A program made the translations under genes and the position numbers. Below the pieces are notes generated by a model that had not been told where the DNA came from, did not search any database, and saw only the letters and a program-made list of their open reading frames with translations. From Natronomonas moolapensis 8.8.11 (lineage in GTDB: Archaea; Halobacteriota; Halobacteria; Halobacteriales; Haloarculaceae), in assembly GCF_000591055.1 (NCBI RefSeq), contig NC_020388.1:620001-684000 (forward strand): a DNA stretch of 64,000 nucleotides. The letters run 5' to 3'. How positions within the stretch are numbered: the first letter of the stretch is position 1; each line of letters begins with the position of its first letter. Shown piece by piece: positions 1 through 64,000 of this stretch.

Positions 1-998
1 TCAAAGGATCCAATAGTACTCGCAGTACCACTATTGATATCAACACTGTATGTCAGGCCGAAGGCGGTTCCAGCGGTAGTAGTGTCGATGTTTGTCAGCT
101 GCAGCGAGTCAATTGTGAACGAATTGACTCCTGAGTCAGGAGAGACATCCACCGAAATTGTGTTCGTGCTGAAGCTCGGACTTCCGGAGACACTACCACC
201 GGTGATGTCGCCAGATCCGATTGCGACGCCAGCGCCGGGACTGCCAGATAGTGTGGCACCCGCTGAGCTGCTCAGCGAGGACACGTCAACGTTGACGGTG
301 ACCGGGGATCCCGTACCGCCCTCCTGTTGCAGGTCTACTTCAATCGGATCAATGCTCTGCGTGGTGCTGCTCTGTCCAGTCTGAAGCTCTCCTGGCTGGA
401 TATTACCCGCATTAGCGAAGGCGGGGTTGTTTGTGTTGGTAATCTCAAAAGATGAGGTCTGTGTATCACCACTGCCAGCAGAACCACCATCACTCTCGAA
501 AGTGTACTGGGTGGACTGGACAGTAGCACTAGATGCGTCAACAGTGATGTCGAAATTCACTGTGATACTAGTGGATGCGGAAGTAGCACTCTCGTCAATA
601 GTGACGGTTACGACCTCACCATTTGATCCAACGCTAGATGTCACAGCACCGGAAACACTCGACGAAGACGAGTCTATCGCTGTGCCAGCGCTACCATCGA
701 TATTCTCTACTGAGCTGACCGAGAGGCTAGAATCGGCTTCTGTCATATTAAATGTGACTTGTGCGGATCCGCTAGCTGTTGAGTCATAGTCGGTACCAGC
801 TTCTGCTGTGAATTCTATTGTCTGCGCCTGCGAGCTGCTACTAATGTCCAGATTTGATGTCGTAGTCGTGGACGTTAGCGCAGCGGCTCCGCCAGCAAAC
901 GCTACTGTCCCTGCGAAGACCCACAGGAACATGAGCGCTGCCAGGAAGACGGTACGAATTTTTTTTTCAGAGCTAACTATTGAATCCCCAATTCCCAT
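1..998 (-). CDS. Surface (S-layer-like) glycoprotein, 5' part, runs off the window
   Basis: The reading frame is open on the minus strand from an ATG at 998 to the window edge (332 codons, no stop), so only the N-terminal part is present. The first 35 or so residues form a signal peptide of the halobacterial surface-glycoprotein type: basic KKIR, hydrophobic core FLAALMFLWVFAGTVAF, then small residues GGAAA. The rest is rich in Ser, Thr, Asp and Gly with almost no Lys or Cys, as expected for a secreted, possibly O-glycosylated surface protein with Ig-like or beta-helix modules. A TATA-like AT-rich box at 1020-1030 sits about 26 bases before the ATG, so the transcript is probably leaderless. 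GC content is lower than in the core genes. The exact surface protein is not recognised. Confidence 0.75.
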   Translation of the reverse strand, partial: MGIGDSIVSSEKKIRTVFLAALMFLWVFAGTVAFAGGAAALTSTTTTSNLDISSSSQAQTIEFTAEAGTDYDSTASGSAQVTFNMTEADSSLSVSSVENIDGSAGTAIDSSSSSVSGAVTSSVGSNGEVVTVTIDESATSASTSITVNFDITVDASSATVQSTQYTFESDGGSAGSGDTQTSSFEITNTNNPAFANAGNIQPGELQTGQSSTTQSIDPIEVDLQQEGGTGSPVTVNVDVSSLSSSAGATLSGSPGAGVAIGSGDITGGSVSGSPSFSTNTISVDVSPDSGVNSFTIDSLQLTNIDTTTAGTAFGLTYSVDINSGTASTIGSF

Positions 999-1278
999 AG
1001 GGAGGAACTCTTGTGCTGTAAAATAAGTTTGATGACTAGAAGCAGGACATCGTTGAACGTTATTATAAAAAGATTGTGGATATTGGTGCTCTAGTTTAGC
1101 CGCGGCGGTGCGGAATCAACACTTCAGCCGGTGATAGTTGCCGTTCCGTATCTATAATAAGGGTTCAATTCAGATTGCAGAATCGCCCGACAGCGTTCCA
1201 TCAACAATGTACTTCACAAGAGCGTAGCAGCAAAGAACCTGCTTAACAATACCGTGCAAACGTTATCAAACGTGATCC

Positions 1279-1578
1279 CTATTCTGTTTCAAGCACGATA
1301 TTATGATCGCTAAGCTTCTCGTGATTATCAATTGTGTTTTGTTTATAAAATACTGCTCTACAATCCTCACAGCGGTATACCGGAACAGATTGGTCGTTTC
1401 TAAACAACACATAAATAAACCCAACAGGTAAGCCAAAGATCATCGTTCCCACTCCCCAAAGTCGCGAATTACCATGTCTTGCAGCATCTTCCCACACGGC
1501 AACTGCAATAATCACTGAACTAATTGCCCCGACAGCGATCACACCAAGTATCAAAGTCGATACCACAAACGTATACAT
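1279..1578 (-). CDS. Small membrane protein with C-terminal zinc-finger-like motif
   Basis: This 99-residue protein has two predicted membrane segments (about residues 5-28 and 42-60). They are followed by a short C-terminal domain with a C-x2-C pair (CEDC) and two His about 15-21 residues later, which resembles a C2H2-type zinc finger on one face of the membrane. A TATA-like stretch (TTTATAA) lies at 1589-1597, only 11-19 bases before the ATG at 1578; a GTG at 1566 would sit at the usual leaderless distance and may be the true start. It is AT-rich like its neighbours in this accessory segment. I do not recognise the family; the function is unknown. Confidence 0.5.
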   Translation of the reverse strand: MYTFVVSTLILGVIAVGAISSVIIAVAVWEDAARHGNSRLWGVGTMIFGLPVGFIYVLFRNDQSVPVYRCEDCRAVFYKQNTIDNHEKLSDHNIVLETE

Positions 1579-1739
1579 ATAATCGACATATTTATAACTT
1601 TAGTTAAATCCTCAAGCGGTGGTGGGTTTGGGGCTTTTGAACGTGTCACTCAGGTTTGAATATTGAAGTGGAAACACGTTCCACATACAGTACGATTATC
1701 AACACCGGTCCTGTATAAGTTTAGCAAGGTGGCTACGGC

Positions 1740-2753
1740 CTATTCATCGGGAAGATACTGCCGTCGTTGTTTGAGTTTCTCTTCGGGGCTCCGTTGATCG
1801 TAGTGTCGGTCAAGCACATCTAATCCCAGATCCATTCGTGACCCGACGATCTCTTTCGGCGTATCCTCCCGGAGGTGGTGTGTGATCGAGCCGCGGCGAA
1901 TCGGATGGGGACTCAATACTGATGGGCACTTGTGTACTTGAGCAGTTTGAAGCGCCTCACAGGTCTCGAGATCGCGATCGTGAGGACACTGGTCAGTGTA
2001 CACGCATGGTCGGGTGTATTGATACGTAATCGTCCGACCTCGATTTCTGCTTAGCCGGCCATGCCGCGTGACGAACAACGGTTCTCGACCATGTTCATCA
2101 ACCGTGCCAGGATGGTTGACCGCAAGCCAATCATCAAGCACGTCACAGACACGGTCACTTAGTGCCACGAGACGCTCGCCCTGTGCCTGATTCTTGAGAG
2201 TCGTTCCCGGCTCCGGTCGATGGACCAACTCTAGGTACTGTCCGTCCGGATCATAATCATCCACATCGAGGCCGCATGCAGCGCCGATTCTGAGGCCGGT
2301 ATGCCACAGTACTTCGAACAGTACGTGCTCTAATTTCGCGTACTCGTACTGCTTAAGATGAGCCAGAATTTGACGCGCCCGTTCAGGGTCCAGCATCTCA
2401 TCGCGTGCATCTTCTTCAGTAGTCGTTGGCAGGATGACTTTCCCATCAAGGCCTGCTTCGACAGCATCGATACTGGCACAGAATCGGAGAAACATCCGGA
2501 GGGTAGCTAGTTGCCCCTTCATCGTGGCAGTAGCTAAGTTATCTTCCTCTCGACGTTTGACGCGAAAACGGTGGATATCCCGACCTGAGAAGTCGTTGAG
2601 ATTCTCTATCTCGTTAGCTTCACACCACTGGGTGAACTGTTTGAGTCGGTAGTCGTGAGACTGGAGCGTGGCTTCTGCGAGTTCGTGCCGGCGGTCGTCG
2701 AGGTACATTTGTTTCGCGGTTCGTGGATCGAGCGGTTCAAGATCGTCTGACAT
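1740..2753 (-). CDS. Tyrosine recombinase / phage-type integrase (XerC/D family)
   Basis: This is a site-specific recombinase of 337 residues. An N-terminal SAM-like core-binding domain (about 15-110) precedes the catalytic domain. Visible catalytic residues are Arg in HTGLRIGAACGL, the box HPIRRGSITHH, and the nucleophile Tyr in DRHYDQRS near the C terminus. A Cys/His-rich insertion (TDQCPHDRDLETCEAL) before the HxxR box is common in haloarchaeal integrases. The frame is open further upstream to 2987, but the extension is Arg-rich and not protein-like. The ATG at 2753 has a TATA-like box at 2783-2790, about 30 bases upstream. Together with the adjacent IS and the low-GC surface-protein gene it suggests an integrated element whose other end lies left of the window. 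Confidence 0.85.
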   Translation of the reverse strand: MSDDLEPLDPRTAKQMYLDDRRHELAEATLQSHDYRLKQFTQWCEANEIENLNDFSGRDIHRFRVKRREEDNLATATMKGQLATLRMFLRFCASIDAVEAGLDGKVILPTTTEEDARDEMLDPERARQILAHLKQYEYAKLEHVLFEVLWHTGLRIGAACGLDVDDYDPDGQYLELVHRPEPGTTLKNQAQGERLVALSDRVCDVLDDWLAVNHPGTVDEHGREPLFVTRHGRLSRNRGRTITYQYTRPCVYTDQCPHDRDLETCEALQTAQVHKCPSVLSPHPIRRGSITHHLREDTPKEIVGSRMDLGLDVLDRHYDQRSPEEKLKQRRQYLPDE

Positions 2754-3186
2754 TAGCTTAGCTCCCGAAGCCTCGGAGGTCGGGTATTCTAAGCATAGTC
2801 GTTGGCCGCTTACTCGGTGATTAACTGGTTGCTGACGGTCCGGCAGGTTCTGGATGGTTCCCGCCCGGACCCATCCAGAGTTTGCACGATTCATAGCCGA
2901 CGGAATCGACCCGTAGAGACCAGCTACGGCTTGTTTTCTCCTTCGGACACCGGTTTCGTCGCTTTGTTTTCGTTGGAGTCCAACCATGCTGTGAATGCGG
3001 GTCGCCGCCCTCCAGGCTTCTGTGATATCCGACGCGCGTTTGATACTAAATCAATCGCTGATTGAGATGTAGTATAGGATAGCGACTCTTGCCTTGGAAT
3101 TGTGTGTCATAGAATATACCATACACCCTCTACGTAGTGATTTTAATACTTTATTTCACATCTGATTCGGGCAGATACCGTATTTT
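2754..3186. other. Gene-free stretch between integrase and IS element
   Basis: This stretch holds the probable integrase promoter (TATA-like box near 2783-2790) and then AT-rich sequence up to the left inverted repeat of the IS. The open frame that continues the integrase upstream to 2987 has no family signature and poor composition, so I treat it as untranslated. No RNA gene or clear attachment site was seen. Confidence 0.4.
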
Positions 3187-3933
3187 GGGCACTGTCTAGT
3201 TAAGCTAGTTTGAGGAACGAGCAGATCGTTGAGGCAGTTTGGGATGATGCTCGCAGACCTGCTCAGCGAGTGTTTTGCGGCGGATTTAAAAGAATGTTGG
3301 GAGCGTGGGCGGACGGCGACGCCCATCAGGACGTTCGCTGTCCGACTCCACGCGACCGGTTGTTCACTCAGAGAAACAACAACGATTCTTGCTGAATTAG
3401 GCGTAGAACGCTCTCACGGAGCGGTTTGGAATTGGGTACATCGGGTTGCTGACAGCGTTCCTGACCCGCCGTCGGCGCAGTCGACGCGGGTCGCTGTCGA
3501 CGAGACTGCTGTCAAAATCAATGGAGAGTGGTCTTGGTTATACGCTGCAATAGACATCGAGACGAAGTTGATCCTCGACGTACAATTGTTTGGACGACAT
3601 GGCACCGATCCGGCGGCTGCGTTTCTGCATGGACTCCGCGAGAACCACGATCTCTCCGACGCCGTGTTTCTCGTCGATGGCTATGGCCATCAGACTGCCA
3701 TTGCTCGGTTAGGACTGAGCGGTCGGCTTGATTACGTCAACCGAAACCTCATCGAAAAGTGGTTTCACACACGCAAAATGCGGGTCAACCGCTTCCATAA
3801 TTCATGGGTCGGCAGTCGGTCAAGCGCACGTGAATGGGTTGAACAGTTCACACACTACTACAACCACCAACGACCGCATCAATCGCTCAACGGACGAACG
3901 CCAGCTGACGAGGTGCTAAACTAGACAGTGCCC
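3187..3933 (+). mobile_element. IS6-type insertion sequence (ISH14/ISH29-like), complete
   Basis: A 15-base terminal inverted repeat (GGGCACTGTCTAGTT) is present at 3187-3201 and as its reverse complement at 3919-3933, enclosing one transposase gene. Length (747 bp) and single-gene layout fit haloarchaeal IS6-type elements. The 8 bases flanking each side (CGTATTTT and ACCAAATC) do not match, so no target duplication is visible. This suggests that the flanks were rearranged after insertion, or that the element arrived by recombination between copies. Confidence 0.85.
3244..3924 (+). CDS. IS6-family DDE transposase
   Basis: This transposase of about 226 residues fills the IS. It has an N-terminal helix-turn-helix (LRETTTILAELGVERSHGAV) and a DDE catalytic core: Asp in VAVDETAVKI, Asp in FLVDGYGH and Glu in NLIEKWFH. 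The C-terminal WVEQF-THYYNHQRPHQSL segment is typical of IS6/IS26-type enzymes. The frame can start at a TTG at 3229, but tandem ATG codons at 3244 and 3247 are more likely starts. No frameshift or internal stop is seen, so the enzyme could be active. It is only distantly related to the three shorter transposases further right. Confidence 0.88.
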   Translation: MMLADLLSECFAADLKECWERGRTATPIRTFAVRLHATGCSLRETTTILAELGVERSHGAVWNWVHRVADSVPDPPSAQSTRVAVDETAVKINGEWSWLYAAIDIETKLILDVQLFGRHGTDPAAAFLHGLRENHDLSDAVFLVDGYGHQTAIARLGLSGRLDYVNRNLIEKWFHTRKMRVNRFHNSWVGSRSSAREWVEQFTHYYNHQRPHQSLNGRTPADEVLN

Positions 3934-4054
3934 ACCAAATCAAAACCGCACATCGGGGTGTCGTTTATAAATGACTCACCGTCTGTCGGATTCTAATCGT
4001 TCGGAAACGAATGGGCGTTGTGGTATCTCACACGGTGGTATGCCGGCGCGACGC

Positions 4055-6190
4055 TCACTCCAAGTCGGCTTCGAGGACGTCCCGCAGCGCCGCGATCCGG
4101 TCGGCGCCATACCGGAGCGTCTCCTCGCCGACGGCGAGTTCGAGACGGCCCTCCGCCGTCGCCTCGCCGATGTGTTCGACGGCGACGGTCCCCGGGACCG
4201 CCGCCCGGACCGCGTCGGGGGCTGTTGTCTCGACGACGACCCGGCCGACGGCCTCCGAAAACAGCGCCTCGAGCGCGTCGCCCTCGAGCGTTACGTCCGC
4301 ACCCGCCTCGCCGACCATCTCGGCGAGGGTGACTGCCAGCCCCCCGTGGCTCACGTCGTGGACCGAGTGCGTGCCCTCAAGCTCGGCGACGTCGGCGACC
4401 GCCCCGACGAACGCCGACGCGGCGGCCGGTACCGCGGGGAACCGATCCGTCCCGCCGAACTGCGCGAGCAGTTCCGACCCGCCGAGGGCGCGGTCGTCGC
4501 CGGCAGCGAGTACCAGCAACTCGCCCTCGCCCGTGAGGCCGATCCCGGGGGCGTCGTAACCCGCCTTCGTCCCCGCCATCGCGAGCGTCGGTGTCGGCGG
4601 GATCGGCCCCGCGGCCGAGTCGTTGTACAGCGAGACGTTGCCCCCGACCACCGGCACGTCGAGGTCGGCACACATCTCCGCGAGGCCGTCGACGATGGCC
4701 CGGAATCCGCCGTACACGCGGGGCGTTTCGGGGTTGCCGCCGTTGAGACAGTCTACCGCCGCGAGCGGCGTCGCCCCCGTGGTCGCGAGGTTGGTGGCGT
4801 TCTCGAGGGCGACGGCGCGGGCCCCCTCGTAGGGGGCCGTCTCGGTCCAGTTGGGGTCGGCTCCCGAGGAGAACGCCAGCCCGACGCCGGCCTCTCGGAT
4901 CGCCAACAGCGCCGCGTCGGCGCCCGGCTTCTGTGCCGTCCGGGTACCGACCTCGTGGTCGTACTGCCGGTAGATCCACTCCTTGGAGGCCGTGTTGGGC
5001 GCGCTTACGACCGCCTCGAAGGCGGCCTCGAGGTCGGGGGCGGGGCGGTCCCGCGTCCCCGGTTCCGGGTCGACGTGGTCGAGATCGTTCATCGGCGCGC
5101 CGTCGGCGAGGTACTCGGCGTCGACGTCGACGACGGTCTCCCCGTCGAAGGTGCAGACGTAGTTTCCGTCGGTCACCTCGCCGATGACCGAACAGCCGAG
5201 GTCGTACTTTTCGGCGACGGCCGCGACCGCCCCGACGTCGTCGGGGCGGACCTCGTAACACATCCGCTCTTGGGACTCGGCGAGCAGGATCTCGGTCGCG
5301 TTCATGTTCGGCTCCCGTTGGTGGACTCGGTCGAGTTCGATGTGTGCGCCGAGGCCGCCCTTCGCGACGAGTTCCGAGGAGGCACCGCCGAGACCGGCCG
5401 CCCCCAGATCGCGGGCCGCCCGGAGCAGGCCGGCGTCGACCAACTCCTCGTTGGCCTCGACGAGACGCTTTTCGGCGTAGGGATCGCCGACCTGCACCGC
5501 CGGTCGGTCCTCGGTCTCTGCGTCCTCGCTCAGGTCCTCGCTGGCGAAGGACGCCCCCCCGAGACCGTCGCGCCCGGTGGCGTTGCCGACGAGGACGAGT
5601 CTGTTGCCCGGCGATTCGGCCTCGGCGGTCACCAGCCGGTCAGCGTCCGTCAGGCCGATGCAGGCGACGTTGACGAGGGGGTTGCCCTCGTAGCCGTCGT
5701 GGAAGGCGGCACTGCCGGTCACCGTCGGGACGCCGATGCAGTTGCCGTAGTGGGAGATGCCCTCGACGACCCCCTCCAATAAGTACTTCGAGTGCTCGCG
5801 GTCGAACCCGCCGAAATAGAGGCTGTCGGCGAGCGCGATGGGGTAGGCGCCCATCGAGAGGGTATCGCGGACGATGCCGCCGACGCCCGTCGCCGCCCCG
5901 TCGAAGGGGTCGACGTAGGAGGGGTGGTTGTGGCTCTCGATGCCCATCGTGACGTAGGTGTCGCTGTTCTCGCCCGTCTCGGGGTCCGGCAGCGCGAGTA
6001 CGGCGGCGTCGTCCCCGGGCCCCACAACGACCCGGTCGCCCTCGCTGTCGAAGGCCGCAAGCAGCGGTCGCGAGGAGCGGTACGCGCAGTGTTCGCTCCA
6101 GAGGTTCTCGAACAGCGCGCTCTCGGCGGTGGTTGGATCGCGCCCCAGCGCTTCGGTGACGAGTTCGCGGTCCGACGGGGGGAGACTCAT
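4055..6190 (-). CDS. purL: Phosphoribosylformylglycinamidine synthase subunit PurL
   Basis: This is the large subunit of FGAM synthase, which converts FGAR, glutamine (through PurQ) and ATP to FGAM in purine synthesis. At 711 residues it matches the small PurL of archaea and Gram-positive bacteria, which needs separate PurQ and PurS. Visible family signatures include [15 protein letters not shown] near residue 30, the segment [20 protein letters not shown], and later [16 protein letters not shown]. The first ATG of the frame is at 6190, with a purine-rich AAAGGAG about 10 bases upstream and an AT-rich TTTATT box near 6216-6225. It stands alone and diverges from the PHP-domain gene. Confidence 0.97.
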
Positions 6191-6285
6191 TCATCTACAT
6201 GCTCCTTTCGCCGGAATAAATCGCTTTCCATACGCACGTTCGTGGATGCCCCAGCCCGTGGCGGCGAGCGCGGGGACCGGCGGGC

Positions 6286-6294
6286 TTTTTAATA
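6286..6294 (+). promoter_or_regulatory. TATA-like box before PHP-domain gene
   Basis: TTTTTAATA lies 21-29 bases before the GTG at 6315, the usual spacing for a leaderless haloarchaeal transcript. This is the main reason for choosing that GTG over the much longer open frame upstream. Confidence 0.5.
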
Positions 6295-6314
6295 CAGCCG
6301 TCGAACCACGAGTC

Positions 6315-6992
6315 GTGTTGTCGGTCGAGCTTCACGCACACTCGGAGTTGTCCTACGACGGGCGCGACCCGGTCGAGTTGCTTTTAGAGCAGGCCGAGGC
6401 GGTCGGACTCGACGCGCTCGCGGTCACCGACCACGACGAAATCGACGCCTCGTTGGCGGCGGCGGCGAGCGCCGAGGAGTACGGTCTCGTCGGCATTCCT
6501 GGCATGGAGGTATCCAGCGCCGCCGGCCACGTGTTGGCCCTCGGCGTCGAGGAGCTCGTGCCGGCGGGATTGAGCTACGATGCGACGCTCGATCGGATCG
6601 CTGCCCTCGGCGGGATCGCCGTGGTACCGCACCCGTTTCAGTCCTCGAGACACGGCGTCGCCGCCCACATCACCCGCGGGCAGCTCGCCGCGGCCGACGC
6701 GATCGAGGTGTACAACTCCCGGCTGTTCACCGGGCGGGCTAACCGCCAGGCCGAGCGCTTCGCCGCGGACCGCGAGCTCCCGATGACCGCCGGTAGCGAC
6801 GCCCACATCGCCGAGATGGTCGGGCAAGCGGTCACGGAGGTCGACGCCTACCACCGGAGCGCGGAGGGCGTCCTCGACGCCATCCGCGAGGGACGGACGA
6901 GCGTCGTCGGCAAACGGACCCCGTGGTTCATAAGCGTCCAACAGTTCGGCGGTGGCGTCAGGCGCCGACTGGCGTCGATGTGGCCGTGGTGA
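6315..6992 (+). CDS. PHP-domain metal-dependent phosphoesterase
   Basis: This 225-residue PHP (polymerase and histidinol phosphatase) domain protein contains the expected metal ligands: ELHAHSELSYDG at the N terminus, AVTDHDEID, GMEVSS, VVPHPFQ and AGSDAHIAEMVG. The family hydrolyses phosphoesters such as nucleoside 3',5'-bisphosphates or nucleotide ends; the substrate here cannot be told from sequence. The GTG start is chosen because the PHP core begins immediately after it and a TATA-like box lies about 26 bases upstream. The 3' end overlaps the next gene by GTGA, so the two are probably co-translated. Confidence 0.85.
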   Translation: MLSVELHAHSELSYDGRDPVELLLEQAEAVGLDALAVTDHDEIDASLAAAASAEEYGLVGIPGMEVSSAAGHVLALGVEELVPAGLSYDATLDRIAALGGIAVVPHPFQSSRHGVAAHITRGQLAAADAIEVYNSRLFTGRANRQAERFAADRELPMTAGSDAHIAEMVGQAVTEVDAYHRSAEGVLDAIREGRTSVVGKRTPWFISVQQFGGGVRRRLASMWPW

Positions 6993-8122
6993 ACGACGAC
7001 GCGCCGTCCGACCGCACGGACGCATCCGCCGGGGACGCCATCCCCAACTGCATCGACGGCGCGACCCCCGAGACGGTCCGGGCGGCCATCGCGTCCGGGA
7101 CGGCGCTTTCGGGGGCCGACGGCTTCGCGGGCGGGATCGACGGACGGCTCGTCCGGGACGTCCTCGGGCGGTATCCGCTGTTCTCGGCGGCCGACGACCC
7201 GGCGACGTGGAGTTTCGACCCGACCGACCTCGCCGACCCCGACCCGGTGCCGGCGGGCCACGCCCGCGACGCCTCGGGGGATACCGAACTGTGGACGCTG
7301 CCCGACCCGAAACCCTGCGCGGACGGCGAGCGTGCCGTCGCGGCCGTCCGGGACGCAGTTGTGCGTTCCGTCGACGCCGTCCCCGGATCGCCGCCGATCG
7401 CCTTCTCCGGCGGACTCGACTCCTCGATTCTCGCGGCGCGGATCGGGGGACCGCTGTACGTCGGGGGCTTCGAGGGCAGCCACGACGTTGCGGCCGCGCG
7501 CTCGGCCGCCGACGCGCTCGGACGAACGCTCCGGGTCGTCGAGTTCAGCCACGCCGACATCGAGCGCGGGATCCCCGAGGTCGCCGCGGCGACGGGGCGG
7601 ACGAACCCGATGGACATCCAGATCGCGCTCCCGTTGTATCTGGTCGCCGAGGCCGCCGCCGCCGACGGCCACGACCGGCTCGCGCTCGGGCAAGGTGCCG
7701 ACGAGCTATTCGGCGGCTACGCGAAGATCGCCAAGGCCCCGGGGGACCACCGCGTCGAGGCCGACACGGTCCGGGGGGCGGCCCGCGAGACGGTCCGGAC
7801 GCTGCCCCGACAGCTCGAACGGGACGTGCTGGCGCTTCGGGCCGCCGGGGTCGAGCCTGTCGTCCCGCTGCTCGCCGACCGCGTCGTCGGGGCGGCGCTC
7901 CGGCTGCCCGGCGAGTGGCTCGTCGACGGCGACGAACGAAAGGTCGCGCTCAGGCGGGCCGCCGACTTCCTCCCGGCAGCGCTCCGTGCTCGCGAAAAAA
8001 AGGCCGTCCAGTACGGCAGCCTCCTCGCCAGGGAGTTCGACCGCCTCGCTCGACAGGCCGGATTCAAAAAGCGGATGGACGACCACCTCGGTCAGTACGT
8101 CGAGTCGCTCCGGCCGGAGTGA
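6989..8122 (+). CDS. Asparagine-synthase-like PP-loop ATP pyrophosphatase
   Basis: This 377-residue protein has the ATP-pyrophosphatase loop AFSGGLDSS (about residues 138-147). Further on come LGQGADELFGGY and the C-terminal REKKAVQYGS, all typical of the synthetase domain of asparagine synthetase B. A full glutaminase domain with its N-terminal Cys is missing; the first 120 residues keep only a fragment of such a fold (GRYPLFSA). It may therefore use free ammonia, or amidate or adenylate something other than aspartate. GTG at 6989 overlaps the stop of the PHP gene (GTGA), implying an operon. The family is confident; the substrate is not. Confidence 0.8.
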   Translation: MNDDAPSDRTDASAGDAIPNCIDGATPETVRAAIASGTALSGADGFAGGIDGRLVRDVLGRYPLFSAADDPATWSFDPTDLADPDPVPAGHARDASGDTELWTLPDPKPCADGERAVAAVRDAVVRSVDAVPGSPPIAFSGGLDSSILAARIGGPLYVGGFEGSHDVAAARSAADALGRTLRVVEFSHADIERGIPEVAAATGRTNPMDIQIALPLYLVAEAAAADGHDRLALGQGADELFGGYAKIAKAPGDHRVEADTVRGAARETVRTLPRQLERDVLALRAAGVEPVVPLLADRVVGAALRLPGEWLVDGDERKVALRRAADFLPAALRAREKKAVQYGSLLAREFDRLARQAGFKKRMDDHLGQYVESLRPE

Positions 8123-8204
8123 CGCCTCGTGGTAGCGCTCATCGACCCCGGACGGCTGTCACTTCGTCCCACAGTGTTATGCGACGGGGCATCGAGGACA
8201 ACGT

Positions 8205-8621
8205 ATGGCGGACGACAAGCGGGGGCGAGAGAGACGGGCGAACGGGGCGGAGCAACGACAGCGCGAGCGAGAGGCCACGGAGGACCGAGAGCGCGGCGAG
8301 GAGGCCGAACCGCCCGACGACGGGGAGGCGGACGACGGGGAGGCGGACGACGGGGAGGCGGACGACGCGACCGGCGGCATCCAACGCGGCGACGGCGCGT
8401 ACCCCGACCCGCCCCACGAGTGCCACCGGCGCGGGTGCGACGAGCAGGCGTCGTTCGTCGTCGCCGAGCGCTACCGCGAGGAGACCGGGCAGGGAACCGT
8501 TCGCGCGGAGGCACACCTCTGTCGCGCCCACACCGACGAAGAGAGCCCGTCGAACCTCGATTCGGCCGGGGAGGACTACGTCTTCCGGATCGATCCGATC
8601 ACGGACGCGACGACTGCTTGA
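8205..8621 (+). CDS. Haloarchaeal hypothetical protein with Cys/His C-terminal domain
   Basis: This 138-residue acidic protein has two parts. The N-terminal half is charged and disordered, with three identical DDGEA units. The C-terminal half is conserved-looking and carries a Cys/His set (HECHRRGCDE, then HLCRAH about 40 residues on) that could bind zinc. A TATA-like GTTATG sits near 8174, about 28 bases before the ATG. It converges on tfb. I do not recognise a function; the second half may be a small zinc-ribbon or a partner-binding domain. Confidence 0.65.
   Translation: MADDKRGRERRANGAEQRQREREATEDRERGEEAEPPDDGEADDGEADDGEADDATGGIQRGDGAYPDPPHECHRRGCDEQASFVVAERYREETGQGTVRAEAHLCRAHTDEESPSNLDSAGEDYVFRIDPITDATTA
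8316..8366 (+). repeat. Three perfect 15-bp tandem repeats inside a gene
   Basis: GACGACGGGGAGGCG occurs three times in a row (8316-8330, 8331-8345, 8346-8360), followed by GACGAC. It keeps the reading frame and encodes repeated DDGEA in a disordered linker, so copy number could change by slippage without breaking the gene. Confidence 0.9.
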
Positions 8622-8627
8622 CACCCT

Positions 8628-8647
8628 CCTCCGCCTTCAGGCGGAGG
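8628..8647. terminator. Strong hairpin between convergent genes (terminator or IS200/605-type end)
   Basis: There is a perfect 8-bp stem, CCTCCGCC and GGCGGAGG, with a TTCA loop just after the stop codon at 8621. It lies between convergent genes and could act as a terminator in both directions. The stem with TTCA loop also resembles transposon-end hairpins of the IS200/IS605 type, and a second hairpin with the same loop lies at 63568-63585. Confidence 0.45.
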
Positions 8648-8716
8648 AATCCCGAGCGTTGGGATATAAACAGTTGCGATCCGCGAGGCTCGCGAACCGG
8701 CCGCGCGAACGCGTTT

Positions 8717-9730
8717 TCACCGCCCGGCGTCCTGTTCGACTTCGAGCAGTTCGTGATAGCGGTTGCGGATGGTGACCTCGGAGATGTCCGCGACCTCGCT
8801 GACGGCGTTCTGGGTGACTTTCTCGTTGGTGAGCAGCGAAGCGGCGTACACCGCGGCGGCCGCCAGCCCCACCGGCGACTTCCCCGAGTGGACGCCGGCG
8901 TCGCGGGCCCCGTCGAGCAGCTGGCGCGCGCGGCGTTCGGCCTCCTCGGAGAGATCGAGGTCGCTGGCGAAGCGCGGCACGTAGCTCTTCGGATCGGCGG
9001 GCGCGATTTCGAGGCCGAGTTCGCGGACGACGTAGCGGTAGGTGCGGGCGATTTCGCTCTTTTCGACGCGGGAGACGCCCGCGACCTCGTCGAGGCTGCG
9101 CGGCGTTCCGGCCTGCTTTGCGGCGGCGTACAGCGCGGCGGTGGAGACGCCTTCGATGGAGCGTCCGGGGAGGAGGTTGTCGTCGAGCGCGCGGCGGTAG
9201 ATGACGGAGGCGGTTTCGCGGACGTTTTCGGGGAGGCCGAGCGCGGAGGCCATGCGGTCGATTTCGCCGAGGGCCTGTTTGAGGTTGCGCTCTTTGGAGT
9301 CCCGCGTGCGGAAGCGCTCGTTCCACTTGCGGAGTCGCTGCATCTTCTGGCGCTGTCTCGATCCCAGCGAGTTCCCGTAGGCGTCTTTGTCCTGCCAGCC
9401 GATGTTGGTGGAGAGCCCCTTGTCGTGCATCATGTTCGTGGTGGGGGCGCCGACGCGGGATTTCTGGTCCTTCTCGGCGCTGTCGAAGGCGCGCCACTCC
9501 GGCCCGCGGTCGATCTCGTCCTCCTCGACGACGAGTCCACACTCGGTACAGACCGTCTCGCCGTGCTCCGAATCGGCGGTGAGTCGGCCGCCGCACTCCG
9601 GACAGACCAGCTCCGATTCGTCCTCGCCCGCCTCGCGTTCGTTTTCGGTGCGTTCGCTCTCGTTGCTCTCCTCCGCCGCTGATTCGTTCTCGCGTTCCGT
9701 TCGTCGCCGTCTGACAGTAGAGTCGGTCAT
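8717..9730 (-). CDS. tfb: Transcription initiation factor IIB (TFB)
   Basis: TFB recruits RNA polymerase to TATA-binding protein at archaeal promoters. The 337-residue protein has a charged, disordered N-terminal extension of about 45 residues and then a zinc ribbon (CPECGG and CTECGL). Next come the B-reader segment RGPEWRAFDS and two cyclin-like repeats (about 140-225 and 235-335), each with the YRRAL / YAAAKQ type core. It is full length and intact. ATG codons at 9733 and 9730 are both possible starts. Haloarchaea usually carry several TFB paralogues, so this is one of a family; which promoters it serves cannot be told here. Confidence 0.95.
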   Translation of the reverse strand: MTDSTVRRRRTERENESAAEESNESERTENEREAGEDESELVCPECGGRLTADSEHGETVCTECGLVVEEDEIDRGPEWRAFDSAEKDQKSRVGAPTTNMMHDKGLSTNIGWQDKDAYGNSLGSRQRQKMQRLRKWNERFRTRDSKERNLKQALGEIDRMASALGLPENVRETASVIYRRALDDNLLPGRSIEGVSTAALYAAAKQAGTPRSLDEVAGVSRVEKSEIARTYRYVVRELGLEIAPADPKSYVPRFASDLDLSEEAERRARQLLDGARDAGVHSGKSPVGLAAAAVYAASLLTNEKVTQNAVSEVADISEVTIRNRYHELLEVEQDAGR

Positions 9731-9898
9731 CATCGATTAGTTTTTGATTTCGGAAAACTCGTTTTCGATATAGGTATTGTTTTTCCCGCAACTTAAAAAT
9801 TGTGGCTCACGAAGCGACAGTTCCGGCGGGTCGTCGTCCGGGTGCGCGCCGGCGGGCACAACTCTGATGTCGGAGGGCAGCGTGGAACGAACGGATAT

Positions 9899-10111
9899 AT
9901 GCAGCAGGGCCTCGAACGGGAAATCCTGGAGACGCTCGCCTCGGGAAACCGGCGGTCGGTCGCCGGGCTCGCCGAGGCGCTCGGCCGACATCCCGTCACA
10001 GTCGACCGACAGTGCTATGACCTCCAGACCGACGGGTACATCGCAATCGCCTCCATCGGCGGCACGTACCGGCTGACCGCCAAGGGCCGCGAGCGCCTCG
10101 ACGACGCGTGA
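9899..10111 (+). CDS. Small winged-helix DNA-binding protein
   Basis: This 70-residue protein reads as a single winged helix: ILETLASGNRRSVAGLAEALGRHPVTVDRQCYDLQTDGYI is a helix-turn-helix plus wing, ending in LTAKGRERL as in MarR/ArsR-type regulators. The frame is open further upstream to 9800, but the ATG at 9899 begins right at the fold. It precedes gatC by 45 bases in the same direction and may be co-transcribed with it. The target is unknown. Confidence 0.65.
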   Translation: MQQGLEREILETLASGNRRSVAGLAEALGRHPVTVDRQCYDLQTDGYIAIASIGGTYRLTAKGRERLDDA

Positions 10112-10156
10112 GCGCCGTCCGAAACCCTTAGTGACGCCCCCCACCGATCCATGGGC

Positions 10157-10426
10157 ATGACTGTCGACGACGAGGAGGTCCGCCACGTCGCCCAGCTCGC
10201 GCGGATCGACCTCGACGACGAGGAGGTCGAACGGTTCACCGGCCAGTTCGCCGAGATCCTCGAACACTTCGAGGCGCTCGACGACGTCCCCGAGGTCGAT
10301 CCCAGCCCCGAATTGGCGAACGTGATGCGCCCCGACGAAGTCGAGTCGGGACTCACCCAAGAGGAGGCGCTGCGAAACGCCCCTGAGACGGAGGACGGCT
10401 ACTTCAAGGGGCCGAGCGTTTCATGA
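10157..10426 (+). CDS. gatC: Aspartyl/glutamyl-tRNA amidotransferase subunit GatC
   Basis: GatC is the small, belt-like subunit of the GatCAB complex that amidates misacylated Glu-tRNA-Gln and Asp-tRNA-Asn. The protein has 89 residues from the ATG at 10157 (91 from the ATG at 10151). It has the family pattern EEVRHVAQLARIDLDDEE and the tail DEVESGLTQEEAL-NAP-DGYFKGP. It overlaps gatA by ATGA at 10423-10426, so translation is coupled. No gatB is in the window. Confidence 0.95.
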   Translation: MTVDDEEVRHVAQLARIDLDDEEVERFTGQFAEILEHFEALDDVPEVDPSPELANVMRPDEVESGLTQEEALRNAPETEDGYFKGPSVS

Positions 10427-11703
10427 GCCACAACGCGTTCATTACCGAGACGCACATCGAGGGCGATGACGACGGTCCCCTCGCCGGTCGAACCGTCGCC
10501 GTCAAGGACAATATCTCCACGGACGGGGTCGAGACGACCTGTGGATCGGCGGCCCTCGAGGGGTATGTCCCACCGTACGATGCGACCGTCGTCGAACGGC
10601 TGAGGGACGCGGGCGCGACGATCGTCGGCAAGACGAACATGGACGAGTTCGGGATGGGGACGACCACGGAGACCTCGGCGTTCGGTCCCGTCGAGAACCC
10701 CGCCGCCGAGGGCCGCGTCCCCGGCGGCTCCTCTGGCGGAAGCGCCGCCGCCGTCGCGTCCGGCGAGGCCGACCTGGCTTTGGGGTCGGACACGGGCGGC
10801 TCCGTGCGGTGTCCGGCCGCCTTCTGTGGCGTCGTCGGTATCAAACCCACCTACGGGCTGGTCTCGAGGTACGGCCTCGTGGCGTACGCGAACTCGCTGG
10901 AACAGATCGGCCCGCTGGCGCCGACCGTCGAGGCGGCGGCCGAACTGCTTGAGGTACTCGCCGGCCCGGACCCGAACGACGCGACGACGCGGGAACCGCC
11001 GGCCGACGTCGACACCGACTACGCCGCCGCCGCCGACGGCGACGTCTCGGGACTCACCGTGGGTATTCCGACCGAACTGCTCGAGGGCGCCGACGAGGGC
11101 GTCCGGGCGGTCTTCGAGGACGCGATCGACGACCTCGAGTCGAAGGGGGCGACGACCGAGACGGTCTCGTTGCCCTCCGTCGAAACCGCGGTGCAGGCGT
11201 ACTACGTCATCGCGATGTCGGAGGCGTCCTCGAATCTCGCGCGCTTCGACGGCGTGCGGTACGGGCGTTCGGGCGAGGGCGACGACGGGGACAACTGGAA
11301 CGAGTCCTTCGCGGCCGCCCGCGAGATCGGGTTCGGCGAGGAGGTCAAACGCCGCGTCCTGCTCGGCACCTACGCCCTCTCGGCGGGTTATCACGACAAG
11401 TACTACAAGAAGGCCCAAGACGCCCGCGCGTGGGTCAAACAGGACTTCGAGGAGGCCTTCGAGTCCGTCGACGTCCTCGCTTCGCCGACGATGCCGGTCC
11501 CGCCGTTCGAGCGCGGCGAGAGCCTCGAGGACCCCCTACAGATGTATCTGGCCGACGCGAACACCGTCCCGATCAACCTGGCGAACCTGCCGGCGATCTC
11601 GGTCCCGGCGGGCGAAACCGACGAGGGGCCGGTCGGCCTCCAGTTGGTCGGCCCCGCCTTCAGGGAAGCGACGCTCGTCCGCGCTGGGTCGGCGCTGGAG
11701 TGA
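10423..11703 (+). CDS. gatA: Glutamyl-tRNA(Gln) amidotransferase subunit GatA
   Basis: GatA is the amidase that releases ammonia from glutamine for transamidation of Glu-tRNA-Gln and Asp-tRNA-Asn. The 426-residue protein shows the amidase-signature catalytic triad: Lys in VAVKDNIST, the cis-Ser in PGGSSGGSAAAV, and the nucleophile Ser in LGSDTGGSVRCP. Length is slightly short for the family (often 450-490) because the N-terminal extension is small, but all catalytic parts are present. It starts inside the gatC stop (ATGA). It converges on the CPBP protease gene 17 bases after its stop. Confidence 0.96.
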   Translation: MSHNAFITETHIEGDDDGPLAGRTVAVKDNISTDGVETTCGSAALEGYVPPYDATVVERLRDAGATIVGKTNMDEFGMGTTTETSAFGPVENPAAEGRVPGGSSGGSAAAVASGEADLALGSDTGGSVRCPAAFCGVVGIKPTYGLVSRYGLVAYANSLEQIGPLAPTVEAAAELLEVLAGPDPNDATTREPPADVDTDYAAAADGDVSGLTVGIPTELLEGADEGVRAVFEDAIDDLESKGATTETVSLPSVETAVQAYYVIAMSEASSNLARFDGVRYGRSGEGDDGDNWNESFAAAREIGFGEEVKRRVLLGTYALSAGYHDKYYKKAQDARAWVKQDFEEAFESVDVLASPTMPVPPFERGESLEDPLQMYLADANTVPINLANLPAISVPAGETDEGPVGLQLVGPAFREATLVRAGSALE

Positions 11704-11719
11704 GGTCTGACTGGGCTAT

Positions 11720-12505
11720 CTATAACAGAAGCAGCCCGATCGCGGCAGCCACCGCGTCGGGGTCGCCGTACCGGACGCCGAGATACCCCATCGCCGCCTG
11801 CGTCGCGTTGAAGAGGCCGTGCATGAGCGCGACCACGACGAGGTTGCCCGTGTACTCGTAGGACAGCGCCAGCACGAAGCCGACGAAAAACAGCACTGAC
11901 ACGCCGAGCAGTCCGGCCTCGATGCTGCCGAACCCGGCGAGGTGGATGACCGCGAACAGCGCCGTCGCGAGCGTGATCCCGGCGGCGACGCCGAACGTCT
12001 CCCGGAGACGGGTCTGGATGATCCCGCGGAACAGCAACTCCTCGGTGGGCCCGACGATCAGGAGCGAAAACACGCCCAGCATGACGAAAATGAGCGGGTC
12101 CTGTTGGGCCACGTCGAAGATGGCCTGGGGTTCGCGCTCGATGCCGAGGCGCTGGCCCACGACGAAACTGCCGATCGAGCCGACGAGCCAGAGGACGATC
12201 ATCGAGACGAAGCCGACGCCGAGGACGATCCACCCCTCCAGCGTCGGCGCGCGGACGCCGATGTCGGCGGGCGTCAGCCCGCGATAGCGGAGATACAGCA
12301 GCGAGACGCCGGTGAAAAAGACCAACTGGAGCGTGAGGACCGAAAGGACGAAGCCCTGTCTGGGCGTGGGATCGATACCGAAAAGCCCCAACCCGCGCGC
12401 GACGGCGTAAGCTGCGGCGTTCCCGCCGCCGTAGGCGAGCGCCGCGAGCCCGAACGCCACGCCGACCGCGAGGAGAGAGCCGGGGATCCGTGAGCGGATG
12501 GACAT
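11720..12505 (-). CDS. CPBP-family intramembrane metalloprotease
   Basis: This 261-residue membrane protein has about seven hydrophobic segments. The CPBP (CAAX protease and bacteriocin-processing, Abi) motifs are all visible: GPTEELLFRGIIQTRL (motif 1, Glu-Glu plus Arg), FAVIHLAG (motif 2 His), and VALMHGLFNAT (motif 3 His and Asn). It is likely an active intramembrane metalloprotease. In archaea these proteins are multicopy with mostly unknown substrates. It stands alone, convergent with gatA and divergent from the next gene. Confidence 0.88.
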   Translation of the reverse strand: MSIRSRIPGSLLAVGVAFGLAALAYGGGNAAAYAVARGLGLFGIDPTPRQGFVLSVLTLQLVFFTGVSLLYLRYRGLTPADIGVRAPTLEGWIVLGVGFVSMIVLWLVGSIGSFVVGQRLGIEREPQAIFDVAQQDPLIFVMLGVFSLLIVGPTEELLFRGIIQTRLRETFGVAAGITLATALFAVIHLAGFGSIEAGLLGVSVLFFVGFVLALSYEYTGNLVVVALMHGLFNATQAAMGYLGVRYGDPDAVAAAIGLLLL

Positions 12506-12636
12506 GTCCAGTCATACGTCCGGACGTTGAAATACCCTGTCGACCGCGGCCGGATCGACGCCGTCCGAACCTGTTTCCCGTGGTGGACCGCGATGGACGC
12601 CGATCGGTTCATAGCGGAGCGGGCGGTAGCCGTACG

Positions 12637-12667
12637 TTTATATCGAATGGACATACTAACAGTATGT
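12637..12667 (+). promoter_or_regulatory. TATA box plus palindromic operator candidate abutting a start codon
   Basis: TTTATAT at 12637-12643 is followed by a perfect inverted repeat ACATACT-AAC-AGTATGT at 12651-12667. The repeat touches the ATG at 12668, so in a leaderless gene it would cover the transcription start. A bound dimer would block initiation. Confidence 0.5.
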
Positions 12668-13162
12668 ATGACGCTGTCGGAGATCGCTGCGGGGCTGGAA
12701 GTCACGACGGAACAGCGCGAGCGCGGCGTCGTCGAGACCGACGGAACCGACGCCCCGCTCGCCGAGCGGCTGACCGAGTTCGAGGCGCGGCTTCCCTGCT
12801 GTCCCGGGCGCGCGGCCGCGGTCGTCGACGCTTACACCGAGGGAGCGAGCGTGGGCCGTGCCGCCGCCGTCGCGGACGTCCCACGGACGACGGCGGCGAA
12901 GGTGCTGTACCTGCTGGGCGAACCGATCGACCCGCTGACCCCGACGGCAAAACGGGTGCTAGAGGACTGGCTCGCCGGCGAAATATCGCGCACGGAGGCC
13001 CGGACGCTGGCGGGTCTCGGCGACCGGGAGTTCGCCCTCGGCGCGTACGTCGCCACCCACGACCCGATCGACGGTGCCGACGCGGTGGTCCTCGGGGCAG
13101 CCTCAACGGCGCACCCGGACCCGCTCGTGGACGCCAGAGGCGACCCCGACGATCTCATCTGA
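12668..13162 (+). CDS. Haloarchaeal protein with helix-turn-helix-like segment
   Basis: This 164-residue soluble acidic protein of unknown function has a central stretch AAVVDAYTEGASVGRAAAVADVPRTTAAKVLYLLGE. It reads like a helix-turn-helix of the resolvase or sigma-4 type, so a DNA-binding role is possible. The start at 12668 follows a TATA-like box by 25 bases; the frame is open further upstream, but that part lies before the promoter. The gene overlaps the convergent ATPase gene by 8 bases at the 3' end. The palindrome at its start would fit autoregulation. Confidence 0.65.
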   Translation: MTLSEIAAGLEVTTEQRERGVVETDGTDAPLAERLTEFEARLPCCPGRAAAVVDAYTEGASVGRAAAVADVPRTTAAKVLYLLGEPIDPLTPTAKRVLEDWLAGEISRTEARTLAGLGDREFALGAYVATHDPIDGADAVVLGAASTAHPDPLVDARGDPDDLI

Positions 13163-13862
13163 GAGAGACGTTTCCGAACAACCCCGTCGACTCCGGCCGC
13201 TCGACGGGGATCCCGGTCAGCACTTCGACCGCGTCGGCGAGCGCGTCGCGGGCGGGTGAATCGGGCGCGCCCGCCGGCGTCTCGGAGCCGAGTTCCGGGA
13301 CCGCCACGTCGGCGTCCGGGTGCGCCGACGTCCGCGTGAGCAGCGTCGTCGAGTCGTCGATCCCGATGTCCGCCAGTCGATCCGCCGTCCGCGGCACGGC
13401 CGACGCCGCTCGCTCGCCGTCACAGACGACGGCGACGGACCCGGCTTCGGTGGCCGCCGCGACGGCCGGGTTCGTCGCCACCGGTGGGGTGTCGACGAGG
13501 ACGCACTCGAAGCGCCGCGCCGCCGCCTCGATCAGCTCTCCGAATCGCTCGGCAGCCGCCGGCCGTTTCGCGCGCGCGAGGCGCTCGAAGGACGCGTGGG
13601 CGGGACAGACGGAGAGCCGCCCCGCCCGCTCGCCGGGGAGGTCGATCAAGCCCTCCTCGAGCGGCGTCTCTGACAGACACAGCGCCGTTATGTCGGGGTC
13701 GATCCGGCCAGCGACCCGATCGGAGAGCCCCTGCGTGCCGTAGGCGGCGTCAAGGATCGCGGTGTCGGCCCCGTCGTCGGCCAGAAGCCGTCCACACTCG
13801 AGCGTCACCCGCGTCGTCCCGACCCCGCCGGCGGCGCCGACGAACGCGACCGTTTCGGACAT
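13155..13862 (-). CDS. MinD/ParA-like ATPase with altered P-loop
   Basis: This 235-residue protein has the fold of the MinD/ParA/CpaE group: FVGAAGGVGTTRVTLECGRLLADDG at the N terminus, an ILDAAYGTQGL switch, VLVDTPP (Walker B-like) and VVCDGERAASAVPRTADRL. The P-loop reads GAAGGVGTTR, so both the signature Lys near its start and the usual GKT Lys are absent; nucleotide binding may be weakened, as in CpaE-type pseudo-ATPases. The frame stays open far upstream, but ATG at 13862 starts right at the Rossmann core. The gene is followed tail-to-tail by the HTH-like gene. The role is unknown, perhaps polar placement or type IV pilus-like assembly. Confidence 0.7.
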   Translation of the reverse strand: MSETVAFVGAAGGVGTTRVTLECGRLLADDGADTAILDAAYGTQGLSDRVAGRIDPDITALCLSETPLEEGLIDLPGERAGRLSVCPAHASFERLARAKRPAAAERFGELIEAAARRFECVLVDTPPVATNPAVAAATEAGSVAVVCDGERAASAVPRTADRLADIGIDDSTTLLTRTSAHPDADVAVPELGSETPAGAPDSPARDALADAVEVLTGIPVERPESTGLFGNVSLR

Positions 13863-13947
13863 ACGTTCGGTACCGCCGGCATCGAATAAAAACGTGCTGT
13901 CCGGGTCATCCGCCGTGTCGAGGTCGGCGCTCGGGGTCTCTCCCGCC

Positions 13948-14376
13948 TCAGCCGAGTTGCGTCTCGATATCCGAGGCGATGCCGGCGATTTCGCCGTCGT
14001 CGAGGTCGGCGAACGAGCCGACGGCCGCGTGGATCGGGCCACCGTCGTCGCCCTCGAAGCGGGGAACGACGTGGACGTGCAGGTGCGGAACCTCCTGTCC
14101 GGCCGCGGTACCGTCGTTGATGCCGACCGTCGTGGCGTCGGCGTCGACGGCGTCCTCGATGGCGGGCGAGAGCATTCGGACGGCCTCGAAGACGTCGGTC
14201 GAGACGTCCTGGGGGGCGTCCCGGAGTCTGCTGTAGGGCTCCTTCGGCACGACGAGGGTATGTCCCGGCGTGAGGGGGTTCGCGTCGAGAAACGCCGCGA
14301 CGGTCTCCGTCTCGTGGACGACGTGTCCGGGGACGTCACCGTCGATGATGCGCTCGAAGATGGTCGGCTCAGACAT
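13948..14376 (-). CDS. HIT-family nucleotide hydrolase
   Basis: This 142-residue histidine-triad protein has the catalytic motif HLHVHVVPR near residue 105 and the N-terminal IFERIIDGDVP typical of the Hint/HINT branch. These enzymes cleave nucleoside phosphoramidates or AMP-conjugates. ATG at 14376 is chosen because the family begins with SEPTIFERI; an upstream in-frame ATG at 14406 adds only a Pro-rich stub. It is followed 85 bases later by the MinD-like ATPase gene in the same direction. Confidence 0.92.
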   Translation of the reverse strand: MSEPTIFERIIDGDVPGHVVHETETVAAFLDANPLTPGHTLVVPKEPYSRLRDAPQDVSTDVFEAVRMLSPAIEDAVDADATTVGINDGTAAGQEVPHLHVHVVPRFEGDDGGPIHAAVGSFADLDDGEIAGIASDIETQLG

Positions 14377-14503
14377 ATCAGAGGGATCGGGCGGCGGCCC
14401 TATCAATGTTGATCCCCCGCCGGACCCGCGCTTGGCCGCCTCGAAGCCCCGGTATCCGGAGGCCGGTTCCCCGGCCGTGTGGCCCTATAGATGTGCTAGT
14501 AGA

Positions 14504-14542
14504 GTATATATACCTAGCTTACCCTCGGCCGAACGCTTATAT
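14504..14542. promoter_or_regulatory. Two stacked TATA-like boxes
   Basis: A self-complementary GTATATATAC at 14504-14513 is followed by CTTATAT at 14536-14542. The second is correctly placed (28-34 bases) for the gene starting at 14570. The first has no start codon at the usual distance and could serve a longer leader or a short RNA on either strand. Confidence 0.4.
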
Positions 14543-14569
14543 CGCTACACCGTCTCCGATCTTATGTTA

Positions 14570-14752
14570 ATGAGTAACGCACCCGCGGACGCGGACGAAC
14601 CAGCCCGCCAATCGGCCGAACCGCCCGAGACGCCGCTCGACACCGAGCGATACGCCCACCTCTCTCTCGACAACGGCGAGATCGTGATCTACGACCGGGA
14701 GGACCCCGAGATGTGGCTGCAATCGGACGTGGTCGTCGAGATCGGCGCGTAG
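14570..14752 (+). CDS. Small acidic haloarchaeal protein (paralogue of the gene at 51768)
   Basis: This is a 60-residue protein. The N-terminal half is disordered (Ala, Asp, Glu, Pro); the C-terminal half reads YAHLSLDNGEIVIYDREDPEMWLQSDVVVEIGA in two overlapping blocks, with the pattern V-x-YD-x(3)-P-x-WLQ-x-D-x(2)-V. The same pattern is in the 64-residue protein at 51768-51962. The family is not one I can name with certainty; the function is unknown. The start is supported by a TATA-like box 28 bases upstream. Confidence 0.65.
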   Translation: MSNAPADADEPARQSAEPPETPLDTERYAHLSLDNGEIVIYDREDPEMWLQSDVVVEIGA

Positions 14753-14793
14753 CTCCCGGCAGTCTTTTATACATCGATCGTCCTACCGGGGGT

Positions 14794-15033
14794 ATGAAGG
14801 AGATCCTCGCGCCCGTCGTCGAACTCGTCGCCTACGCCGTCGCTACGGCGGCGTTCACCGTCGCCGGCGTGTTCGCGGAACTGACGAGCGTCGACTACCT
14901 CGCAGCCGGTAACACGACGTTCGCGGCCTGGCTCGTGGTCATGGGCGCCGTCGCGCTGTACGCCGGCGTTGTTGCGCTGGGTGCCGGAGAGCTTCTCCCC
15001 CGCGTTCGCGACACCGTCGCCGACGGGCGGTAG
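14794..15033 (+). CDS. Small two-span membrane protein
   Basis: This 79-residue protein has two hydrophobic helices (about 10-30 and 42-65) joined by a short polar loop, with a basic/acidic C-terminal tail. CTTTTATACAT at 14763-14773 forms a TATA-like box about 26 bases before the ATG, so it has its own promoter although the small acidic gene ends only 41 bases upstream. No family was recognised. Confidence 0.6.
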   Translation: MKEILAPVVELVAYAVATAAFTVAGVFAELTSVDYLAAGNTTFAAWLVVMGAVALYAGVVALGAGELLPRVRDTVADGR

Positions 15034-15164
15034 CCGAAGCCGACCCGCGACCGTCCCACCCAACGACCGCGACCACCTCGTCCAACAACCCCGACTGTTC
15101 CGACTGCTCCAGCCGCCTCGACCGCATCCAAACGATTTTGCCCGCAGGGGGCGTCCGAACGATA

Positions 15165-16145
15165 ATGGCGACGTGTGACGTCTGTGGCAAAGACGAGAAC
15201 ATGCCGTACAACTGCCGGCACTGCGGCGGGACCTACTGCAGCGAACACCGGCTTCCCGAGAACCACGACTGCCCCGGCCTCGAACGCTGGAACGATCCCG
15301 ACGGCGTCTTCGACAGCGGCTTCGACGACTCGGTTCGCGGCGGCGGACAGGGGGGCCGCGGCGGTCGCGGCAGTCGAGGCGGAACCGCCGGTTCGGGCGG
15401 CCTTCTCGGCCGGATCGGACTCGACGCCGGTCCCGGCGGCCCGCTCGGGTACTTTCGGAACAACCTCTCGTATCTCTTCCTCGCGATCGCCGTCGTCGTC
15501 TTCGGCCTCCAGTACGTCCTCGCACCGCTTTTGGGGATCCGCCTGCCGTCGGCAGGTGTCGATCCCGGCACCACGACCTGGGGACAGATCTTCACGCTCA
15601 CGACCGCCCACCCCGAGTACGTCTGGACGTGGGTCGTCTCGGTCTTCTCTCACGGCGGGCCGAGCCACCTGCTTTTCAACGCCATCGCGCTGTACTTCTT
15701 CGGGCCGATCGTCGAGCGGCAGGTCGGCTCCCGGAAGTTCGCTGCCCTCTTTCTCGCCAGCGGCGTCCTCGCCGGCCTCGGGCAGGTCGGCGTCGGCTTG
15801 GTGACCGGCGAACAGGTGGCTGTCTTGGGCGCCTCCGGCGCGCTGATGGCGATCATGGGCGTGTTGGCAGTCACTTCCCCGGATTTGAAAGTCCTGCTGT
15901 TCTTTTTTATTCCGATGTCGATCCGGACGCTGACGGTGCTTTTCGCGGCCTTCTCGATCTTCGCGTTCGTCGCCGACGGCGGTATCCTCAGCGGGGTCGC
16001 CCACTTCGCCCACCTCGTCGGCCTCGTGATCGGGCTGTGGTACGGCAACCGGATCAAAGACCGCATCGGCCGCGGGCCGAAACAGCTGAACCTCGGGCCG
16101 GGACGGGGACCGGGTGGCCCCGGCGGCCCGGGTCGGTTCCCGTAG
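15165..16145 (+). CDS. Rhomboid protease with N-terminal AN1-type zinc finger
   Basis: This 326-residue fusion begins with an AN1-like zinc finger (CDVCGKDENMPYNC, CGGTYCSEH, NHDC; about 3-40). A Gly/Arg-rich linker follows, and then a six-segment rhomboid domain (about 95-300). The catalytic Ser is in VLGASGALMA and the catalytic His in VAHFAHLVGL; the HGGPSHLLFNA loop is also typical. It is an intramembrane serine protease that probably cleaves membrane-anchored proteins; the finger may bind a soluble partner. The C-terminal tail is Gly/Pro-rich. The next gene starts on the base after its stop, so the two form an operon. Confidence 0.93.
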   Translation: MATCDVCGKDENMPYNCRHCGGTYCSEHRLPENHDCPGLERWNDPDGVFDSGFDDSVRGGGQGGRGGRGSRGGTAGSGGLLGRIGLDAGPGGPLGYFRNNLSYLFLAIAVVVFGLQYVLAPLLGIRLPSAGVDPGTTTWGQIFTLTTAHPEYVWTWVVSVFSHGGPSHLLFNAIALYFFGPIVERQVGSRKFAALFLASGVLAGLGQVGVGLVTGEQVAVLGASGALMAIMGVLAVTSPDLKVLLFFFIPMSIRTLTVLFAAFSIFAFVADGGILSGVAHFAHLVGLVIGLWYGNRIKDRIGRGPKQLNLGPGRGPGGPGGPGRFP

Positions 16146-16883
16146 ATGGACGTCGCCGCCGAGCGGTTCCGGCCGACCCGCCCCGGCTCCCGCGAGGCGA
16201 TGGAGCGGTTGCAGGCCGAAATCGCGGCCGAGGCGACGTTCGAGGACGCCGCCGGGGTCACGCCCGCAGACGTCCACTCCGGCGACGCACTCGTCGCCGG
16301 GGTCGACCAGGCGTTTCTCGACGACCGGGCCGTCTCTGCCGTCGTCGTCCTCCGCGGCGGGGAAGTGATCGCCCGCGAGAGCGCCGTCACGCCGCTGTCG
16401 ATGCCGTACGTGCCGGGGCTGCTCGCCTTCCGTGAGGGCGAACCGATCGTCGCGGCGCTCGAGGCCCTCGACGTCGATCCGGACCTGCTCGTCCTCGACG
16501 GCAGCGGCCGGATACACTATCGCGAGGCCGGGCTCGCGGCCCACGTCGGCGTCTGCTTCGACGTCCCCGCCGTCGGCGTCGCAAAGAGCCTCCTCTGTGG
16601 CCGACCTAGGCGAGCGACGGACGCGCTCGAGGCGGGCGAGCGCGTCCCGATCGAAGCCGACGACTCGATGAGCGCCCCGGAGGAGACCGTCGTCGGGCAC
16701 GCCTACCAGAGCCGACAGTACCCCGACTCGACGAGGATCAACCCCCTCTACGTCTCGCCGGGGCACCGCCTCGCCGCCGGGACGGCGACCGATCTCGTGG
16801 CCGCCTGCGGCGGCGAGTACAAACTCCCCCGGCCGACGCGGCTGGCCGACCGGTACGCCGACGAACTGAAAACCGGGCGGTGA
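16146..16883 (+). CDS. nfi: Endonuclease V (deoxyinosine 3' endonuclease)
   Basis: Endonuclease V cuts DNA one base 3' of deoxyinosine formed by adenine deamination. The 245-residue protein has VAGVDQAF (first catalytic Asp), the PYVPGLLAFREGEPI wedge motif, VLDGSGRIHYREAGLAAHVGV (second Asp and His) and GVAKSLL. All key positions are intact; DGSG replaces the more common DGHG or DGQG. The ATG follows the rhomboid stop without a gap, implying translational coupling. Co-occurrence of rhomboid and nfi in haloarchaea is a positional association with no obvious shared role. Confidence 0.95.
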   Translation: MDVAAERFRPTRPGSREAMERLQAEIAAEATFEDAAGVTPADVHSGDALVAGVDQAFLDDRAVSAVVVLRGGEVIARESAVTPLSMPYVPGLLAFREGEPIVAALEALDVDPDLLVLDGSGRIHYREAGLAAHVGVCFDVPAVGVAKSLLCGRPRRATDALEAGERVPIEADDSMSAPEETVVGHAYQSRQYPDSTRINPLYVSPGHRLAAGTATDLVAACGGEYKLPRPTRLADRYADELKTGR

Positions 16884-16930
16884 GGCCCCGACACATCAAC
16901 GCCTAACTACCGTCCCCCCGATCGATCCGT

Positions 16931-17758
16931 ATGAGCAATCGGACGGTACTGATAACGGGCTGTTCGTCCGGCATCGGCCGGGCCGCCGCGTACGCGTTCT
17001 TGGACGAGGAATGGCGGGTCTACGCCACCGCGCGCAACCCCGCCGATATCGAGACGCTCGGCGAGGCCGGCTGCGACATCGGCACCATCGACGTCCGCAA
17101 CGACGAGGACGTCCGTCGGGTCGTCGACCGGGTCGTCGACGAGGAGGGACGCATCGACGCCCTCGTGAACAACGCCGGCTACGGTCAACACGGTCCCCTC
17201 GAGGACATCGACGACGACCTGTTCGAAAAGCAGTTCGACGTGAACGTTTTCGGCCCGCACCGACTCGTCCGGGCGGCGCTCCCGCACATGCGCGAACGCG
17301 GGGACGGCACGGTCGTCAACGTCTCCTCGCTGGCCGGCCGGATCGCCGCGCCGGGGATGGGGGCGTACTCGGCGTCGAAACACGCCGTCGAAGGGTACAG
17401 CGACTCGCTGCGGCGCGAACTCGAACCACTCGGGATCGACGTCAGCGTCGTCCAGCCGGGGCCCGTCGAGACGGCCTTCCGCGACCGGGTCGACGACGAG
17501 TTGCGCCGGCTCGACCGGACCGACGCCTACGAGGACCTCTACGCGTTCCAGGAGGACGCGACCCTGCTCGGCGGCGACAGCCCTGTCGCCGTCCACCCCG
17601 CCGAGGTCGCGGAAGCGATCGTCGAGGCGGCGGTCTCGACCGACCCCGAACCGCGGTACGTCGTCGGCCGCGCCGCAGGGCTGCTCGCCTACGCGAGGTT
17701 CCTCCCCGATCCGGTCGTCGACGGGCTGTTCGGCGTGATCCGGCGATTCGGCTCCTGA
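16931..17758 (+). CDS. Short-chain dehydrogenase/reductase
   Basis: This is a 275-residue classical SDR: TGCSSGIG nucleotide-binding loop near residue 9, NNAG near 80, the catalytic Ser in NVSSLAG and YSASKH (Tyr-x3-Lys) near 142-147. The segment VQPGPVETAF is typical of the retinol or steroid dehydrogenase-like branch. TVLITG followed by ATARNP suggests NADP(H) preference. The substrate cannot be read from sequence. It is followed by the glycerate kinase gene with a single base between stop and start, so they are probably one transcript. Confidence 0.92.
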   Translation: MSNRTVLITGCSSGIGRAAAYAFLDEEWRVYATARNPADIETLGEAGCDIGTIDVRNDEDVRRVVDRVVDEEGRIDALVNNAGYGQHGPLEDIDDDLFEKQFDVNVFGPHRLVRAALPHMRERGDGTVVNVSSLAGRIAAPGMGAYSASKHAVEGYSDSLRRELEPLGIDVSVVQPGPVETAFRDRVDDELRRLDRTDAYEDLYAFQEDATLLGGDSPVAVHPAEVAEAIVEAAVSTDPEPRYVVGRAAGLLAYARFLPDPVVDGLFGVIRRFGS

Positions 17759-17759
17759 G

Positions 17760-19061
17760 ATGTTCGACCGATCCGGGACGCCGGCCGACTCGCCGGCGCA
17801 CGAACTCGCCCTCGGGTGTCTCGAAGCGGGGATCGACGCTGCACACCCGCGGCGTGCGGTCGCCCGCCACTGTTCGGTGGACGAACGCGACGGGACGCTG
17901 ACCGTCCGAGACGCCTGTTATGACCTCTCGGCGTACGACTCGATCCGGCTCATCGGTGGGGGCAAGGCCGCCGATGATCTCGCGGCGGCCTTCGAAGAGC
18001 TGCTCGGCGACCGGCTCTCGGGCGGCGTCGTCGTCACGGACGAACGGACCGCCGACCCGGACCGGATCGACGTGCTGGAGGGCGAACACCCGACGCCGGG
18101 CGACGGCAGCGTCGCGGGCGCGCGGGCGGTCCTCAACTGCGCCGCGGCCGCTACCGATCGAACGCTCGTCATCGGGGCGATCGCCGGCGGTGGGAGCGCG
18201 CTGCTGTGTGCGCCCGCGGCGGGGCTGTCCGCCGCCGACCTCCAGGCTGTCACCGACGACCTCCTCGACGCCGGGGCCTCGATCGACGAGCTCAACACCG
18301 TTCGACGGGCGTGCTCGTCGATCAAGGGCGGCGGCCTCGCCGCCGCCGCGAAGCCGGCGACGACCGTCGGGATCCTCGTCAGCGACGTCGTCGGCGGCGA
18401 TCCGTCGATCATCGCCAGCGGGCCGACGGTCCCGACCGAAACGGACCCCGACGCCGCCCTCGCGGTCCTCGCCAGATACGGCGTCGACGTCCCGGCCGTC
18501 GAATCGTTCCTCCGGGGAAGCACGCCCGAGGGGCCGGCCGACACCGACGTCGACACCCACGTCGTCGCCTCGGGCCGGGACGCGATCGACGCGGCCGTCG
18601 AGCACGCGTCGTCGCGGGGGTACCGGACGTGCGTCATCTCGACGCGGATCGAGGGCGAGGCGAGGGCGGCCGGCCGGCTCCACGCCGCGGTCGCCGCCGA
18701 GGCCGCCGACAGCGGCGACCCGGTCGAACCGCCCGCAGTGATCCTCTCGGGCGGGGAGACCACCGTCCGCGTGACCGGCGACGGGACCGGCGGCCCGAAC
18801 GGGGAGTTCGCGCTCGCGGCCGCGATGGACCTCCCCAATCCCGCCGTGTTGGGTGCCGTCGACACCGACGGGGGCGACGGCAGCACCGACGCCGCCGGCG
18901 CGCTCGTGGACGCCGGGACGGTCGACGATCCGGCAGCCGCACGCGCGGCGCTCTCGGACAACGACAGTTACACCTTCCTCGAATCCAGGAGAGCACTCCT
19001 GCGGTCGGGGGCGACCGGCACGAACGTCAACGACCTCCGGGTGCTCGTGGTTCCGGCGTAG
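17760..19061 (+). CDS. Glycerate 2-kinase (MOFRL/GCK type)
   Basis: This 433-residue enzyme of the glycerate kinase (DUF4147 plus MOFRL) family phosphorylates D-glycerate, usually to 2-phosphoglycerate, in the semi-phosphorylative Entner-Doudoroff or serine/glycerol routes. Visible blocks: IGGGKAADDL, IAGGGSALLCAP, SIKGGGLA, SDVVGGDPSIIASGPT, ILSGGETTV, GGPNGEFALA and TDGGDGSTDAAGALVD. Full length and intact. The start is one base after the SDR stop, suggesting a shared transcript and perhaps a hydroxy-acid/keto-acid pathway. Confidence 0.93.
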   Translation: MFDRSGTPADSPAHELALGCLEAGIDAAHPRRAVARHCSVDERDGTLTVRDACYDLSAYDSIRLIGGGKAADDLAAAFEELLGDRLSGGVVVTDERTADPDRIDVLEGEHPTPGDGSVAGARAVLNCAAAATDRTLVIGAIAGGGSALLCAPAAGLSAADLQAVTDDLLDAGASIDELNTVRRACSSIKGGGLAAAAKPATTVGILVSDVVGGDPSIIASGPTVPTETDPDAALAVLARYGVDVPAVESFLRGSTPEGPADTDVDTHVVASGRDAIDAAVEHASSRGYRTCVISTRIEGEARAAGRLHAAVAAEAADSGDPVEPPAVILSGGETTVRVTGDGTGGPNGEFALAAAMDLPNPAVLGAVDTDGGDGSTDAAGALVDAGTVDDPAAARAALSDNDSYTFLESRRALLRSGATGTNVNDLRVLVVPA

Positions 19062-19080
19062 CCGGCCCCCGCCTCGCGGC

Positions 19081-20142
19081 TCACTCCAGACAGCGCCCGA
19101 CCACCGCGAGCATCGCTTCGCCCTGGACCGCCTCCGCGAACAGCGGCACGCGCTTGACCTCCCGGCCGCGAAACAGTTCCTGGGCCCGCGAGAGGGCCTC
19201 GCGCTGGACCCCCCAGCGCCGACGACAGAACTCGCAGTGTTCGGTGTCGGGGGCGACGAACCAGTCGGCGTCGAGGTCCGCGACGGCAGTGAGGTCCTCG
19301 CTGACCCGGTTGACGACGACCGTCCGGACGGGGATGTCGAACCCCTCGAGGCGGCCGACGAGCCGTTCGCTCTCGGTGACGCTCATCTCCTCGGGGATCA
19401 TCACGACGCGGAAGTCCGTTCGTTCGGGGTCTTGGAGGGCGGCCCGGAGGCGTTCGATCCGCGCCGAGAGCTCCTCGAGGCTCGCGGTGTCCGCCTCGGC
19501 CGCGTCGTCGTCCCCGAAGAGCCCGCCCAGACTCCCGACCATACCCGAGATCGACTCCCGAACCGAGAGCAGCCGGCCGACCATCGAGTCCATCACCTCC
19601 GGGAGTTCGAGCAGCCGGAGGGTGTGCCCCGTCGGCGCGGTGTCGACGACGACGCGCTCGAACCGAGGATCGTCGAGATACTCGATGAGCAACTGCATCG
19701 CGGCGGCCTCGTCGGCCCCGGGCATCGCGCCGCCGCCGAGGGGGTGGCCCCCCTCGCCGAGCAATTCGCCGACGCCGCCGAGCGGGCCGTCCGCGCCGCC
19801 GTCCAGTGGGTCTCCATCGGCGCCCTCGCCGCCGGGGGCGAACGGTCCCTCGGCGGCCTCGGGGTCGATCTCGACGGCGAAAAGCGGCACGTCGTCGCGG
19901 ATCCGCGTCGGCTCCGCTGGGATCTCCGAATCGAGGGTGTCCGACAGCGAGTGGGCCGGATCGGTCGAGACGACGAGCGTCGGCGTGTCGCCGCGGGCGC
20001 TCGAGAGCGCCGTCGCGGCCGCGCAGGTCGTCTTGCCGACGCCGCCCTTCCCGCCGTAGAGGACGTACTCCGGGGCGTCGACGCCGGCGGGAAGGTCTTC
20101 CGTCTCGAGGGAGTCGACCGCCTCGACGGTGAGTTCGCTCAT
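19081..20142 (-). CDS. Get3/ArsA-family ATPase
   Basis: This 353-residue ATPase of the Get3/ArsA group has the deviant Walker A GKGGVGKTT (about 31-39), STDPAHSLSD (switch I), and VVDTAPTGHTLRLL (switch II). A C-x2-C pair in EHCEFCRR matches the zinc-binding dimer site of Get3, which favours tail-anchored protein targeting over arsenite transport. A Gly-rich, flexible insertion (about 105-140) lies where the client-binding region would be. It converges on the glycerate kinase gene and stands alone. No arsenic genes are nearby. Confidence 0.88.
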   Translation of the reverse strand: MSELTVEAVDSLETEDLPAGVDAPEYVLYGGKGGVGKTTCAAATALSSARGDTPTLVVSTDPAHSLSDTLDSEIPAEPTRIRDDVPLFAVEIDPEAAEGPFAPGGEGADGDPLDGGADGPLGGVGELLGEGGHPLGGGAMPGADEAAAMQLLIEYLDDPRFERVVVDTAPTGHTLRLLELPEVMDSMVGRLLSVRESISGMVGSLGGLFGDDDAAEADTASLEELSARIERLRAALQDPERTDFRVVMIPEEMSVTESERLVGRLEGFDIPVRTVVVNRVSEDLTAVADLDADWFVAPDTEHCEFCRRRWGVQREALSRAQELFRGREVKRVPLFAEAVQGEAMLAVVGRCLE

Positions 20143-20244
20143 ACCGGCCGTGGGAGACGGCGGTTTGTGTACCCGTCGGTACGGTCGCGCGGCGAAAAAT
20201 GAGTGTGTCGGAAGGTGTCCGGGCGAATCCGGAAGACGGACCGA

Positions 20245-20856
20245 TTACGCGGACAGCTCGGCGGTCTCGGTCGCGGCTTCTTGGACGTTCTCCGTGACGT
20301 CCTCGAGTTGCTCCTGAATCGCCTCGGCCTGGGACTCGAGTTGCTCCTGCATCTCCTCGCCGCGGGCTTCGACCTCGGCCTGCATCTCCTCGACGGTCTC
20401 CTCGAGTTCCTCGAGGGCCTCGAGCATCTGGCCTTCGACGTCCTCGTGGGCCTCAAGCAGGCTCGCGATCTGCTCGTCGAGCGCCGCGAGGAACTCGTCG
20501 AGCATCTCTTCGGCGGACTCGGTGCCCTCGTTGAGGCTGGTCTCGAATTGGTCTATGACCTCGTGTTGGCTCTCCTCGAGCATGTCGAGTTGGTCGTGCA
20601 TCATCCCGTGGACCTCGTCGACACCGCTGCCGGCGGGCATGACAGAGTCGACCGCATCGAAGTACGAGTCGACGCCCGAACGGACGAACTCGGTACCGCG
20701 CTCGGAGGCGTCGTGAGCGGGGCCGAAGCCGTCGACCATGGCGTCGTTGAGCTGTTTTTGCGCTTCGACGCTGCTCTCGATCGCTTCGTGAGTGCTTTCG
20801 ACGGCGCTGCGCTGGAAGTCGAACGCGAGTGACATCGGGGTGCTGTATTCGCTCAT
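20245..20856 (-). CDS. Coiled-coil protein, haloarchaeal, possibly phasin-like
   Basis: This 203-residue, highly acidic, helix-rich protein ends in a long coiled coil (about 110-200, with heptad-like EELEETVEEMQAEVEARGEEMQEQLE). The N-terminal part FDFQRSAVESTHEAIESSVEAQKQ resembles phasin-type sequences that coat polyhydroxyalkanoate granules, but this is a weak resemblance. Start MSEYSTPM is taken at 20856 rather than an upstream in-frame ATG at 20907, because the conserved block starts there. No pha genes are seen nearby, so the phasin idea rests only on sequence style. Confidence 0.6.
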   Translation of the reverse strand: MSEYSTPMSLAFDFQRSAVESTHEAIESSVEAQKQLNDAMVDGFGPAHDASERGTEFVRSGVDSYFDAVDSVMPAGSGVDEVHGMMHDQLDMLEESQHEVIDQFETSLNEGTESAEEMLDEFLAALDEQIASLLEAHEDVEGQMLEALEELEETVEEMQAEVEARGEEMQEQLESQAEAIQEQLEDVTENVQEAATETAELSA

Positions 20857-21235
20857 CGTGATTGCGTCAACGCCCCGGGAATACATAAGCGTGTCGGTGA
20901 CTACCACCAGATACCATTAGAATACATTAGTTGGGGGAATGGTTCGGAACCACCGGCCGACAGCGCTCATCGCCGCCGCCCCCATCGGCTCCGCAGTGCC
21001 GACATCGGTGTACGGGACCGCCTCCGTCTCAACGGGCAAACATACGGCTCCGACTCGTCGGGCGCGGGTGCACCCCGATACCACTCTATGAGGTGTCGAT
21101 GTCGACGGTCGGTGCCGCCGCCCGGGCGACGACAGGGTGTTGGGGTCGCGACGGCCGGGAGGAACGTCGTGACTGCGAGGCGTTTGTACTCGGTATTGAG
21201 CCACTCGACGTCCGGGCGTTTTCGTACGCCCGCCC
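20857..21235. other. Gene-free stretch between coiled-coil gene and scpA
   Basis: Open frames cross this 379-bp region on both strands, but they are Arg/Pro-rich products of GC bias with no motif. The probable promoter of the coiled-coil gene lies at its left edge. I see no RNA gene or repeat. Confidence 0.4.
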
Positions 21236-22255
21236 TCAGTCGTCGGCCGACGCCGATTCCTCGACTGCCCCACCCGCGGGATCGCGAATCCAGAGGTCCC
21301 CGAAGAGGTCGTCCTGTCGGAGTCTGACCTGCCCGCGGTTCGCCAAGAACAACAGTCCCAAGAACGTGTCGACGACGCCGCCGCCGGCCGTCCGGACCTC
21401 GGTGAACAACACCTCCTCGCGCCCCCGGTCGTAATGCGTCCGGAGTTTCCGGTAGACGTCGGCGACGATCTCCTCCATGTGCTCGTCGTGGGTCTTGCCG
21501 GTCACTTCCTCGGCCGTCGGCTCGTCGTCCATCCGGACGTCGTCGCCCGCGTGGTAATCGAGCGTCCGGGTCCCGCGGCCGTACCCCGACGGTGACCCCG
21601 AGGTGTCGTAGGTCCTGGACTCCTTCCACCACGTGTCGCGCTCGCGCTCGCGAAGATCCCGGACCAACTCGTCGAGCGTCTCCGGCATCCCGCGGGCGCG
21701 CTTGCGCTCGATCCGCCGGTCCATCTCGCGTTCGAGCTCGTCGATCGGGTCCGCCTCGAACGCTCGTGGCTCCTCGCCCGGCGGTCGCTCCCACGGCTCC
21801 GGGTCGGGGGCGGCGCCTTCATCGGGTTCGTCGTCGGTCCACATCACGTCGCTTTTCATCCGCAACAGCACCGACGCGTAAAACAGCGCCCGCCCCCCCG
21901 TTCGGAGATCCGAGCCGTCGAGCCGATCGAGGAACTTGTCGGTGACGGTCACCACGTCGATGTCCCAGGGGTCGATCTCCCCGTCCTCGGCGAGTTGGAC
22001 CAACAACTCGACGGGTTCGACCTCGTCGTCGGAGCCGTCCGGGGCCGAGACGTCGACCCCGGAAGGGACGGCGTCGTCGGGACCGTCACCACCGTCCTCC
22101 TCCGACGGCGATTCGGCCCCGTGGCCCGCGATGTTCAGCGGGATCTCGTCGGCCGTGCCACCGTCGGCCCGGAGTGGTGGGTGAGGCGAGTCTGTTGGCT
22201 CTTTCGACCCCGCTCGCTCTATCGAGGACTCGCTGCGCTCGTCCTCGCTAGTCAT
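21236..22255 (-). CDS. scpA: Segregation and condensation protein A (ScpA kleisin)
   Basis: ScpA is the kleisin that bridges the heads of an SMC dimer. The 339-residue protein starts with about 75 disordered acidic residues, then the kleisin N-terminal part EPVELLVQLAEDGEIDPWDIDVVTVTDKFL. A Pro/Glu-rich middle follows, and last a winged helix (HMEEIVADVYRKLRTHYDRGREEVLFTEV...VVDTFLGLLFLANRGQVRLRQDDLFGDLWI). Its start overlaps the smc stop by 8 bases, so SMC and ScpA are translated from one message. No ScpB gene is next to it. Confidence 0.93.
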   Translation of the reverse strand: MTSEDERSESSIERAGSKEPTDSPHPPLRADGGTADEIPLNIAGHGAESPSEEDGGDGPDDAVPSGVDVSAPDGSDDEVEPVELLVQLAEDGEIDPWDIDVVTVTDKFLDRLDGSDLRTGGRALFYASVLLRMKSDVMWTDDEPDEGAAPDPEPWERPPGEEPRAFEADPIDELEREMDRRIERKRARGMPETLDELVRDLRERERDTWWKESRTYDTSGSPSGYGRGTRTLDYHAGDDVRMDDEPTAEEVTGKTHDEHMEEIVADVYRKLRTHYDRGREEVLFTEVRTAGGGVVDTFLGLLFLANRGQVRLRQDDLFGDLWIRDPAGGAVEESASADD

Positions 22256-25200
22256 CCGCCGGCACCTCCAGACTCGAGAGATCGATCCCCGTCACCGCCG
22301 AGACGTTGTCCTCCTGCATCGTCACGCCGATGGCGCGCTCGGATCGCTCCAACAGCGCCGCGCGGTGGGAGACAACGACGAACTGGGCCTCACTGGCCAG
22401 CTCCTCGACCATCTCGCCGACCATCTCGGCGTTGGCCGCGTCGAGGAAGGCGTCGATCTCGTCAAGCGCGTAGAACGGGGCCGGGTTGTACCGCTGGATC
22501 GCGAAGATGAACGCCAGCGCCGTCAGGGACTTCTCGCCGCCGGACATCGCGTCGAGCCGCTGGACTGGCTTGTCGCCCGGCTGGGCCTTCATCGTCAGCC
22601 CGCCCTCGAAGGGGTCTTTGGGGTCTTCGAGGACGAGTTCGCCGCTGCCGCTCGAGAGCCGCGCGAAGATGTCCCGGAACTCCTCGTTGATACCCTCGTA
22701 GGCGTCCATGAACGTCTCCCGTTTGCGCGAGTCGTATCCCTCGATTCGCTCTCTGATCCCGTCGCCCTCCTCGATCAGGGTCTCGCGTTTGCCCTCCAAG
22801 TCGTCGAGTTCGGCCTCGACCTCGTCGTACTCGTCGATGGCGAGCATGTTGACCGGCTCCAGCGCGTTCATTTCGCCCTCGAGCCGCGAAATCTCGGCCG
22901 TCACCGTGTCGTGGTCCGGAATCTCTTCGGGGTCGTACTCGTCGACCTGCGATTCGAGTTCGTCGAGTTCCCACTCGAGGCGCGATTCGGTGTCGCGCAG
23001 CTCCTCGAGGCTGGACTCGACGCGCGAGACGGCCTCTCGCTTCTCGTCGCGGGCCGCCTTCGCGTCCGCGAGCTCGTCTTTCAGCGCCTCGCGGTCGGCC
23101 TTGAGATCGGCCAGTTCGTCCTCCAGGTCGGCGACCGCCTCCTGTTTGGCTTCGAGCGTCTCCCGTTCGGCCTCTAAGTCGTCTTCGAGTTCGATGACGC
23201 GCGCTTCGGTCTCGGCCTTCCTGTTTTGGGCCGCCTCGATGTCGTCGTGGAGGTCCTCGATCGCTTCCTCGGCGTATTGCTTCTCCAGTTCGAGCTCGTT
23301 GAGTTCGCCGTCGAGTTCGCCCATTCGGTCCTCGAGCTCCGAGATCTCCCCGCGGATCGTCTCGGCGCGCTCCGTCAGCTCGGGGATCTCCGAGTCGGCG
23401 ATCTCGGCCTCCAGTTCCTCGATGTCGGCCTCGGCGCTCCGGATCTCGGCGTCGAGGTGGTCAATGTCCCCCTCGATTTCGTCCATCCGGTCGGCGACCG
23501 ACTCGCGCTCGGCCTCTATTTCCTCGAGTTCCTCGGCGAGCGCCTCGATCTCCGCCTCGGTCGCCTCGCGCTTCTCGTCGATCGACTCGATGTCGGCCTC
23601 GACGTCTCTGACCTGCTCGGCCGCGTCGGTCTGGCGGTCGCGGGCGTCGTCCAGCCGCGACTCGACGTCCCGGAGTTCCTCCCGGACCGACTGCTTTCGG
23701 TCCTCCAGTTCCGTGATCCGCTCGGCGACCCGCTCGAGCTGTCCCTTCCCGCTCTTCTCGAAGGAGTACCGCGAGCCGGAACTCGACCCGCCGGTCATCG
23801 CGCCCGACTTCTCGACGAGGTCCCCCTCGACGGTGACGAGCCGGAACTCGCCCATCAGGTCGCGCGCGGTCGCCATGTCCTCGACCACCAGGGTGTCGCC
23901 GACGACGTAGGCGAACACGTCGGCGTACGTCGGATCGAAGTCGATCAGGTTGTACGCGAAATCGACCACGCCCGGCAGGTCTGGGGGCGACGGCAGCGAC
24001 CGGCCGTGCATCTCCGTCATCGGGAGGAACGTCGCTCGCCCGGCGTTCCTCGATTTGAGGTGCTCGATACAGCGCTCGCCGACACCGTCGTCGTCGACGA
24101 CGACGTTCGCGAGGCGGCCGCCCGCGGCCGTCTCGCACGCGGTGGCGTATTCCGGGGCGACGCCCCCCAACTGCCCGACCGTCCCGTGGACGCCATCCAT
24201 GCCGGCGTTCAACACCGTCGTCACGGCCCGGCCGTAGGAGCTGTCGCCGCTTTCGCCCGCCCGCGCCTCGAGTTCGGCGTACTCGCCCTGCTTCGCCGAG
24301 ATATCGTCCTCGATGGACTCCAGTCGCTCCTGTAGCTCCCGCCGCTCGGCCTTCAGGTCCTCGACGACCTCGGTGATCGTCTCGCGGTTCGTTTCGGCTT
24401 TCTCGAGTTCGTTCTCGAGGTCCGAGCGTTCGGCCTCGAGTTCGGGCAGTTTGGCCTCCGCGGCCTCGATCTCGGCTTCGGTTTCGCGTTCCTCGTTCGT
24501 CCGCCGTCGGGACTCGTCGAGCAACCGATCCTGTTTCCGCTGGAGTTCGTTGCGCTCGTCTTTCAGCTTCTGGAGCGCCTCGCGGCGCTCCTCGAGTTGG
24601 TTTCGAACGGACTCGTACTCCGAATCGACCGCCTCGATCTCGGACTCGACCGACTCGAGGTCGACCTCTCTCTCCTGGACGTCGGCTTTCAGCGAGGACT
24701 TCTCGACTTTCTTGTTCCGGATGTCAGCTTCGAGTTCCTCGACGGTCTCGCCCTTGCGATCGATCGCGACGAACGCCTGTCGGCGTTCGGCTTCGGCCTT
24801 CTCGATTCGATCGTTTTCGGTATCGATTCGGTCCTCGATCCGGGAGATCTCACCCTTTATTTCCTCGATCTCGCGTTTGATCTCGAGCTGTTCGTCCTCG
24901 CCCTTGCGTTCGATCTCGGCGTTGAGGTCGGCGAGGTCCTCCTCGAGCCGCGTGAGGCGGCCCTGTCGTTCGTCGAGTTCGCGCTGGAGTCCCTCGAGTT
25001 CCGCGGCTCGTTCCTCGATCGACGCGCACACGTCCTCGTATTCTTCGCGTTTGTCCTCGAGTTCTGCGGCCTTGAGATACCCCTCGTACTCCTCTCTTTC
25101 CGATTTGAGCTGTTTGTACTCGAGCGCCGTCTCGCGCTCGTCGGCCAGCCGATCGAGGCGTTCTTGTTTCTCCTCGATGCGGAGTTCGGCCTCGTCGACG

Positions 25201-25826
25201 CGCTCTTGGACGGTCTCGAGCTCGCCGAAGGCGTCGGCTTTTTTCGCGTCGAACTGGGCGACGCCGGCGATCTCGTCGATGATCTCCCGGCGCGATCCGG
25301 CGGTCATGGTGATGATTTCCGTCACATCGCCCTGCATCACGACGTTGTACCCCTCCGGCGTCACGCCTGCCTGCGCGAGCAAGTCCTGAATGTCCGAGAG
25401 GTTCACCGACCGGCCGTTGAGGTAATAATACGAGTAGTAGGTGTCCTCGTCGGTCTGTTTGACCCGCCGCCGTACGGAGATCTCCTCGATATCGCCGACG
25501 TTCTCGGACCCGGCCGCGGAGACGACCTGCTCGCGCGACAGCGTCCCGTCGGCGTTGTCGAGGATCACCTCGACGCTCGCCTCGCGCTCGCCGGCGAAGC
25601 CGCCCGCCTCGTCGTCGTGGCCGGGGTTGTAAATGAGGTCGGGTAGCTTCTCCGCACGGATGCCCGAGGTGCGGGCGAGCCCGAGCGCGAACAGCACCGA
25701 GTCGATGATGTTCGACTTGCCGGAGCCATTCGGGCCGCTGATGGTCGTGAAGTCCTCGTAGAGTGGAATTCGAGTCTTACGGCCGAAGCTCTTGAACTTG
25801 TCGAGGACGAGCGCTTTGATGTGCAT
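22248..25826 (-). CDS. smc: Chromosome segregation protein SMC
   Basis: This 1192-residue SMC ATPase compacts and helps segregate the chromosome. Order: N-terminal head with Walker [13 protein letters not shown] (about 32-43), coiled coil 1 (170-510), and hinge (about 520-680, with GGVAPEYATACETAAGGRLANVVV). Then come coiled coil 2 (690-1010) and the C-terminal head with signature MSGGEKSLTAL and Walker B PAPFYALDEIDAFLD. Full length, no interruption. It sits between a small coiled-coil gene 18 bases upstream and scpA, which overlaps its 3' end. Confidence 0.97.
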   Translation of the reverse strand: MHIKALVLDKFKSFGRKTRIPLYEDFTTISGPNGSGKSNIIDSVLFALGLARTSGIRAEKLPDLIYNPGHDDEAGGFAGEREASVEVILDNADGTLSREQVVSAAGSENVGDIEEISVRRRVKQTDEDTYYSYYYLNGRSVNLSDIQDLLAQAGVTPEGYNVVMQGDVTEIITMTAGSRREIIDEIAGVAQFDAKKADAFGELETVQERVDEAELRIEEKQERLDRLADERETALEYKQLKSEREEYEGYLKAAELEDKREEYEDVCASIEERAAELEGLQRELDERQGRLTRLEEDLADLNAEIERKGEDEQLEIKREIEEIKGEISRIEDRIDTENDRIEKAEAERRQAFVAIDRKGETVEELEADIRNKKVEKSSLKADVQEREVDLESVESEIEAVDSEYESVRNQLEERREALQKLKDERNELQRKQDRLLDESRRRTNEERETEAEIEAAEAKLPELEAERSDLENELEKAETNRETITEVVEDLKAERRELQERLESIEDDISAKQGEYAELEARAGESGDSSYGRAVTTVLNAGMDGVHGTVGQLGGVAPEYATACETAAGGRLANVVVDDDGVGERCIEHLKSRNAGRATFLPMTEMHGRSLPSPPDLPGVVDFAYNLIDFDPTYADVFAYVVGDTLVVEDMATARDLMGEFRLVTVEGDLVEKSGAMTGGSSSGSRYSFEKSGKGQLERVAERITELEDRKQSVREELRDVESRLDDARDRQTDAAEQVRDVEADIESIDEKREATEAEIEALAEELEEIEAERESVADRMDEIEGDIDHLDAEIRSAEADIEELEAEIADSEIPELTERAETIRGEISELEDRMGELDGELNELELEKQYAEEAIEDLHDDIEAAQNRKAETEARVIELEDDLEAERETLEAKQEAVADLEDELADLKADREALKDELADAKAARDEKREAVSRVESSLEELRDTESRLEWELDELESQVDEYDPEEIPDHDTVTAEISRLEGEMNALEPVNMLAIDEYDEVEAELDDLEGKRETLIEEGDGIRERIEGYDSRKRETFMDAYEGINEEFRDIFARLSSGSGELVLEDPKDPFEGGLTMKAQPGDKPVQRLDAMSGGEKSLTALAFIFAIQRYNPAPFYALDEIDAFLDAANAEMVGEMVEELASEAQFVVVSHRAALLERSERAIGVTMQEDNVSAVTGIDLSSLEVPADD

Positions 25827-25844
25827 TGGGGTGTGTCGTCCCGC

Positions 25845-26156
25845 TCAGGCCACGATAATGTCGTCACCCGTCGAGTTCGCCGTTTCGTCCTCCGCGTCGT
25901 CCCCGTCGGTGGTCTCGGTCTCCCCGTCTGCGGGGTCGGCTTCCGTGGCGAGTTCGTCATCGGCCTCGGCGTCGTCGTCCCGGGACCGGGACGTCCGGGA
26001 GAGCCGGCTCCCGAGGGCGTCGGGCTCGATTCCGGTCTCGTCCTCGATCGCACCCAATCGTTCTTTCGTCTCGACGAGTTCGTCCGTCAGCCCCTCGATG
26101 GTCGCTTCGAGTTCGCGCACTTTCGCCTCGAGTTCGTCGACTCGGTTCCCGGACAT
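25845..26156 (-). CDS. Small coiled-coil protein in the smc-scpA operon
   Basis: This 103-residue protein starts with one coiled coil (about 4-40, VDELEAKVRELEATIEGLTDELVETKERL), then a disordered Asp/Glu/Thr tail. It starts the smc-scpA gene string with an 18-base gap to smc. The family appears restricted to haloarchaea as far as I know; the placement suggests an SMC-associated factor, but nothing in the sequence proves it. A promoter-like AT run (TTTATA in the sense direction) lies about 20-28 bases before the ATG. Confidence 0.7.
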   Translation of the reverse strand: MSGNRVDELEAKVRELEATIEGLTDELVETKERLGAIEDETGIEPDALGSRLSRTSRSRDDDAEADDELATEADPADGETETTDGDDAEDETANSTGDDIIVA

Positions 26157-26267
26157 ACATCCGTTTCGTCCCCCCGCACGTATAAATCTGCGTCAGACAT
26201 TACCACCGAGCGGGTCGGGCCGCCGTCCTCGGGCAGGTCGGACCGCCGTCCTCGGGCGGATCGGGCC

Positions 26268-27566
26268 TCAGTTCTCCTCGTCGTCCGTCGGTCGCCCCTC
26301 ACTCGGCGGGAACTCCTCGAGGGGGACCTGCGTTTGCTCGCCGGAGGCCATATCCTTGATCGTCACACAGCCGTCGGCGAGGTCCTGCTCGCCGACTACG
26401 ACGACCGTCTCCGCGCCGATCCCGTCAGCGTATGAAAGCTGATCGCCGAACCCCCGGTCGTTGAGATCGGTCTCGACGACGTGGCCGAGCCCGCGGAGGT
26501 CGCGAGCGATCCCCGCGGCGACCTCGCGGGTGTCCCCGACCGTCAGCACGTAATAATCCGTTTCGGTCGCCTCCTCCGGGTAGACGCCCGCCCGCTGGCA
26601 CAGAAGCGAGAGCGTCTCGTGGCCGATCCCGACGCCGACGGCGGGGGTCGGCTGCCCGCCGAAGCCCTCGATCAGGTCGTCGTAGCGCCCGCCGCCGAAG
26701 ACCGACCGCGAGACCTCCCCGGCTGTGTCGAAACACTCGAAGACGACGCCCGTGTAGTAATCGAGCCCGCGGGCAGTCTCTAAGGAGATCGCACAGCGGT
26801 CCCTGACGCCGAAGTCGGCCGCCGCCGCCAGCACGGCCCGCAGGTTCTCGACCGCCGCCTCCACACGGTCGGTTTCGGCGAACGCGGCGAGGTCGTCGAG
26901 GTCGTCCGTCCCGAGGACCTCGTCGAATCGCTCGGCTTCGTCTCGTGTCAGCCCCGCATCGAGGAGCAGTTCGTGGTATTCCTCGCGGTCGATCTTCTCG
27001 CGCTTGTCGACCGCCCGGATCGCGTCGGTCGTCTCGACGTCGCTGTCCAGCGACTCCAACAGGCCGCCGAGGATGTCCCGGTGGGAGACCCGGAACTCGA
27101 AGTCCCCGGTCGAGAGCCCGAGCCCGTCTAAGATGTCGGCCGCGACGGCCAGAATCTCGGCGTCGGCCTCGGGGTGCTCGGAGCCGAAGACGTCGACGTT
27201 GGTCTGGTAGAACTCCCGGAATCGGCCCTGCTGGACCTGCTCGTAGCGCCAGAAGGGCCGGGTGGAGAACCACTTGATCGGCTTCGGGAGTTCGCCCCCC
27301 TTCTCGACGACCATCCGGGCGACTGTCGGAGTCAACTCCGGCGTGAGCGAGACCCCCCGCCCGCCCTTGTCCTCGAAGGCGTACAGCTCCTCGGTGATCT
27401 CCTCGCCCGATTTGTCGACGTACATCTGTGTGCGCTCGAGTGCGGGCGTGCCGATCTCCCGGAAGCCGTACCGCCGGACCCGCTTTTCGATCGTGTCGGT
27501 CAGCTCCCGTCGGGCGGACATCTCGCCGGGGTAGAACTCGCGGAACCCCTTCAGGCCGTCGTACAT
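26268..27566 (-). CDS. hisS: Histidyl-tRNA synthetase
   Basis: This 432-residue class II aminoacyl-tRNA synthetase charges tRNA-His. Motif 1 region GFREIGTPALERTQMY, motif 2 FRYEQVQQGRFREFYQ in its usual form (FWRYEQVQQGRFREFYQ here), the histidine-specific ARGLDYYTGVVFE, and motif 3 GGGRYDDLI...GVGIGHE are all present. A C-terminal anticodon-binding domain follows (VLTVGD...VVVVGEQDLADG). TTTTAGG about 25 bases before the ATG at 27566 is a plausible TATA box. It diverges from purU and is convergent-independent of the smc string, 112 bases upstream of it. Confidence 0.97.
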   Translation of the reverse strand: MYDGLKGFREFYPGEMSARRELTDTIEKRVRRYGFREIGTPALERTQMYVDKSGEEITEELYAFEDKGGRGVSLTPELTPTVARMVVEKGGELPKPIKWFSTRPFWRYEQVQQGRFREFYQTNVDVFGSEHPEADAEILAVAADILDGLGLSTGDFEFRVSHRDILGGLLESLDSDVETTDAIRAVDKREKIDREEYHELLLDAGLTRDEAERFDEVLGTDDLDDLAAFAETDRVEAAVENLRAVLAAAADFGVRDRCAISLETARGLDYYTGVVFECFDTAGEVSRSVFGGGRYDDLIEGFGGQPTPAVGVGIGHETLSLLCQRAGVYPEEATETDYYVLTVGDTREVAAGIARDLRGLGHVVETDLNDRGFGDQLSYADGIGAETVVVVGEQDLADGCVTIKDMASGEQTQVPLEEFPPSEGRPTDDEEN

Positions 27567-27736
27567 ACCCCTGGGTTCGGTGGCTGGCCCCTAAAAGGTG
27601 TGATACTCGCCGGTGGAGCGTCGGTGGGACCGATTCCCCGGAAAGAGTACCCGGGCCGGCGGGACGTGCCGCGGTCGTCCGTGCCGCCCGACTCGTTTTC
27701 GAGCCCCTTTTGAAAGCCCGCCACCCACACGGGAGT

Positions 27737-27778
27737 ATGACTTCGCCCGTCGCGACGCCGCGGAGGTGGCGGCCATGA
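27737..27778 (+). other. Possible 13-codon upstream ORF coupled to purU
   Basis: An ATG at 27737 opens a 13-residue frame (MTSPVATPRRWRP) whose TGA at 27776-27778 overlaps the purU ATG as ATGA. A TTTTGAAAG box near 27705-27714 lies about 25 bases before this ATG, so the message may begin here. This could be chance, or a coupling leader. Confidence 0.3.
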
Positions 27779-28734
27779 GCCGACAGTACACCGAGATCAC
27801 CGTCGTCGGCGAGGACGATACCGGGCTCATCGCCCGCGTCACGACGCTGCTCTTCGAGCGTGACATCAACATCGAAGACCTCGATCAGGCCGTCCGGGAT
27901 CGGATCTTCCGGATGACGATGACCGTCGACACCTCGGAGATGAGCTGTACGCCCGAGGAACTCCGGAAGGCACTCTCGGCGCTCGGCGACGACCTGGGTG
28001 TCGACATCCAGGTTCGATTCCCCGCCGACCGCGAGGCCCAAACCATCGCCGTCCTCGTCACCAAGGAGTCTCACTGCCTCGAGGCGCTGTTCGAGGCGTG
28101 GGCCGACGGCAAACTCGGGGCGGAGATAAGCGTCATCATCGGCAACCACGACGACCTCGAACCGCTCGCGGAGCACTACGGCGTCGACTTCCACGACATC
28201 GGCGACGAGAAGGGCACGCCGGACGAAGAGCGACTCCTCGAACTGCTCGACGAGTACGACACCGACCTCATCGTGTTGGCCCGGTATATGCGGATTCTGA
28301 GCCCGAACGTCGTCTTCCGGTACGAGGACCGCATCATCAACATCCACCCCTCGATTTTGCCCGCTTTCCCCGGCGCGGAGCCGTACCGACAGGCACGCGA
28401 AGAGGGCGTCCGCATCGCCGGCGTCACCGCCCACTACGTGACGACGGATCTCGATCAGGGGCCGATCATCACACAGCGGGCGTTCAACGCGCCACCCGGG
28501 GCGTCCGTCGAAGACCTCGAGCGCCGCGGGCAACCGCTCGAGGCGGAGGCGTTGCTCGAGGCCGTCCGGCTCCACCTCGACACCGCCATCTCCGTCTATC
28601 ACGGCCGGACGGAACTGCGCGACGACGGTGATCCCGATCGCTACCGGTTCGGGCTCCCCGAGTCGATCGACGACGCCCTCGCCGACCGCCCCGTCGACGG
28701 ACTCGGCGAGGCGGTCTCCGGCGTCGAGGAGTAG
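27775..28734 (+). CDS. purU: Formyltetrahydrofolate deformylase
   Basis: PurU hydrolyses 10-formyl-tetrahydrofolate to formate and tetrahydrofolate, supplying formate for purine synthesis or balancing one-carbon pools. The 319-residue protein has an N-terminal ACT domain (TEITVVGEDDTGLIARVTTLLFERDINIEDLDQ, 1-80) and a C-terminal formyltransferase-like domain (VLVTKESHCLEAL...). The catalytic set includes INIHPSILPAFPG and GVTAHYVTTDLDQGPIITQ. ATG at 27775 starts right before the ACT domain. A TATA-like TTTTTATAT follows its stop at 28744, just before an IS element. Confidence 0.93.
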   Translation: MSRQYTEITVVGEDDTGLIARVTTLLFERDINIEDLDQAVRDRIFRMTMTVDTSEMSCTPEELRKALSALGDDLGVDIQVRFPADREAQTIAVLVTKESHCLEALFEAWADGKLGAEISVIIGNHDDLEPLAEHYGVDFHDIGDEKGTPDEERLLELLDEYDTDLIVLARYMRILSPNVVFRYEDRIINIHPSILPAFPGAEPYRQAREEGVRIAGVTAHYVTTDLDQGPIITQRAFNAPPGASVEDLERRGQPLEAEALLEAVRLHLDTAISVYHGRTELRDDGDPDRYRFGLPESIDDALADRPVDGLGEAVSGVEE

Positions 28735-28769
28735 CCAGCGTCGTTTTTATATCTGTGCCCCGGATGGGG

Positions 28770-29466
28770 GGTAGTGTTCACATAAGCTGATTCCATGCGA
28801 AGGCGAAGGATCGAAGCCAATCGTCGGCGGTGTCTGCTTCGGCATTGCTAAAACAGTTTGAAAAACTGATAGTTCGTCGTTTTACCTCTCGAAAGACACG
28901 TTCGACGCTATTCCGATTTCCATGGCGTTCATATCTGAAATCGAGGCTATGGCGGCGACAGGCGTCTTTCAGTGAGTGCGAGCCATCTATGAGAAACACC
29001 GCGTCGTCAACGTCGTGTTTCTCGCGGAGTTCGGCAAAGAATGCGTGAGCGATTGCCTTGTTTGTCGTCGGTTCAAGCGTTGTATACAGTAATTTGTTTG
29101 TCTCAGGATCGACAGCAGCATACAGCCAGTACTGCTCATCATTGAGTCGGATCACGGTCTCATCCACCGCAACGTGATCCGGATCCCGACCAGATTCGGG
29201 CTGTAGATCTGCCCTGTGAACCCAGTTGTGAACAGTAGATCGAGCTCGACTGACACCGAATATCTCAAGGATAGAAATGGTATTCGAAAGTGATAGGCCA
29301 GCTAAATGGAGTTGAATACCAAGCTTCATCAGTAATTTCGGTGTCGCTTCTCGCTCCACAAAACCTAACTCGATCTCGTCCAAATGGCCGTTGAGGCGGG
29401 CGTTTTTGGGCATAGAGCACTCAAAAAATGTACCGCCTCACTTTTCATTCTTATCTGAACACCGCC
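28770..29466 (-). mobile_element. ISH15-like IS6-type element, copy A
   Basis: A 697-bp element with 17-bp terminal inverted repeats: GGTAGTGTTCACATAAG at the left end and, reverse-complemented, GGCGGTGTTCAGATAAG at the right end (two mismatches). It carries one transposase gene on the minus strand. The 8 flanking bases differ (GGATGGGG and GTCGAAAC), so there is no target duplication. The right end interrupts a DsbA-like gene whose missing 3' part is not found on the left side, which points to a deletion next to the element. Confidence 0.88.
28778..29413 (-). CDS. ISH15-like IS6-family transposase (copy A)
   Basis: This 211-residue DDE transposase has an N-terminal helix-turn-helix (LAGLSLSNTISILEIFGVSRARSTVHNWV) and catalytic Asp in VAVDETVIRL, Asp in FLIDGSHSLK and Glu in NSVERVFREVKRR. 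It closely resembles copy B at 33852-34487 in length and sequence, with about one difference in every eight residues by eye. The frame is intact, so it could be active despite the altered left inverted repeat. Confidence 0.88.
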   Translation of the reverse strand: MPKNARLNGHLDEIELGFVEREATPKLLMKLGIQLHLAGLSLSNTISILEIFGVSRARSTVHNWVHRADLQPESGRDPDHVAVDETVIRLNDEQYWLYAAVDPETNKLLYTTLEPTTNKAIAHAFFAELREKHDVDDAVFLIDGSHSLKDACRRHSLDFRYERHGNRNSVERVFREVKRRTISFSNCFSNAEADTADDWLRSFAFAWNQLM

Positions 29467-29829
29467 GTCGAAACCGAGCCACGTTTGATAATCGTGGTGT
29501 TCGCTGATGTAGTACGAGACGACCTGTGCGGGGAGCGAATCGATGTCCGTCGCTATCTCGAGGTCCATCTCGACGTCGTATCGCTCCTGGAGGCGGCGAA
29601 CGTTCTGTTTTGCCTGCTCGAAGTACTCGTCGTCTTTCCCGTCGTCGACCGAGTGGTCGATCGTCCCGTCTGGGTTGCGCTTTTGACTTCGAAGGTCGAA
29701 CGGATGCCACTCGATTTCGAGATCGGCATCGCGGCGCGTTTGATACTGCGAGAGCGATTCGCGGCCGAGATAACAGAACGGACAGACATAGTCGGAGTAC
29801 ACCGTGATCGTCCGAGATTCGGAACTCAT
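29467..29829 (-). pseudogene. DsbA/FrnE-family thiol oxidoreductase, truncated by IS
   Basis: The first 121 codons of a DsbA-family protein remain. The thioredoxin-like CPFC active site is intact (YSDYVCPFCYLGRESL) and is followed by DLRSQKRNPDGTIDHSVDDGKD and the start of the helical insertion. The frame then runs into the IS right end at 29466 and ends inside it at 29365. Intact relatives are usually about 210-220 residues, so the C-terminal half of the fold is lost. The TATA box at 29849-29857, 20-28 bases upstream, is intact, so it may still be transcribed. Probably non-functional. Confidence 0.85.
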
Positions 29830-29960
29830 AGGTTCAGTTGCGGTCGGATATATAAAAGGGTGGTTCGACCGCCCGCGGCGGGCGCACGGTCCGGGGGCGC
29901 AGCGAGGGTTATCCAGGGATCTTATAATCGTGACAGCGTCCGTTGACCGATTGTCTCGGC

Positions 29961-31019
29961 CTAGCTACCGGCCGACTCCTTGTCGAGACCTGCCGTGTCT
30001 ATGTCCTCGCCGCCGACCGACGACCGCAGCGCGTCCATCCCGTCGTCGCCGTCGATGCCGAAGTTCTCCGCGTAGAGCCCCTGGACGCGCTCGTACTCCT
30101 CGGCGGAGAGCGTGGGGACGTCGCTCGCGGCAGCCCACTCGTCGATGTCCTCGCGGGTCCGGAACGTGGGGGTGACCGTCGCGACCGAATCGTGATACAG
30201 GAGCCACTGAAGCGCCGCCTGGGACATCGTCCGCTCGCCGTCGCGTTCCAGAAAGCGAAGTGTCTCGATCTTCTCCCAGCCGGTCTCGTACCACTCGTCG
30301 GGGCGGTACGCGCGGTGGTCGCCCTCGGCGAGTTCCGTTTCCGGACGGACCTGCTCGTTCAAAAGCCCCGAGGAGTGGGGGACGCGCGGGATGAGACTCG
30401 TCGTCGACCCGGTGCGGTCGATCGTCTCGAGGAAGTGGTTGCCGACCTCCTGTTCGAAGGCGTTCCAGACGAGTTGGACCGAGTCGAACTCCTCTTCGAT
30501 GGCCATGTCGCCCTCGGCGAGCCAGCCGATCGAGGGGCCGAGCGCCCAGCCGACGGCGTCGATGCGGCCCGCCTCCTTCAGTTCGTCGAGGAACTCCAGG
30601 ACGTCCGCGTCGACCTCCTCGACGTTGGCGTTGTGAAGCTGCAGGACGTCGATCCGGTCGAGACCGAGGCGGTCAAGCGACTTCTCGAAGGCGTCTTCGA
30701 GGTACGCCCGGTTCATCTCCTTGGGCAACTCGCCGTGGCCCGCCTGGGGGTTGTTGTAGAAATCGTAGCCGACCTTCGTCGCGACGGTGACGTCGTCGCG
30801 GTACCCCTCGACGGCCCGGCCGATGAGCTCCTCGGAGTCGCCGTGACCGTAGACGTCGCCGGTGTCGAAGTAGGTTATACCGCGGTCGATGGCGTAGCGG
30901 ACCATATCGATGGCTTCCTCGTCGCTTCGGTCGCCCCACCAATCGCTGCCGACGACCCACGCGCCGAAGCCGATTTCGGAGACCTCGACGCCGGACGTCC
31001 CGAGCGTTCGGTAGTTCAT
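29961..31019 (-). CDS. Aldo/keto reductase
   Basis: This 352-residue NADPH-dependent oxidoreductase of the aldo/keto reductase fold starts with MNYRTLGTSGVEVSEIGFGAWVVG. The catalytic Asp/Tyr pair is in YFDTGDVYGHGDSEELIG, Lys in VATKVGYD, and His in VLQLHNAN. Length and motifs match the YdhF/Kv-beta-like branch. The frame stays open well beyond, but ATG at 31019 begins the barrel. The substrate is unknown. It stands alone between the truncated DsbA gene and a divergent acetyltransferase gene. Confidence 0.93.
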   Translation of the reverse strand: MNYRTLGTSGVEVSEIGFGAWVVGSDWWGDRSDEEAIDMVRYAIDRGITYFDTGDVYGHGDSEELIGRAVEGYRDDVTVATKVGYDFYNNPQAGHGELPKEMNRAYLEDAFEKSLDRLGLDRIDVLQLHNANVEEVDADVLEFLDELKEAGRIDAVGWALGPSIGWLAEGDMAIEEEFDSVQLVWNAFEQEVGNHFLETIDRTGSTTSLIPRVPHSSGLLNEQVRPETELAEGDHRAYRPDEWYETGWEKIETLRFLERDGERTMSQAALQWLLYHDSVATVTPTFRTREDIDEWAAASDVPTLSAEEYERVQGLYAENFGIDGDDGMDALRSSVGGEDIDTAGLDKESAGS

Positions 31020-31275
31020 ACACACGCGTTGTGTTTTGACCCACTTATCCCTCGCGGTCGATCCCACGCCCCCGGACGAGTGGGGGCCGATCGCCGTCAG
31101 GGCGAACGCACGCTCCGAGACGGAGCGGTCCGCGCCGACGTAAAAAGCGAGGCGGCCGGAGGTACGCACCCACGCGGCCCGTCCGGGCCGGGCGGACACC
31201 CTTAAAAACCCCCGTCGATCGTGTGCGCTGCTCACAACAGCAACCCCTAACAACCACGCCGTCCTGAAGACGGGT

Positions 31276-32181
31276 ATGACGAAGCGCCACGTCTCGTTGC
31301 CGGCCGACGCCGAGGACGGCCTCGGCGCCTTCATCGAGGAGGTCGACCGCCGGCTCTCGGGCGAGGAGGACACCTGCGCGGTCGTCGAGGACGTCCTCGT
31401 CGACCTCCACGGGGACCGGCGAGCGTACGAGCGATGGCAGGCCGGCGAGGACGTCTCCGCGGCCGAACGGGTCCGGCTGCAGGGCTATGACCCCTGTAAC
31501 GCGACGATCGAGAGCGAGTACTACGCCGAGAAGGACGAGGCCGCCTTCGAGCGCTCGAAGCACCTCCAGTGGCTCTGGCGGCAGTTCGACGCGACGCCGA
31601 TGGCCGACAACGTCGAGTTCGCGCTCCGGTTCCGGCGGATGCTCGCCGAGCACCTCTTCGCGGAGTGCGGCGAGGGCTGTCGCTTCTTCAAGAGCATCAC
31701 GTTCACCTACGGCCACAACATCTCCGTCGGCGACAACGTCGTGATCCACGACGACGTCCACCTCGATGACCGCGGGACGCTGACGATCGGCGACCGCGTC
31801 TCCGTCTCCGACGGCGTCCACGTTTACAGCCACGACCACGACATCGTCGACCAGACCGCGGTCGACAACTACCACACGATACTCGAGGACGACGTCCGCG
31901 TCACGTTCGACGCGATGGTGCGGGCTGGCTGTCGGGTCGGCGAGAACGCGATCGTCGGCGCGCGCAGCGTCGTCCAGTCGGACGTACCCGCCCACCACGT
32001 CGTCGTGGGCCAACCCGCACAGAGCGTCCGGATCAAGCCGGGCTGGGAGGACGTCGCAGACCCGATCAGCGGCGACCACCCCGACGGACGTGGCGGCCGA
32101 CAGCTCGAGTACGACCTCCCCGAGAACCTCGAACAGTTCGACGAGTTCGGGCGCGAGTTGAACCCGCCGGCGGACAGGTAA
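31276..32181 (+). CDS. Hexapeptide-repeat acyltransferase (maltose O-acetyltransferase-like)
   Basis: This 301-residue protein has an N-terminal helical part (1-95) and a left-handed beta-helix domain of LbH/hexapeptide repeats. ITFTYGHNISVGDNVVIHDDVHLDDRGTLTIGDRVSVSDGVHVYSHDHDI carries the likely catalytic His. GARSVVQSDVPAHHVVVGQPAQSVR is the final loop. Similar enzymes transfer acetyl from acetyl-CoA to a sugar or a small acceptor. The C-terminal 60 residues are acidic and disordered. It is divergent from the aldo/keto reductase gene; TTAAAAAC at 31202-31209 is a possible promoter, which would give a leader of about 45 bases. Confidence 0.88.
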   Translation: MTKRHVSLPADAEDGLGAFIEEVDRRLSGEEDTCAVVEDVLVDLHGDRRAYERWQAGEDVSAAERVRLQGYDPCNATIESEYYAEKDEAAFERSKHLQWLWRQFDATPMADNVEFALRFRRMLAEHLFAECGEGCRFFKSITFTYGHNISVGDNVVIHDDVHLDDRGTLTIGDRVSVSDGVHVYSHDHDIVDQTAVDNYHTILEDDVRVTFDAMVRAGCRVGENAIVGARSVVQSDVPAHHVVVGQPAQSVRIKPGWEDVADPISGDHPDGRGGRQLEYDLPENLEQFDEFGRELNPPADR

Positions 32182-32505
32182 GCGGCGGGCGGCTGGGGGG
32201 ACGCCCGCGGGAGGAGCACCGCGGCTGCGGCCGTCGAAGGAAGTCGGGCACGTTCGGCTGCTCTGCTGTCCACGGGCCGACCAGAGCGGTGGAGCTGATC
32301 CCGTGGGGGAACACGAGACTCCGGTCGGCCCGCGGACGGTCGACGTACGTCTGGCGTCGTCTTGGTTACTCCTCGCGCACATCCACCCGGGCGGGTAGCC
32401 GGTGGACGACCCCGCCGGGGCCGACGTCCCGATGGGCCTCGCCGGGCGGTCCGTCCCCCTCGAACGGAGAGCAACTGTAAAGTACTGAGGGTCGAACGGA
32501 TCTAC
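32182..32505. other. Gene-poor stretch before the acyl-CoA dehydrogenase
   Basis: On the minus strand a short frame ending at about 32374 reads [34 protein letters not shown] before a stop. It has normal haloarchaeal codon bias but no start codon in a sensible place, so it may be the tail of a lost gene. The right end holds the promoter region of the dehydrogenase. Nothing else is seen. Confidence 0.35.
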
Positions 32506-33648
32506 ATGGATTTCAGTTACACAGCGGAACAAAAACAGATCACCGATATGGTCGCGGAGTTCGTCGACGAGGAGATCGTCCCCGTGGCTGCCGAGATCGA
32601 CAAAGAAGACGAATTCCCGGCCGACGTCATCGACGAGCTCGCCGAGCTGGGGCTTATGGGGATGCCGTTCCCCGAGGAGTACGGCGGGGCGGGGCTCGAT
32701 TATCACGCCTACCCGGCGGCGCTCGAGGAGATCTCCCGTGGGTCGGGCGGGCTCGGCACCATCGTCGCCGCCCACATCTCGCTGGCGGGGAACATGGTCT
32801 ACGCGTTCGGAAACGAAGAACAAAAACAGGAGTACCTCACACCCATGGCGCTGGGCGAGGACATCGGCGCGTTCGCGCTCTCGGAGGCGGGGGCGGGCAG
32901 CGACGTCCCGGCGATGGACACCACCGCCGAGAAGGCGGGCGACGAGTACGTCATCGACGGCGGCAAGCTCTGGATCTCGAACGGCTCGGTCGCCGACACC
33001 GTGATTGTCTTCGCGAAGACCGACCCCGAGGCCGGCAACAGGGGCATCTCCTCGTTCGTCGTCCGCCCCGAGGAGGACGACGGCTTCATCGTCGAAGGGA
33101 CCGAGGAGAAACTCGGCGACAAGGGCTGTCCGACCGCCGAGTTGCGCTTCGAGAACCTCCACGTCGACGAGTCGCGCCGCCTCGGCGAGGAGGGTCGCGG
33201 CTTCGTCCACGCGCTGAAGACGCTCAACGGCGGCCGAATCACCATCGCGGCCCGCTCGGTCGGAATCGCCCAGGCCGCCCTCGACGAGGCGACCGAGTAC
33301 GCCCAACAGCGCGAGCAGTTCGGCAATCCCATCGCCGAGTTCCAGGCGATCCAGCACAAACTCGCCGACATGGACACGAAGACCCGCGCCGCCAGGCTGT
33401 TGATGCACTCGGCGGCGGACAAGAAGATGGACGGCGAGAACTTCGTCAAGGAGGCCGCCCAGGCCAAACTCTACGCCTCCGAGGTCTCCCGCGAGGTCGC
33501 CAACGAGGGAATCCAGATCCACGGCGGCTACGGCTACACGAAGGACTTCCCCGCCGAGCGCTTCTACCGCGACGCCAAGCTCAACGAGATCTACGAGGGC
33601 ACCAGCGAGGTGCTGCGGAACACGATCGCGAACGAACTGTTCGGGTAA
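32506..33648 (+). CDS. Acyl-CoA dehydrogenase
   Basis: This 380-residue flavoenzyme catalyses alpha,beta-dehydrogenation of acyl-CoA thioesters in fatty-acid or branched-chain amino-acid breakdown. Visible blocks: [25 protein letters not shown] (FAD/substrate binding), [11 protein letters not shown], the [15 protein letters not shown] segment and [19 protein letters not shown]. The catalytic Glu is in [10 protein letters not shown] near the C terminus, placing it with short-chain type enzymes. ATG at 32506 starts the family's [13 protein letters not shown] strong hairpin follows the stop (33658-33679). Confidence 0.95.
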
Positions 33649-33657
33649 ACACGGACG

Positions 33658-33679
33658 CCCCGCGCCACCGTGCGCGGGG
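33658..33679 (+). terminator. GC-rich hairpin after the acyl-CoA dehydrogenase gene
   Basis: A perfect 8-bp stem CCCCGCGC / GCGCGGGG with a 6-base loop lies ten bases after the dehydrogenase stop. It is followed by a CRISPR-repeat-like stretch rather than a T-run, so its terminator role is uncertain. Confidence 0.35.
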
Positions 33680-33680
33680 T

Positions 33681-33710
33681 ACCTCACAAGAACCCTTGTG
33701 GGGTTGAAGC
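33681..33710 (+). CRISPR. Degenerate solitary CRISPR-repeat-like sequence
   Basis: The last 21 bases (33690-33710) contain CCCTTGTGGGGTTGAAGC preceded by GAA. This equals the 3' two-thirds of the common 30-base haloarchaeal type I-B repeat as I remember it (beginning GTTTCAGAC). The first nine bases are mostly different (ACCTCACAA). Only one copy, no array, no cas genes in the window. A better copy lies 2.8 kb to the right. Confidence 0.45.
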
Positions 33711-33799
33711 GGATCCGCGTCGATCGTCGCGACTGGATCACTCTGCTGTATTGAATAGCGGTATTGGCCCGGACAGTTGGAATTTGAGTCGGCTTATAG

Positions 33800-34495
33800 G
33801 GCGGTGTTCAGATAAGGATGAAGGGTGAGGCGGTGCGTTTTTTGAGTGTCTATGCCAGAAAACGCCCGCCTCAACGACAATTTAGACGAGATCGACTTAG
33901 AGTTTGTTGAACGAGAAGCGACACCACGATTTCTGATGAAGCTTAGTATTCAGCTCCATCTCGCTGGATTATCACTTTCGAATACTGTTTCTATTCTTGA
34001 ACTATTTGGTGTCGATCGTGCTCGGTCAACTGTGCATAATTGGGTTCAGAAAGCAGATCTACAGCCTGAGTCTGGTCAAAATCCGGATCACGTCGCCGTT
34101 GACGAGACGGTGATCCGGCTCAATGATGAACAATATTGGCTGTACGCGGCTGTCGATCCTGAAACAAACGAATTGCTATACACAACGCTTGAACCAACCA
34201 CAAACAGCGTAATTGCTCACGCGTTCTTTGCTGAACTCCGCGAGAAACACGACGTAGAACACGCCGTGTTTCTCATCGATGGCTCGCACTCATTGAAGGA
34301 CGCTTGCCGCCGTCACAGTCTCGATTTTAAATATGAAAAACATGGAAATCGGAATAGCGTCGAACGTGTCTTTCGAGAGATAAAACGTAGAACTACCAGC
34401 TTCTCAAACTGCTTCAGCAACGCCGAAGCAGATACCGCCGACAATTGGCTTCGATCATTCGCCTTCGCATGGAATCAGCTTATCTGAACACTACC
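33800..34495 (+). mobile_element. ISH15-like IS6-type element, copy B, with 8-bp target duplication
   Basis: A 696-bp element with 17-bp inverted repeats: GGCGGTGTTCAGATAAG on the left and its counterpart GGTAGTGTTCAGATAAG (reverse-complemented) on the right. It is flanked by a perfect 8-bp direct repeat GCTTATAG at 33792-33799 and 34496-34503, showing a simple and fairly recent insertion. A TTGAATAGCG / CGCTATTCAA inverted pair also flanks it (33752-33761 and 34557-34566), perhaps belonging to the older target sequence. Confidence 0.93.
33852..34487 (+). CDS. ISH15-like IS6-family transposase (copy B)
   Basis: This is a 211-residue DDE transposase nearly the same as copy A. The helix-turn-helix region is LAGLSLSNTVSILELFGVDRA, with catalytic Asp in VAVDETVIRL, Asp in FLIDGSHSLK and Glu in NSVERVFREIKRR. 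ATG at 33852 matches the start of the other copies; an in-frame GTG six bases earlier is also possible. The intact frame, good inverted repeats and clean target duplication make this the most likely active copy. Confidence 0.9.
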   Translation: MPENARLNDNLDEIDLEFVEREATPRFLMKLSIQLHLAGLSLSNTVSILELFGVDRARSTVHNWVQKADLQPESGQNPDHVAVDETVIRLNDEQYWLYAAVDPETNELLYTTLEPTTNSVIAHAFFAELREKHDVEHAVFLIDGSHSLKDACRRHSLDFKYEKHGNRNSVERVFREIKRRTTSFSNCFSNAEADTADNWLRSFAFAWNQLI

Positions 34496-34592
34496 GCTTA
34501 TAGAGAGCAGATGCCGGTGGTCACAAGATCGGTGTCGCTACACCTTTGCTCAGAGGTCGCTATTCAACACGGCAATCGATTCAAGATTTGCG

Positions 34593-35999
34593 TCAGTCAC
34601 TCTCGAGAATGGCAACGATATCGGAGAGATCGAAGAGCCGGAGGTCATCACGCTCGTCTGCAGCTTCCTCAACGGAGCGTTTGAAGCCAGAACGACTGAA
34701 CAGGGCGAATTCATATGTCGGCTCATCGCCTCTATTGGGTGTCCAGTCGATGTGCTCCACGTCGTCTTCGAGATTCGAAAGCACATCATAGCCGAGGGGC
34801 GTGCTGGTGAATTTCGCTTCGCCGGCGATGAGCGTTGACTCATCAGTTGGGGCGACGACATCTACCTCCCGGCGCTTGTACCACCACTGGCGGGGCACCT
34901 GTGTGAGCTGATAGTCTGAATAAAGCGCCGGCACCGCCTGGTGACAGAGCGATTCGAATGTTTCGCTGACGAAGTCGGGTAATTCCGGTTCGATGAGATC
35001 CGCGTAGGCGTTCTCGCCGTACAGTTCGTATTGGCCTCCACGACCGTAGAGATAACGGAAGTAAAACCGGAACACTGGATCCTGAATCTTGTATCGCGTC
35101 CGCTTGCTGCGTGTCGGATCGGCGAGTGCCGGATGGTGTTTCTCGATGATCTGGAGCGTGTCCAGCCGGTCGAAGTAGTACGACGTGTTGGTGCTCTCGA
35201 TGCCAGCTCTCTGAGCGATCTCGTTTCGACTGCGGTTCCCGCTGGCCATCGATTCCAGTACGGAGAAATACGTGTTTACCTCGTTGAGTTCCGTCTGAAG
35301 CACGGTCTCGGGCTCGTCGTGGAGCGGGCAATCCGGGTCGCACAGCAGCCGCGTGATGTTCTCTCCAAGGTTCTGTGATGGATCGAGTGGGCTGAGATAT
35401 CGGGGGGTGCCGCCAAAGACGCCATAGACGAACACCCGTTCTTCGGGATCGTACGTCGGCACGAACTCTTGGATGGAGCGAAACGGCAGTTGGGCGAGTT
35501 CGAGACGGCCATCCGGTGTCCGAGATACCCGGCCGTAGAGTGGCGCACCGCCATCGAGGACGTGGGTATGAATCATACCGATTGCAGAGCCTGTGAGTAC
35601 GAGCGTTGCCTGACTCTCGTCGACAGCTGTGTCCCACAGGTGTTGAATGACCGACGGAAGCCCCTCGTTCGATTCGATGAGGTACGGGAATTCGTCGATA
35701 ACGATGATGGCGTCTCTGTCGGTGAGATACGTCAAGAGCGGTTCCCATTCCTCTTTGCGGGCTGTGATATCTGGATAGGTCGTCGCTGCTGCTTCGACGA
35801 ATCGCCTGAGCTGTGTCGTCGCTGTTCCTTGGACTGCCTGATAGTACACAGCATCGTCGCGGTCGGCGATCGATTGGCGGACGAGTTCGCTCTTGCCGAT
35901 CTGGCGGCGCCCGTAGATAATGGCGAGTTCTGCAGCGTCACTCTCGTAGAGGGCCTGCAACCGGTCGAGTTCATCGAGGCGATTGACGAACTGGTCCAT
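34593..35999 (-). CDS. Archaeal P-loop ATPase with C-terminal PD-(D/E)XK nuclease-like domain
   Basis: This 468-residue protein begins with a STAND-like archaeal ATPase domain: Walker A YGRRQIGKSEL (about 29-39), Walker B AIIVIDEFPYL (about 97-107) and sensor VLTGSAIGMI. A winged helix follows (NRSRNEIAQRAGIESTNTSYYFDRL, about 255-280). The C-terminal domain has REVDVVAPTD and IAGEAKFTS, the Asp ... (D/E)-x-Lys pattern of PD-(D/E)XK nucleases as in the ATPase/DUF234 families. These genes are scattered in archaeal genomes and move often; a defence or toxin-like role has been proposed but is not shown. It sits inside the accessory island right after IS copy B and faces it. Confidence 0.85.
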   Translation of the reverse strand: MDQFVNRLDELDRLQALYESDAAELAIIYGRRQIGKSELVRQSIADRDDAVYYQAVQGTATTQLRRFVEAAATTYPDITARKEEWEPLLTYLTDRDAIIVIDEFPYLIESNEGLPSVIQHLWDTAVDESQATLVLTGSAIGMIHTHVLDGGAPLYGRVSRTPDGRLELAQLPFRSIQEFVPTYDPEERVFVYGVFGGTPRYLSPLDPSQNLGENITRLLCDPDCPLHDEPETVLQTELNEVNTYFSVLESMASGNRSRNEIAQRAGIESTNTSYYFDRLDTLQIIEKHHPALADPTRSKRTRYKIQDPVFRFYFRYLYGRGGQYELYGENAYADLIEPELPDFVSETFESLCHQAVPALYSDYQLTQVPRQWWYKRREVDVVAPTDESTLIAGEAKFTSTPLGYDVLSNLEDDVEHIDWTPNRGDEPTYEFALFSRSGFKRSVEEAADERDDLRLFDLSDIVAILESD

Positions 36000-36113
36000 A
36001 CTCCTAGTCGTGGCGGGGAGAACGTACGTGTTTCGAAGTTAGAAGTAGAACTATAATAGTCTGTACAATAATACTTTGGGCTCTAATATCAGAGACCAAT
36101 GCTTCGACGAAGG

Positions 36114-36251
36114 TCAGAATGCGCCTCTGCGGGCGCAGAAAACACAATTGTCTTTACTCCACGCGCCGATACATATGGGCTTCTCGCTCTTCGCAATGCG
36201 TTCGAGGAGTTCGTCAAACGTCTCGTCCGCTCGCTTCAGGCACTTTGGCAT
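36114..36251 (-). CDS. Possible 45-residue Cys-rich small protein
   Basis: An ATG at 36251 opens 45 codons with four Cys, the last two in a C-x2-C pair (DNCVFC) near the C terminus. An amphipathic helix (RADETFDELLERIAKSEK) lies in the middle. Composition is protein-like and unlike a GC-bias artefact. No promoter is evident and the gene lies in decayed island DNA, so it could also be the remnant of something longer. No family recognised. Confidence 0.4.
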   Translation of the reverse strand: MPKCLKRADETFDELLERIAKSEKPICIGAWSKDNCVFCARRGAF

Positions 36252-36359
36252 TCTTTCGTGTCGTCTATGACCCAGACGAACGTGCTCGTACGCACACAGA
36301 ATGCATACACGTCTATTCGACTCACGCCGGTTCGGTGCGGGGCGAGGATCAGCCGAGAC

Positions 36360-36485
36360 TCAGGAGCGCCCCGCCTCCGCCGGCGGCACCGCCAACACCG
36401 GCACCGCCGCCGGGCGGAGCACCCGCTCGGTCGTGCTGCCGGCGTGTCTGATCCGGTCGAAGCCGCTTCTGCCGTGCGTCCCCAT
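36360..36485 (-). pseudogene. C-terminal fragment of a UspA-family universal stress protein
   Basis: 41 codons encode MGTHGRSGFDRIRHAGSTTE then RVLRPAAVPVLAVPPAEAG and a stop. This is the last third of a UspA fold: the G-x2-G-x(9)-G(S/T) ATP-binding loop and the VPVL strand. Everything upstream is missing, and the break lies exactly at the left end of the CRISPR-repeat-like sequence at 36484. The gene is therefore a remnant cut by recombination. Confidence 0.75.
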
Positions 36486-36513
36486 TTCAGACAAACCCCC
36501 GTGGGGTTGAAGC
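36484..36513 (+). CRISPR. Solitary CRISPR-repeat-like sequence (haloarchaeal type I-B style)
   Basis: Thirty bases: ATTTCAGACAAACC then CCCGTGGGGTTGAAGC. Compared with the common haloarchaeal repeat (GTTTCAGACGAACC then CTTGTGGGGTTGAAGC, from memory) it differs at about four positions. It ends at the expected AAGC border and has the internal AACCC/GGGTT stem. No second copy follows at repeat-spacer distance, and no cas gene is present, so this is a relic or a lone repeat. The usp fragment begins on its left edge. Confidence 0.6.
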
Positions 36514-36593
36514 TAAATCTTCCGTACCCATATGTTGTACACCACAAGGCATTCACCAACAGGTGTTTTACCGGAGAACCCAAACCCTCGAGT

Positions 36594-36947
36594 ATGTCCC
36601 GTGAACGCGAAGACACCGGCCGATACACCGAGACAGTCACTCTCGACGACGTACTCGGCGTCTTCGAGACAGTAGACGGACCCGTGGTCACGTCTGGCGA
36701 TGTTGCTGATGCGCTCGATTCCTCCCGAGAAACCGCTCGCCGAAAGCTACGTACACTCGAAGAGCAGGGGAGAGTCGCCAGCCGCAAGACCGCAGGGAGA
36801 GTCGTGTGGTGGGTCGTTGACGAGCAAGAGCCTGCGCGAGGCGTTGACCCGGAAGATTCGTTCTGGGAGTTCGAACCAGGCGCGTCGGGCGAGTCAGACG
36901 TGTCCGAGAACGTTGATGAGGTCTTGTACGGCAAGGAATCGACATGA
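36594..36947 (+). CDS. Winged-helix protein, probable antitoxin partner of a PIN protein
   Basis: This 117-residue protein has a winged-helix fold: LDDVLGVFETVDGPVVTSGDVADALDSSRETARRKLRTLEEQGRVASRKTAGRVVWWV (about 18-80), followed by an acidic tail. ATG at 36594 is chosen, with TGTTTTACC about 25-30 bases upstream as TATA-like box; the frame is open further left but runs through unrelated debris. It overlaps the following PIN-domain gene by ATGA, the layout of a toxin-antitoxin pair. The toxin gene is broken, so this may be an orphan regulator. Confidence 0.75.
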   Translation: MSREREDTGRYTETVTLDDVLGVFETVDGPVVTSGDVADALDSSRETARRKLRTLEEQGRVASRKTAGRVVWWVVDEQEPARGVDPEDSFWEFEPGASGESDVSENVDEVLYGKEST

Positions 36948-37071
36948 GCGGAGCAGGCGCAACACCAGTGTTCATCGACACCGGCGCGTTCTACGCTAGA
37001 GCTGATGAGGACGACAAACACCACGAGGACGCGATCCACCTTTTCAGTGGTATTCGGTCCGGTGACATAGC
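36944..37071 (+). pseudogene. PIN-domain (VapC-type) toxin, 5' fragment
   Basis: The first 40 or so residues are a typical PIN start: VFIDTGAFYARADEDDKHHEDAIHLFSGIRSGDI, with the first catalytic Asp. The similarity stops near 37070. The frame then reads antisense through the 3' end of the opposite vapC gene to a stop at 37177. The remaining acidic residues of a PIN nuclease are lost, so it is almost surely inactive. Intact relatives are about 130-150 residues. Confidence 0.75.
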
Positions 37072-37500
37072 CTATTTGAACGGGTTGTCGGCCGTCTCCA
37101 GGCGTGTGATGCCGTCAAGCGAATCAAAATCGTCGTCAAACGAGTACAGGTACTCGATCCCTTCTCGCTGCATGTAGGCGGCGATGGTCGCGTCCCCGAA
37201 CGACAGCCCTTCGTAGGTCTGGAACAGGTCGACGGCGCTGGGGAAGTCCTTCTGGGCCGCGTGCAGTACCTCGAACCCAGCGGACTGGTTCAGCCGCTCG
37301 TAGGTCTCAACGGCCTTCGAGTGCCGTTTCCGGTTGTGTATCCAGTTCAGCGTTTCGAGGACGATGTAGTTCGTCACCCGCCCCGTCGGGAGGTTGCCGT
37401 GGTCCATCTCGCGGACGATCTCCATCGCGACGTCGTGGTGTTCATCATCGATGTCCGCCATCCCGACGAGCACGCCCGTGTCAACGACTGCGACCGCCAT
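37072..37500 (-). CDS. vapC: VapC-type PIN-domain toxin (RNase)
   Basis: This 142-residue PIN-domain nuclease starts with AVVDTGVLVGMADIDDEHHDVAMEIV (first Asp and a nearby Asp). It has VLETLNWI (Glu) in the middle and GLSFGDATIAAYMQREGIEYLYSFDDDFDSL (two further Asp) at the end. All four acidic positions are kept, so it should cut RNA, often initiator or other tRNAs. ATG at 37500 overlaps the stop of the upstream vapB-like antitoxin gene (ATGA). It lies tail-to-tail with a truncated second PIN gene. Confidence 0.9.
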   Translation of the reverse strand: MAVAVVDTGVLVGMADIDDEHHDVAMEIVREMDHGNLPTGRVTNYIVLETLNWIHNRKRHSKAVETYERLNQSAGFEVLHAAQKDFPSAVDLFQTYEGLSFGDATIAAYMQREGIEYLYSFDDDFDSLDGITRLETADNPFK

Positions 37501-37769
37501 CAGTTCGTCTCCGAGAATGCAGGGTCGTCCTCGTGCCCGGCGAGGTCGTGGGTTTCGGGCCCATCGCCACCCATCGACACCGGCTCGAAGTCGTCGAAGG
37601 CGCCGTATCGCTGCTTGACGACCTCGACAGAAAGGGTCCCCTCGTCGTCGACGGCCCAGCGGAGTTTGTCACCGGCCTCGATGTCGAAACGGCGACGGAG
37701 CGACGCCGGGATCGTGACCATCCCTCGGTCACTGACTTTCGTTTCCTCGGGCGCTTCGTCAGTTGCCAT
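37500..37769 (-). CDS. vapB: AbrB/MazE-family antitoxin (VapB-type)
   Basis: This 89-residue protein has an N-terminal swapped-hairpin AbrB domain (TKVSDRGMVTIPASLRRRFDIEAGDKLRWAVDDEGTLSVEVV, about 10-53). A flexible acidic tail (54-89) would wrap around the toxin. It precedes vapC with an ATGA overlap. It would bind the operon promoter and repress both genes; the promoter should lie just right of 37769, where the sequence is AT-richer. Confidence 0.9.
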   Translation of the reverse strand: MATDEAPEETKVSDRGMVTIPASLRRRFDIEAGDKLRWAVDDEGTLSVEVVKQRYGAFDDFEPVSMGGDGPETHDLAGHEDDPAFSETN

Positions 37770-37853
37770 ACCCGACAGTACAGACTCTCTATTGATACAT
37801 GTTGCGCCACATGCGACTCACGGACGAAGCTCGTCAAACGTCCCCCCCGCTCA

Positions 37854-38162
37854 CTACGTGTCACCGTCTTCGCCCGTTCGGGCGTCACTCCCCGGGTCGA
37901 CGCGCCCGCACAGCCACTCGGCGTGGGTCTCGACGCTTTGTCGACCCGCGTCGGTCAGCGAGTAGACGTCCTCCAGCCCCTCGACGTGCGTGTCGACGAA
38001 CCCGCTCGATTCGAGCGCGTCGAGGGCGCCGTAGAACCGATCCGGCTTGACCCGCCGGTCGTAGCGCGCCTCGATCGCGGATTTGAGCGTCTGTGCGCGG
38101 CGTTGGCCGCCGTACAGTAGGACGCAGACGTCTCGCCGGAGGCCGCTCGTGAGCCACTCCAT
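37854..38162 (-). CDS. PadR-like winged-helix regulator
   Basis: This 102-residue protein reads as a PadR/phenolic-acid-type or similar winged helix: DVCVLLYGGQRRAQTLKSAIEARYDRRVKPDRFYGALDALESSGFVDTHVEGLEDVYSLTDAGRQSVETHAEWL. The order of helix, recognition helix and wing, ending in YSLTDAGR, is clear. ATG at 38162 is the natural start; a much longer open frame upstream is an artefact of the opposite strand. It diverges from a haloarchaeal gene cluster of unknown function and may regulate it. Confidence 0.8.
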   Translation of the reverse strand: MEWLTSGLRRDVCVLLYGGQRRAQTLKSAIEARYDRRVKPDRFYGALDALESSGFVDTHVEGLEDVYSLTDAGRQSVETHAEWLCGRVDPGSDARTGEDGDT

Positions 38163-38251
38163 GCTTCGGCTCCCGGCGGGGGGGACAAAGAGCCACCGGC
38201 CCGTGCGGCCGGGACCGGTAGTTTGGCAACCGGGGGGACCTATGCCCCGGT

Positions 38252-38521
38252 ATGTCAGAGGCCGAATCGGGTGGTATCGCCGCCCGCTACGAGGAGCGAA
38301 ACGGCGAGCGGCTGTTGCGTTTCGAGACCGACGGCCGGACGGCCGCCGTCGCACAGAACATCGAGGGATACGCCATGTTGAAGGTGCGGCCGAGCGCCGA
38401 CGGCGACGAACTAGAGCGCTACTACGGGTTCGATATGGCGCTCGATCACGCCGCGGAACTGCTCGGCGTCTCGTCCTCGGCGTTGCCGATTCCAGCGGAC
38501 GCCGAAGACATGGGGATGTAG
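38252..38521 (+). CDS. Conserved-looking haloarchaeal hypothetical protein, 89 aa
   Basis: This is a small acidic protein with a beta-rich pattern: GIAARYEERNGERLLRFETDGRTAAVAQNIEGYAMLKVRPSADGDELERYYGFDMALDHAAELLG, then a short tail. No motif for a known activity. It is flanked by the PadR-like regulator (divergent) and the 710-residue gene (same direction, 142 bases on). The ATG lies some 25-30 bases after weak AT sequence. Function unknown. Confidence 0.65.
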   Translation: MSEAESGGIAARYEERNGERLLRFETDGRTAAVAQNIEGYAMLKVRPSADGDELERYYGFDMALDHAAELLGVSSSALPIPADAEDMGM

Positions 38522-38663
38522 AGCGGGGCCTTCGGGACGCTCCGGCGTCGGGACACGACGCCCCGACGGTGAGACGTATCGTCCGAGGTTGGGGGCGGGA
38601 TCGTCCGGCGTCGAGCCGGGATCGCCCGGTAGCTATATGACCGTCCTGCGGGAGGACGTAGGT

Positions 38664-40796
38664 ATGGACGCCCACTCCGTTGTCGACGACTGGGACACCG
38701 CTCCGTTCGACGGTGGGTTCGGCGGGATCGGCGCGTTGAAATCGCGGGGATTCGACGGCGCGATCGAGGCCGACGGGACGTGGCTGTTTCTCCGCGACGG
38801 CGAGGCGCTCACCGCCGTCGCTGATCTCGACGTCAACCCGCGGCCGGGCGACGTCGACGCCTTCGAGGGCGCGACCGGCCGACAGCACGAGGCGCCGACG
38901 GCGGGCGTCGCGACGGTCGCGGCGATGTTGGCGCTCGGCGGCGACGTTCGGGGCACGTATTTCACCGACGACACGCCGCTGTCGGCGGTCGACGAGACGC
39001 TCTCCGGCGGGGGGTTTACTGGCTACGTCGAGCTCTCGGAGAACGTCTTGAGCGGCGACTACTACTACGTCTACGTCGACGGCGCGGTCGAGCACGTCGC
39101 CTTCGTCGGCTCCGAGCAGCTCCTCGTCGGCGAGGAGGCCGAATCGAGAGCCGAAGGCGAGGTCGGTATCTACGACGTCGTCGCGGTCGAGCTCTCCCGT
39201 CCGGACGTTCCGGAGCCGGAATCGCCACCCGAGCCAGGCCCCGAGCCCGAACCGGCGCCGACAGCAGATGCGGGGCTGGACGCGGACGCGAACATAGAGA
39301 CGGACGCCGGCCAAACTGTGAGTTCGGATTCGGGGCCGGATTCGGACCCACCGCCGGACGCGGAGTCGGCGTCTGCGTCGAGAGCCGGTTCGGGACCGAG
39401 CCGGTACGGCGGTACGGCGGATTCGGACCCTGATAACGGCTCCGGCGCCGATGCGGCGGGCAAAGCGGATTCGGATACGGCCGGAGGCACGGAGACGAAA
39501 CTCGAGGTGGACACGTCGTGGCTTGAACGCGACGACGAGCCGGACGCCGACACCGGAGAGGACGCCATCGTCGAGGCGGACGGCACAGAGTCAGAGCCCA
39601 GCGTCGAGGCGGACGGCACAGAGTCAGAGCCCGGCGCCGAGGGCGATATCCCGGGAGGTGCCGGTGTCGAGACGGCGAGAGACGAACCCGCCACCGACGA
39701 AGGGGCGAGCGGCGACGGGGAACGGCCGGACGACGAGGAGACGGGCCTGAACGGGGCGACGGGTGACGACGCACGACGGGACGACCGCGACGGCACTTCG
39801 GTCGCCGCGATAGCCGACGACGAGACGGAGTCGACGGCGTCCGACGCGACTGCCGGAGGGGCGACGACGGACGCGCCTCCCGACCCATCGGAGAGGGCGA
39901 CGCTCGACCGCGAGGACGACGACGCCCGAATCGAACGATACGAGATCCGAATCGAGGAGCTGGAGGCCGACCTCGCGGCGGCCGACGCGCGGATCGAAGA
40001 GCTGGAGGCGGAATGTGAGTCACTCCGGGCCGACCGAGACGACCTGCGGCGGCGGGTCAAAACGGCGGACGCGTCCACAGCAGAGTCGCTGTCGCCCGAG
40101 GCGGCCCTCGCCGAGACCCGTCTGTTCGTCCGCCAGCGTAGCCGCGGCGAGGGAACGCTCTCGGATGCCCACGACGGCGCCGACCGGGAGGCGGTCGTCT
40201 CGAACCTCCACATCGAGTATCACACTACCTTCGACGACGAGGCCGTCTCCGTCGAGGGCGAGCCCTTCGAGACGTGGCTGCGGGCCTCCGACGCCTACGC
40301 GTTCGTCGAATGGCTAACGACGGAGTTGCTCTTCGAGATCCGCTCGGCCAACCACCTGGAAGCAGTCAGGCCGCTCTACGATGCCCTCCCCGACGTCGAC
40401 CGAATCGGCTTCGAGGAGACGATCGCGGTCGGCGACGGCACCGAGGGCCGCGAGATCGGTTTCGATCTCGTCGCCCGCGACAAGTCGGGACATCCCCTCG
40501 TCGTCGGGGCGTTCGACCGGGGCCGGGACCCGACGTACGCCGACGCGGTCGAGCCGTTCGTCGCCGACGCTGCCGACGTCTGTGCGGCCCACGAGACGCT
40601 CGCCGGCGCCGTCGCGATCACGTCGAGTTACTTCGAGTCGGACGCGATGTCGGTGGTCGGCGAGGCGACGAGTTCCAGCCTCCTCAGCCGGAGCCGATAC
40701 CGGAGCTACGTCAAGCTCTCGCGGACGAACGGCTATCACCTCTGTCTGGTCGAAGCACGGGACGGATCGTTCAACCTGACCGTCCCGGAGCTGTGA
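38664..40796 (+). CDS. Large modular haloarchaeal protein: N-terminal domain, acidic linker, coiled coil, C-terminal domain
   Basis: This is a 710-residue protein. Residues 1-170 form a globular alpha/beta domain with no motif I can place (start DAHSVVDDWDTAPFDGGFGG). About 175-430 is an Asp/Glu/Pro/Ser-rich disordered linker with internal repeats. About 430-475 is a short coiled coil (IERYEIRIEELEADLAAADARIEELEAECESL). The C-terminal 215 residues form a second domain (AETRLFVRQRSRGEG...FEIRSANHLEAVRPLYDALPDVDRIGF...GEATSSSLLSRSRYRSYVKLSRTNGYHLCLVEAR). ATG at 38664 is preceded by GGAGG 8 bases upstream; ATG at 38637 is an alternative. Function unknown; membrane segments are absent. Confidence 0.7.
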   Translation: MDAHSVVDDWDTAPFDGGFGGIGALKSRGFDGAIEADGTWLFLRDGEALTAVADLDVNPRPGDVDAFEGATGRQHEAPTAGVATVAAMLALGGDVRGTYFTDDTPLSAVDETLSGGGFTGYVELSENVLSGDYYYVYVDGAVEHVAFVGSEQLLVGEEAESRAEGEVGIYDVVAVELSRPDVPEPESPPEPGPEPEPAPTADAGLDADANIETDAGQTVSSDSGPDSDPPPDAESASASRAGSGPSRYGGTADSDPDNGSGADAAGKADSDTAGGTETKLEVDTSWLERDDEPDADTGEDAIVEADGTESEPSVEADGTESEPGAEGDIPGGAGVETARDEPATDEGASGDGERPDDEETGLNGATGDDARRDDRDGTSVAAIADDETESTASDATAGGATTDAPPDPSERATLDREDDDARIERYEIRIEELEADLAAADARIEELEAECESLRADRDDLRRRVKTADASTAESLSPEAALAETRLFVRQRSRGEGTLSDAHDGADREAVVSNLHIEYHTTFDDEAVSVEGEPFETWLRASDAYAFVEWLTTELLFEIRSANHLEAVRPLYDALPDVDRIGFEETIAVGDGTEGREIGFDLVARDKSGHPLVVGAFDRGRDPTYADAVEPFVADAADVCAAHETLAGAVAITSSYFESDAMSVVGEATSSSLLSRSRYRSYVKLSRTNGYHLCLVEARDGSFNLTVPEL
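39570..39635 (+). repeat. Two 33-bp in-frame repeats in the acidic linker
   Basis: The unit starting GTCGAGGCGGACGGCACAGA occurs at 39570-39602 and again at 39603-39635 with one change near the end. It encodes VEADGTESEPS then VEADGTESEPG, so the disordered linker has grown by duplication. Confidence 0.85.
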
Positions 40797-40845
40797 GCAG
40801 GCCGGAACGCGAGTTCAACGGGCCAAGTGAGAGCCACCCCTCGGC

Positions 40846-41577
40846 TCAGGCGCCCTCGATGCGCGCCACGCGTCCACCGTCGACGGTCGCGAGCGCCCAC
40901 GCCTCCGGGAGGTGACCGTCGACGACGGCCTCCGGAACGAGCGGTGCTGGAACCGGCTGGTAGGCGTTGGCCTTCAGCTCCCGGACCGACGGAAACCGGC
41001 CGACGACTCGACCCGTCGAGCGCTTCTGGACCCGAAACCGGCCGTCCCCGTTTCGCCGGTAGGCATACTCGAAGGCGTCGGCCGACGGACACGAGAGGTC
41101 CTCGAGCGTCCCGACGGCGGCAGCCGCCTCGCCGTCGGCCTCGAGGACGAACCGCGTCCCCTCGCCGGTCACCCCGTCGGCCGGTTCCGCTCGCCACGTC
41201 GGAGGGTCGTCGGCGCGACAGCAGGCCAGCCCCGCATCGCCAGCCGGGAGGCGGTCAGGGGTGTTATAAAAGGTGCGACCCCGCTCGGTTTGGTCGGCCA
41301 CCCCGGGTGGATCGGTCAGTATCCCCCGGATCGCCGCCGCGTCCGCCGGGTGGGCGACGAAAAGTGCCGTTCGCCCGGCAGCGGCGGCGCTGCCGATCGC
41401 CTCGAGGAGTGCGGTCGGGTCCGGACGGCCGACGACGACGGAGAGCGACCCCGGAACGCCGATCCGGTCGGTCCGGCCGGTCGGGACGGCGATCGTCGCG
41501 CCGCCGCGGTCGCCGACGTCGTAACCACGCTCCGCGAGTGCAGAGCGGACGGTCTCGAGCCGCTGGGTGTGCGTCAT
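40846..41577 (-). CDS. Haloarchaeal hypothetical protein, 243 aa
   Basis: This is a soluble protein of 243 residues with no recognised motif. The N-terminal part (QRLETVRSALAERGYDVGDRGGATIAVPTGRTDRIGVPGSLSVVVGRPDPTALLEAI) looks like an alpha/beta domain with Gly-rich turns. The middle has two Cys (LACCRADD) and the end YAYRRNGDGRFRVQKRSTGRVVGRFPSVRELKANAYQPVPAPLVPEAVV. It converges on the 710-residue gene (50 bases between stops). It could belong to the same functional group, but only position supports this. Confidence 0.65.
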   Translation of the reverse strand: MTHTQRLETVRSALAERGYDVGDRGGATIAVPTGRTDRIGVPGSLSVVVGRPDPTALLEAIGSAAAAGRTALFVAHPADAAAIRGILTDPPGVADQTERGRTFYNTPDRLPAGDAGLACCRADDPPTWRAEPADGVTGEGTRFVLEADGEAAAAVGTLEDLSCPSADAFEYAYRRNGDGRFRVQKRSTGRVVGRFPSVRELKANAYQPVPAPLVPEAVVDGHLPEAWALATVDGGRVARIEGA

Positions 41578-41665
41578 GGGTGAAGAGCTTCGTCAGCGGT
41601 GAGACGACCTGTGAGCGTACGTCGAGAAGCGATCCGTCGAGTATCTGAGCTACCGGACGGAGTGA

Positions 41666-41824
41666 TCACGTGGCTGTAATCATGTCGAGGAGGTTCTGAA
41701 GCGAGTTGATTAACTCCTCGAGGAAGGGAACCAGCTCGGTCGGGTCGCCAGCCTCGGCAGCAGCGACGCCACTAAACAGGACCAAGGCCACGAGCGCCGC
41801 GAGCGATAACAGTGTCTGTCGCAT
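41666..41824 (-). CDS. Small secreted peptide, 52 aa
   Basis: The sequence is short but well formed. A signal peptide (MRQTLLSLAALVALVLFSG-VAAA, likely cut after AAA around residue 23) precedes about 29 residues with an amphipathic helix (ELVPFLEELINSLQNLLDMITA). No Cys. It lies just left of IS copy C, and its upstream region is partly replaced by the element 49 bases away. It could be a pheromone-like, antimicrobial (halocin-like) or membrane-associated peptide; I cannot choose. The codon use fits the genome. Confidence 0.55.
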   Translation of the reverse strand: MRQTLLSLAALVALVLFSGVAAAEAGDPTELVPFLEELINSLQNLLDMITAT

Positions 41825-41872
41825 ACACAAATGTTCTACTCACGTCATAATGAATGTTGGGCCGGCAAGCGC

Positions 41873-42570
41873 GACGGTGTTCAAATACGGATTGAAAGGT
41901 GAGGCGGTGCGTTTTCAAACTGATTTATGCCCGAAAACGACCGCCTCAGCGGCTGTTTAGACGAGATCAACGTAGAGTTCGTGGAGCGAGAAGCAACACC
42001 GAAGCTGTTGATGAAGCCCAGTATGCAGCTCCATCTCGCAGGATTATCGCTTTCGAATACTGTTTCGTTTCTTGAGGTATTCGGTGTTGACCGGGGTCGA
42101 TCCACCGTTCACAGCTGGGTTCACGAGGCCGATTTACAGCCGGAATCTGGTCGGTGCCCGAATCACGTTGCGGTCGATGAAGCCGTGATTCAACTTGACG
42201 ATGAACAATATTGGCTGTACGCCGCTGTCGATCCGGATTCAAACGATTTACTTCATACAAAGCTTGAACCGAGAAGAACGAACGTGGTCGCAGATCAGTT
42301 TTTCGCGGAACTCCGCGACAAACACGACGTGGATGACGCGATCTTTCTCGTCGATGAAGCGGTTCCGCTTCACCGAGCCTGTGACAAACACGACCTCGGC
42401 TTCAGATACGAACGACATAGAGATCGGAACAGCGTCGAACGTGTCTTTCGCGAGGTAACACGCAGAACTACCAGCTTCTCAAACTGTTTCAGCAACGCCA
42501 AAGCAGAAACTGCTGATAAGTGGCTCAGATCCGTTGCTTTCGCATGGAATCAGCGTATCTGAACACGAGG
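41873..42570 (+). mobile_element. ISH15-like IS6-type element, copy C (divergent), with target duplication
   Basis: A 698-bp element flanked by a perfect 8-bp direct repeat GCAAGCGC at 41865-41872 and 42571-42578. Its inverted repeats (GTGTTCAAATACG left, GTGTTCAGATACG right) differ from those of copies A and B (GTGTTCAGATAAG), and its transposase differs more, so it belongs to a related but separate lineage. It lies 32 bases before the 3' end of the tRNA-Gln gene. Confidence 0.88.
41927..42562 (+). CDS. ISH15-like IS6-family transposase (copy C)
   Basis: This 211-residue transposase has the same layout as copies A and B: LAGLSLSNTVSFLEVFGVDRGRS helix-turn-helix, then Asp in VAVDEAVIQL, Asp in FLVDEAVPLH and Glu in NSVERVFREVTRR. 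The DETVIRL and FLIDGSHSLK motifs of the others are changed here to DEAVIQL and FLVDEAVPLH; the catalytic acidic residues remain. Intact frame. Confidence 0.87.
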   Translation: MPENDRLSGCLDEINVEFVEREATPKLLMKPSMQLHLAGLSLSNTVSFLEVFGVDRGRSTVHSWVHEADLQPESGRCPNHVAVDEAVIQLDDEQYWLYAAVDPDSNDLLHTKLEPRRTNVVADQFFAELRDKHDVDDAIFLVDEAVPLHRACDKHDLGFRYERHRDRNSVERVFREVTRRTTSFSNCFSNAKAETADKWLRSVAFAWNQRI

Positions 42571-42602
42571 GCAAGCGCCAGGAGCCTCTCCTCGCCACGG
42601 AT

Positions 42603-42674
42603 AGTCCCGGGCGGATTCGAACCGCCGTCATGGGCTCCAAAGGCCCATATGATTGGCCACTACACCACGGGACT
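42603..42674 (-). tRNA. tRNA-Gln (anticodon UUG)
   Basis: A 72-base cloverleaf on the minus strand. The 7-bp acceptor stem AGTCCCG/CGGGACT is perfect; the anticodon stem TGGGC/GCCCA holds loop CTTTGGA with anticodon TTG at its centre; the T-arm has GGTTCGAATCC. CCA is not encoded. It stands between IS copy C and the sirR-like gene. In haloarchaea glutamine tRNA is charged through GatCAB, whose C and A subunits are encoded at 10.2-11.7 kb. Confidence 0.95.
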
Positions 42675-42723
42675 TCATCTTGATCTAAAACGCTCCGGCA
42701 CAATAGCCTTACCCTTTCGGCGC

Positions 42724-43161
42724 TCAGTCGGCGGGTTCCGTGGGAACGTCGACTTCGAGCAGTTCGCACGCGTCCGTCTCGGCGTCGAAGCAGTCCGGAC
42801 AGCACTCGGCCCGGTCGATGATCGTATCGAGCCGCTCGGCGACCGTCTCGTCGATGACGCTCTCGAGCTGGCGGGCCTCGGCCTGGAACTCCTCGACTTC
42901 GAGGACCTCAACGAGGAACCGCTCGATGATACAGTACGTCTGCAGCGCGTCGCGGGCCCGTCCGAGCCCCTCGTCCGTCAATGAGACGCCTTTGTACTTT
43001 TCGTGTTCGGCGAGTCCCCGCGACTCGAGCTTTCCGATCATCTCGTTCGCACTCGCCGGGCTGACGCCGAGGTTGTCGGCGATATCCCCCGTCGACGCCG
43101 GTCCGTCGGTTTCGTCCTGAACGAGATATATGGTCTTGAGGTACTGCGCTTGCGTGTTCAT
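42724..43161 (-). CDS. DtxR/SirR-family metal-dependent regulator
   Basis: This 145-residue regulator has an N-terminal winged helix (MNTQAQYLKTIYLVQDETDGPASTGDIADNLGVSPASANEMIGKLESRGLAEHEKYKGVSLTDEG) and a dimerisation/metal-binding domain (YCIIERFLVEVLEVEEFQAEARQLESVI). It ends with three Cys (CCPDCFDAETDAC), replacing the SH3 part of larger DtxR proteins. In haloarchaea such proteins respond to iron or manganese. ATG at 43161 overlaps the ferritin-like gene stop, so both are one transcript, and the suf genes lie next to them. Confidence 0.9.
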   Translation of the reverse strand: MNTQAQYLKTIYLVQDETDGPASTGDIADNLGVSPASANEMIGKLESRGLAEHEKYKGVSLTDEGLGRARDALQTYCIIERFLVEVLEVEEFQAEARQLESVIDETVAERLDTIIDRAECCPDCFDAETDACELLEVDVPTEPAD

Positions 43162-43643
43162 TCTCGTCGCTCCATGAGTGCCGTCACGTCCTCCACTCCG
43201 TCCCGTTCGTCGCGTCTGATCTCCCGGAGGGTCTCGAGCAACCGCTCGCGGCCGATCGTGAACTCGATGTCCGATCCCTCGATCGCCGTAATCAGGTCGT
43301 CGTAGAACTTGTACGCCGTCTCCTCGTTGCACAGCTGATCGTACAGCACCCCGTCGAAGTCGGTGTCCGACTCGTACTGGGCGGCGACGAGCGCCTCGAT
43401 CTCCTCGTAGGCCACTGGATCGGCGTCGAGTCCGTCTACCAGGGATTCGAGACGCCCTCGGTGCTCGGCCGACTCCTCGGCGGCCCCCTGCAAGAGATTG
43501 ACGACGTCGTGGTCTAATGCCTTCTCACCGAGCGCCTCGTGATGCTTGTGAGCGCGCGCCTCGACTACCTCCTCGAGGACCATTCCGATCTGGAGAAGCC
43601 GCGCGAGTTGGTGATCCGTGGCGACCGGGTGGGTAAGGCTCAC
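43158..43643 (-). CDS. Ferritin-like diiron protein
   Basis: This 161-residue, all-helical protein has a ferritin-like pattern of Glu and His: LEEVVEARAHKHHE, LQGAAEESAEHRGRLE, then a third helix NEETAYKFYDDLITAIEG. The EEVVEARAHKH, EES-EH and NEETAYKFYDD segments supply the likely iron ligands. The start is GTG at 43643 with a GGAGG-like stretch about 15 bases upstream. Its end overlaps the sirR-like gene. The role is probably iron storage or peroxide protection under control of that regulator. Confidence 0.8.
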   Translation of the reverse strand: MSLTHPVATDHQLARLLQIGMVLEEVVEARAHKHHEALGEKALDHDVVNLLQGAAEESAEHRGRLESLVDGLDADPVAYEEIEALVAAQYESDTDFDGVLYDQLCNEETAYKFYDDLITAIEGSDIEFTIGRERLLETLREIRRDERDGVEDVTALMERRE

Positions 43644-43753
43644 CGCGTCGATCCCTCCGGAGCGTCCATATCGATGTTGAGGGATCCACGAACATAAGCG
43701 TACCCGTCGCCGGTCAAAAAGTGAGCAAAGACGGGGCCGGCGGCCCGCTCCAG

Positions 43754-44971
43754 TCAGTCTCGCGCGTGGAGCCGATCCTGAATCCGATCGCGCAGGTCAT
43801 CGCGTAGTTCCTCGACTTCGATCTCCTCGAAGACGGGGACGAAGAACCCTTCGACGAGCATGTTCCGGGCCAGCCGGTCGGTGAGCCCGCGGGAGGTCAT
43901 ATAGAACATGTCCGTCTCCGAGACCTGTCCGACGGTCGCGCTGTGGGAGGCCTCGGTGTCGTGGTTGTTGATGATCAGTTTCGGTGACGCGTCAGCCTCG
44001 CTCTCGTCGGAGAGCATCAGCGTGTTCTCACGCTGGTAGGAGCTCGTGTCCCAGGCATCGGTGCCGACGTGCTGGACGCCTTCGTACACCGACCGGGCGA
44101 CGTCGTCGATGACGCCGCGCGTGACGAGGTCGGCCGTCGTGTGTTCGGCGTCGTGCCACACCCGGGCGTCGACGTCGAAGTGCTGGTCGTCGTGGCCATA
44201 GAAGGCTCCGACGATCTTCGACTCCGAGGAGTCGCCGTTCAGGTGGCTCTCGACGGAGGCCTTGCTCAGGTGCGAGCCGACGTTGCACTCTATCCAGTTG
44301 GCCGTCGCGTAGGTGTCGATGTCGGCCTCCCGCAGCGAGTAGACGTACGTCGTCTCGTCGAGGTCCTGAAGGTTCCCGAACTGCACGTAGCTGTTCTCGT
44401 GGGCCGCGATCTCCGTAATCGCGCTGTAGTAGCGGTTCCCGTCGACGTCGTCGCCGGACTCTTGTCGCTCTAGAATCGTCACCGACGACGACTCCTCGGC
44501 GACGACGAGCGTGTAGTTGAACAGCGACCGGGAGTTCATCGTCGTCCGGATCGTCACGTCCTCGGCGTCCACACCCTCCGGGACGTAGACGACCGTGCCG
44601 GTCGTGAAAAGCGCCGTCGACAGCGCCGTCAGGTAGTTCGACTCGGGATCGACGACGCTCCCGAAGTACTCCTCGAGGAGGTCGCCGTGCTCGTCGACCG
44701 CCTCAGAGAACGACAGGACTTCGACCCCGTCCGGGCCGACTTGGTCTTTTTTTTCCGCCGCCTCTAGGGGGTCGACCAAGGCGTCGTAGTCGAGGTCCTC
44801 GAGGTTGGTCCACTTGCGGCCGGGCGTCTGGATGACGTCCGGGAACTCGACCTCCTCGAGCGCGCCGAGTGCGTCGAGCCGCGTTTCGAGCAGCCAGTCT
44901 GGCTCCCCAAGCTCCTCGGAGATCTGTCTGACCGTCGCTTCGTCGACGGATGCGTGTACCTGCGTGGACAT
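43754..44971 (-). CDS. sufD: Fe-S cluster assembly protein SufD
   Basis: SufD is the partner of SufB in the SufBC2D scaffold that builds iron-sulfur clusters. The 405-residue protein has the right-handed parallel beta-helix of the family: FTTGTVVYVPEGVDAEDVTI, YYSAITEIAAHENSYVQF, and the end LIINNHDTEASHSATVGQVSETDMFYMTSRGL. His in HSATVG is the counterpart of the SufD cluster-linked His. ATG at 44971 lies two bases after the end of sufB, so sufC-sufB-sufD form one operon. Confidence 0.95.
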   Translation of the reverse strand: MSTQVHASVDEATVRQISEELGEPDWLLETRLDALGALEEVEFPDVIQTPGRKWTNLEDLDYDALVDPLEAAEKKDQVGPDGVEVLSFSEAVDEHGDLLEEYFGSVVDPESNYLTALSTALFTTGTVVYVPEGVDAEDVTIRTTMNSRSLFNYTLVVAEESSSVTILERQESGDDVDGNRYYSAITEIAAHENSYVQFGNLQDLDETTYVYSLREADIDTYATANWIECNVGSHLSKASVESHLNGDSSESKIVGAFYGHDDQHFDVDARVWHDAEHTTADLVTRGVIDDVARSVYEGVQHVGTDAWDTSSYQRENTLMLSDESEADASPKLIINNHDTEASHSATVGQVSETDMFYMTSRGLTDRLARNMLVEGFFVPVFEEIEVEELRDDLRDRIQDRLHARD

Positions 44972-44972
44972 A

Positions 44973-46400
44973 TTATCCGAGTGAGCCCTCCATTTCGAGC
45001 TCGATGAGCCGGTTGAGTTCGACCGCATACTCGATGGGCAACTCCTCGGTGATCGGTTCGATAAACCCGGCGACGATCATCTGTTTGGCGTCGTCGTCGT
45101 CCAGCCCCCGCGACTGGAGATAGAACACGTCCTCGTCGCCGATCTTCCCGACGGTCGCCTCGTGGGCGACGTCGACTTTCGACTCTTCGATCTCCATGTA
45201 CGGCATCGTATCCGACGTCGACTCGTTGTCGAACATCAACGCGTCACACTCGACGGACGTCGAGGCGTCCTCGGCGCCGTCGGCGATGTGGACGAGCCCG
45301 CGGTAGTTCGTCCGGCCGCCGTCCTTCGAAATCGACTTCGACTCGATTGTCGATTTCGTGTTCGGCGCGTTGTGATACACCTTCGCGCCGGTGTCGATGT
45401 TCTGTCCGTCGCCCGCGAACGCGATGGTGATGTGGTTGTCGGTCGCGCCCGGCCCCTTCAGAATCGTCGAGGGGTACAGCATCGTCGCTTTCGACCCCAT
45501 CGATCCCGACACCCACTCCATCGTGGCGTCTCTTTCCGCGATGGCGCGTTTCGTGTTCAGGTTGTAGGTGTTTTTCGACCAGTTTTGCACCGTCGAGTAC
45601 TGGACGTGAGCGCCCTCTTTGACGAACACTTCGACGCCACCGGAGTGGAGGTTGAACGCGGAGTATTTCGGCGCCGAACAGCCCTCGATGTAGTGGACTT
45701 CGGAGTTCTCCTCGGCGATGATGAGGGTGTGTTCGAACTGGCCCATGCCCTCGGAGTTCATCCGGAAGTACGCCTGCACCGGCATATTGACGGTCGTGTC
45801 TTCGGGGATGTAGACGAAGGAGCCGCCGGACCAGATGGCGCCGTGGAGTGCGGCGAATTTGTTGTCGCTCGGGGGGACGCATTTGGTCATGAAGTACTCT
45901 CGGACGATCTCTTCGTGTTCTTGGACGGCTTTGTCCATGTCACAGAAGATGACGCCTTTGTCCTCCCAGCGTTCCTGCATGTTCTGGTAGACGATTTCGG
46001 ATTCGTACTGGGCGCCGACGCCGGAGAGGGCGTTCTTTTCGGCTTCGGGGATGCCCAGTTTGTCGAAGGTGTCTTGGATCTCCTCGGGGAGGTCGTCCCA
46101 GTTGTCGGCGCCGCCGCGGGCCTCGATGTCGGGTCGGATGTAGGGGACGATCTCGTCGATGTCGACTTCGCTGAGGTCGGGCTGGCCGGGCCAGTCGGTC
46201 GGCATCGGCATCTCTTGGAACTGCTCGAGGGCGCGGAGGCGCCGGTCAAGCATCCATTCGGGTTCGTTTTTGTCCTCGGAGATGACGCGGACGGTTTCCT
46301 CGGTGAGGCCTTTCGCAGTTTCGAAGGCCGAGGATTCTTCTTTTTTGAATTCGAATCGGGCTTCGGTGTCGGTCTCTTGTAGGTGTTCTTCGGAACTCAT
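44973..46400 (-). CDS. sufB: Fe-S cluster assembly protein SufB
   Basis: SufB is the 475-residue core scaffold. It has the family segments GVGAQYESEIVY, REYFMTKCVPPSDNKFAALHGAIWSGGSFVYIP, and IEGCSAPKYSAFNLHSGGVEVFVKEGAHVQYSTVQNWS. VDVAHEATVGKIGDEDVFYLQSRGLDDDDA is near the end. The Cys in EGCSAP and the Glu-rich core are in place. It is the middle gene of sufCBD, with 50 bases to sufC and near-contact with sufD. Confidence 0.97.
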   Translation of the reverse strand: MSSEEHLQETDTEARFEFKKEESSAFETAKGLTEETVRVISEDKNEPEWMLDRRLRALEQFQEMPMPTDWPGQPDLSEVDIDEIVPYIRPDIEARGGADNWDDLPEEIQDTFDKLGIPEAEKNALSGVGAQYESEIVYQNMQERWEDKGVIFCDMDKAVQEHEEIVREYFMTKCVPPSDNKFAALHGAIWSGGSFVYIPEDTTVNMPVQAYFRMNSEGMGQFEHTLIIAEENSEVHYIEGCSAPKYSAFNLHSGGVEVFVKEGAHVQYSTVQNWSKNTYNLNTKRAIAERDATMEWVSGSMGSKATMLYPSTILKGPGATDNHITIAFAGDGQNIDTGAKVYHNAPNTKSTIESKSISKDGGRTNYRGLVHIADGAEDASTSVECDALMFDNESTSDTMPYMEIEESKVDVAHEATVGKIGDEDVFYLQSRGLDDDDAKQMIVAGFIEPITEELPIEYAVELNRLIELEMEGSLG

Positions 46401-46451
46401 GTGTTGTAATTACGTTTGAATGCTTATAGGGTTGTGCGTAACTGTTCGTGG

Positions 46452-47363
46452 TTACGCTGCCTCGTAGACTTCCTCTCGGACCCAGTCATACCCCTTGTCC
46501 TCGAGCTTCTTGGCGAGTCCGGCGTCGCCGCTCTTGGCGATCTGCCCGTCGAGCATCACGTGGACGTGATCGGGTTCGACGTAGTCGAGAATCCGCTGGT
46601 AGTGGGTGATCTGGAGGATTCCGGTGCCCTGCTCGTCGCGAAGGGCGTTGATCCCGTCGGAGACGTCCTGAAGTCGGTCGATGTCCAGCCCCGAGTCGAT
46701 CTCGTCGAGCACCGCGATCGAAGGCTCGAGGAGGGCCGCCTGCAGCACCTCGTTTTGCTTCTTTTCGCCGCCGGAAAAGCCCGCGTTGAGATACCGCTGT
46801 GCGAAGGATTCGTCCATGTCGAGAACCTCCATCGTCTCCTGGAGGATCTCCTGGAACTCGGCCACACCGACCTCACCCTCGTCGACGTCACCCTCCATCG
46901 GGGAGGTGTCGTAGCCGGCTTCGTCTTCGTCCTCGTCCCCGTCCTCGGTTTCCCCCTCGAAGAGTTCCTCGCGCTCCTCGAGTTTGGCGTTCAGCGCCGT
47001 TCGAAGGAAGTTGACCATCGTGACGCCCTCGATCTCGGCGGGATACTGAAAGGCGAGGAAGATCCCGAGCGCGGCGCGCTCGTTGGGTTCGAGGTCGAGC
47101 AGGTTCCAGGTGCGCTGGTCTTCGCCGATCTCGACGCCTTCGAATTCGTCCTCGTCGATGTGGAGCAACACCTCGCCGTCGGTTACCTCGTAGGCGGGGT
47201 GGCCGGCGATTATCTTTGCTGTCGTCGACTTCCCGGAGCCGTTCGGCCCCATCAGCGCGTGGATCTCCCCGGAGTCGACCTCGAGGTCGACGCCACGGAG
47301 AATCGATTCGCCGCCGTCTTCCGCCACGGACGCGTGCAGGTTCTTGAGTTCTAATGTGGCCAT
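46452..47363 (-). CDS. sufC: Fe-S cluster assembly ATPase SufC
   Basis: This 303-residue ABC ATPase powers the Suf scaffold: Walker [13 protein letters not shown] (about 35-46), Q-loop in [12 protein letters not shown], signature [12 protein letters not shown] and Walker [13 protein letters not shown]. An acidic insertion ([16 protein letters not shown], about 135-155) between the Q-loop and the signature makes it longer than the usual 250 residues, as seen in other haloarchaea. ATG at 47363 is chosen over an upstream frame that crosses the promoter. Confidence 0.97.
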
Positions 47364-47486
47364 TGTGTCGTCTACTCTAGTGTGGTACCGTGATGTCCAT
47401 AATAGTTTCGGGTTCAGCGCCAATTGCCTTTTTGATTCAAAAAAATATTTTTCTTTGTGGAAAGACACCACGGCACACGGATCGGT

Positions 47487-50400
47487 TTACATGAAGCTTC
47501 CGAGCCCCGTCTGTTCTTGGCCGCTTTCGACCTCGTCCCACGAGATGTCGAGTGCTTCGAGGATGCGGGCTATCGGCCCCTTGAGGGTCTTATCGAGCAT
47601 CTTCTCGTAGTCGACCTCGAAAGCCTCCGGCACCTGGTCGTCGAACTCGAAGCAGATGACTGCCTCGCCGCTTTCGGCCTCCCGTTTGAACTCCCCGTAC
47701 AACTGGTCGACCGACGGGTCCAGCCGCTTTTCTTCTTCGATTGCTCTAAAGAAGGAGGGGTGGACCTTCTCCAGGTAGAGCCGTTTGGGCTTCGACCCGC
47801 TGGCGAAGTTCGTCCCGAAGAGCAGGTTCGCGTACTTCGCGCCCCGGACCTGGGCGGTGTCGGTCTCGTAGTTGTCGAGTTTCTTGCCGATGCCGCCCGG
47901 GATCCCGATCTCGTCGAGGCTCACGTCGCCCGTTTGCACGCGCTCTATGACCTCGCCGACGTAGGATTTGATCTCCTCGCGGTCCGCCCCCGTGACGATC
48001 ATCTCGAGGACTTCTTTTTGTACCTCCTTCGTGATCGGCGCGATGTCCGAGCGCTTGTACTCGAAGCCCGTGATGTCGATGTCGTCGACGTCTTTGCCCT
48101 CGGACCAGATTATGTGTCCGGCGTACCGCTTCTTTTTGCCCGCCTGGAAGAACCGCCGATAGAGCTTCTCGAATTCGATCTCAAAGCGGTGCGTGGTCGC
48201 GTTCAACCGCTCGGCGAACTCGTCGTAGGCGTCGTTGATGTGGGACTCGATCTCGAAGGACTGCGCTATGGCCTCCTCCTTCGAGATGTCGTGTTCGAGT
48301 TCCAGCATGACTGAATCAGTATTGTGGAGGACGACGCCGCCGACACCGTCGACGAAATTATCGTTTTCGGCGACGCTCAGATCGTAGACGTATCCATCAT
48401 GATCGACCTCACGGAGAACCGGATCCCGACCCCGCCGGTAGGAGTCGACAGTCCGGATCGTGTAACTGTCCTTGGCGTCCCGATATTTCAACGAGTGTTT
48501 CTTTCCGCGTTGGATGAGAAGCATCGATAATCCGGCCGCCAGTTCCCTGCTTATCGTCTCGAAATCGAAGTTCCGTTCGGCGTATGCGTCGGAATACCGT
48601 GGGAATTCACGGGAACCATCACCCTCGATCAGCGTTTCGAGAAACAGGTCCTGTTCGTCGTCCTGCAGGTGATACACGAACGACGGGAGCCGCTTCTCTC
48701 GGGATGTCTGCCCTGCGAACTCGCGGAAGAATACGGCCGCAAGTTCATTCATCATCTGGAGTTTCTTCGTCCCATCGTCGTAACTGACTGCCGTATCACC
48801 GTGGTCCGTCCGGTATTCGATCGTTCGCTCATCGCTACTGTCGTTATCGATGACGCTCGCGGTGGTGTTCTCGAAGAGGCGATAATAATCGTCCCGTAGG
48901 CCGACGAGCCACCTACGCCGGGATTCGGCGATGCTGGCACCGTATCTACAATCCGACGTCTCTTTCGTCGTCGCGCTTCCCTCGGTTACGTAGGCGGCGA
49001 GCAGCCGACAGAGCGACACGCACTCTTGAGTCCCAGGTCGGATGTACCGCTTGACTTTGACCGTCGAGTCGAGTTCGCCGTAGTGATCGTGACCGAACCA
49101 GACGTACTCGTCGTTTGCGTGAACTCGTTTCGTTTTGATGGTCGTCCCTCCGGTACCACGTCCGTCCTCGTATTCGCGCTCGTAGCCGGAGAGAACCTCG
49201 TAGACGTCTATAGCGTCGTTTCTGGTCTCGGCAGGTAGGTCCGGTATTCGAAGCGGTTCATCGACTTCCTCCGGCGTCGCTTCGACATATTTGCTGTTAT
49301 CATCAACGATATACGAGTGGTTCCGCGTCGTCGTCGACTCGCCGAATTTATGTTGGAGATTGACGACGGGTCTGTCCGTCCGGTGCCGAATAACCCGCTC
49401 TATCGGCCGCCATCCAGCCGTCCCCTCCTCGGAGAGCGACAGCGCGTCCCAGCCATCGAGGTCGGCAAACTCCTTTCGGGACCCATCGTCAATTTGTGTG
49501 TCACCGTCCGCCGCGACGAATACGCGGTCATCGGGCCGTTTTTCGGCGCGGTCAAACAGGGCCTCAATCGGAACGATACGGATCGTACCGTCAGGGTCCC
49601 GAACGACTACCGGCCGGTCTCCCGATACGCTGTCCCCATATATAACATTTTTGTCAAGTTCGCTCGCCGCCGCCTCGGTGAACTCGATCACCTCTCTCCC
49701 CGTTGCGGTCACCGCAGAGCCCATCTCCTTGTCGTACAGTCGGAACCGATCCCACCCCAAAACGCCGTAGAGAGAGTTCATAATGACCTTGACGGCCGCC
49801 TGTTGTCGGTCGTAGGTCTCGTAGGCGTCCGTACCGGGGTCGTTCTCGTTCCGCAGCGATTTCTTCTCCTCGCGTTCCTCGAGCAGTTCGTCGACCATCT
49901 CCCGGATCATCCCGTCCGGCTCCTTCTGGAAGTGGGTCCCGTTGGGCGCGACGTACGTCTCGTCGTCGTAGGCGTCGGGGTCGACCTTCGTCTCCGGGGA
50001 GGCGTTGATGGTGGTCATCGCCATCGGATAGAGACTCTTCAGATCCAGCACGGACACCATCTCCTTGACTCCCGAGATCGGGTCGAAGACGGCCCCGCCC
50101 TCGTACTCTTCGCTGTCCTGTCGACCCTTCGACGGGAGCGCGAACTCGCCGTGGATCTCGTGGAGGACGTACATGTCGACCGCGTCGCCGGGCGTCGTGG
50201 CGTCCTCCAGTTTACAGCCGACGAAGGTGGCGACTTCCTCCCAGAAGGGAACGATCTGTTGTTTGCGGTCCAACTCCACGCACAACTCGACGTCCCGGAG
50301 GTTGTACTCGAGCAGTCGCTCGGGGTCGTCGCTCCACAAATCGCCGATATCGCCGGGATAGCGCTCCTTGCCGACGCCCAACTCCTCCTCGCCGACGGCG

Positions 50401-51617
50401 TCGAGGCGGTAAGAGTCGAGCTCGGAGAACTGCGTCCGCTGGTAGGCGTAGAGGAGATCGAAGACGACGCGGCCCTTGATGTTCGGGCCGCCCCACCCGG
50501 AGTCCCAAACTTCGTTCACCCGCGAGAGCCGATCCGAGTCGAGGCGGTCGTGCTCGTGGGCCAGACGGTCGATCCGGTCGATGAGGTACGGCGCGTCAAA
50601 ATCCGTGAAATTCCAGCCCGTCAATAGATCTGGATCAGTCCTGTCGACGTACTCGAGGTAATCGGCGAGCATCTCGGCCTCGTTGCCGAACCGATGCACT
50701 TCGATATCGGGGTCGTCGTCGCCGATCGGTTCGTAGCTAGAAATCTCGTCAGGGGCGGCCACTCCCTCCCGTTCATCCTCGAAGAGCCAGACCACGTACT
50801 CGTCGCGGTAGGAGTCGTGAGCCGTCAGACTGATGATCGTCTGCTCGCCGTCCTCGGGGAACCCGTGGCGGTCGTCGACCTCGATGTCCAGCGTGTGGAC
50901 GCGGCTCTCGGCCTCGACGTCGACCGGCTCGATCTCGGTGTGGTGGATCTTCAGGCTCCCGTCGTCGAGCCGTCTGGTCGGCACCCGGACGCCGCTCGTG
51001 ATGTCCTTGTCGATGAGCAGGCGGTTCGGAAAGAGAATGTCGGCCTCGTAGTGATCGAAGCGGTCCCGCAGCTCCCCGACGTCGCGGGGCGTCTGGCCGA
51101 ACACTTTCAGAAGCGACTCCCCCCGGATCGACTCGTAGACGACCAGTTCCCGGTCGTCGTGGTCCCCGGTGTCGACCCCGTCGGCCGCCCGGTCGCCGTA
51201 GGTCTCGACCCCGGTCAGGCGCTCATGATCGAGTCGCGAGTCGACGACGTCGGCGTCCGTGAGTGGCTCCTCGGCGTCCGTGGCGATATCGAGGTCCGAG
51301 ACCGGAGTGTAAAAATACGGCCGGAAGCCGTGGACGCGGGCGTGTGCTACCCGATCGTCGCCGTCCGCCACGGGAACGCGGCCGAACACGTGCAACACCG
51401 CGTGCTCGTCGTCGCCGCGCCCCTCGATCGTGTAGTTGACCTGTGTGACGACGAACTCGACGTGGCCGTCGGGGTCGGGAAACGCCTCGTCGTCGATCTC
51501 GACGACCTGTGCGTCCTCGCCGCTCTCGCCGCCCGCGACCGCGGCAGCCTCCGCTTCCGGTCGGTCGTCGCCGGCCGACTCCGAACCACCGAACTCCCCG
51601 AGGGTTCCCTGTTCCAT
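47487..51617 (-). CDS. polB: Family B DNA polymerase with intein at the YGDTDS site
   Basis: This is the replicative or repair polymerase B. The precursor has 1376 residues; removing a 437-residue intein leaves 939, normal for haloarchaeal PolB. Exonuclease motif HTLDIEVDD near residue 250, LLTGWNFTDFDAPYL (Exo II) and YNLRDVELCVELD (Exo III) are present. Polymerase motifs follow: A (SVLDLKSLYPMAM), B (QQAAVKVIMNSLYGVLG) and C split as YGD / TDS by the intein. ATG at 51617 (MEQGTLGEFGG) is chosen over an upstream in-frame ATG. The N terminus has an acidic linker. The C terminus ends in TGLGSFM, a PCNA-binding-like motif (QTGLGSF). Confidence 0.97.
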   Translation of the reverse strand: MEQGTLGEFGGSESAGDDRPEAEAAAVAGGESGEDAQVVEIDDEAFPDPDGHVEFVVTQVNYTIEGRGDDEHAVLHVFGRVPVADGDDRVAHARVHGFRPYFYTPVSDLDIATDAEEPLTDADVVDSRLDHERLTGVETYGDRAADGVDTGDHDDRELVVYESIRGESLLKVFGQTPRDVGELRDRFDHYEADILFPNRLLIDKDITSGVRVPTRRLDDGSLKIHHTEIEPVDVEAESRVHTLDIEVDDRHGFPEDGEQTIISLTAHDSYRDEYVVWLFEDEREGVAAPDEISSYEPIGDDDPDIEVHRFGNEAEMLADYLEYVDRTDPDLLTGWNFTDFDAPYLIDRIDRLAHEHDRLDSDRLSRVNEVWDSGWGGPNIKGRVVFDLLYAYQRTQFSELDSYRLDAVGEEELGVGKERYPGDIGDLWSDDPERLLEYNLRDVELCVELDRKQQIVPFWEEVATFVGCKLEDATTPGDAVDMYVLHEIHGEFALPSKGRQDSEEYEGGAVFDPISGVKEMVSVLDLKSLYPMAMTTINASPETKVDPDAYDDETYVAPNGTHFQKEPDGMIREMVDELLEEREEKKSLRNENDPGTDAYETYDRQQAAVKVIMNSLYGVLGWDRFRLYDKEMGSAVTATGREVIEFTEAAASELDKNVIYGDSVSGDRPVVVRDPDGTIRIVPIEALFDRAEKRPDDRVFVAADGDTQIDDGSRKEFADLDGWDALSLSEEGTAGWRPIERVIRHRTDRPVVNLQHKFGESTTTRNHSYIVDDNSKYVEATPEEVDEPLRIPDLPAETRNDAIDVYEVLSGYEREYEDGRGTGGTTIKTKRVHANDEYVWFGHDHYGELDSTVKVKRYIRPGTQECVSLCRLLAAYVTEGSATTKETSDCRYGASIAESRRRWLVGLRDDYYRLFENTTASVIDNDSSDERTIEYRTDHGDTAVSYDDGTKKLQMMNELAAVFFREFAGQTSREKRLPSFVYHLQDDEQDLFLETLIEGDGSREFPRYSDAYAERNFDFETISRELAAGLSMLLIQRGKKHSLKYRDAKDSYTIRTVDSYRRGRDPVLREVDHDGYVYDLSVAENDNFVDGVGGVVLHNTDSVMLELEHDISKEEAIAQSFEIESHINDAYDEFAERLNATTHRFEIEFEKLYRRFFQAGKKKRYAGHIIWSEGKDVDDIDITGFEYKRSDIAPITKEVQKEVLEMIVTGADREEIKSYVGEVIERVQTGDVSLDEIGIPGGIGKKLDNYETDTAQVRGAKYANLLFGTNFASGSKPKRLYLEKVHPSFFRAIEEEKRLDPSVDQLYGEFKREAESGEAVICFEFDDQVPEAFEVDYEKMLDKTLKGPIARILEALDISWDEVESGQEQTGLGSFM
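48321..49631 (-). other. Intein in PolB (437 residues) with LAGLIDADG homing endonuclease
   Basis: The intein interrupts motif C between YGD and TDS, the known pol-c insertion point. It starts with Ser (SVSGDRPVVV) instead of the more common Cys and ends VVLHN, followed by Thr. These are all competent splicing residues. Block B is seen as TTTRNHSYIV (Thr/Asn-His), and blocks F/G as YVYDLSVAENDNFVDGVGGVVLHN. Two endonuclease-like dodecapeptides, LLAAYVTEGS and LFLETLIEGDGS, suggest an intact LAGLIDADG domain. GC content is visibly lower than in the exteins, a sign of horizontal arrival. Confidence 0.93.
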
Positions 51618-51767
51618 TAAGAAGTTTCTCGGCACTCGGAGTCAAAAACCCCTCGTGTTTCCCGTTCCGTTTATAAACCACTCGGCTGGCTCGGGAGCCG
51701 TGTCGTCGCCCGTCACCGACCGGGTGGATTTAACTCTGTAGGCCCCATCTCGGGTTGGTGATACGGC

Positions 51768-51962
51768 GTGCCCGACACTGATCCATCTGCCGAGACGACC
51801 GCAACGGACGGGGCGGACGAGCCGGACGAATCGGCGGTATCCGACGCCGTTCGATCGACCAAATCCTACGAGACGGAGGCGGGCGTGGTGTTCTACGACG
51901 CAGACAACCCGCTCGCGTGGCTGCAGGCCGACCACGCCGTCGATCTTGAATCGGCCGCGTGA
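51768..51962 (+). CDS. Small acidic haloarchaeal protein (paralogue of 14570-14752)
   Basis: This 64-residue protein is very like the 60-residue protein at 14570 in its C-terminal part: VVFYDADNPLAWLQADHAVDLE against IVIYDREDPEMWLQSDVVVEIG. The N-terminal half is disordered and acidic. Start is GTG at 51768; an AT-rich TTTAAC at 51730 is a possible promoter. Divergent from polB. The family function is unknown; such small proteins may regulate or bind nucleic acid-related partners. Confidence 0.65.
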   Translation: MPDTDPSAETTATDGADEPDESAVSDAVRSTKSYETEAGVVFYDADNPLAWLQADHAVDLESAA

Positions 51963-51992
51963 TTTTTGCTCCCGGGGGCCGTCACTGCGACT

Positions 51993-52481
51993 GTGAACCC
52001 GTTCGAAGAGGACCAAGGGAACGCGTGGCCGGACGAGCCTGACGAGTTCGATCCGGACAGTATCGGCCCGGATCCGCCTGACTCGACCTCGACGCTCGGG
52101 GAATCCTTCGGCGCGACGGCCGACGTCTCCGAGGACCTGTTTCGGGCGTTTTGGGCGTCGGTCCTGTTTTCGAACGTCGCGCTCGCGTCCCTCTCGCTCG
52201 GAGCGATGCTCGTCTATTTTCGCGGTGACTACGGCGCCGGCGGCCCCGCGCTAGTTGTCGGGGCTGTCGCCGCACTCGCGACGGCGCGATACTACTGGCG
52301 GTTCAAGACCGAGCGATACACGCAGCCGGGGACCGGCGACGACGAGCGAGGCACCGACGAGAGCGGACGGGAGGCCGACGAATCCGGAGCGACGGACGAC
52401 TCCGCGGTCGCTGCCCCCTCCGGATCGACGGATCGCTCCGAGACGGAGCTCCAGAGGGAAACGGGCGGGGAGCCGCGATGA
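51993..52481 (+). CDS. Membrane protein with two spans, haloarchaeal
   Basis: This 162-residue protein has an acidic N-terminal part (VNPFEEDQGNAWPDEPDEFDPDSIG), two hydrophobic helices (about 50-72 and 78-95: WASVLFSNVALASLSLGAMLVYF, and ALVVGAVAALATARYYW) and a long disordered C-terminal tail. GTG at 51993 fits a leaderless transcript, because the T-rich TTTTTG run lies 26-30 bases upstream. Its stop overlaps the next ATG (ATGA). Function unknown. Confidence 0.65.
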   Translation: MNPFEEDQGNAWPDEPDEFDPDSIGPDPPDSTSTLGESFGATADVSEDLFRAFWASVLFSNVALASLSLGAMLVYFRGDYGAGGPALVVGAVAALATARYYWRFKTERYTQPGTGDDERGTDESGREADESGATDDSAVAAPSGSTDRSETELQRETGGEPR

Positions 52482-52891
52482 GAGCTGTCGACTACCGCGG
52501 CGATCGGTACCTCCTGTTGAAGCAATCCGACGAGTCGAGTCTCGTTCGTGACCCCGAGACCGGCGACGAACGTTACCTCCCGAACGACGAACTGACCGCT
52601 ACCGGCGATTCACCGCTGACCGTCGCAGCGAGGACTGTTCCGGACCCACAGCGGCGGCTTCTCGGCGCCGTCCACTCCGAGCAGATCCTGGGATTGCTCG
52701 TCGAATTGTCCGACCGTGGCCCGCTGTCGGTTCGCGAACTTCTCGGGCGTTATGATCTCTGTGAGTCCGACCTCCACGGGCGAGTCGGGGAACTCCGGGC
52801 GGCGGGGCTCGTCCGCGAGGCCGACGTCGCCGGCGAACGCGGCTACGGGACGACCGAACTTGCCGAGGAGGCGCTCTCGGCGCTACGGTAA
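52478..52891 (+). CDS. Winged-helix regulator-like protein, haloarchaeal
   Basis: This 137-residue protein starts with a small beta domain (YRGDRYLLLKQSDESSLVRDPETGDERYLP, about 5-35), like a KOW/SH3-type fold, and ends in a winged helix (ILGLLVELSDRGPLSVRELLGRYDLCESDLHGRVGELRAAGLVREADVAGERGYGTTELAEEAL). ATGA overlap with the membrane-protein gene suggests co-translation, so the pair may act together (membrane anchor plus DNA binder). It overlaps the rad50 3' end by 9 bases. Confidence 0.7.
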   Translation: MRAVDYRGDRYLLLKQSDESSLVRDPETGDERYLPNDELTATGDSPLTVAARTVPDPQRRLLGAVHSEQILGLLVELSDRGPLSVRELLGRYDLCESDLHGRVGELRAAGLVREADVAGERGYGTTELAEEALSALR

Positions 52892-55546
52892 CGCTTCCGT
52901 CCTCGCCGACCGTTCGACACTCGAACGGTTCGTGGTCGGGTCCTTCCGGACGGCGATCAGATCGTCGGCCGCGCCGACTAGCTCTTCGTCGTGGCTGACG
53001 ACGATGATCTGGGCGACGCCGTGGTCGGTCATCGATTCGATCAACTCGACCAGCTTCGAGACGTGACCGGAGTCGAGAAACACCGTCGGCTCGTCGAGAA
53101 TGAGCGGCGGTGTCGGGGCCTGCCCGTCGATTCCCTCCGAGAGCAGCCGGTAGATCGCACACCGCAACGAGAGGTTGAAAAGCGCTCGCTCGCCGCCCGA
53201 GAGCTGGTCCGGATCGAGTGGCGTTCCGTCCTTTTGATACACGGTTAACTCGTACTCGCCGTCGAGTTCGATCCGCGCGTAGGAGTCGTTCCGGTAGACG
53301 AGATCGAACGTCTCGTTGAGCATCGCCTCCAGCCGGTCGACGTTTCGCTGTCGGAGCTCCGTTCTGAGGTCGGCGTACATCGCCTGGAGGTCGCGCGCTT
53401 CCTCGTAGAGCGACTCCAGCCGGTCGACGGTGTCGCACAACGCCTCGCGGCGCGCTCTGAGCGCCTCGAGTTCCTCGAGTTCGTTTTTTACGCCGCCGAT
53501 GGCGTTTTGAAGTTCGTCGCGCCGCTCGCGTCGGGCTTCGAGGTACGTCTCCACCTCGTCGAGGTACTCCGCGGCGCGCTCTCTGTCCGCCTCGGCCCGT
53601 TCGAGCGCCGCCTCGTCGAAGGCCGCCTTGAGTTCGGCCGTCCGGTCGCGCTTGTCGGCGAGCCGCTCGCGCCTGAGGTCGTTCCCCTCGGCGACGCTCT
53701 CGCGGCGTTCCCGGAGGCGTTCGGCCTCGCGTTCGTGCGCTGCGACGTCGTCCAGCAATTCGGCGATCCGAACGACCCCCTCGCGACGCTCGTCGATCCG
53801 GGCCTTCTTGCTGTTCAGCTCGCCGATGGCCGTCCGGGCCGACTCGGCATTCGTCTCGGCTGTCTCGGCGGCTTCGAGCACCGATTCGGCGTTCGCCTCG
53901 GCGGCGTCGGCCTCGGTCCGGCGCTGCTCGGCCCTATCGGCTTTCGCCTCGACGGTTTCGGCCATCCCCTCGACGAGCGAGGCGACGTCTTCGTGGCGCT
54001 CCTCAAGCCGATCGAGTTCTGCGGCCGTCTCGACGAACCCCTCGGCGCGTTCGCGTGTCGCCTCCAGGCGCTCGATGCGACCTTCGGCCGCCTCCAACTC
54101 CGAGGCGAGCGTCTCGACCCGCGCCCTGTCGTCATCGATCCCCTCGACGTGCGGCGATCCCTCGACCGACTGGCCGCACTCCGGGCACCTGCCCGCCTCG
54201 AGGAGCGCCTCCGCCTCCTCGACGGTCTCGCGGGCGTTCGCCAGGTCGGCCCGCAGTTCGGCCGTTGCCTCCCTCGCCGCCGTTAGCTCCTCGTCGACCG
54301 ATTCGCGGTGGTCTTCGAGTTCGTCACGCTCGACGGGAGCGTCGGCGAGCGCCTCCCGGAGCGCCTCGGCCTCGTCGGCCAGGGATTCGAGTCGGTCGCG
54401 CCGTTCACCGAGTTCGGCCCGATCGGCCTCGATTTCGGCTTCGAGTTCGGCGGCCGTCTCTCGCGCCTCGGCCGCGTCCGCCCGGAGCTCTTCCGCCCGC
54501 TCGCGTTTCGTTTCGGCCTCGCTCGCGTGTCTCTGGGCCTCGAGTCGGCGTTCCTCGATGCGGTCGCGTATCTCCTCGGCCGACTGCTCTAGCTCGTCGA
54601 GCCGTTCGGAAGCCGCATTCCGGTCCGCCGACTGGAAGTCGGTGTCGGCGAGCGCCCCGTCGAGTTCCGCCTGTAGCGTTTCCGCGCGCTGGCGAACCTC
54701 TCGGATCCGCTCGCCGAGCGACTCGCGCTCGCGCTCCGCGTCCGCGATTTCGGAGGCGAGCGTCTCGATCTCCTCGTCGAGTTCGGCGATCTCTTCGCGT
54801 CGCTGTTCGTACTCCTCGATGACGCTTTCGGCCGACTGTAACGTCTCGCGTGCCTGCTCGCGGCTCCGTTCTTTCTCCTCGATATCCGCGTTGAGTTCGT
54901 CGAGTTCGTCTTCGAGACCGTTGAGACGGGCGTGGAGGTCCTTGTCCTCCTTGTCCTCGATCTGCTCGTCGAGCTGTGCGAGCGCTCCCCGCTTGTCGTC
55001 GAGGACGTGTTTGACCCCGAGGCGGGCCTCGCTCGCCCGCTCTCTGTACTCCTCGAGGACGCCCAGTTGCAGGAGTCCGTCGATCATGTCCTGGCGCTCG
55101 CCGGGCGAGGCGTTGATCAGCTTGTTCACTTCGCCTTGGCGGACGTACGCGCAGTTGACGAACGCCGAGGCGTCCATCCGGAGCAACTCCTCGATGTGGG
55201 CTTCGACGTCCGTGACCTGCTCGACGGTCCCGTCGGGCGTCTCCAGCACGCAGGTCGTCGTCTTCGCGGTGTCGCCGCGGACTTTCACTTCGCGCTCGAG
55301 GTGATAGGAGCCGCCGTCGTGGCTGAACCACAGCTCGACGACCATCTCCTCGGCGTCGTTCGAGATGGCGTCCTCGAGCGTCCCGTCGATGGCGCCGGAG
55401 CCGTACAGCGCAAAGAAACACGCCTCGAGCAGCGAGGACTTGCCGCTGCCGTTGACGCCGTGGATGACGGTGACGCCCTCCCGGAGCGACACCTCGCTGT
55501 CGGTGTAACACTTGAAGTTCCGGAGGTCGAGTCGCTCGAAGTTCAC
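52883..55546 (-). CDS. rad50: DNA double-strand break repair ATPase Rad50
   Basis: This 887-residue SMC-like ATPase of the Mre11-Rad50 complex has N-terminal Walker A GVNGSGKSSLLE (about 30-41). Two long coiled coils flank the zinc hook CPEC near residue 450 (RCPECGQSV), which dimerises the arms. The C-terminal signature LSGGERALFNLSL and Walker B PLILDEPTVFLD follow. The length fits archaeal Rad50. It follows mre11 with an ATGA overlap, so both are co-translated. Confidence 0.96.
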   Translation of the reverse strand: MNFERLDLRNFKCYTDSEVSLREGVTVIHGVNGSGKSSLLEACFFALYGSGAIDGTLEDAISNDAEEMVVELWFSHDGGSYHLEREVKVRGDTAKTTTCVLETPDGTVEQVTDVEAHIEELLRMDASAFVNCAYVRQGEVNKLINASPGERQDMIDGLLQLGVLEEYRERASEARLGVKHVLDDKRGALAQLDEQIEDKEDKDLHARLNGLEDELDELNADIEEKERSREQARETLQSAESVIEEYEQRREEIAELDEEIETLASEIADAERERESLGERIREVRQRAETLQAELDGALADTDFQSADRNAASERLDELEQSAEEIRDRIEERRLEAQRHASEAETKRERAEELRADAAEARETAAELEAEIEADRAELGERRDRLESLADEAEALREALADAPVERDELEDHRESVDEELTAAREATAELRADLANARETVEEAEALLEAGRCPECGQSVEGSPHVEGIDDDRARVETLASELEAAEGRIERLEATRERAEGFVETAAELDRLEERHEDVASLVEGMAETVEAKADRAEQRRTEADAAEANAESVLEAAETAETNAESARTAIGELNSKKARIDERREGVVRIAELLDDVAAHEREAERLRERRESVAEGNDLRRERLADKRDRTAELKAAFDEAALERAEADRERAAEYLDEVETYLEARRERRDELQNAIGGVKNELEELEALRARREALCDTVDRLESLYEEARDLQAMYADLRTELRQRNVDRLEAMLNETFDLVYRNDSYARIELDGEYELTVYQKDGTPLDPDQLSGGERALFNLSLRCAIYRLLSEGIDGQAPTPPLILDEPTVFLDSGHVSKLVELIESMTDHGVAQIIVVSHDEELVGAADDLIAVRKDPTTNRSSVERSARTEALP

Positions 55547-56940
55547 AGGTACTCCTCCATGGACGCCTGTCCCTTGCCGTCGGCGTCGGGGCCAAGGGGT
55601 GTATCGTCGCCGTCGCCGTCGTCACCGGCTGTTTCGGGTTCGACAGCGTTGCCGCCGCCCCCGGTCGCTCCGGCGTCATCGGTCGCCCCGGCGTCGTCCG
55701 TTGTCTCGGCGTCGTCGACGACTCCGTCTGCCGACTCGGTCCCCGGGTCATCGGCCACCCCGCCGTCCAGCGCCGCGCCGGCCCCGCTTCCGTCCCCGGT
55801 CGCGTCGTCGCTCTCCGGGGCCGACTCGAAGGCGTCCGGGTCCCCGAGCAACTCCCCGACGCGGCGTTCGATTTCCTCCGCGACGTTCGAATCCGCGACC
55901 GACCCCGCCCGGATCGTCCCGTCGAGCTCGCGGGCCGCGTCGCTGAGGCCCAACTCGCCGATACGCTCCTCGACGGCCGCGTCGGGGTCGCCGAAGGAGA
56001 CGTCGAGATCGACGTCGGCCGCCTCGAACTCACGTCGGTCGGTCACCCGGGCGACCAACGCTCCCTCGTCGGTGGCGAAGGACTCAATCCGAGCCGGCGC
56101 GACAGCCTCGCCGTCGCCCTCGATCGAGACGTGGACGACCGCCCTCTCGAGGTCGTGTTCGCGGAGCCGATCGTGGACCCGTTCTACACCCTCGCCCTCG
56201 GCGAGGTCGAGATCGACGAAGACGAACGGTCGGGTCTCGATCCCCCGCCGCGAGATCCGGACGTCGCCGTCGAACGCGACGAGGTTGTAGCCGCGTTCGT
56301 CGCGTTCGCCGGCGCTCGCGCGCTCCGTGGAGCCCGGATAGGTGGCCCACGCCCCCGTCACTTCTTGTTTGGTCGGCGCGTGTTCGTCGCCCAAAAGCAC
56401 CGCGTCGAATTCGACTGACGCCGACTCCAACACTGCTTCGAGGTCCCACTCGACGTTGCCGTAGTCGGGGACGAGCGGCTCGAAGCGGCCGTGCGAGACG
56501 AGTGCCGCGTGGTCGGCGTCGTGGGGGGCGAACCCGTACTCGAGGTCCTCGCGTCGGGAGCGCGGAACGAAATCGAGCCCGTAGAAGGCGGTGTCGCCGA
56601 CCACGGTCGGTTCCTCGCCCAGCCGCGTCGCCAGCCCCATCGCCTCGAAGAGGTCGAGCCACTGCGCTGAGCGCTTGGCCTCGTGGTTTCCGACGACGGC
56701 GAGAAACGGGATGTCGGCCTCCGAGAGCGTCTCGAGGACGTCCCGCGTCCCCAGAAGGTCCGAGAGGCCCGGGCGGCGGTCGTGAAAGAGATCCCCAGCG
56801 TGGACGACGGCGTCGACTCCGTCATCGGTCGCGTCCTCGATCACCCGTCGGAACGCATCGAGGAAGTCAGCCCGCCGCTCGGTGCTGTGGTACTGTCGGT
56901 ACCCGAGGTGGGTGTCGGCGGTGTGAAGCACCCGTGTCAT
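55543..56940 (-). CDS. mre11: DNA repair nuclease Mre11
   Basis: This 465-residue metallophosphoesterase has all phosphodiesterase motifs: HTADTHLGYRQYH, HAGDLFHDRRPG, VVGNHEAKR, and GDEHAPTKQ in place of the usual GHxH (so the His is shifted here). It processes DNA ends with 3'-5' exonuclease and endonuclease activity. The C-terminal 100 residues are a disordered Asp/Ala/Gly-rich tail (TTDDAGATDDAGATGG). It overlaps rad50 (ATGA) and the short upstream gene (ATGA), making a three-gene string. Confidence 0.93.
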   Translation of the reverse strand: MTRVLHTADTHLGYRQYHSTERRADFLDAFRRVIEDATDDGVDAVVHAGDLFHDRRPGLSDLLGTRDVLETLSEADIPFLAVVGNHEAKRSAQWLDLFEAMGLATRLGEEPTVVGDTAFYGLDFVPRSRREDLEYGFAPHDADHAALVSHGRFEPLVPDYGNVEWDLEAVLESASVEFDAVLLGDEHAPTKQEVTGAWATYPGSTERASAGERDERGYNLVAFDGDVRISRRGIETRPFVFVDLDLAEGEGVERVHDRLREHDLERAVVHVSIEGDGEAVAPARIESFATDEGALVARVTDRREFEAADVDLDVSFGDPDAAVEERIGELGLSDAARELDGTIRAGSVADSNVAEEIERRVGELLGDPDAFESAPESDDATGDGSGAGAALDGGVADDPGTESADGVVDDAETTDDAGATDDAGATGGGGNAVEPETAGDDGDGDDTPLGPDADGKGQASMEEYL

Positions 56941-57338
56941 CGAAAAAAGGGTTCGCCGCCGCGTCTTAAATCGGTTCCGTGACCGCGGTGAAAGTGATCG
57001 TCGCCTCGGTCGGCCCGGGCGACGGCGGGCCGGTCGCCATCGCCATCGCCGTCGTCCGCCTCGTCGTCACCGCCGGGTCGATATGCGCCCGCCGCCGCCC
57101 AGCGGAACAGGCGAAACGCCTCGAGTGCACGCCGCCCGCGGCGCTCGAGAGACGGGTCGTCGGTCGCCTCGACGGCCGCTGCAAGTTGGTCGGTCCCGGT
57201 CGTCTCCGCGAACCGGGCCGCGGCCTCGATTTCGTCCGTCACCTCGACCGCCCGCTCGATGACGGCGGCTTCGCCGTTCCCGGCGAGCCGTCTCAGTGAG
57301 GCTTTCACCCGCGTCGCCTCCGGCGTGTCGTCGCACAC
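56937..57338 (-). CDS. Small helical protein preceding mre11-rad50
   Basis: This 133-residue protein has a helical core (TRVKASLRRLAGNGEAAVIERAVEVTDEIEAAARFAETTGTDQLAAAVEATDDPSLERRGRRALEAFRLFRWAA) and a disordered tail ending HFHRGHGTDLRRGGEPF. Start GTG at 57338 is chosen from a TATA box (TTTATATA on the sense strand at 57366-57373, about 30 bases upstream). It ends inside the mre11 ATG (ATGA), so it is co-translated with the repair nuclease. It may modulate Mre11-Rad50; no motif tells how. Confidence 0.65.
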   Translation of the reverse strand: MCDDTPEATRVKASLRRLAGNGEAAVIERAVEVTDEIEAAARFAETTGTDQLAAAVEATDDPSLERRGRRALEAFRLFRWAAAGAYRPGGDDEADDGDGDGDRPAVARADRGDDHFHRGHGTDLRRGGEPFFR

Positions 57339-57499
57339 GGTACGTGCCAGTGGCTGCCTTTCGGTATATAAATTCTCCGTCGCGGTGGCCGTCGGCACGC
57401 GCGCCGCCGTCGCTCGGCGCGTGGATTCGCCACGACGTAGGCCCGAGGTCGACGCCCCGCGTCGATACGGTTCGGGGCCGACGGCGACAGCGTCGACGC

Positions 57500-57775
57500 T
57501 CAGCTCGGCTGCGGCTCGGCGTCGATGTTGAGCGCGTACACTCGCTTCCGGGCGTCGGTGAACGAGAACCGCGATTCCACGGCGTCGACTTCCTCGAGCC
57601 GGGTAATCGCGTACCGAACCGTCCGGGAGGGAAGCATCGTCTCCGCCGCCAGTTGGCTCTGTGTCAGCCGCTCGTTGTACTCGAGGACCTTCGCGACCAG
57701 TTTCGCGCTCGGCGGGAGGTCGGCGACGGCCTCCCAGCCGACGCCCGGTCCCCCGCCGAATTCGGTTGCGCTCAT
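57500..57775 (-). CDS. Winged-helix regulator (MarR/TrmB-like), 91 aa
   Basis: This 91-residue winged-helix protein has LPPSAKLVAKVLEYNERLTQSQLAAETMLPSRTVRYAITRLEEVDAVESRFSFTDARKRVYAL, with a clear helix-turn-helix and a wing ending in VYAL. ATG at 57775 gives a leaderless message from AAATATT about 27 bases upstream. A 6-bp inverted repeat spaced by 4 bases (57790-57805) lies between that box and the start. It diverges from the PAN gene and could control either. Confidence 0.82.
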   Translation of the reverse strand: MSATEFGGGPGVGWEAVADLPPSAKLVAKVLEYNERLTQSQLAAETMLPSRTVRYAITRLEEVDAVESRFSFTDARKRVYALNIDAEPQPS

Positions 57776-57789
57776 CGTCGCACCGTACA

Positions 57790-57805
57790 TTATGTCGCAA
57801 CATAA
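57790..57805 (-). promoter_or_regulatory. Palindromic operator candidate at the regulator promoter
   Basis: TTATGT-CGCA-ACATAA, a perfect 6-bp inverted repeat with a 4-base centre, lies 15-30 bases before the ATG at 57775 and overlaps the TATA-like AATATT. Such a site fits repression by a dimeric winged-helix protein, most simply the product of the adjacent gene. Confidence 0.5.
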
Positions 57806-57966
57806 TATTTTCTATCCATATATATGACTTCAAGTTATATTGGATTCGGCGACGCAACGGCTACGCCGTGGCGGCTGCATCGCCGGACGCGAGCGGGTTG
57901 AGGGGTCGATTCAACATCTGGCACCACCCGAAGCCTCTTATGAGTACGGGCGCTATAAAGCCAGTA

Positions 57967-59181
57967 ATGAGCGATACTGTTGACGACGTCGACCTGCCCT
58001 ACGAGGACGGCGCGTCACAGCAGCAAAAGCTAGAGGCGCTCGAGGAGCGTCTGGAGATTCTCGAACAGCAGAACGACGAGATGCGGGACAAACTCCTCGA
58101 CGCCAACGCGGAGAACAACAAATACCAACAGAAACTCGAGCGGCTGACCCACGAGAACAAGAAACTCAAACAGTCGCCGTTGTTCGTCGCCACGGTACAG
58201 GAACTCACCGATGAGGGCGTCATCATCAAACAGCATGGCAACAACCAGGAGGCGCTCACCGAGGTCACAGACGAGATGCGCGAGGAGCTCTCCCCGGACG
58301 CCCGCGTTGCCGTCAACAACTCCCTGTCGATTGTCAAACAACTCGACAGCGAGACCGACGTCCGCGCCCGCGTGATGCAGGTCGATCAGTCGCCGGACGT
58401 CTCCTACGCGGACATCGGCGGCATCGGCGAGCAGATGGACGAGGTTCGCGAGACCGTCGAGATGCCGATCAAGAGCCCGGAGATGTTCGACGAAGTCGGC
58501 ATCGATCCCCCCTCGGGCGTGCTGTTGCACGGCCCGCCGGGGACCGGCAAGACGATGCTGGCGAAGGCCGTCGCCAACCAGACCGACGCGACGTTCATCA
58601 AGATGGCGGGCTCGGAGTTGGTCCACAAGTTCATCGGCGAGGGCGCGAAGCTGGTCCGGGATCTGTTCGAACTCGCCCGTCAGCAGGAACCAGCCGTCGT
58701 CTTCATCGACGAGATCGACGCCATCGCCGCCAAGCGAACCGAGTCGAAGACCTCCGGGGACGCCGAGGTCCAGCGGACCATGATGCAACTTCTCGCGGAG
58801 ATGGACGGCTTCGAGGACCGCGGCCAGATATCGATCATCGCAGCGACGAACCGCTTCGATATGCTCGACCGCGCCATCCTCCGTCCCGGTCGATTCGACC
58901 GGCTCATCGAGGTGCCGAAGCCGGACTTCGAGGGCAGAGAGATGATCTTCGAGATCCACACCCGCGGTATGAACGTCGCCGACGACGTCGACTTCGCGGA
59001 TCTGGCGGATCTCGCCGCCGGCGCGTCCGGCGCGGACATCAAGGCGGTCTGTACGGAAGCCGGAATGTACGCCATCCGCGACGACCGCGTCGAGGTCACG
59101 ACCGAGGACTTCGAGGGAGCCTGGCGGAAGATCCGCCAGACCGAAGAGGACGCCGACGAGGTTTCGAAGACGTTCGCCTGA
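57967..59181 (+). CDS. pan: Proteasome-activating nucleotidase (PAN)
   Basis: This AAA+ unfoldase feeds substrates to the 20S proteasome. The 404-residue protein has an N-terminal coiled coil (about 18-75, LEALEERLEILEQQNDEMRDKLLDANAENNKYQQKLERL) and an OB-fold (about 75-150). The AAA domain follows, with Walker A GPPGTGKT (about 190-197), Walker B VVFIDEIDAIAAKR and ATNRFDMLDRAILRPGRFDRL. The C terminus is KTFA; the HbYX docking tail is represented only by Phe in place of Tyr. ATG at 57967 is chosen with a TATA-like CTTATG box at 57936-57941, although an in-frame ATG at 57940 is possible. Confidence 0.95.
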   Translation: MSDTVDDVDLPYEDGASQQQKLEALEERLEILEQQNDEMRDKLLDANAENNKYQQKLERLTHENKKLKQSPLFVATVQELTDEGVIIKQHGNNQEALTEVTDEMREELSPDARVAVNNSLSIVKQLDSETDVRARVMQVDQSPDVSYADIGGIGEQMDEVRETVEMPIKSPEMFDEVGIDPPSGVLLHGPPGTGKTMLAKAVANQTDATFIKMAGSELVHKFIGEGAKLVRDLFELARQQEPAVVFIDEIDAIAAKRTESKTSGDAEVQRTMMQLLAEMDGFEDRGQISIIAATNRFDMLDRAILRPGRFDRLIEVPKPDFEGREMIFEIHTRGMNVADDVDFADLADLAAGASGADIKAVCTEAGMYAIRDDRVEVTTEDFEGAWRKIRQTEEDADEVSKTFA

Positions 59182-59259
59182 GCGTCTCTCGGCGGTGCCC
59201 GGCCGGTTTGTCGCGCTTTTCGACGATACAATCGACCACCGAGGACGGTCCGTCCGCGC

Positions 59260-59403
59260 TCAGAACGCGAGGAATATCAGATACGGCACCGCGAACAGCG
59301 CCAGGGCCATCCCGAGAATGACGAGTGCGTAGGCGGCGAACGTGCTTCCGGCGGTGACGAACGAGGCGTGGTCGAGTTCGGATCGGCGGTCGGCGGCGTC
59401 CAT
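59260..59403 (-). CDS. Small membrane protein, 47 aa
   Basis: This small gene encodes a short polar N-terminal part (MDAADRRSELDHASFV) and one or two hydrophobic spans (FAAYALVILGMALALFAVPYLIFLAF). A strong TATA box (TATAAATA on the sense strand, about 59424-59433) lies 21-30 bases before the ATG at 59403, a good sign of a leaderless gene. No family recognised. Confidence 0.6.
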   Translation of the reverse strand: MDAADRRSELDHASFVTAGSTFAAYALVILGMALALFAVPYLIFLAF

Positions 59404-59423
59404 ACGCCGTTGTTCGGACAGAT

Positions 59424-59433
59424 CTATTTATAC
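59424..59433 (-). promoter_or_regulatory. TATA box of the 47-aa membrane protein
   Basis: TATAAATA on the sense strand sits at the expected distance from the ATG at 59403, which is the main support that this short frame is a real gene. Confidence 0.6.
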
Positions 59434-59469
59434 GTACCGCCCACCCGAGCGCGGTACTCCCGAGCGCGC

Positions 59470-59667
59470 TCAATCCAGTATCTCCACGATCCGCTGTGGC
59501 TCGCCGGACAGCGAGGGGTTTGCCTCGATCAACTGCAGTACTTCGTGATCCGTCACGTCGGGATAGTCCTTTCCGGTCGCCTCCTCGATGAGCGCTTTCT
59601 CCATTCGGAACTCGGTCCCCTCGTAGACGACGTCGACGCCCTCCTGATCGAACGACAGAACGGTCAT
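59470..59667 (-). CDS. Conserved haloarchaeal protein, 65 aa (DUF5800-like)
   Basis: This 65-residue protein reads MTVLSFDQEGVDVVYEGTEF then RMEKALIEEATGKDYPDVTD and HEVLQLIEANPSLSGEP. I recall this pattern as DUF5800 of haloarchaea, but cannot verify the number here. One small alpha/beta domain, no catalytic residues evident. It stands alone, convergent with nothing, and its promoter is overlapped by the start of the bactofilin-like gene region on the right. Confidence 0.75.
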   Translation of the reverse strand: MTVLSFDQEGVDVVYEGTEFRMEKALIEEATGKDYPDVTDHEVLQLIEANPSLSGEPQRIVEILD

Positions 59668-59750
59668 ACGACGCGTTGGCCGCTCCTACTTATAACATCG
59701 ACGGGATCGGGGTCGTGGTGTCTGCCGGATGTCTGACGCCGCCGGAGGGG

Positions 59751-59756
59751 TTAATA
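59751..59756 (+). promoter_or_regulatory. TATA-like box of the bactofilin-like gene
   Basis: TTAATA lies 24-29 bases before the GTG at 59780 and downstream of the ATG at 59729. This favours the GTG as the true start. Confidence 0.5.
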
Positions 59757-59779
59757 CGCCCGCCGAACACCACACACCC

Positions 59780-60964
59780 GTGTTTGGGTCGGATCCACTC
59801 GAGGAACTCGTGATCCCGGACGGGACGCACGTGACGGAACACGACCTCGTCACCGACGGTGACGTCCTCGTGGGCGGGCAGAGCGCCATCGAGTTGGGGG
59901 TCCGGGCCGGCGGCGTCGTTGCCGGCGAGCGCGTTAGCTTCGGCGGCGATATCGAAGCCGACGGCGATTGTCGACTCGACATGTGGTGTGAGGTCGACGG
60001 CAACGTCCTCGTCGGGAGCGACGCATACCTCGGCGAGCGCGTCCAGATAACGGGCCAGCTTATGGTCTCCGGCGACCTCGACATCGGCGACGACGTCGAC
60101 ATCGACGAGGGGTTCGAGGCCAACGGCTGGATCGTCATCCGGAACCCGATGCCGACGATCGTCTTCCTGTTCGTCTACCTGTCGCACCTGCTCCGCATCG
60201 GCGAGGAGGAGGCCGCCGAGGAGGTCGCGGCGACGGCCTTCGCCGACGACGCAGAGGCCGATCCCGCACGGATCCCCCGCGGTGCCCGCGTCTCCGACGA
60301 CGCCTGGCAGGTCTCGACGCCGGCGAGCATCGGCGACGACTGTCGGCTGCACGGCAACATCCGCGCCACGGAGATCGGCGTCGGGGCCGACAGCGAGGTG
60401 TTCGGCAGCCTCCGCTCGAAAGGCCCCATCCGGGTCGGCCCCCGAACGATCGTCCACGGCGACGTGACGACGCGAAGCGGCGACGTCCGGATCGGCCCCG
60501 GCGTCCACGTCCGAGGCGACATCTCGTGTGGACGGTGTGAACTCTCCGAGGCCGCCGAGGTCGACGGGACGATCCGCGCCAGCGACGGCATCTCCTTCGA
60601 GGAATTGCCCGAGGATGGCGGTACGGCTGGAACGGGCGACGAGTCCGCGACCGCCGGCGCGGACGGTCCCGACACCGACCTGAAGCCGGCGATCGTCCCC
60701 CTCGGCGAGGGGGCGTTTCCGGCCGACGATCAAGGGGGTTCCGATGCCGATTCGGGAACCAACGCCGACGCCGAGGTGAAACCTGATCCGGACGCCGACG
60801 CTGACACGGACAACGATACCGACCCCGTCCCGGCAGTCCGATCGATCGAGGACGCCGCCGGGTGGGATGCTGACCGGCGGAACGGCCGGAACGGCGGGGG
60901 GAACGCCGAGGACGTCGCGGCGATCATCGCCGACGCCGAGGCTGATCGCGAACCGGACGGCTGA
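59780..60964 (+). CDS. Bactofilin-like polymer-forming protein (halofilin-type)
   Basis: This 394-residue protein has a repetitive right-handed beta-helix pattern of the bactofilin type: LVTDGDVLVGGQSAIELGVRAGGVVAGERVSFGGDIEADGDCRLDMWCEVDGNVLVGSDAYLGERVQITGQLMVSGDLDIGDDVDI (about 15-110). A hydrophobic segment (NPMPTIVFLFVYLSHLL, about 115-140) and a second repeat block (WQVSTPASIGDDCRLHGNIRATEIGVG...IGPGVHVRGDISCGRCELSEAAEVDGTIRAS) follow, then a disordered acidic tail. It may form a membrane-linked scaffold. An upstream ATG at 59729 lies before the TATA-like box and is less likely. Confidence 0.75.
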   Translation: MFGSDPLEELVIPDGTHVTEHDLVTDGDVLVGGQSAIELGVRAGGVVAGERVSFGGDIEADGDCRLDMWCEVDGNVLVGSDAYLGERVQITGQLMVSGDLDIGDDVDIDEGFEANGWIVIRNPMPTIVFLFVYLSHLLRIGEEEAAEEVAATAFADDAEADPARIPRGARVSDDAWQVSTPASIGDDCRLHGNIRATEIGVGADSEVFGSLRSKGPIRVGPRTIVHGDVTTRSGDVRIGPGVHVRGDISCGRCELSEAAEVDGTIRASDGISFEELPEDGGTAGTGDESATAGADGPDTDLKPAIVPLGEGAFPADDQGGSDADSGTNADAEVKPDPDADADTDNDTDPVPAVRSIEDAAGWDADRRNGRNGGGNAEDVAAIIADAEADREPDG

Positions 60965-61026
60965 GTCCGTCGGCCGAGCACCGCGGCCGCCGGCCGGCCG
61001 GGAACACGACGGCGGTCATCGGGACA

Positions 61027-61033
61027 CATATAC
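61027..61033 (+). promoter_or_regulatory. TATA-like box of the YchF-like GTPase gene
   Basis: CATATAC lies 23-29 bases before the ATG at 61056, supporting this start for the GTPase. Confidence 0.45.
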
Positions 61034-61055
61034 GCCTCCCACCGGTAGCCGGGGT

Positions 61056-62237
61056 ATGATTTCGGTCGCCCTCGCGGGCAAGCCGAACGCCGGCAAGTCG
61101 ACGTTTTATAAGGCCGCGACGAGGGCCGACGTCGACGTCGGGAACTACCCGTTCACGACGATCGACGCGAACCGGGGCGTCAGCCACGTCCGGACGCGGT
61201 GTCCCTGTCTCGACCTCGAATCGCGTTGTGACAGCGAGAACTGTCGCGACGGCAAGCGCTACGTCCCGATCGAGCTGCTCGACGTGGCCGGTCTCGTCCC
61301 CGGCGCACACGAGGGCAAGGGCCTCGGCAACCAGTTCCTCGACGAGTTGAGCAACGCCGACGTCATCCTCAACGTCGTCGACGCCGCCGGCGGGACGAAC
61401 GCCGAGGGCGAACCGGTCGAGACTGGCTCCTACGACCCCGTCGAGGACGTCGATTTCGTCGAGCGGGAGATGGACCTGTGGCTGGCGGGGATCGTCGACC
61501 GCAACTGGGAGACGATCGAACGGCAGTCCCGCTCGCCGGAGTTCGACATCGAAGCGGCGCTGAGGGAGTTGCTCACCGGCGTCGGCGCGAGCGAGTACGA
61601 CGTCGCCGCCGTCCTCCGGAACCTCGACTATCCGGCGGACCCGATGGCGTGGGACGACGCCGACCGCGAGGAGTTGGCGCGGCTGATCCGCGCCCGGACG
61701 AAGCCGATCGTCGTCGTCGCGAACAAGGCCGACGCTGCCCCCACGGAGAACCTAAGACGCCTCGGCGAGGCCGCAGACCGGGTCGTTCCCTGCACGGCGG
61801 CGGGCGAACTCGCGTTGCGGGAGGCGACCGACGCCGGGGCTGTCGCCTACGACCCCGGCGACGACGACTTCCGGATCGTCGGCGACGTTTCCGAGGCACA
61901 ACGGAAGGGCCTCGACCGCGTCCGGGGCGTCGTCTCTGAGTGGGGCGAAACCGGGGTCCAGGCGGCCCTCGACGGGGCGGTCTACGGCGTTCTCGATCGG
62001 ATCACTGTCTATCCCGTTCAAAACGAGACACACTGGAGCGACGCCCAGCGGAGCGTTCTCCCCGACGCGTTCTTGGTGGCGTCCGGAGCGACACCGCTGG
62101 ATCTCGCCTTCGCCGTCCACTCCGACATCGGCGAGGGGTACCTCCACGCCGTCGACGCCAGAGAGAACCGACGGATCGGCGAGGATCACGAGCTCTCGGA
62201 GGGCGACGTGATCAAGATCGTCTCCACAGCGAAGTGA
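61056..62237 (+). CDS. YchF/Obg-like GTPase (redox-regulated, archaeal)
   Basis: This 393-residue P-loop GTPase of the OBG/HflX superfamily has G1 GKPNAGKST (about 8-16), G2 region NYPFTTIDANRG and G3 LLDVAGLVPGAHEGKGLGNQFLDEL. A Cys-rich insertion (CPCLDLESRCDSENC) between G2 and G3 may bind metal. G4 VVANKADA and a C-terminal TGS domain (FAVHSDIGEGYLHAVDAR...SEGDVIKIVS) follow. ATG at 61056 is supported by a TATA-like box. It probably acts with the ribosome or in stress translation. Confidence 0.92.
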   Translation: MISVALAGKPNAGKSTFYKAATRADVDVGNYPFTTIDANRGVSHVRTRCPCLDLESRCDSENCRDGKRYVPIELLDVAGLVPGAHEGKGLGNQFLDELSNADVILNVVDAAGGTNAEGEPVETGSYDPVEDVDFVEREMDLWLAGIVDRNWETIERQSRSPEFDIEAALRELLTGVGASEYDVAAVLRNLDYPADPMAWDDADREELARLIRARTKPIVVVANKADAAPTENLRRLGEAADRVVPCTAAGELALREATDAGAVAYDPGDDDFRIVGDVSEAQRKGLDRVRGVVSEWGETGVQAALDGAVYGVLDRITVYPVQNETHWSDAQRSVLPDAFLVASGATPLDLAFAVHSDIGEGYLHAVDARENRRIGEDHELSEGDVIKIVSTAK

Positions 62238-62528
62238 GACTGGCCGTCGTGGTCGAGACTGAACCGCTGGCGCGTTTCTGAACAGATATCGGGGTCTCAC
62301 CACCTGCTCGGGGCCTAATCCGTTCGCTACGACCTACGTGGGCCACAGATTGGATGCCGATCAGCAGTATCTTGAACGTCGACCGGATCGTAACCGCGCG
62401 CTGACTGCTTCAGCCGTTTCGAGCAGGGCTGCTTCGTTCGCCTCACGCCAGGTTCGATAGATCAACCGGTCAATTGAGCGGCTCGCTTGACACTGAACCA
62501 TTTAGTCATGGAAGCTGTACTGTGGGAT
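62238..62528. other. Gene-poor stretch after the GTPase
   Basis: A 46-residue frame on the minus strand (62361-62501, MVQCQASRSIDRLIYRTWRE to the stop) has protein-like composition but no promoter or recognised family. It may be the tail of an old gene. Nothing else is seen. Confidence 0.3.
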
Positions 62529-62645
62529 ATGAGTGAGATTGACTCGGATACGATGATGATCGTTGCCGGGGTCGTGTTCAGCCTGTTGGCCCTGATAGAG
62601 CTATACTCAACTTGGAAAAACACCCGAAACGACCGAGCGGCATGA
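62529..62645 (+). CDS. Tiny membrane protein, 38 aa
   Basis: A short polar start (MSEIDSDTM) is followed by one hydrophobic segment (MIVAGVVFSLLALIELY) and a basic tail (STWKNTRNDRAA). TTTAG at 62501-62505 lies 24-28 bases upstream. The positive tail suggests that the C terminus faces the cytoplasm. Its small size makes the call tentative. Confidence 0.4.
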   Translation: MSEIDSDTMMIVAGVVFSLLALIELYSTWKNTRNDRAA

Positions 62646-62828
62646 CGATCCCCGAAGCCGCGTTTACCGTCGACCGAGATAGCGGCCGTCGTACCGCGTG
62701 ACTCGGTCGGCGGCCGGTATTTTTCTCCGTTGAGTGCGTGTCGATGCGTCGGGGTCGGCGTTAATTTACAGTTCGTCAGGCCAGTGGTCTCGCTGGCACC
62801 GCGGCGGGCAACGAAAACTGTGTCCGAC

Positions 62829-63068
62829 TCAGCCCTCGGTTTCTTCGAGGGCCTGTTTGATTTCTTCGAGCTTGAAATACGACGCGAGAGCCAGGATCGA
62901 GGTGGGCCACAGCCCGACGAACTGCCCTCGTTGCTTGTCGCCACGGACGTAGTAGAAGTACAGGGCGAGCATAACGGAGCCCACTGATGCTATCACAGCA
63001 GTACTGACGCCATCGGTGTTGAGCTCTTCGAGCGCTTCGGTCGTCGGTTTGTCGGCCGAATCTCCCAT
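62829..63068 (-). CDS. Small membrane protein, 79 aa
   Basis: A polar acidic start (MGDSADKPTTEALEELNTDGV) leads into a hydrophobic span (STAVIASVGSVMLALYFYYV), a basic loop (RGDKQRG) and a second shorter span (FVGLWPTSILALASYF), ending in KLEEIKQALEETEG. No motif. It lies in the lower-GC end of the window with other tiny membrane proteins, which may form an accessory cluster. Confidence 0.5.
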   Translation of the reverse strand: MGDSADKPTTEALEELNTDGVSTAVIASVGSVMLALYFYYVRGDKQRGQFVGLWPTSILALASYFKLEEIKQALEETEG

Positions 63069-63176
63069 ACCCTATGTTATCTCTGGATAGTGAAATGAGT
63101 TCCTATACAGCATCGGTGAGGGAGTTCGATACAGACCAGCAATCTGCAGCGTCGCCGCCCAGAGCGGGAACCGAAA

Positions 63177-63287
63177 TCACGTTGCGTTCCGTTCGCTTCT
63201 CCAGATAGCGAGAAAAATAGCCACTGAGAGCGCAATCATCAGTACAGCGAACCGCTGTTCACCACCGATGCCGAGCCGTGTGCTCAT
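63177..63287 (-). CDS. Possible tiny membrane protein, 36 aa
   Basis: MSTRLGIGGEQRFAVLMIAL then SVAIFLAIWRSERNAT: one hydrophobic span with basic flanks. An ATATATAT run lies about 34-41 bases upstream (63321-63328), slightly far for a leaderless message. Without relatives to compare, this remains tentative. Confidence 0.35.
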   Translation of the reverse strand: MSTRLGIGGEQRFAVLMIALSVAIFLAIWRSERNAT

Positions 63288-64000
63288 TGAACACATTGCG
63301 CGTTTTAGTACAGCTGTTGCATATATATCGCTTTGCCACACTGTTCAGCTAGTATATGAGACTCACGACTGGTCGATATCCAACGGTGCTGTGCTATCCG
63401 ATTCAGCCAGCGTTGACTGAACCGACATTATAAGTGATAATAATATTATTTATGTGCAGAACTTATATGTATACTCAAATGATCCGGCACCGATATCGGT
63501 TCACTACTCATTTTACTTTGGTTTGGTTGCTCGAGTTTTATTACGGAGTCGGGTAACGCGATCCACGCCCGCCGTTCACGGCGGGATTCTCTCGCTATTT
63601 AAAAACGTCTGGCCCGTTCGGATATCGTGTCGCGAGCGGACCAGATTGAACGAAGCTGCTGCTCTAGAAGTTCTTTTTGAAGCCGAGTCTCCGAGAGATT
63701 CATACTGGTGGACGAAATCAAACGAAACTGGATCACGAGTGATCCGCCGGTCGTTCCGTCGGACGGCGTGCGCCTCGTGCGTCGTGTGTCCGTTCGTTTG
63801 CCCATCAGTATCAGGACGACGGCTCGGCCGTCGGCGCGGAAGCCAACGTGCTTGACTGTGCCTCGGCCGGACTGGACAGACGGTGCTTCTGGAACCGATC
63901 CCGAACTGGCTACAGGTATCTTGGCTTTCGTGTCTCGATCGTGGGGGGCTCGATGCCCGCACTCGTCTCGGGGGGTCGACAGACAAAACGGGGCCGCGCT
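63288..64000. other. Lower-GC end of window without a convincing gene
   Basis: Frames of 60-135 codons occur on both strands, but none has a family motif or clear promoter. The plus-strand frame from 63454 (MQNLYVYSNDPAPISVHYSF...) has mixed composition and may be junk or the remains of a mobile gene. The region holds one clear hairpin (63568-63585) and looks like accessory DNA continuing to the right. Confidence 0.35.
63568..63585. repeat. Hairpin with TTCA loop, IS200/605-end-like
   Basis: A perfect 7-bp stem, CCCGCCG and CGGCGGG, closes a TTCA loop. It is like the hairpin at 8628-8647, which has the same loop and a GC stem. Ends of haloarchaeal IS200/IS605 elements often carry such hairpins, but no tnpA or tnpB is seen nearby. 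Confidence 0.5.

Follow-up and report, generated by a model that had tools for sequence, protein, structure and literature searches.

A minus-strand gene of Natronomonas moolapensis predicted to encode a secreted, acidic amphipathic peptide of 52 codons, with look-alikes in other haloarchaea

The minus strand of the window, the 64,000-nucleotide stretch of Natronomonas moolapensis 8.8.11 DNA analysed here, carries a small gene whose product is, on its sequence features, well supported as a secreted amphipathic peptide (Table 1). The sequence data support the reading frame, its signal-peptide features, the helix that follows, the presence of relatives of the same build in other haloarchaea and, in another genus, constraint on the helix. 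With respect to its use, a secreted membrane-active or self-associating peptide, perhaps an antagonistic one, is favoured with modest confidence. The fuller account, in which a real small gene encodes a Sec-exported acidic amphipathic helix that is likely antagonistic to, or membrane-active on, neighbouring cells, is offered as a tentative lead. The window belongs to a genome assembled as one contig of 2,912,573 bases and has a G+C content of 64.5%; the strain is described as having a single 2.9-Mb chromosome of 64.5% G+C and no plasmids (PMC3623002).

Table 1. Features of the peptide gene and its surroundings, in window coordinates
Feature	Coordinates	Strand	Basis or remark
Hypothetical protein, 243 aa	40846..41577	-	88 bp downstream of the peptide stop, same strand
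52-aa peptide gene	41666..41824	-	ATG at 41824, TGA at 41666-41668; coding-like GC, chance test
Putative mature peptide, residues 24-52, acidic amphipathic helix	41669..41755	-	moment, charge, predicted helix 28-51
Putative signal peptide, residues 1-23	41756..41824	-	sequence, rule scan; predicted helix 2-25
Candidate archaeal promoter (BRE/TATA-like)	41845..41861	-	-37 to -21 from the ATG; compared by eye
Left 8-bp target-site duplication GCAAGCGC	41865..41872	.
IS6-family insertion sequence, 698 bp	41873..42570	+	NF033587 match, E 2e-53; ends from copy comparison
IS6 transposase, 211 aa	41927..42562	+
Right 8-bp target-site duplication GCAAGCGC	42571..42578	.
tRNA-Gln(TTG)	42602..42674	-

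The 52-residue peptide proposed in an earlier sequence-only reading is borne out as a real minus-strand frame running from 41824 to 41666, with an ATG, 52 codons and a TGA; the plus strand of the same interval contains stops. Its translation is MRQTLLSLAALVALVLFSGVAAA followed directly by EAGDPTELVPFLEELINSLQNLLDMITAT, and the G+C contents at codon positions 1, 2 and 3 (0.64, 0.40 and 0.74) are coding-like. A rule scan was composed of an ATG or GTG start, a length of 45–65 aa, a signal-like start, a helix moment of at least 0.45 and a net acidic charge of at least 3. The window together with 18 stretches of 20 kb (424 kb of the same genome) was compared with 12 approximate dinucleotide shuffles (5.09 Mb). 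Signal-like frames of 45–65 codons number five in the genomic DNA and 18 in the shuffles. With thresholds fixed only after the peptide was known, the full feature set is found once in the genomic DNA, in the window peptide itself, and not at all in the shuffles. Chance is not expected to produce this combination. The peptide is not covered above threshold by any family of Pfam, NCBIfam, PHROGs or PADLOC: the first three return sub-threshold or chance-level matches only, and PADLOC returns none.

By rule, residues 1–23 or 1–25 make up a signal peptide, in which an arginine as second residue is followed by an extended hydrophobic core and then a cleavage motif, and the putative cleavage sites are an A-A-A ending at residue 23 or, alternatively, an A-E-A ending at residue 25. 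The remaining 27–29 residues contain no Cys, Lys or Arg, and the net charge from residue 24 onward is −6. The 18-residue hydrophobic moment of this mature part is 0.55, a value that 1000 shuffles of the same residues never reach, and AlphaFold2, run on the single sequence, predicts helices at residues 2–25 and 28–51 (mean pLDDT 81). Both the clean signal peptide and the Cys-free amphipathic helix of about 29 residues that had been read from the DNA are thereby upheld. The earlier description as a secreted amphipathic peptide stands at the level of sequence, whereas the signalling, membrane-active or halocin-like function attached to it gained no direct support.

From these features a simple route can be proposed. 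Sec would carry the peptide across the membrane, and signal peptidase would cleave it behind A23 or A25, leaving an acidic amphipathic helix free outside the membrane. Outside the cell, the hydrophobic face of the helix may act by membrane binding or by helix–helix assembly; our best guess is that neighbouring cells are the target of a small peptide with antagonistic or membrane activity. Many antimicrobial helices are cationic; the mature part here, in contrast, is anionic.

Peptides of the same build are found, sparsely, in other haloarchaea. A search of 392 genomes of the order matched G424 over the full length (E 4.7e-4) and G300 in part (E 0.009), and both matches proved to be standalone frames with a signal peptide, 58 and 55 aa long. 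A three-row profile searched over the 170 genomes of one family found G504 and then led to G489, G485 and G445; a seven-row profile over the same family added G488 and G200, and the frame in G059 comes from the window's own family (146 genomes). Standalone 54–59-residue frames of this build are thus present in at least nine other genomes, a minimum that reflects only about 20 examined profile matches at the signal end and leaves room for further members. They are distributed over eight of the 170 genomes and, counting the window's own, two of the 146. Most other profile matches cover just the signal-peptide end of longer frames. Including the window peptide, the standalone frames measure 52–59 aa. 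A G-x-A-A-A motif, assigned by rule and alignment, occurs in nine of the ten, with G-A-V-A-A in G059; none of the ten mature helices contains Cys, and they have net charges of −3 to −7 and moments of 0.41–0.61. A further look-alike, in G512 (locus L076), has a reading frame that appears broken near the signal peptide and was left uncounted.

A nine-row model built without the window peptide ranks that peptide first among 5,523 frames of its own genome (E 6e-11; next 0.11), with much of the full-length score deriving from the signal peptide. In the order-wide search of the 392 genomes with this model, the window peptide is matched over its full length at a per-genome E of 2.2e-9; among other non-members, the top match is partial, at 9.2e-6. 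A model of mature parts only also places it first (E 0.0033; next 0.14), although the peptides in that model had been recruited with the window peptide. Compared with single mature parts, its own mature part scores 31–45 with seven of ten short peptides. The scores for G115 (62 aa, of looser build and used only in this comparison), G300 and G504 are 26, 24 and 18, below the highest control of 35. The 62 control rows, 40 of them distinct, score 24 or less in all but one case, which scores 35; L199, from the G115 locus, stood among these controls. The window peptide seeded the searches that supplied the rows of the models, which makes the homology scores partly circular; they amount to support, not proof, of common descent, and amphipathic helices can also arise by convergence. 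In the favoured reading, the window peptide belongs to, or closely resembles, a sparse, fast-evolving family of standalone haloarchaeal mini-peptides.

The absence of homologous frames in relatives had been named as evidence against the peptide. Same-build frames do exist, as described above, and the 19 searched congeners have none: no match is seen in them at E ≤ 0.1, seven give weaker partial matches, and eight of the 19 genomes are less than 90% complete. Single-peptide scans of genome and viral contigs that combined a pattern with tblastn yielded nothing usable; nor did tblastn against plasmids and phages, with two chance-level partial matches in one run. These tblastn negatives are weak, since low-complexity filtering of short Leu/Ala-rich peptides may hide relatives. 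Synteny was also tried as a source of relatives and rejected: in 40 loci, taken around tRNA-Gln/DtxR or the hypothetical neighbour and in most cases with flanks of 1.5 kb, the only peptide that a ten-row model detects is the window's own copy.

The gene neighbourhoods were inspected for a partner. Co-occurrence with an immunity or receptor gene, which the sequence-only reading had put forward as a check, was not observed: no immunity, receptor, export, protease or regulator gene recurs beside the family, among neighbours of which some were run through Pfam. Immunity could, however, be encoded away from the peptide or need no gene of its own. No receptor gene adjoins the window peptide, whose neighbours are a tRNA gene, an IS6 element and a hypothetical protein without a family match. 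An ABC exporter lies near the G424 and G504 copies, yet on opposite sides, and was rejected as a partner; in G424, the duplicated sequence that lies between peptide and exporter contains a single N, a likely assembly join. A lipoprotein adjacent to the G059 copy was likewise rejected, as it belongs to a common family (19 plasmid records) and the peptide is present in none of the six plasmid loci opened; a homologue of this lipoprotein lies 4.6 kb from the G445 copy. A MacB-type ABC operon adjoins three copies in genus g49. Neither this operon nor the ABC exporter nor the lipoprotein is present beside the window peptide. The 243-aa neighbour has no match in Pfam, NCBIfam, PHROGs or PADLOC at the limits used. 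Its homologues occur in five of the 19 congeners and in one genome of another family; the peptide was not found within the flanks of these loci (up to 1.5 kb), and tRNA-Gln was not found at the congener loci.

Within g49, four genomes carry a relative. In three of them (G489, G488 and G200), the gene is found at a shared locus, flanked by a cyclic-phosphodiesterase-like gene and a CARDB/ABC ATPase/MacB-type operon (Pfam assignments on the G489 copy); in G489, some 2.8 kb of additional DNA separates the phosphodiesterase gene from the peptide. The neighbours in G485 differ. Over short stretches, with about 20 synonymous sites in the helix, dN and dS of the helix are 0.06 and 0.47 for G200–G488 (ratio about 0.13) and 0.13 and 1.75 for G200–G489 (about 0.07), and dS is saturated for G488–G489. 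In all three pairs, dN is lower in the helix than in the signal part. These values indicate purifying selection on the helix at the g49 locus, so peptides of the same build are true genes there. The pair G300–G504, with two synonymous and five non-synonymous changes, shows no visible constraint and is uninformative.

The main competing explanation, which we judge unlikely overall, is a membrane mini-protein: without cleavage, the signal-like segment would anchor the peptide, and the outer amphipathic helix would serve the producing cell itself as an accessory subunit that binds or regulates a complex of the membrane or envelope. The two consecutive helices of the AlphaFold2 model would suit such a protein, as would the want of a recurring export or immunity partner and the constrained, shared g49 locus beside the CARDB/ABC/MacB-type operon. 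Against an uncut anchor, the cleavage-type G-x-A-A-A motif is retained in nine of the ten members, and the signal segment is more variable than the helix. Also quite unlikely, in our estimate, is the most far-reaching form of the favoured secreted-peptide reading: that the window peptide forms, with its nine look-alikes, a single undescribed family of acidic mini-peptides, amphipathic or coiled-coil and exported by Sec, which haloarchaea gain and lose and use outside the cell against or between neighbours. Such peptides would be directly encoded, without a precursor, and among the smallest secreted ones in this role in Archaea.

That the frame is a chance or decaying one, functionless in N. 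moolapensis, is improbable. It would account for the 19 congeners without a match and for a plastic location, with a tRNA gene on one side, a hypothetical gene on the other and an insertion sequence adjoining. The shuffle test and the coding-like composition of the codon positions argue against it, as does the first rank of the window peptide in models made without it. In addition, the insertion of the IS6 element leaves 48 bp (41825–41872) upstream of the peptide ATG, and within them CCCAACATTCATTATGA begins 37 bp before that codon. By eye, the four g49 relatives have a AAACATCTTTT-type element at nearly the same distance from their ATG. The window element is a candidate archaeal promoter (BRE/TATA-like), and the similar spacing also speaks against a chance frame.

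A role as a signal that like cells perceive would fit the size, the Sec-type signal peptide and the standalone gene, but is more improbable still. No receptor, protease or regulator was found recurring among the neighbours, some of which were run through Pfam, and the peptide is present in only one of 20 searched genomes of the genus, a distribution ill-suited to a core signal.

The insertion sequence noted beside the peptide is real, an ordinary insertion that is incidental to the peptide. Its assignment to IS6 rests on the transposase, terminal inverted repeats and an exact 8-bp target duplication, all of which are present, with the outermost four bases of the two ends mismatching each other. 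The flanking duplications indicate that the element inserted between tRNA-Gln and the peptide, and the position of one duplication between IS6 and the peptide places the latter outside the element. At least 17 further full-length copies, 71–79% identical, and at least 17 partial matches are found in the same genome, both counts being lower bounds from 40 scored candidates of 59; the genome holds a large and diverse population of IS6 elements of the 690-bp class. Rfam over 41000–43000 returns the tRNA only. In G300, another IS6 element lies about 47 bp upstream of the peptide in the same orientation (L101, about 6798–6844, with the end placed by eye); no target duplication is seen, and its transposase is 40% identical to that of the window. 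The spacings of 48 and about 47 bp may be a coincidence, or both elements may have landed immediately outside a promoter. A block of 428 bp that includes the gene (L101 6418–6845; L103 6655–7082) is common to G300 and G504, 93.5% identical in otherwise different surroundings, suggesting that at least some members are mobile. One end of the block holds an inverted repeat with CTGCT...AGCAG ends (by eye) and resembles a small transposable element, so that the block is possibly a small mobile unit. That the window peptide is a passenger of IS6 or of a larger mobile unit, as the G300 spacing and the G300/G504 block might suggest, is highly improbable: for the insertion sequence it is largely refuted by the intervening target duplication. 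The other IS6 copies found in the genome also lack the peptide, and no second copy of the tRNA-Gln end occurs in the window (allowing up to three mismatches).

Few secreted peptides of Archaea are known, to our knowledge. The halocins HalH4, HalC8 and HalS8 and the haloarchaeal antagonist HmHapP/HFX_0892 are likewise secreted haloarchaeal peptides; they are described as cut from precursors, and the activity of the last depends on short α-helices (PMC12893001). The window gene, in contrast, comprises a signal peptide and a helix only. Release from a larger precursor does not apply here, as the 52-aa frame ends at the TGA at 41666. If members of the family act between cells, they would represent precursor-free, anionic archaeal peptides, unlike the halocins described in that paper (PMC12893001).

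Similar to the window peptide, phenol-soluble modulins and other bacterial amphipathic helical peptides are Cys-free amphipathic helices of 20–30 residues. The export route differs: modulins lack signal peptides and are exported by an ABC exporter, whereas the window peptide has a Sec-type signal. A seven-member profile of the family matches repeated helices of the designed antiparallel coiled coils PDB 8qae and 8qad (whole-chain E 6e-8 and 2e-4). This likeness is summed over the repeats, with no single stretch past the limit, and concerns designed proteins, not relatives; as a pattern match it is consistent with helix packing.

Frames of about 50 codons are often missed, and no description of such peptides was found among the matches listed from the open-access literature. 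The build of the family, a signal peptide followed by an acidic helix, can be searched for as a pattern and yields a small, inexpensive set of peptides for synthesis.

A second kind of small secreted peptide, of 80–83 aa and with a PP-rich linker, is observed in two other families, where at least four genomes carry it (G305, G189, G281 and G216; loci L213, L215, L216 and L221). These peptides share with the window peptide the same arrangement of signal peptide, linker and amphipathic helix; they differ in being longer and in having an extra helix segment and a Gly/Asn-rich tail. A four-row model of them ranks the window peptide first among the frames of its own genome, weakly (E 0.022; next 0.56).
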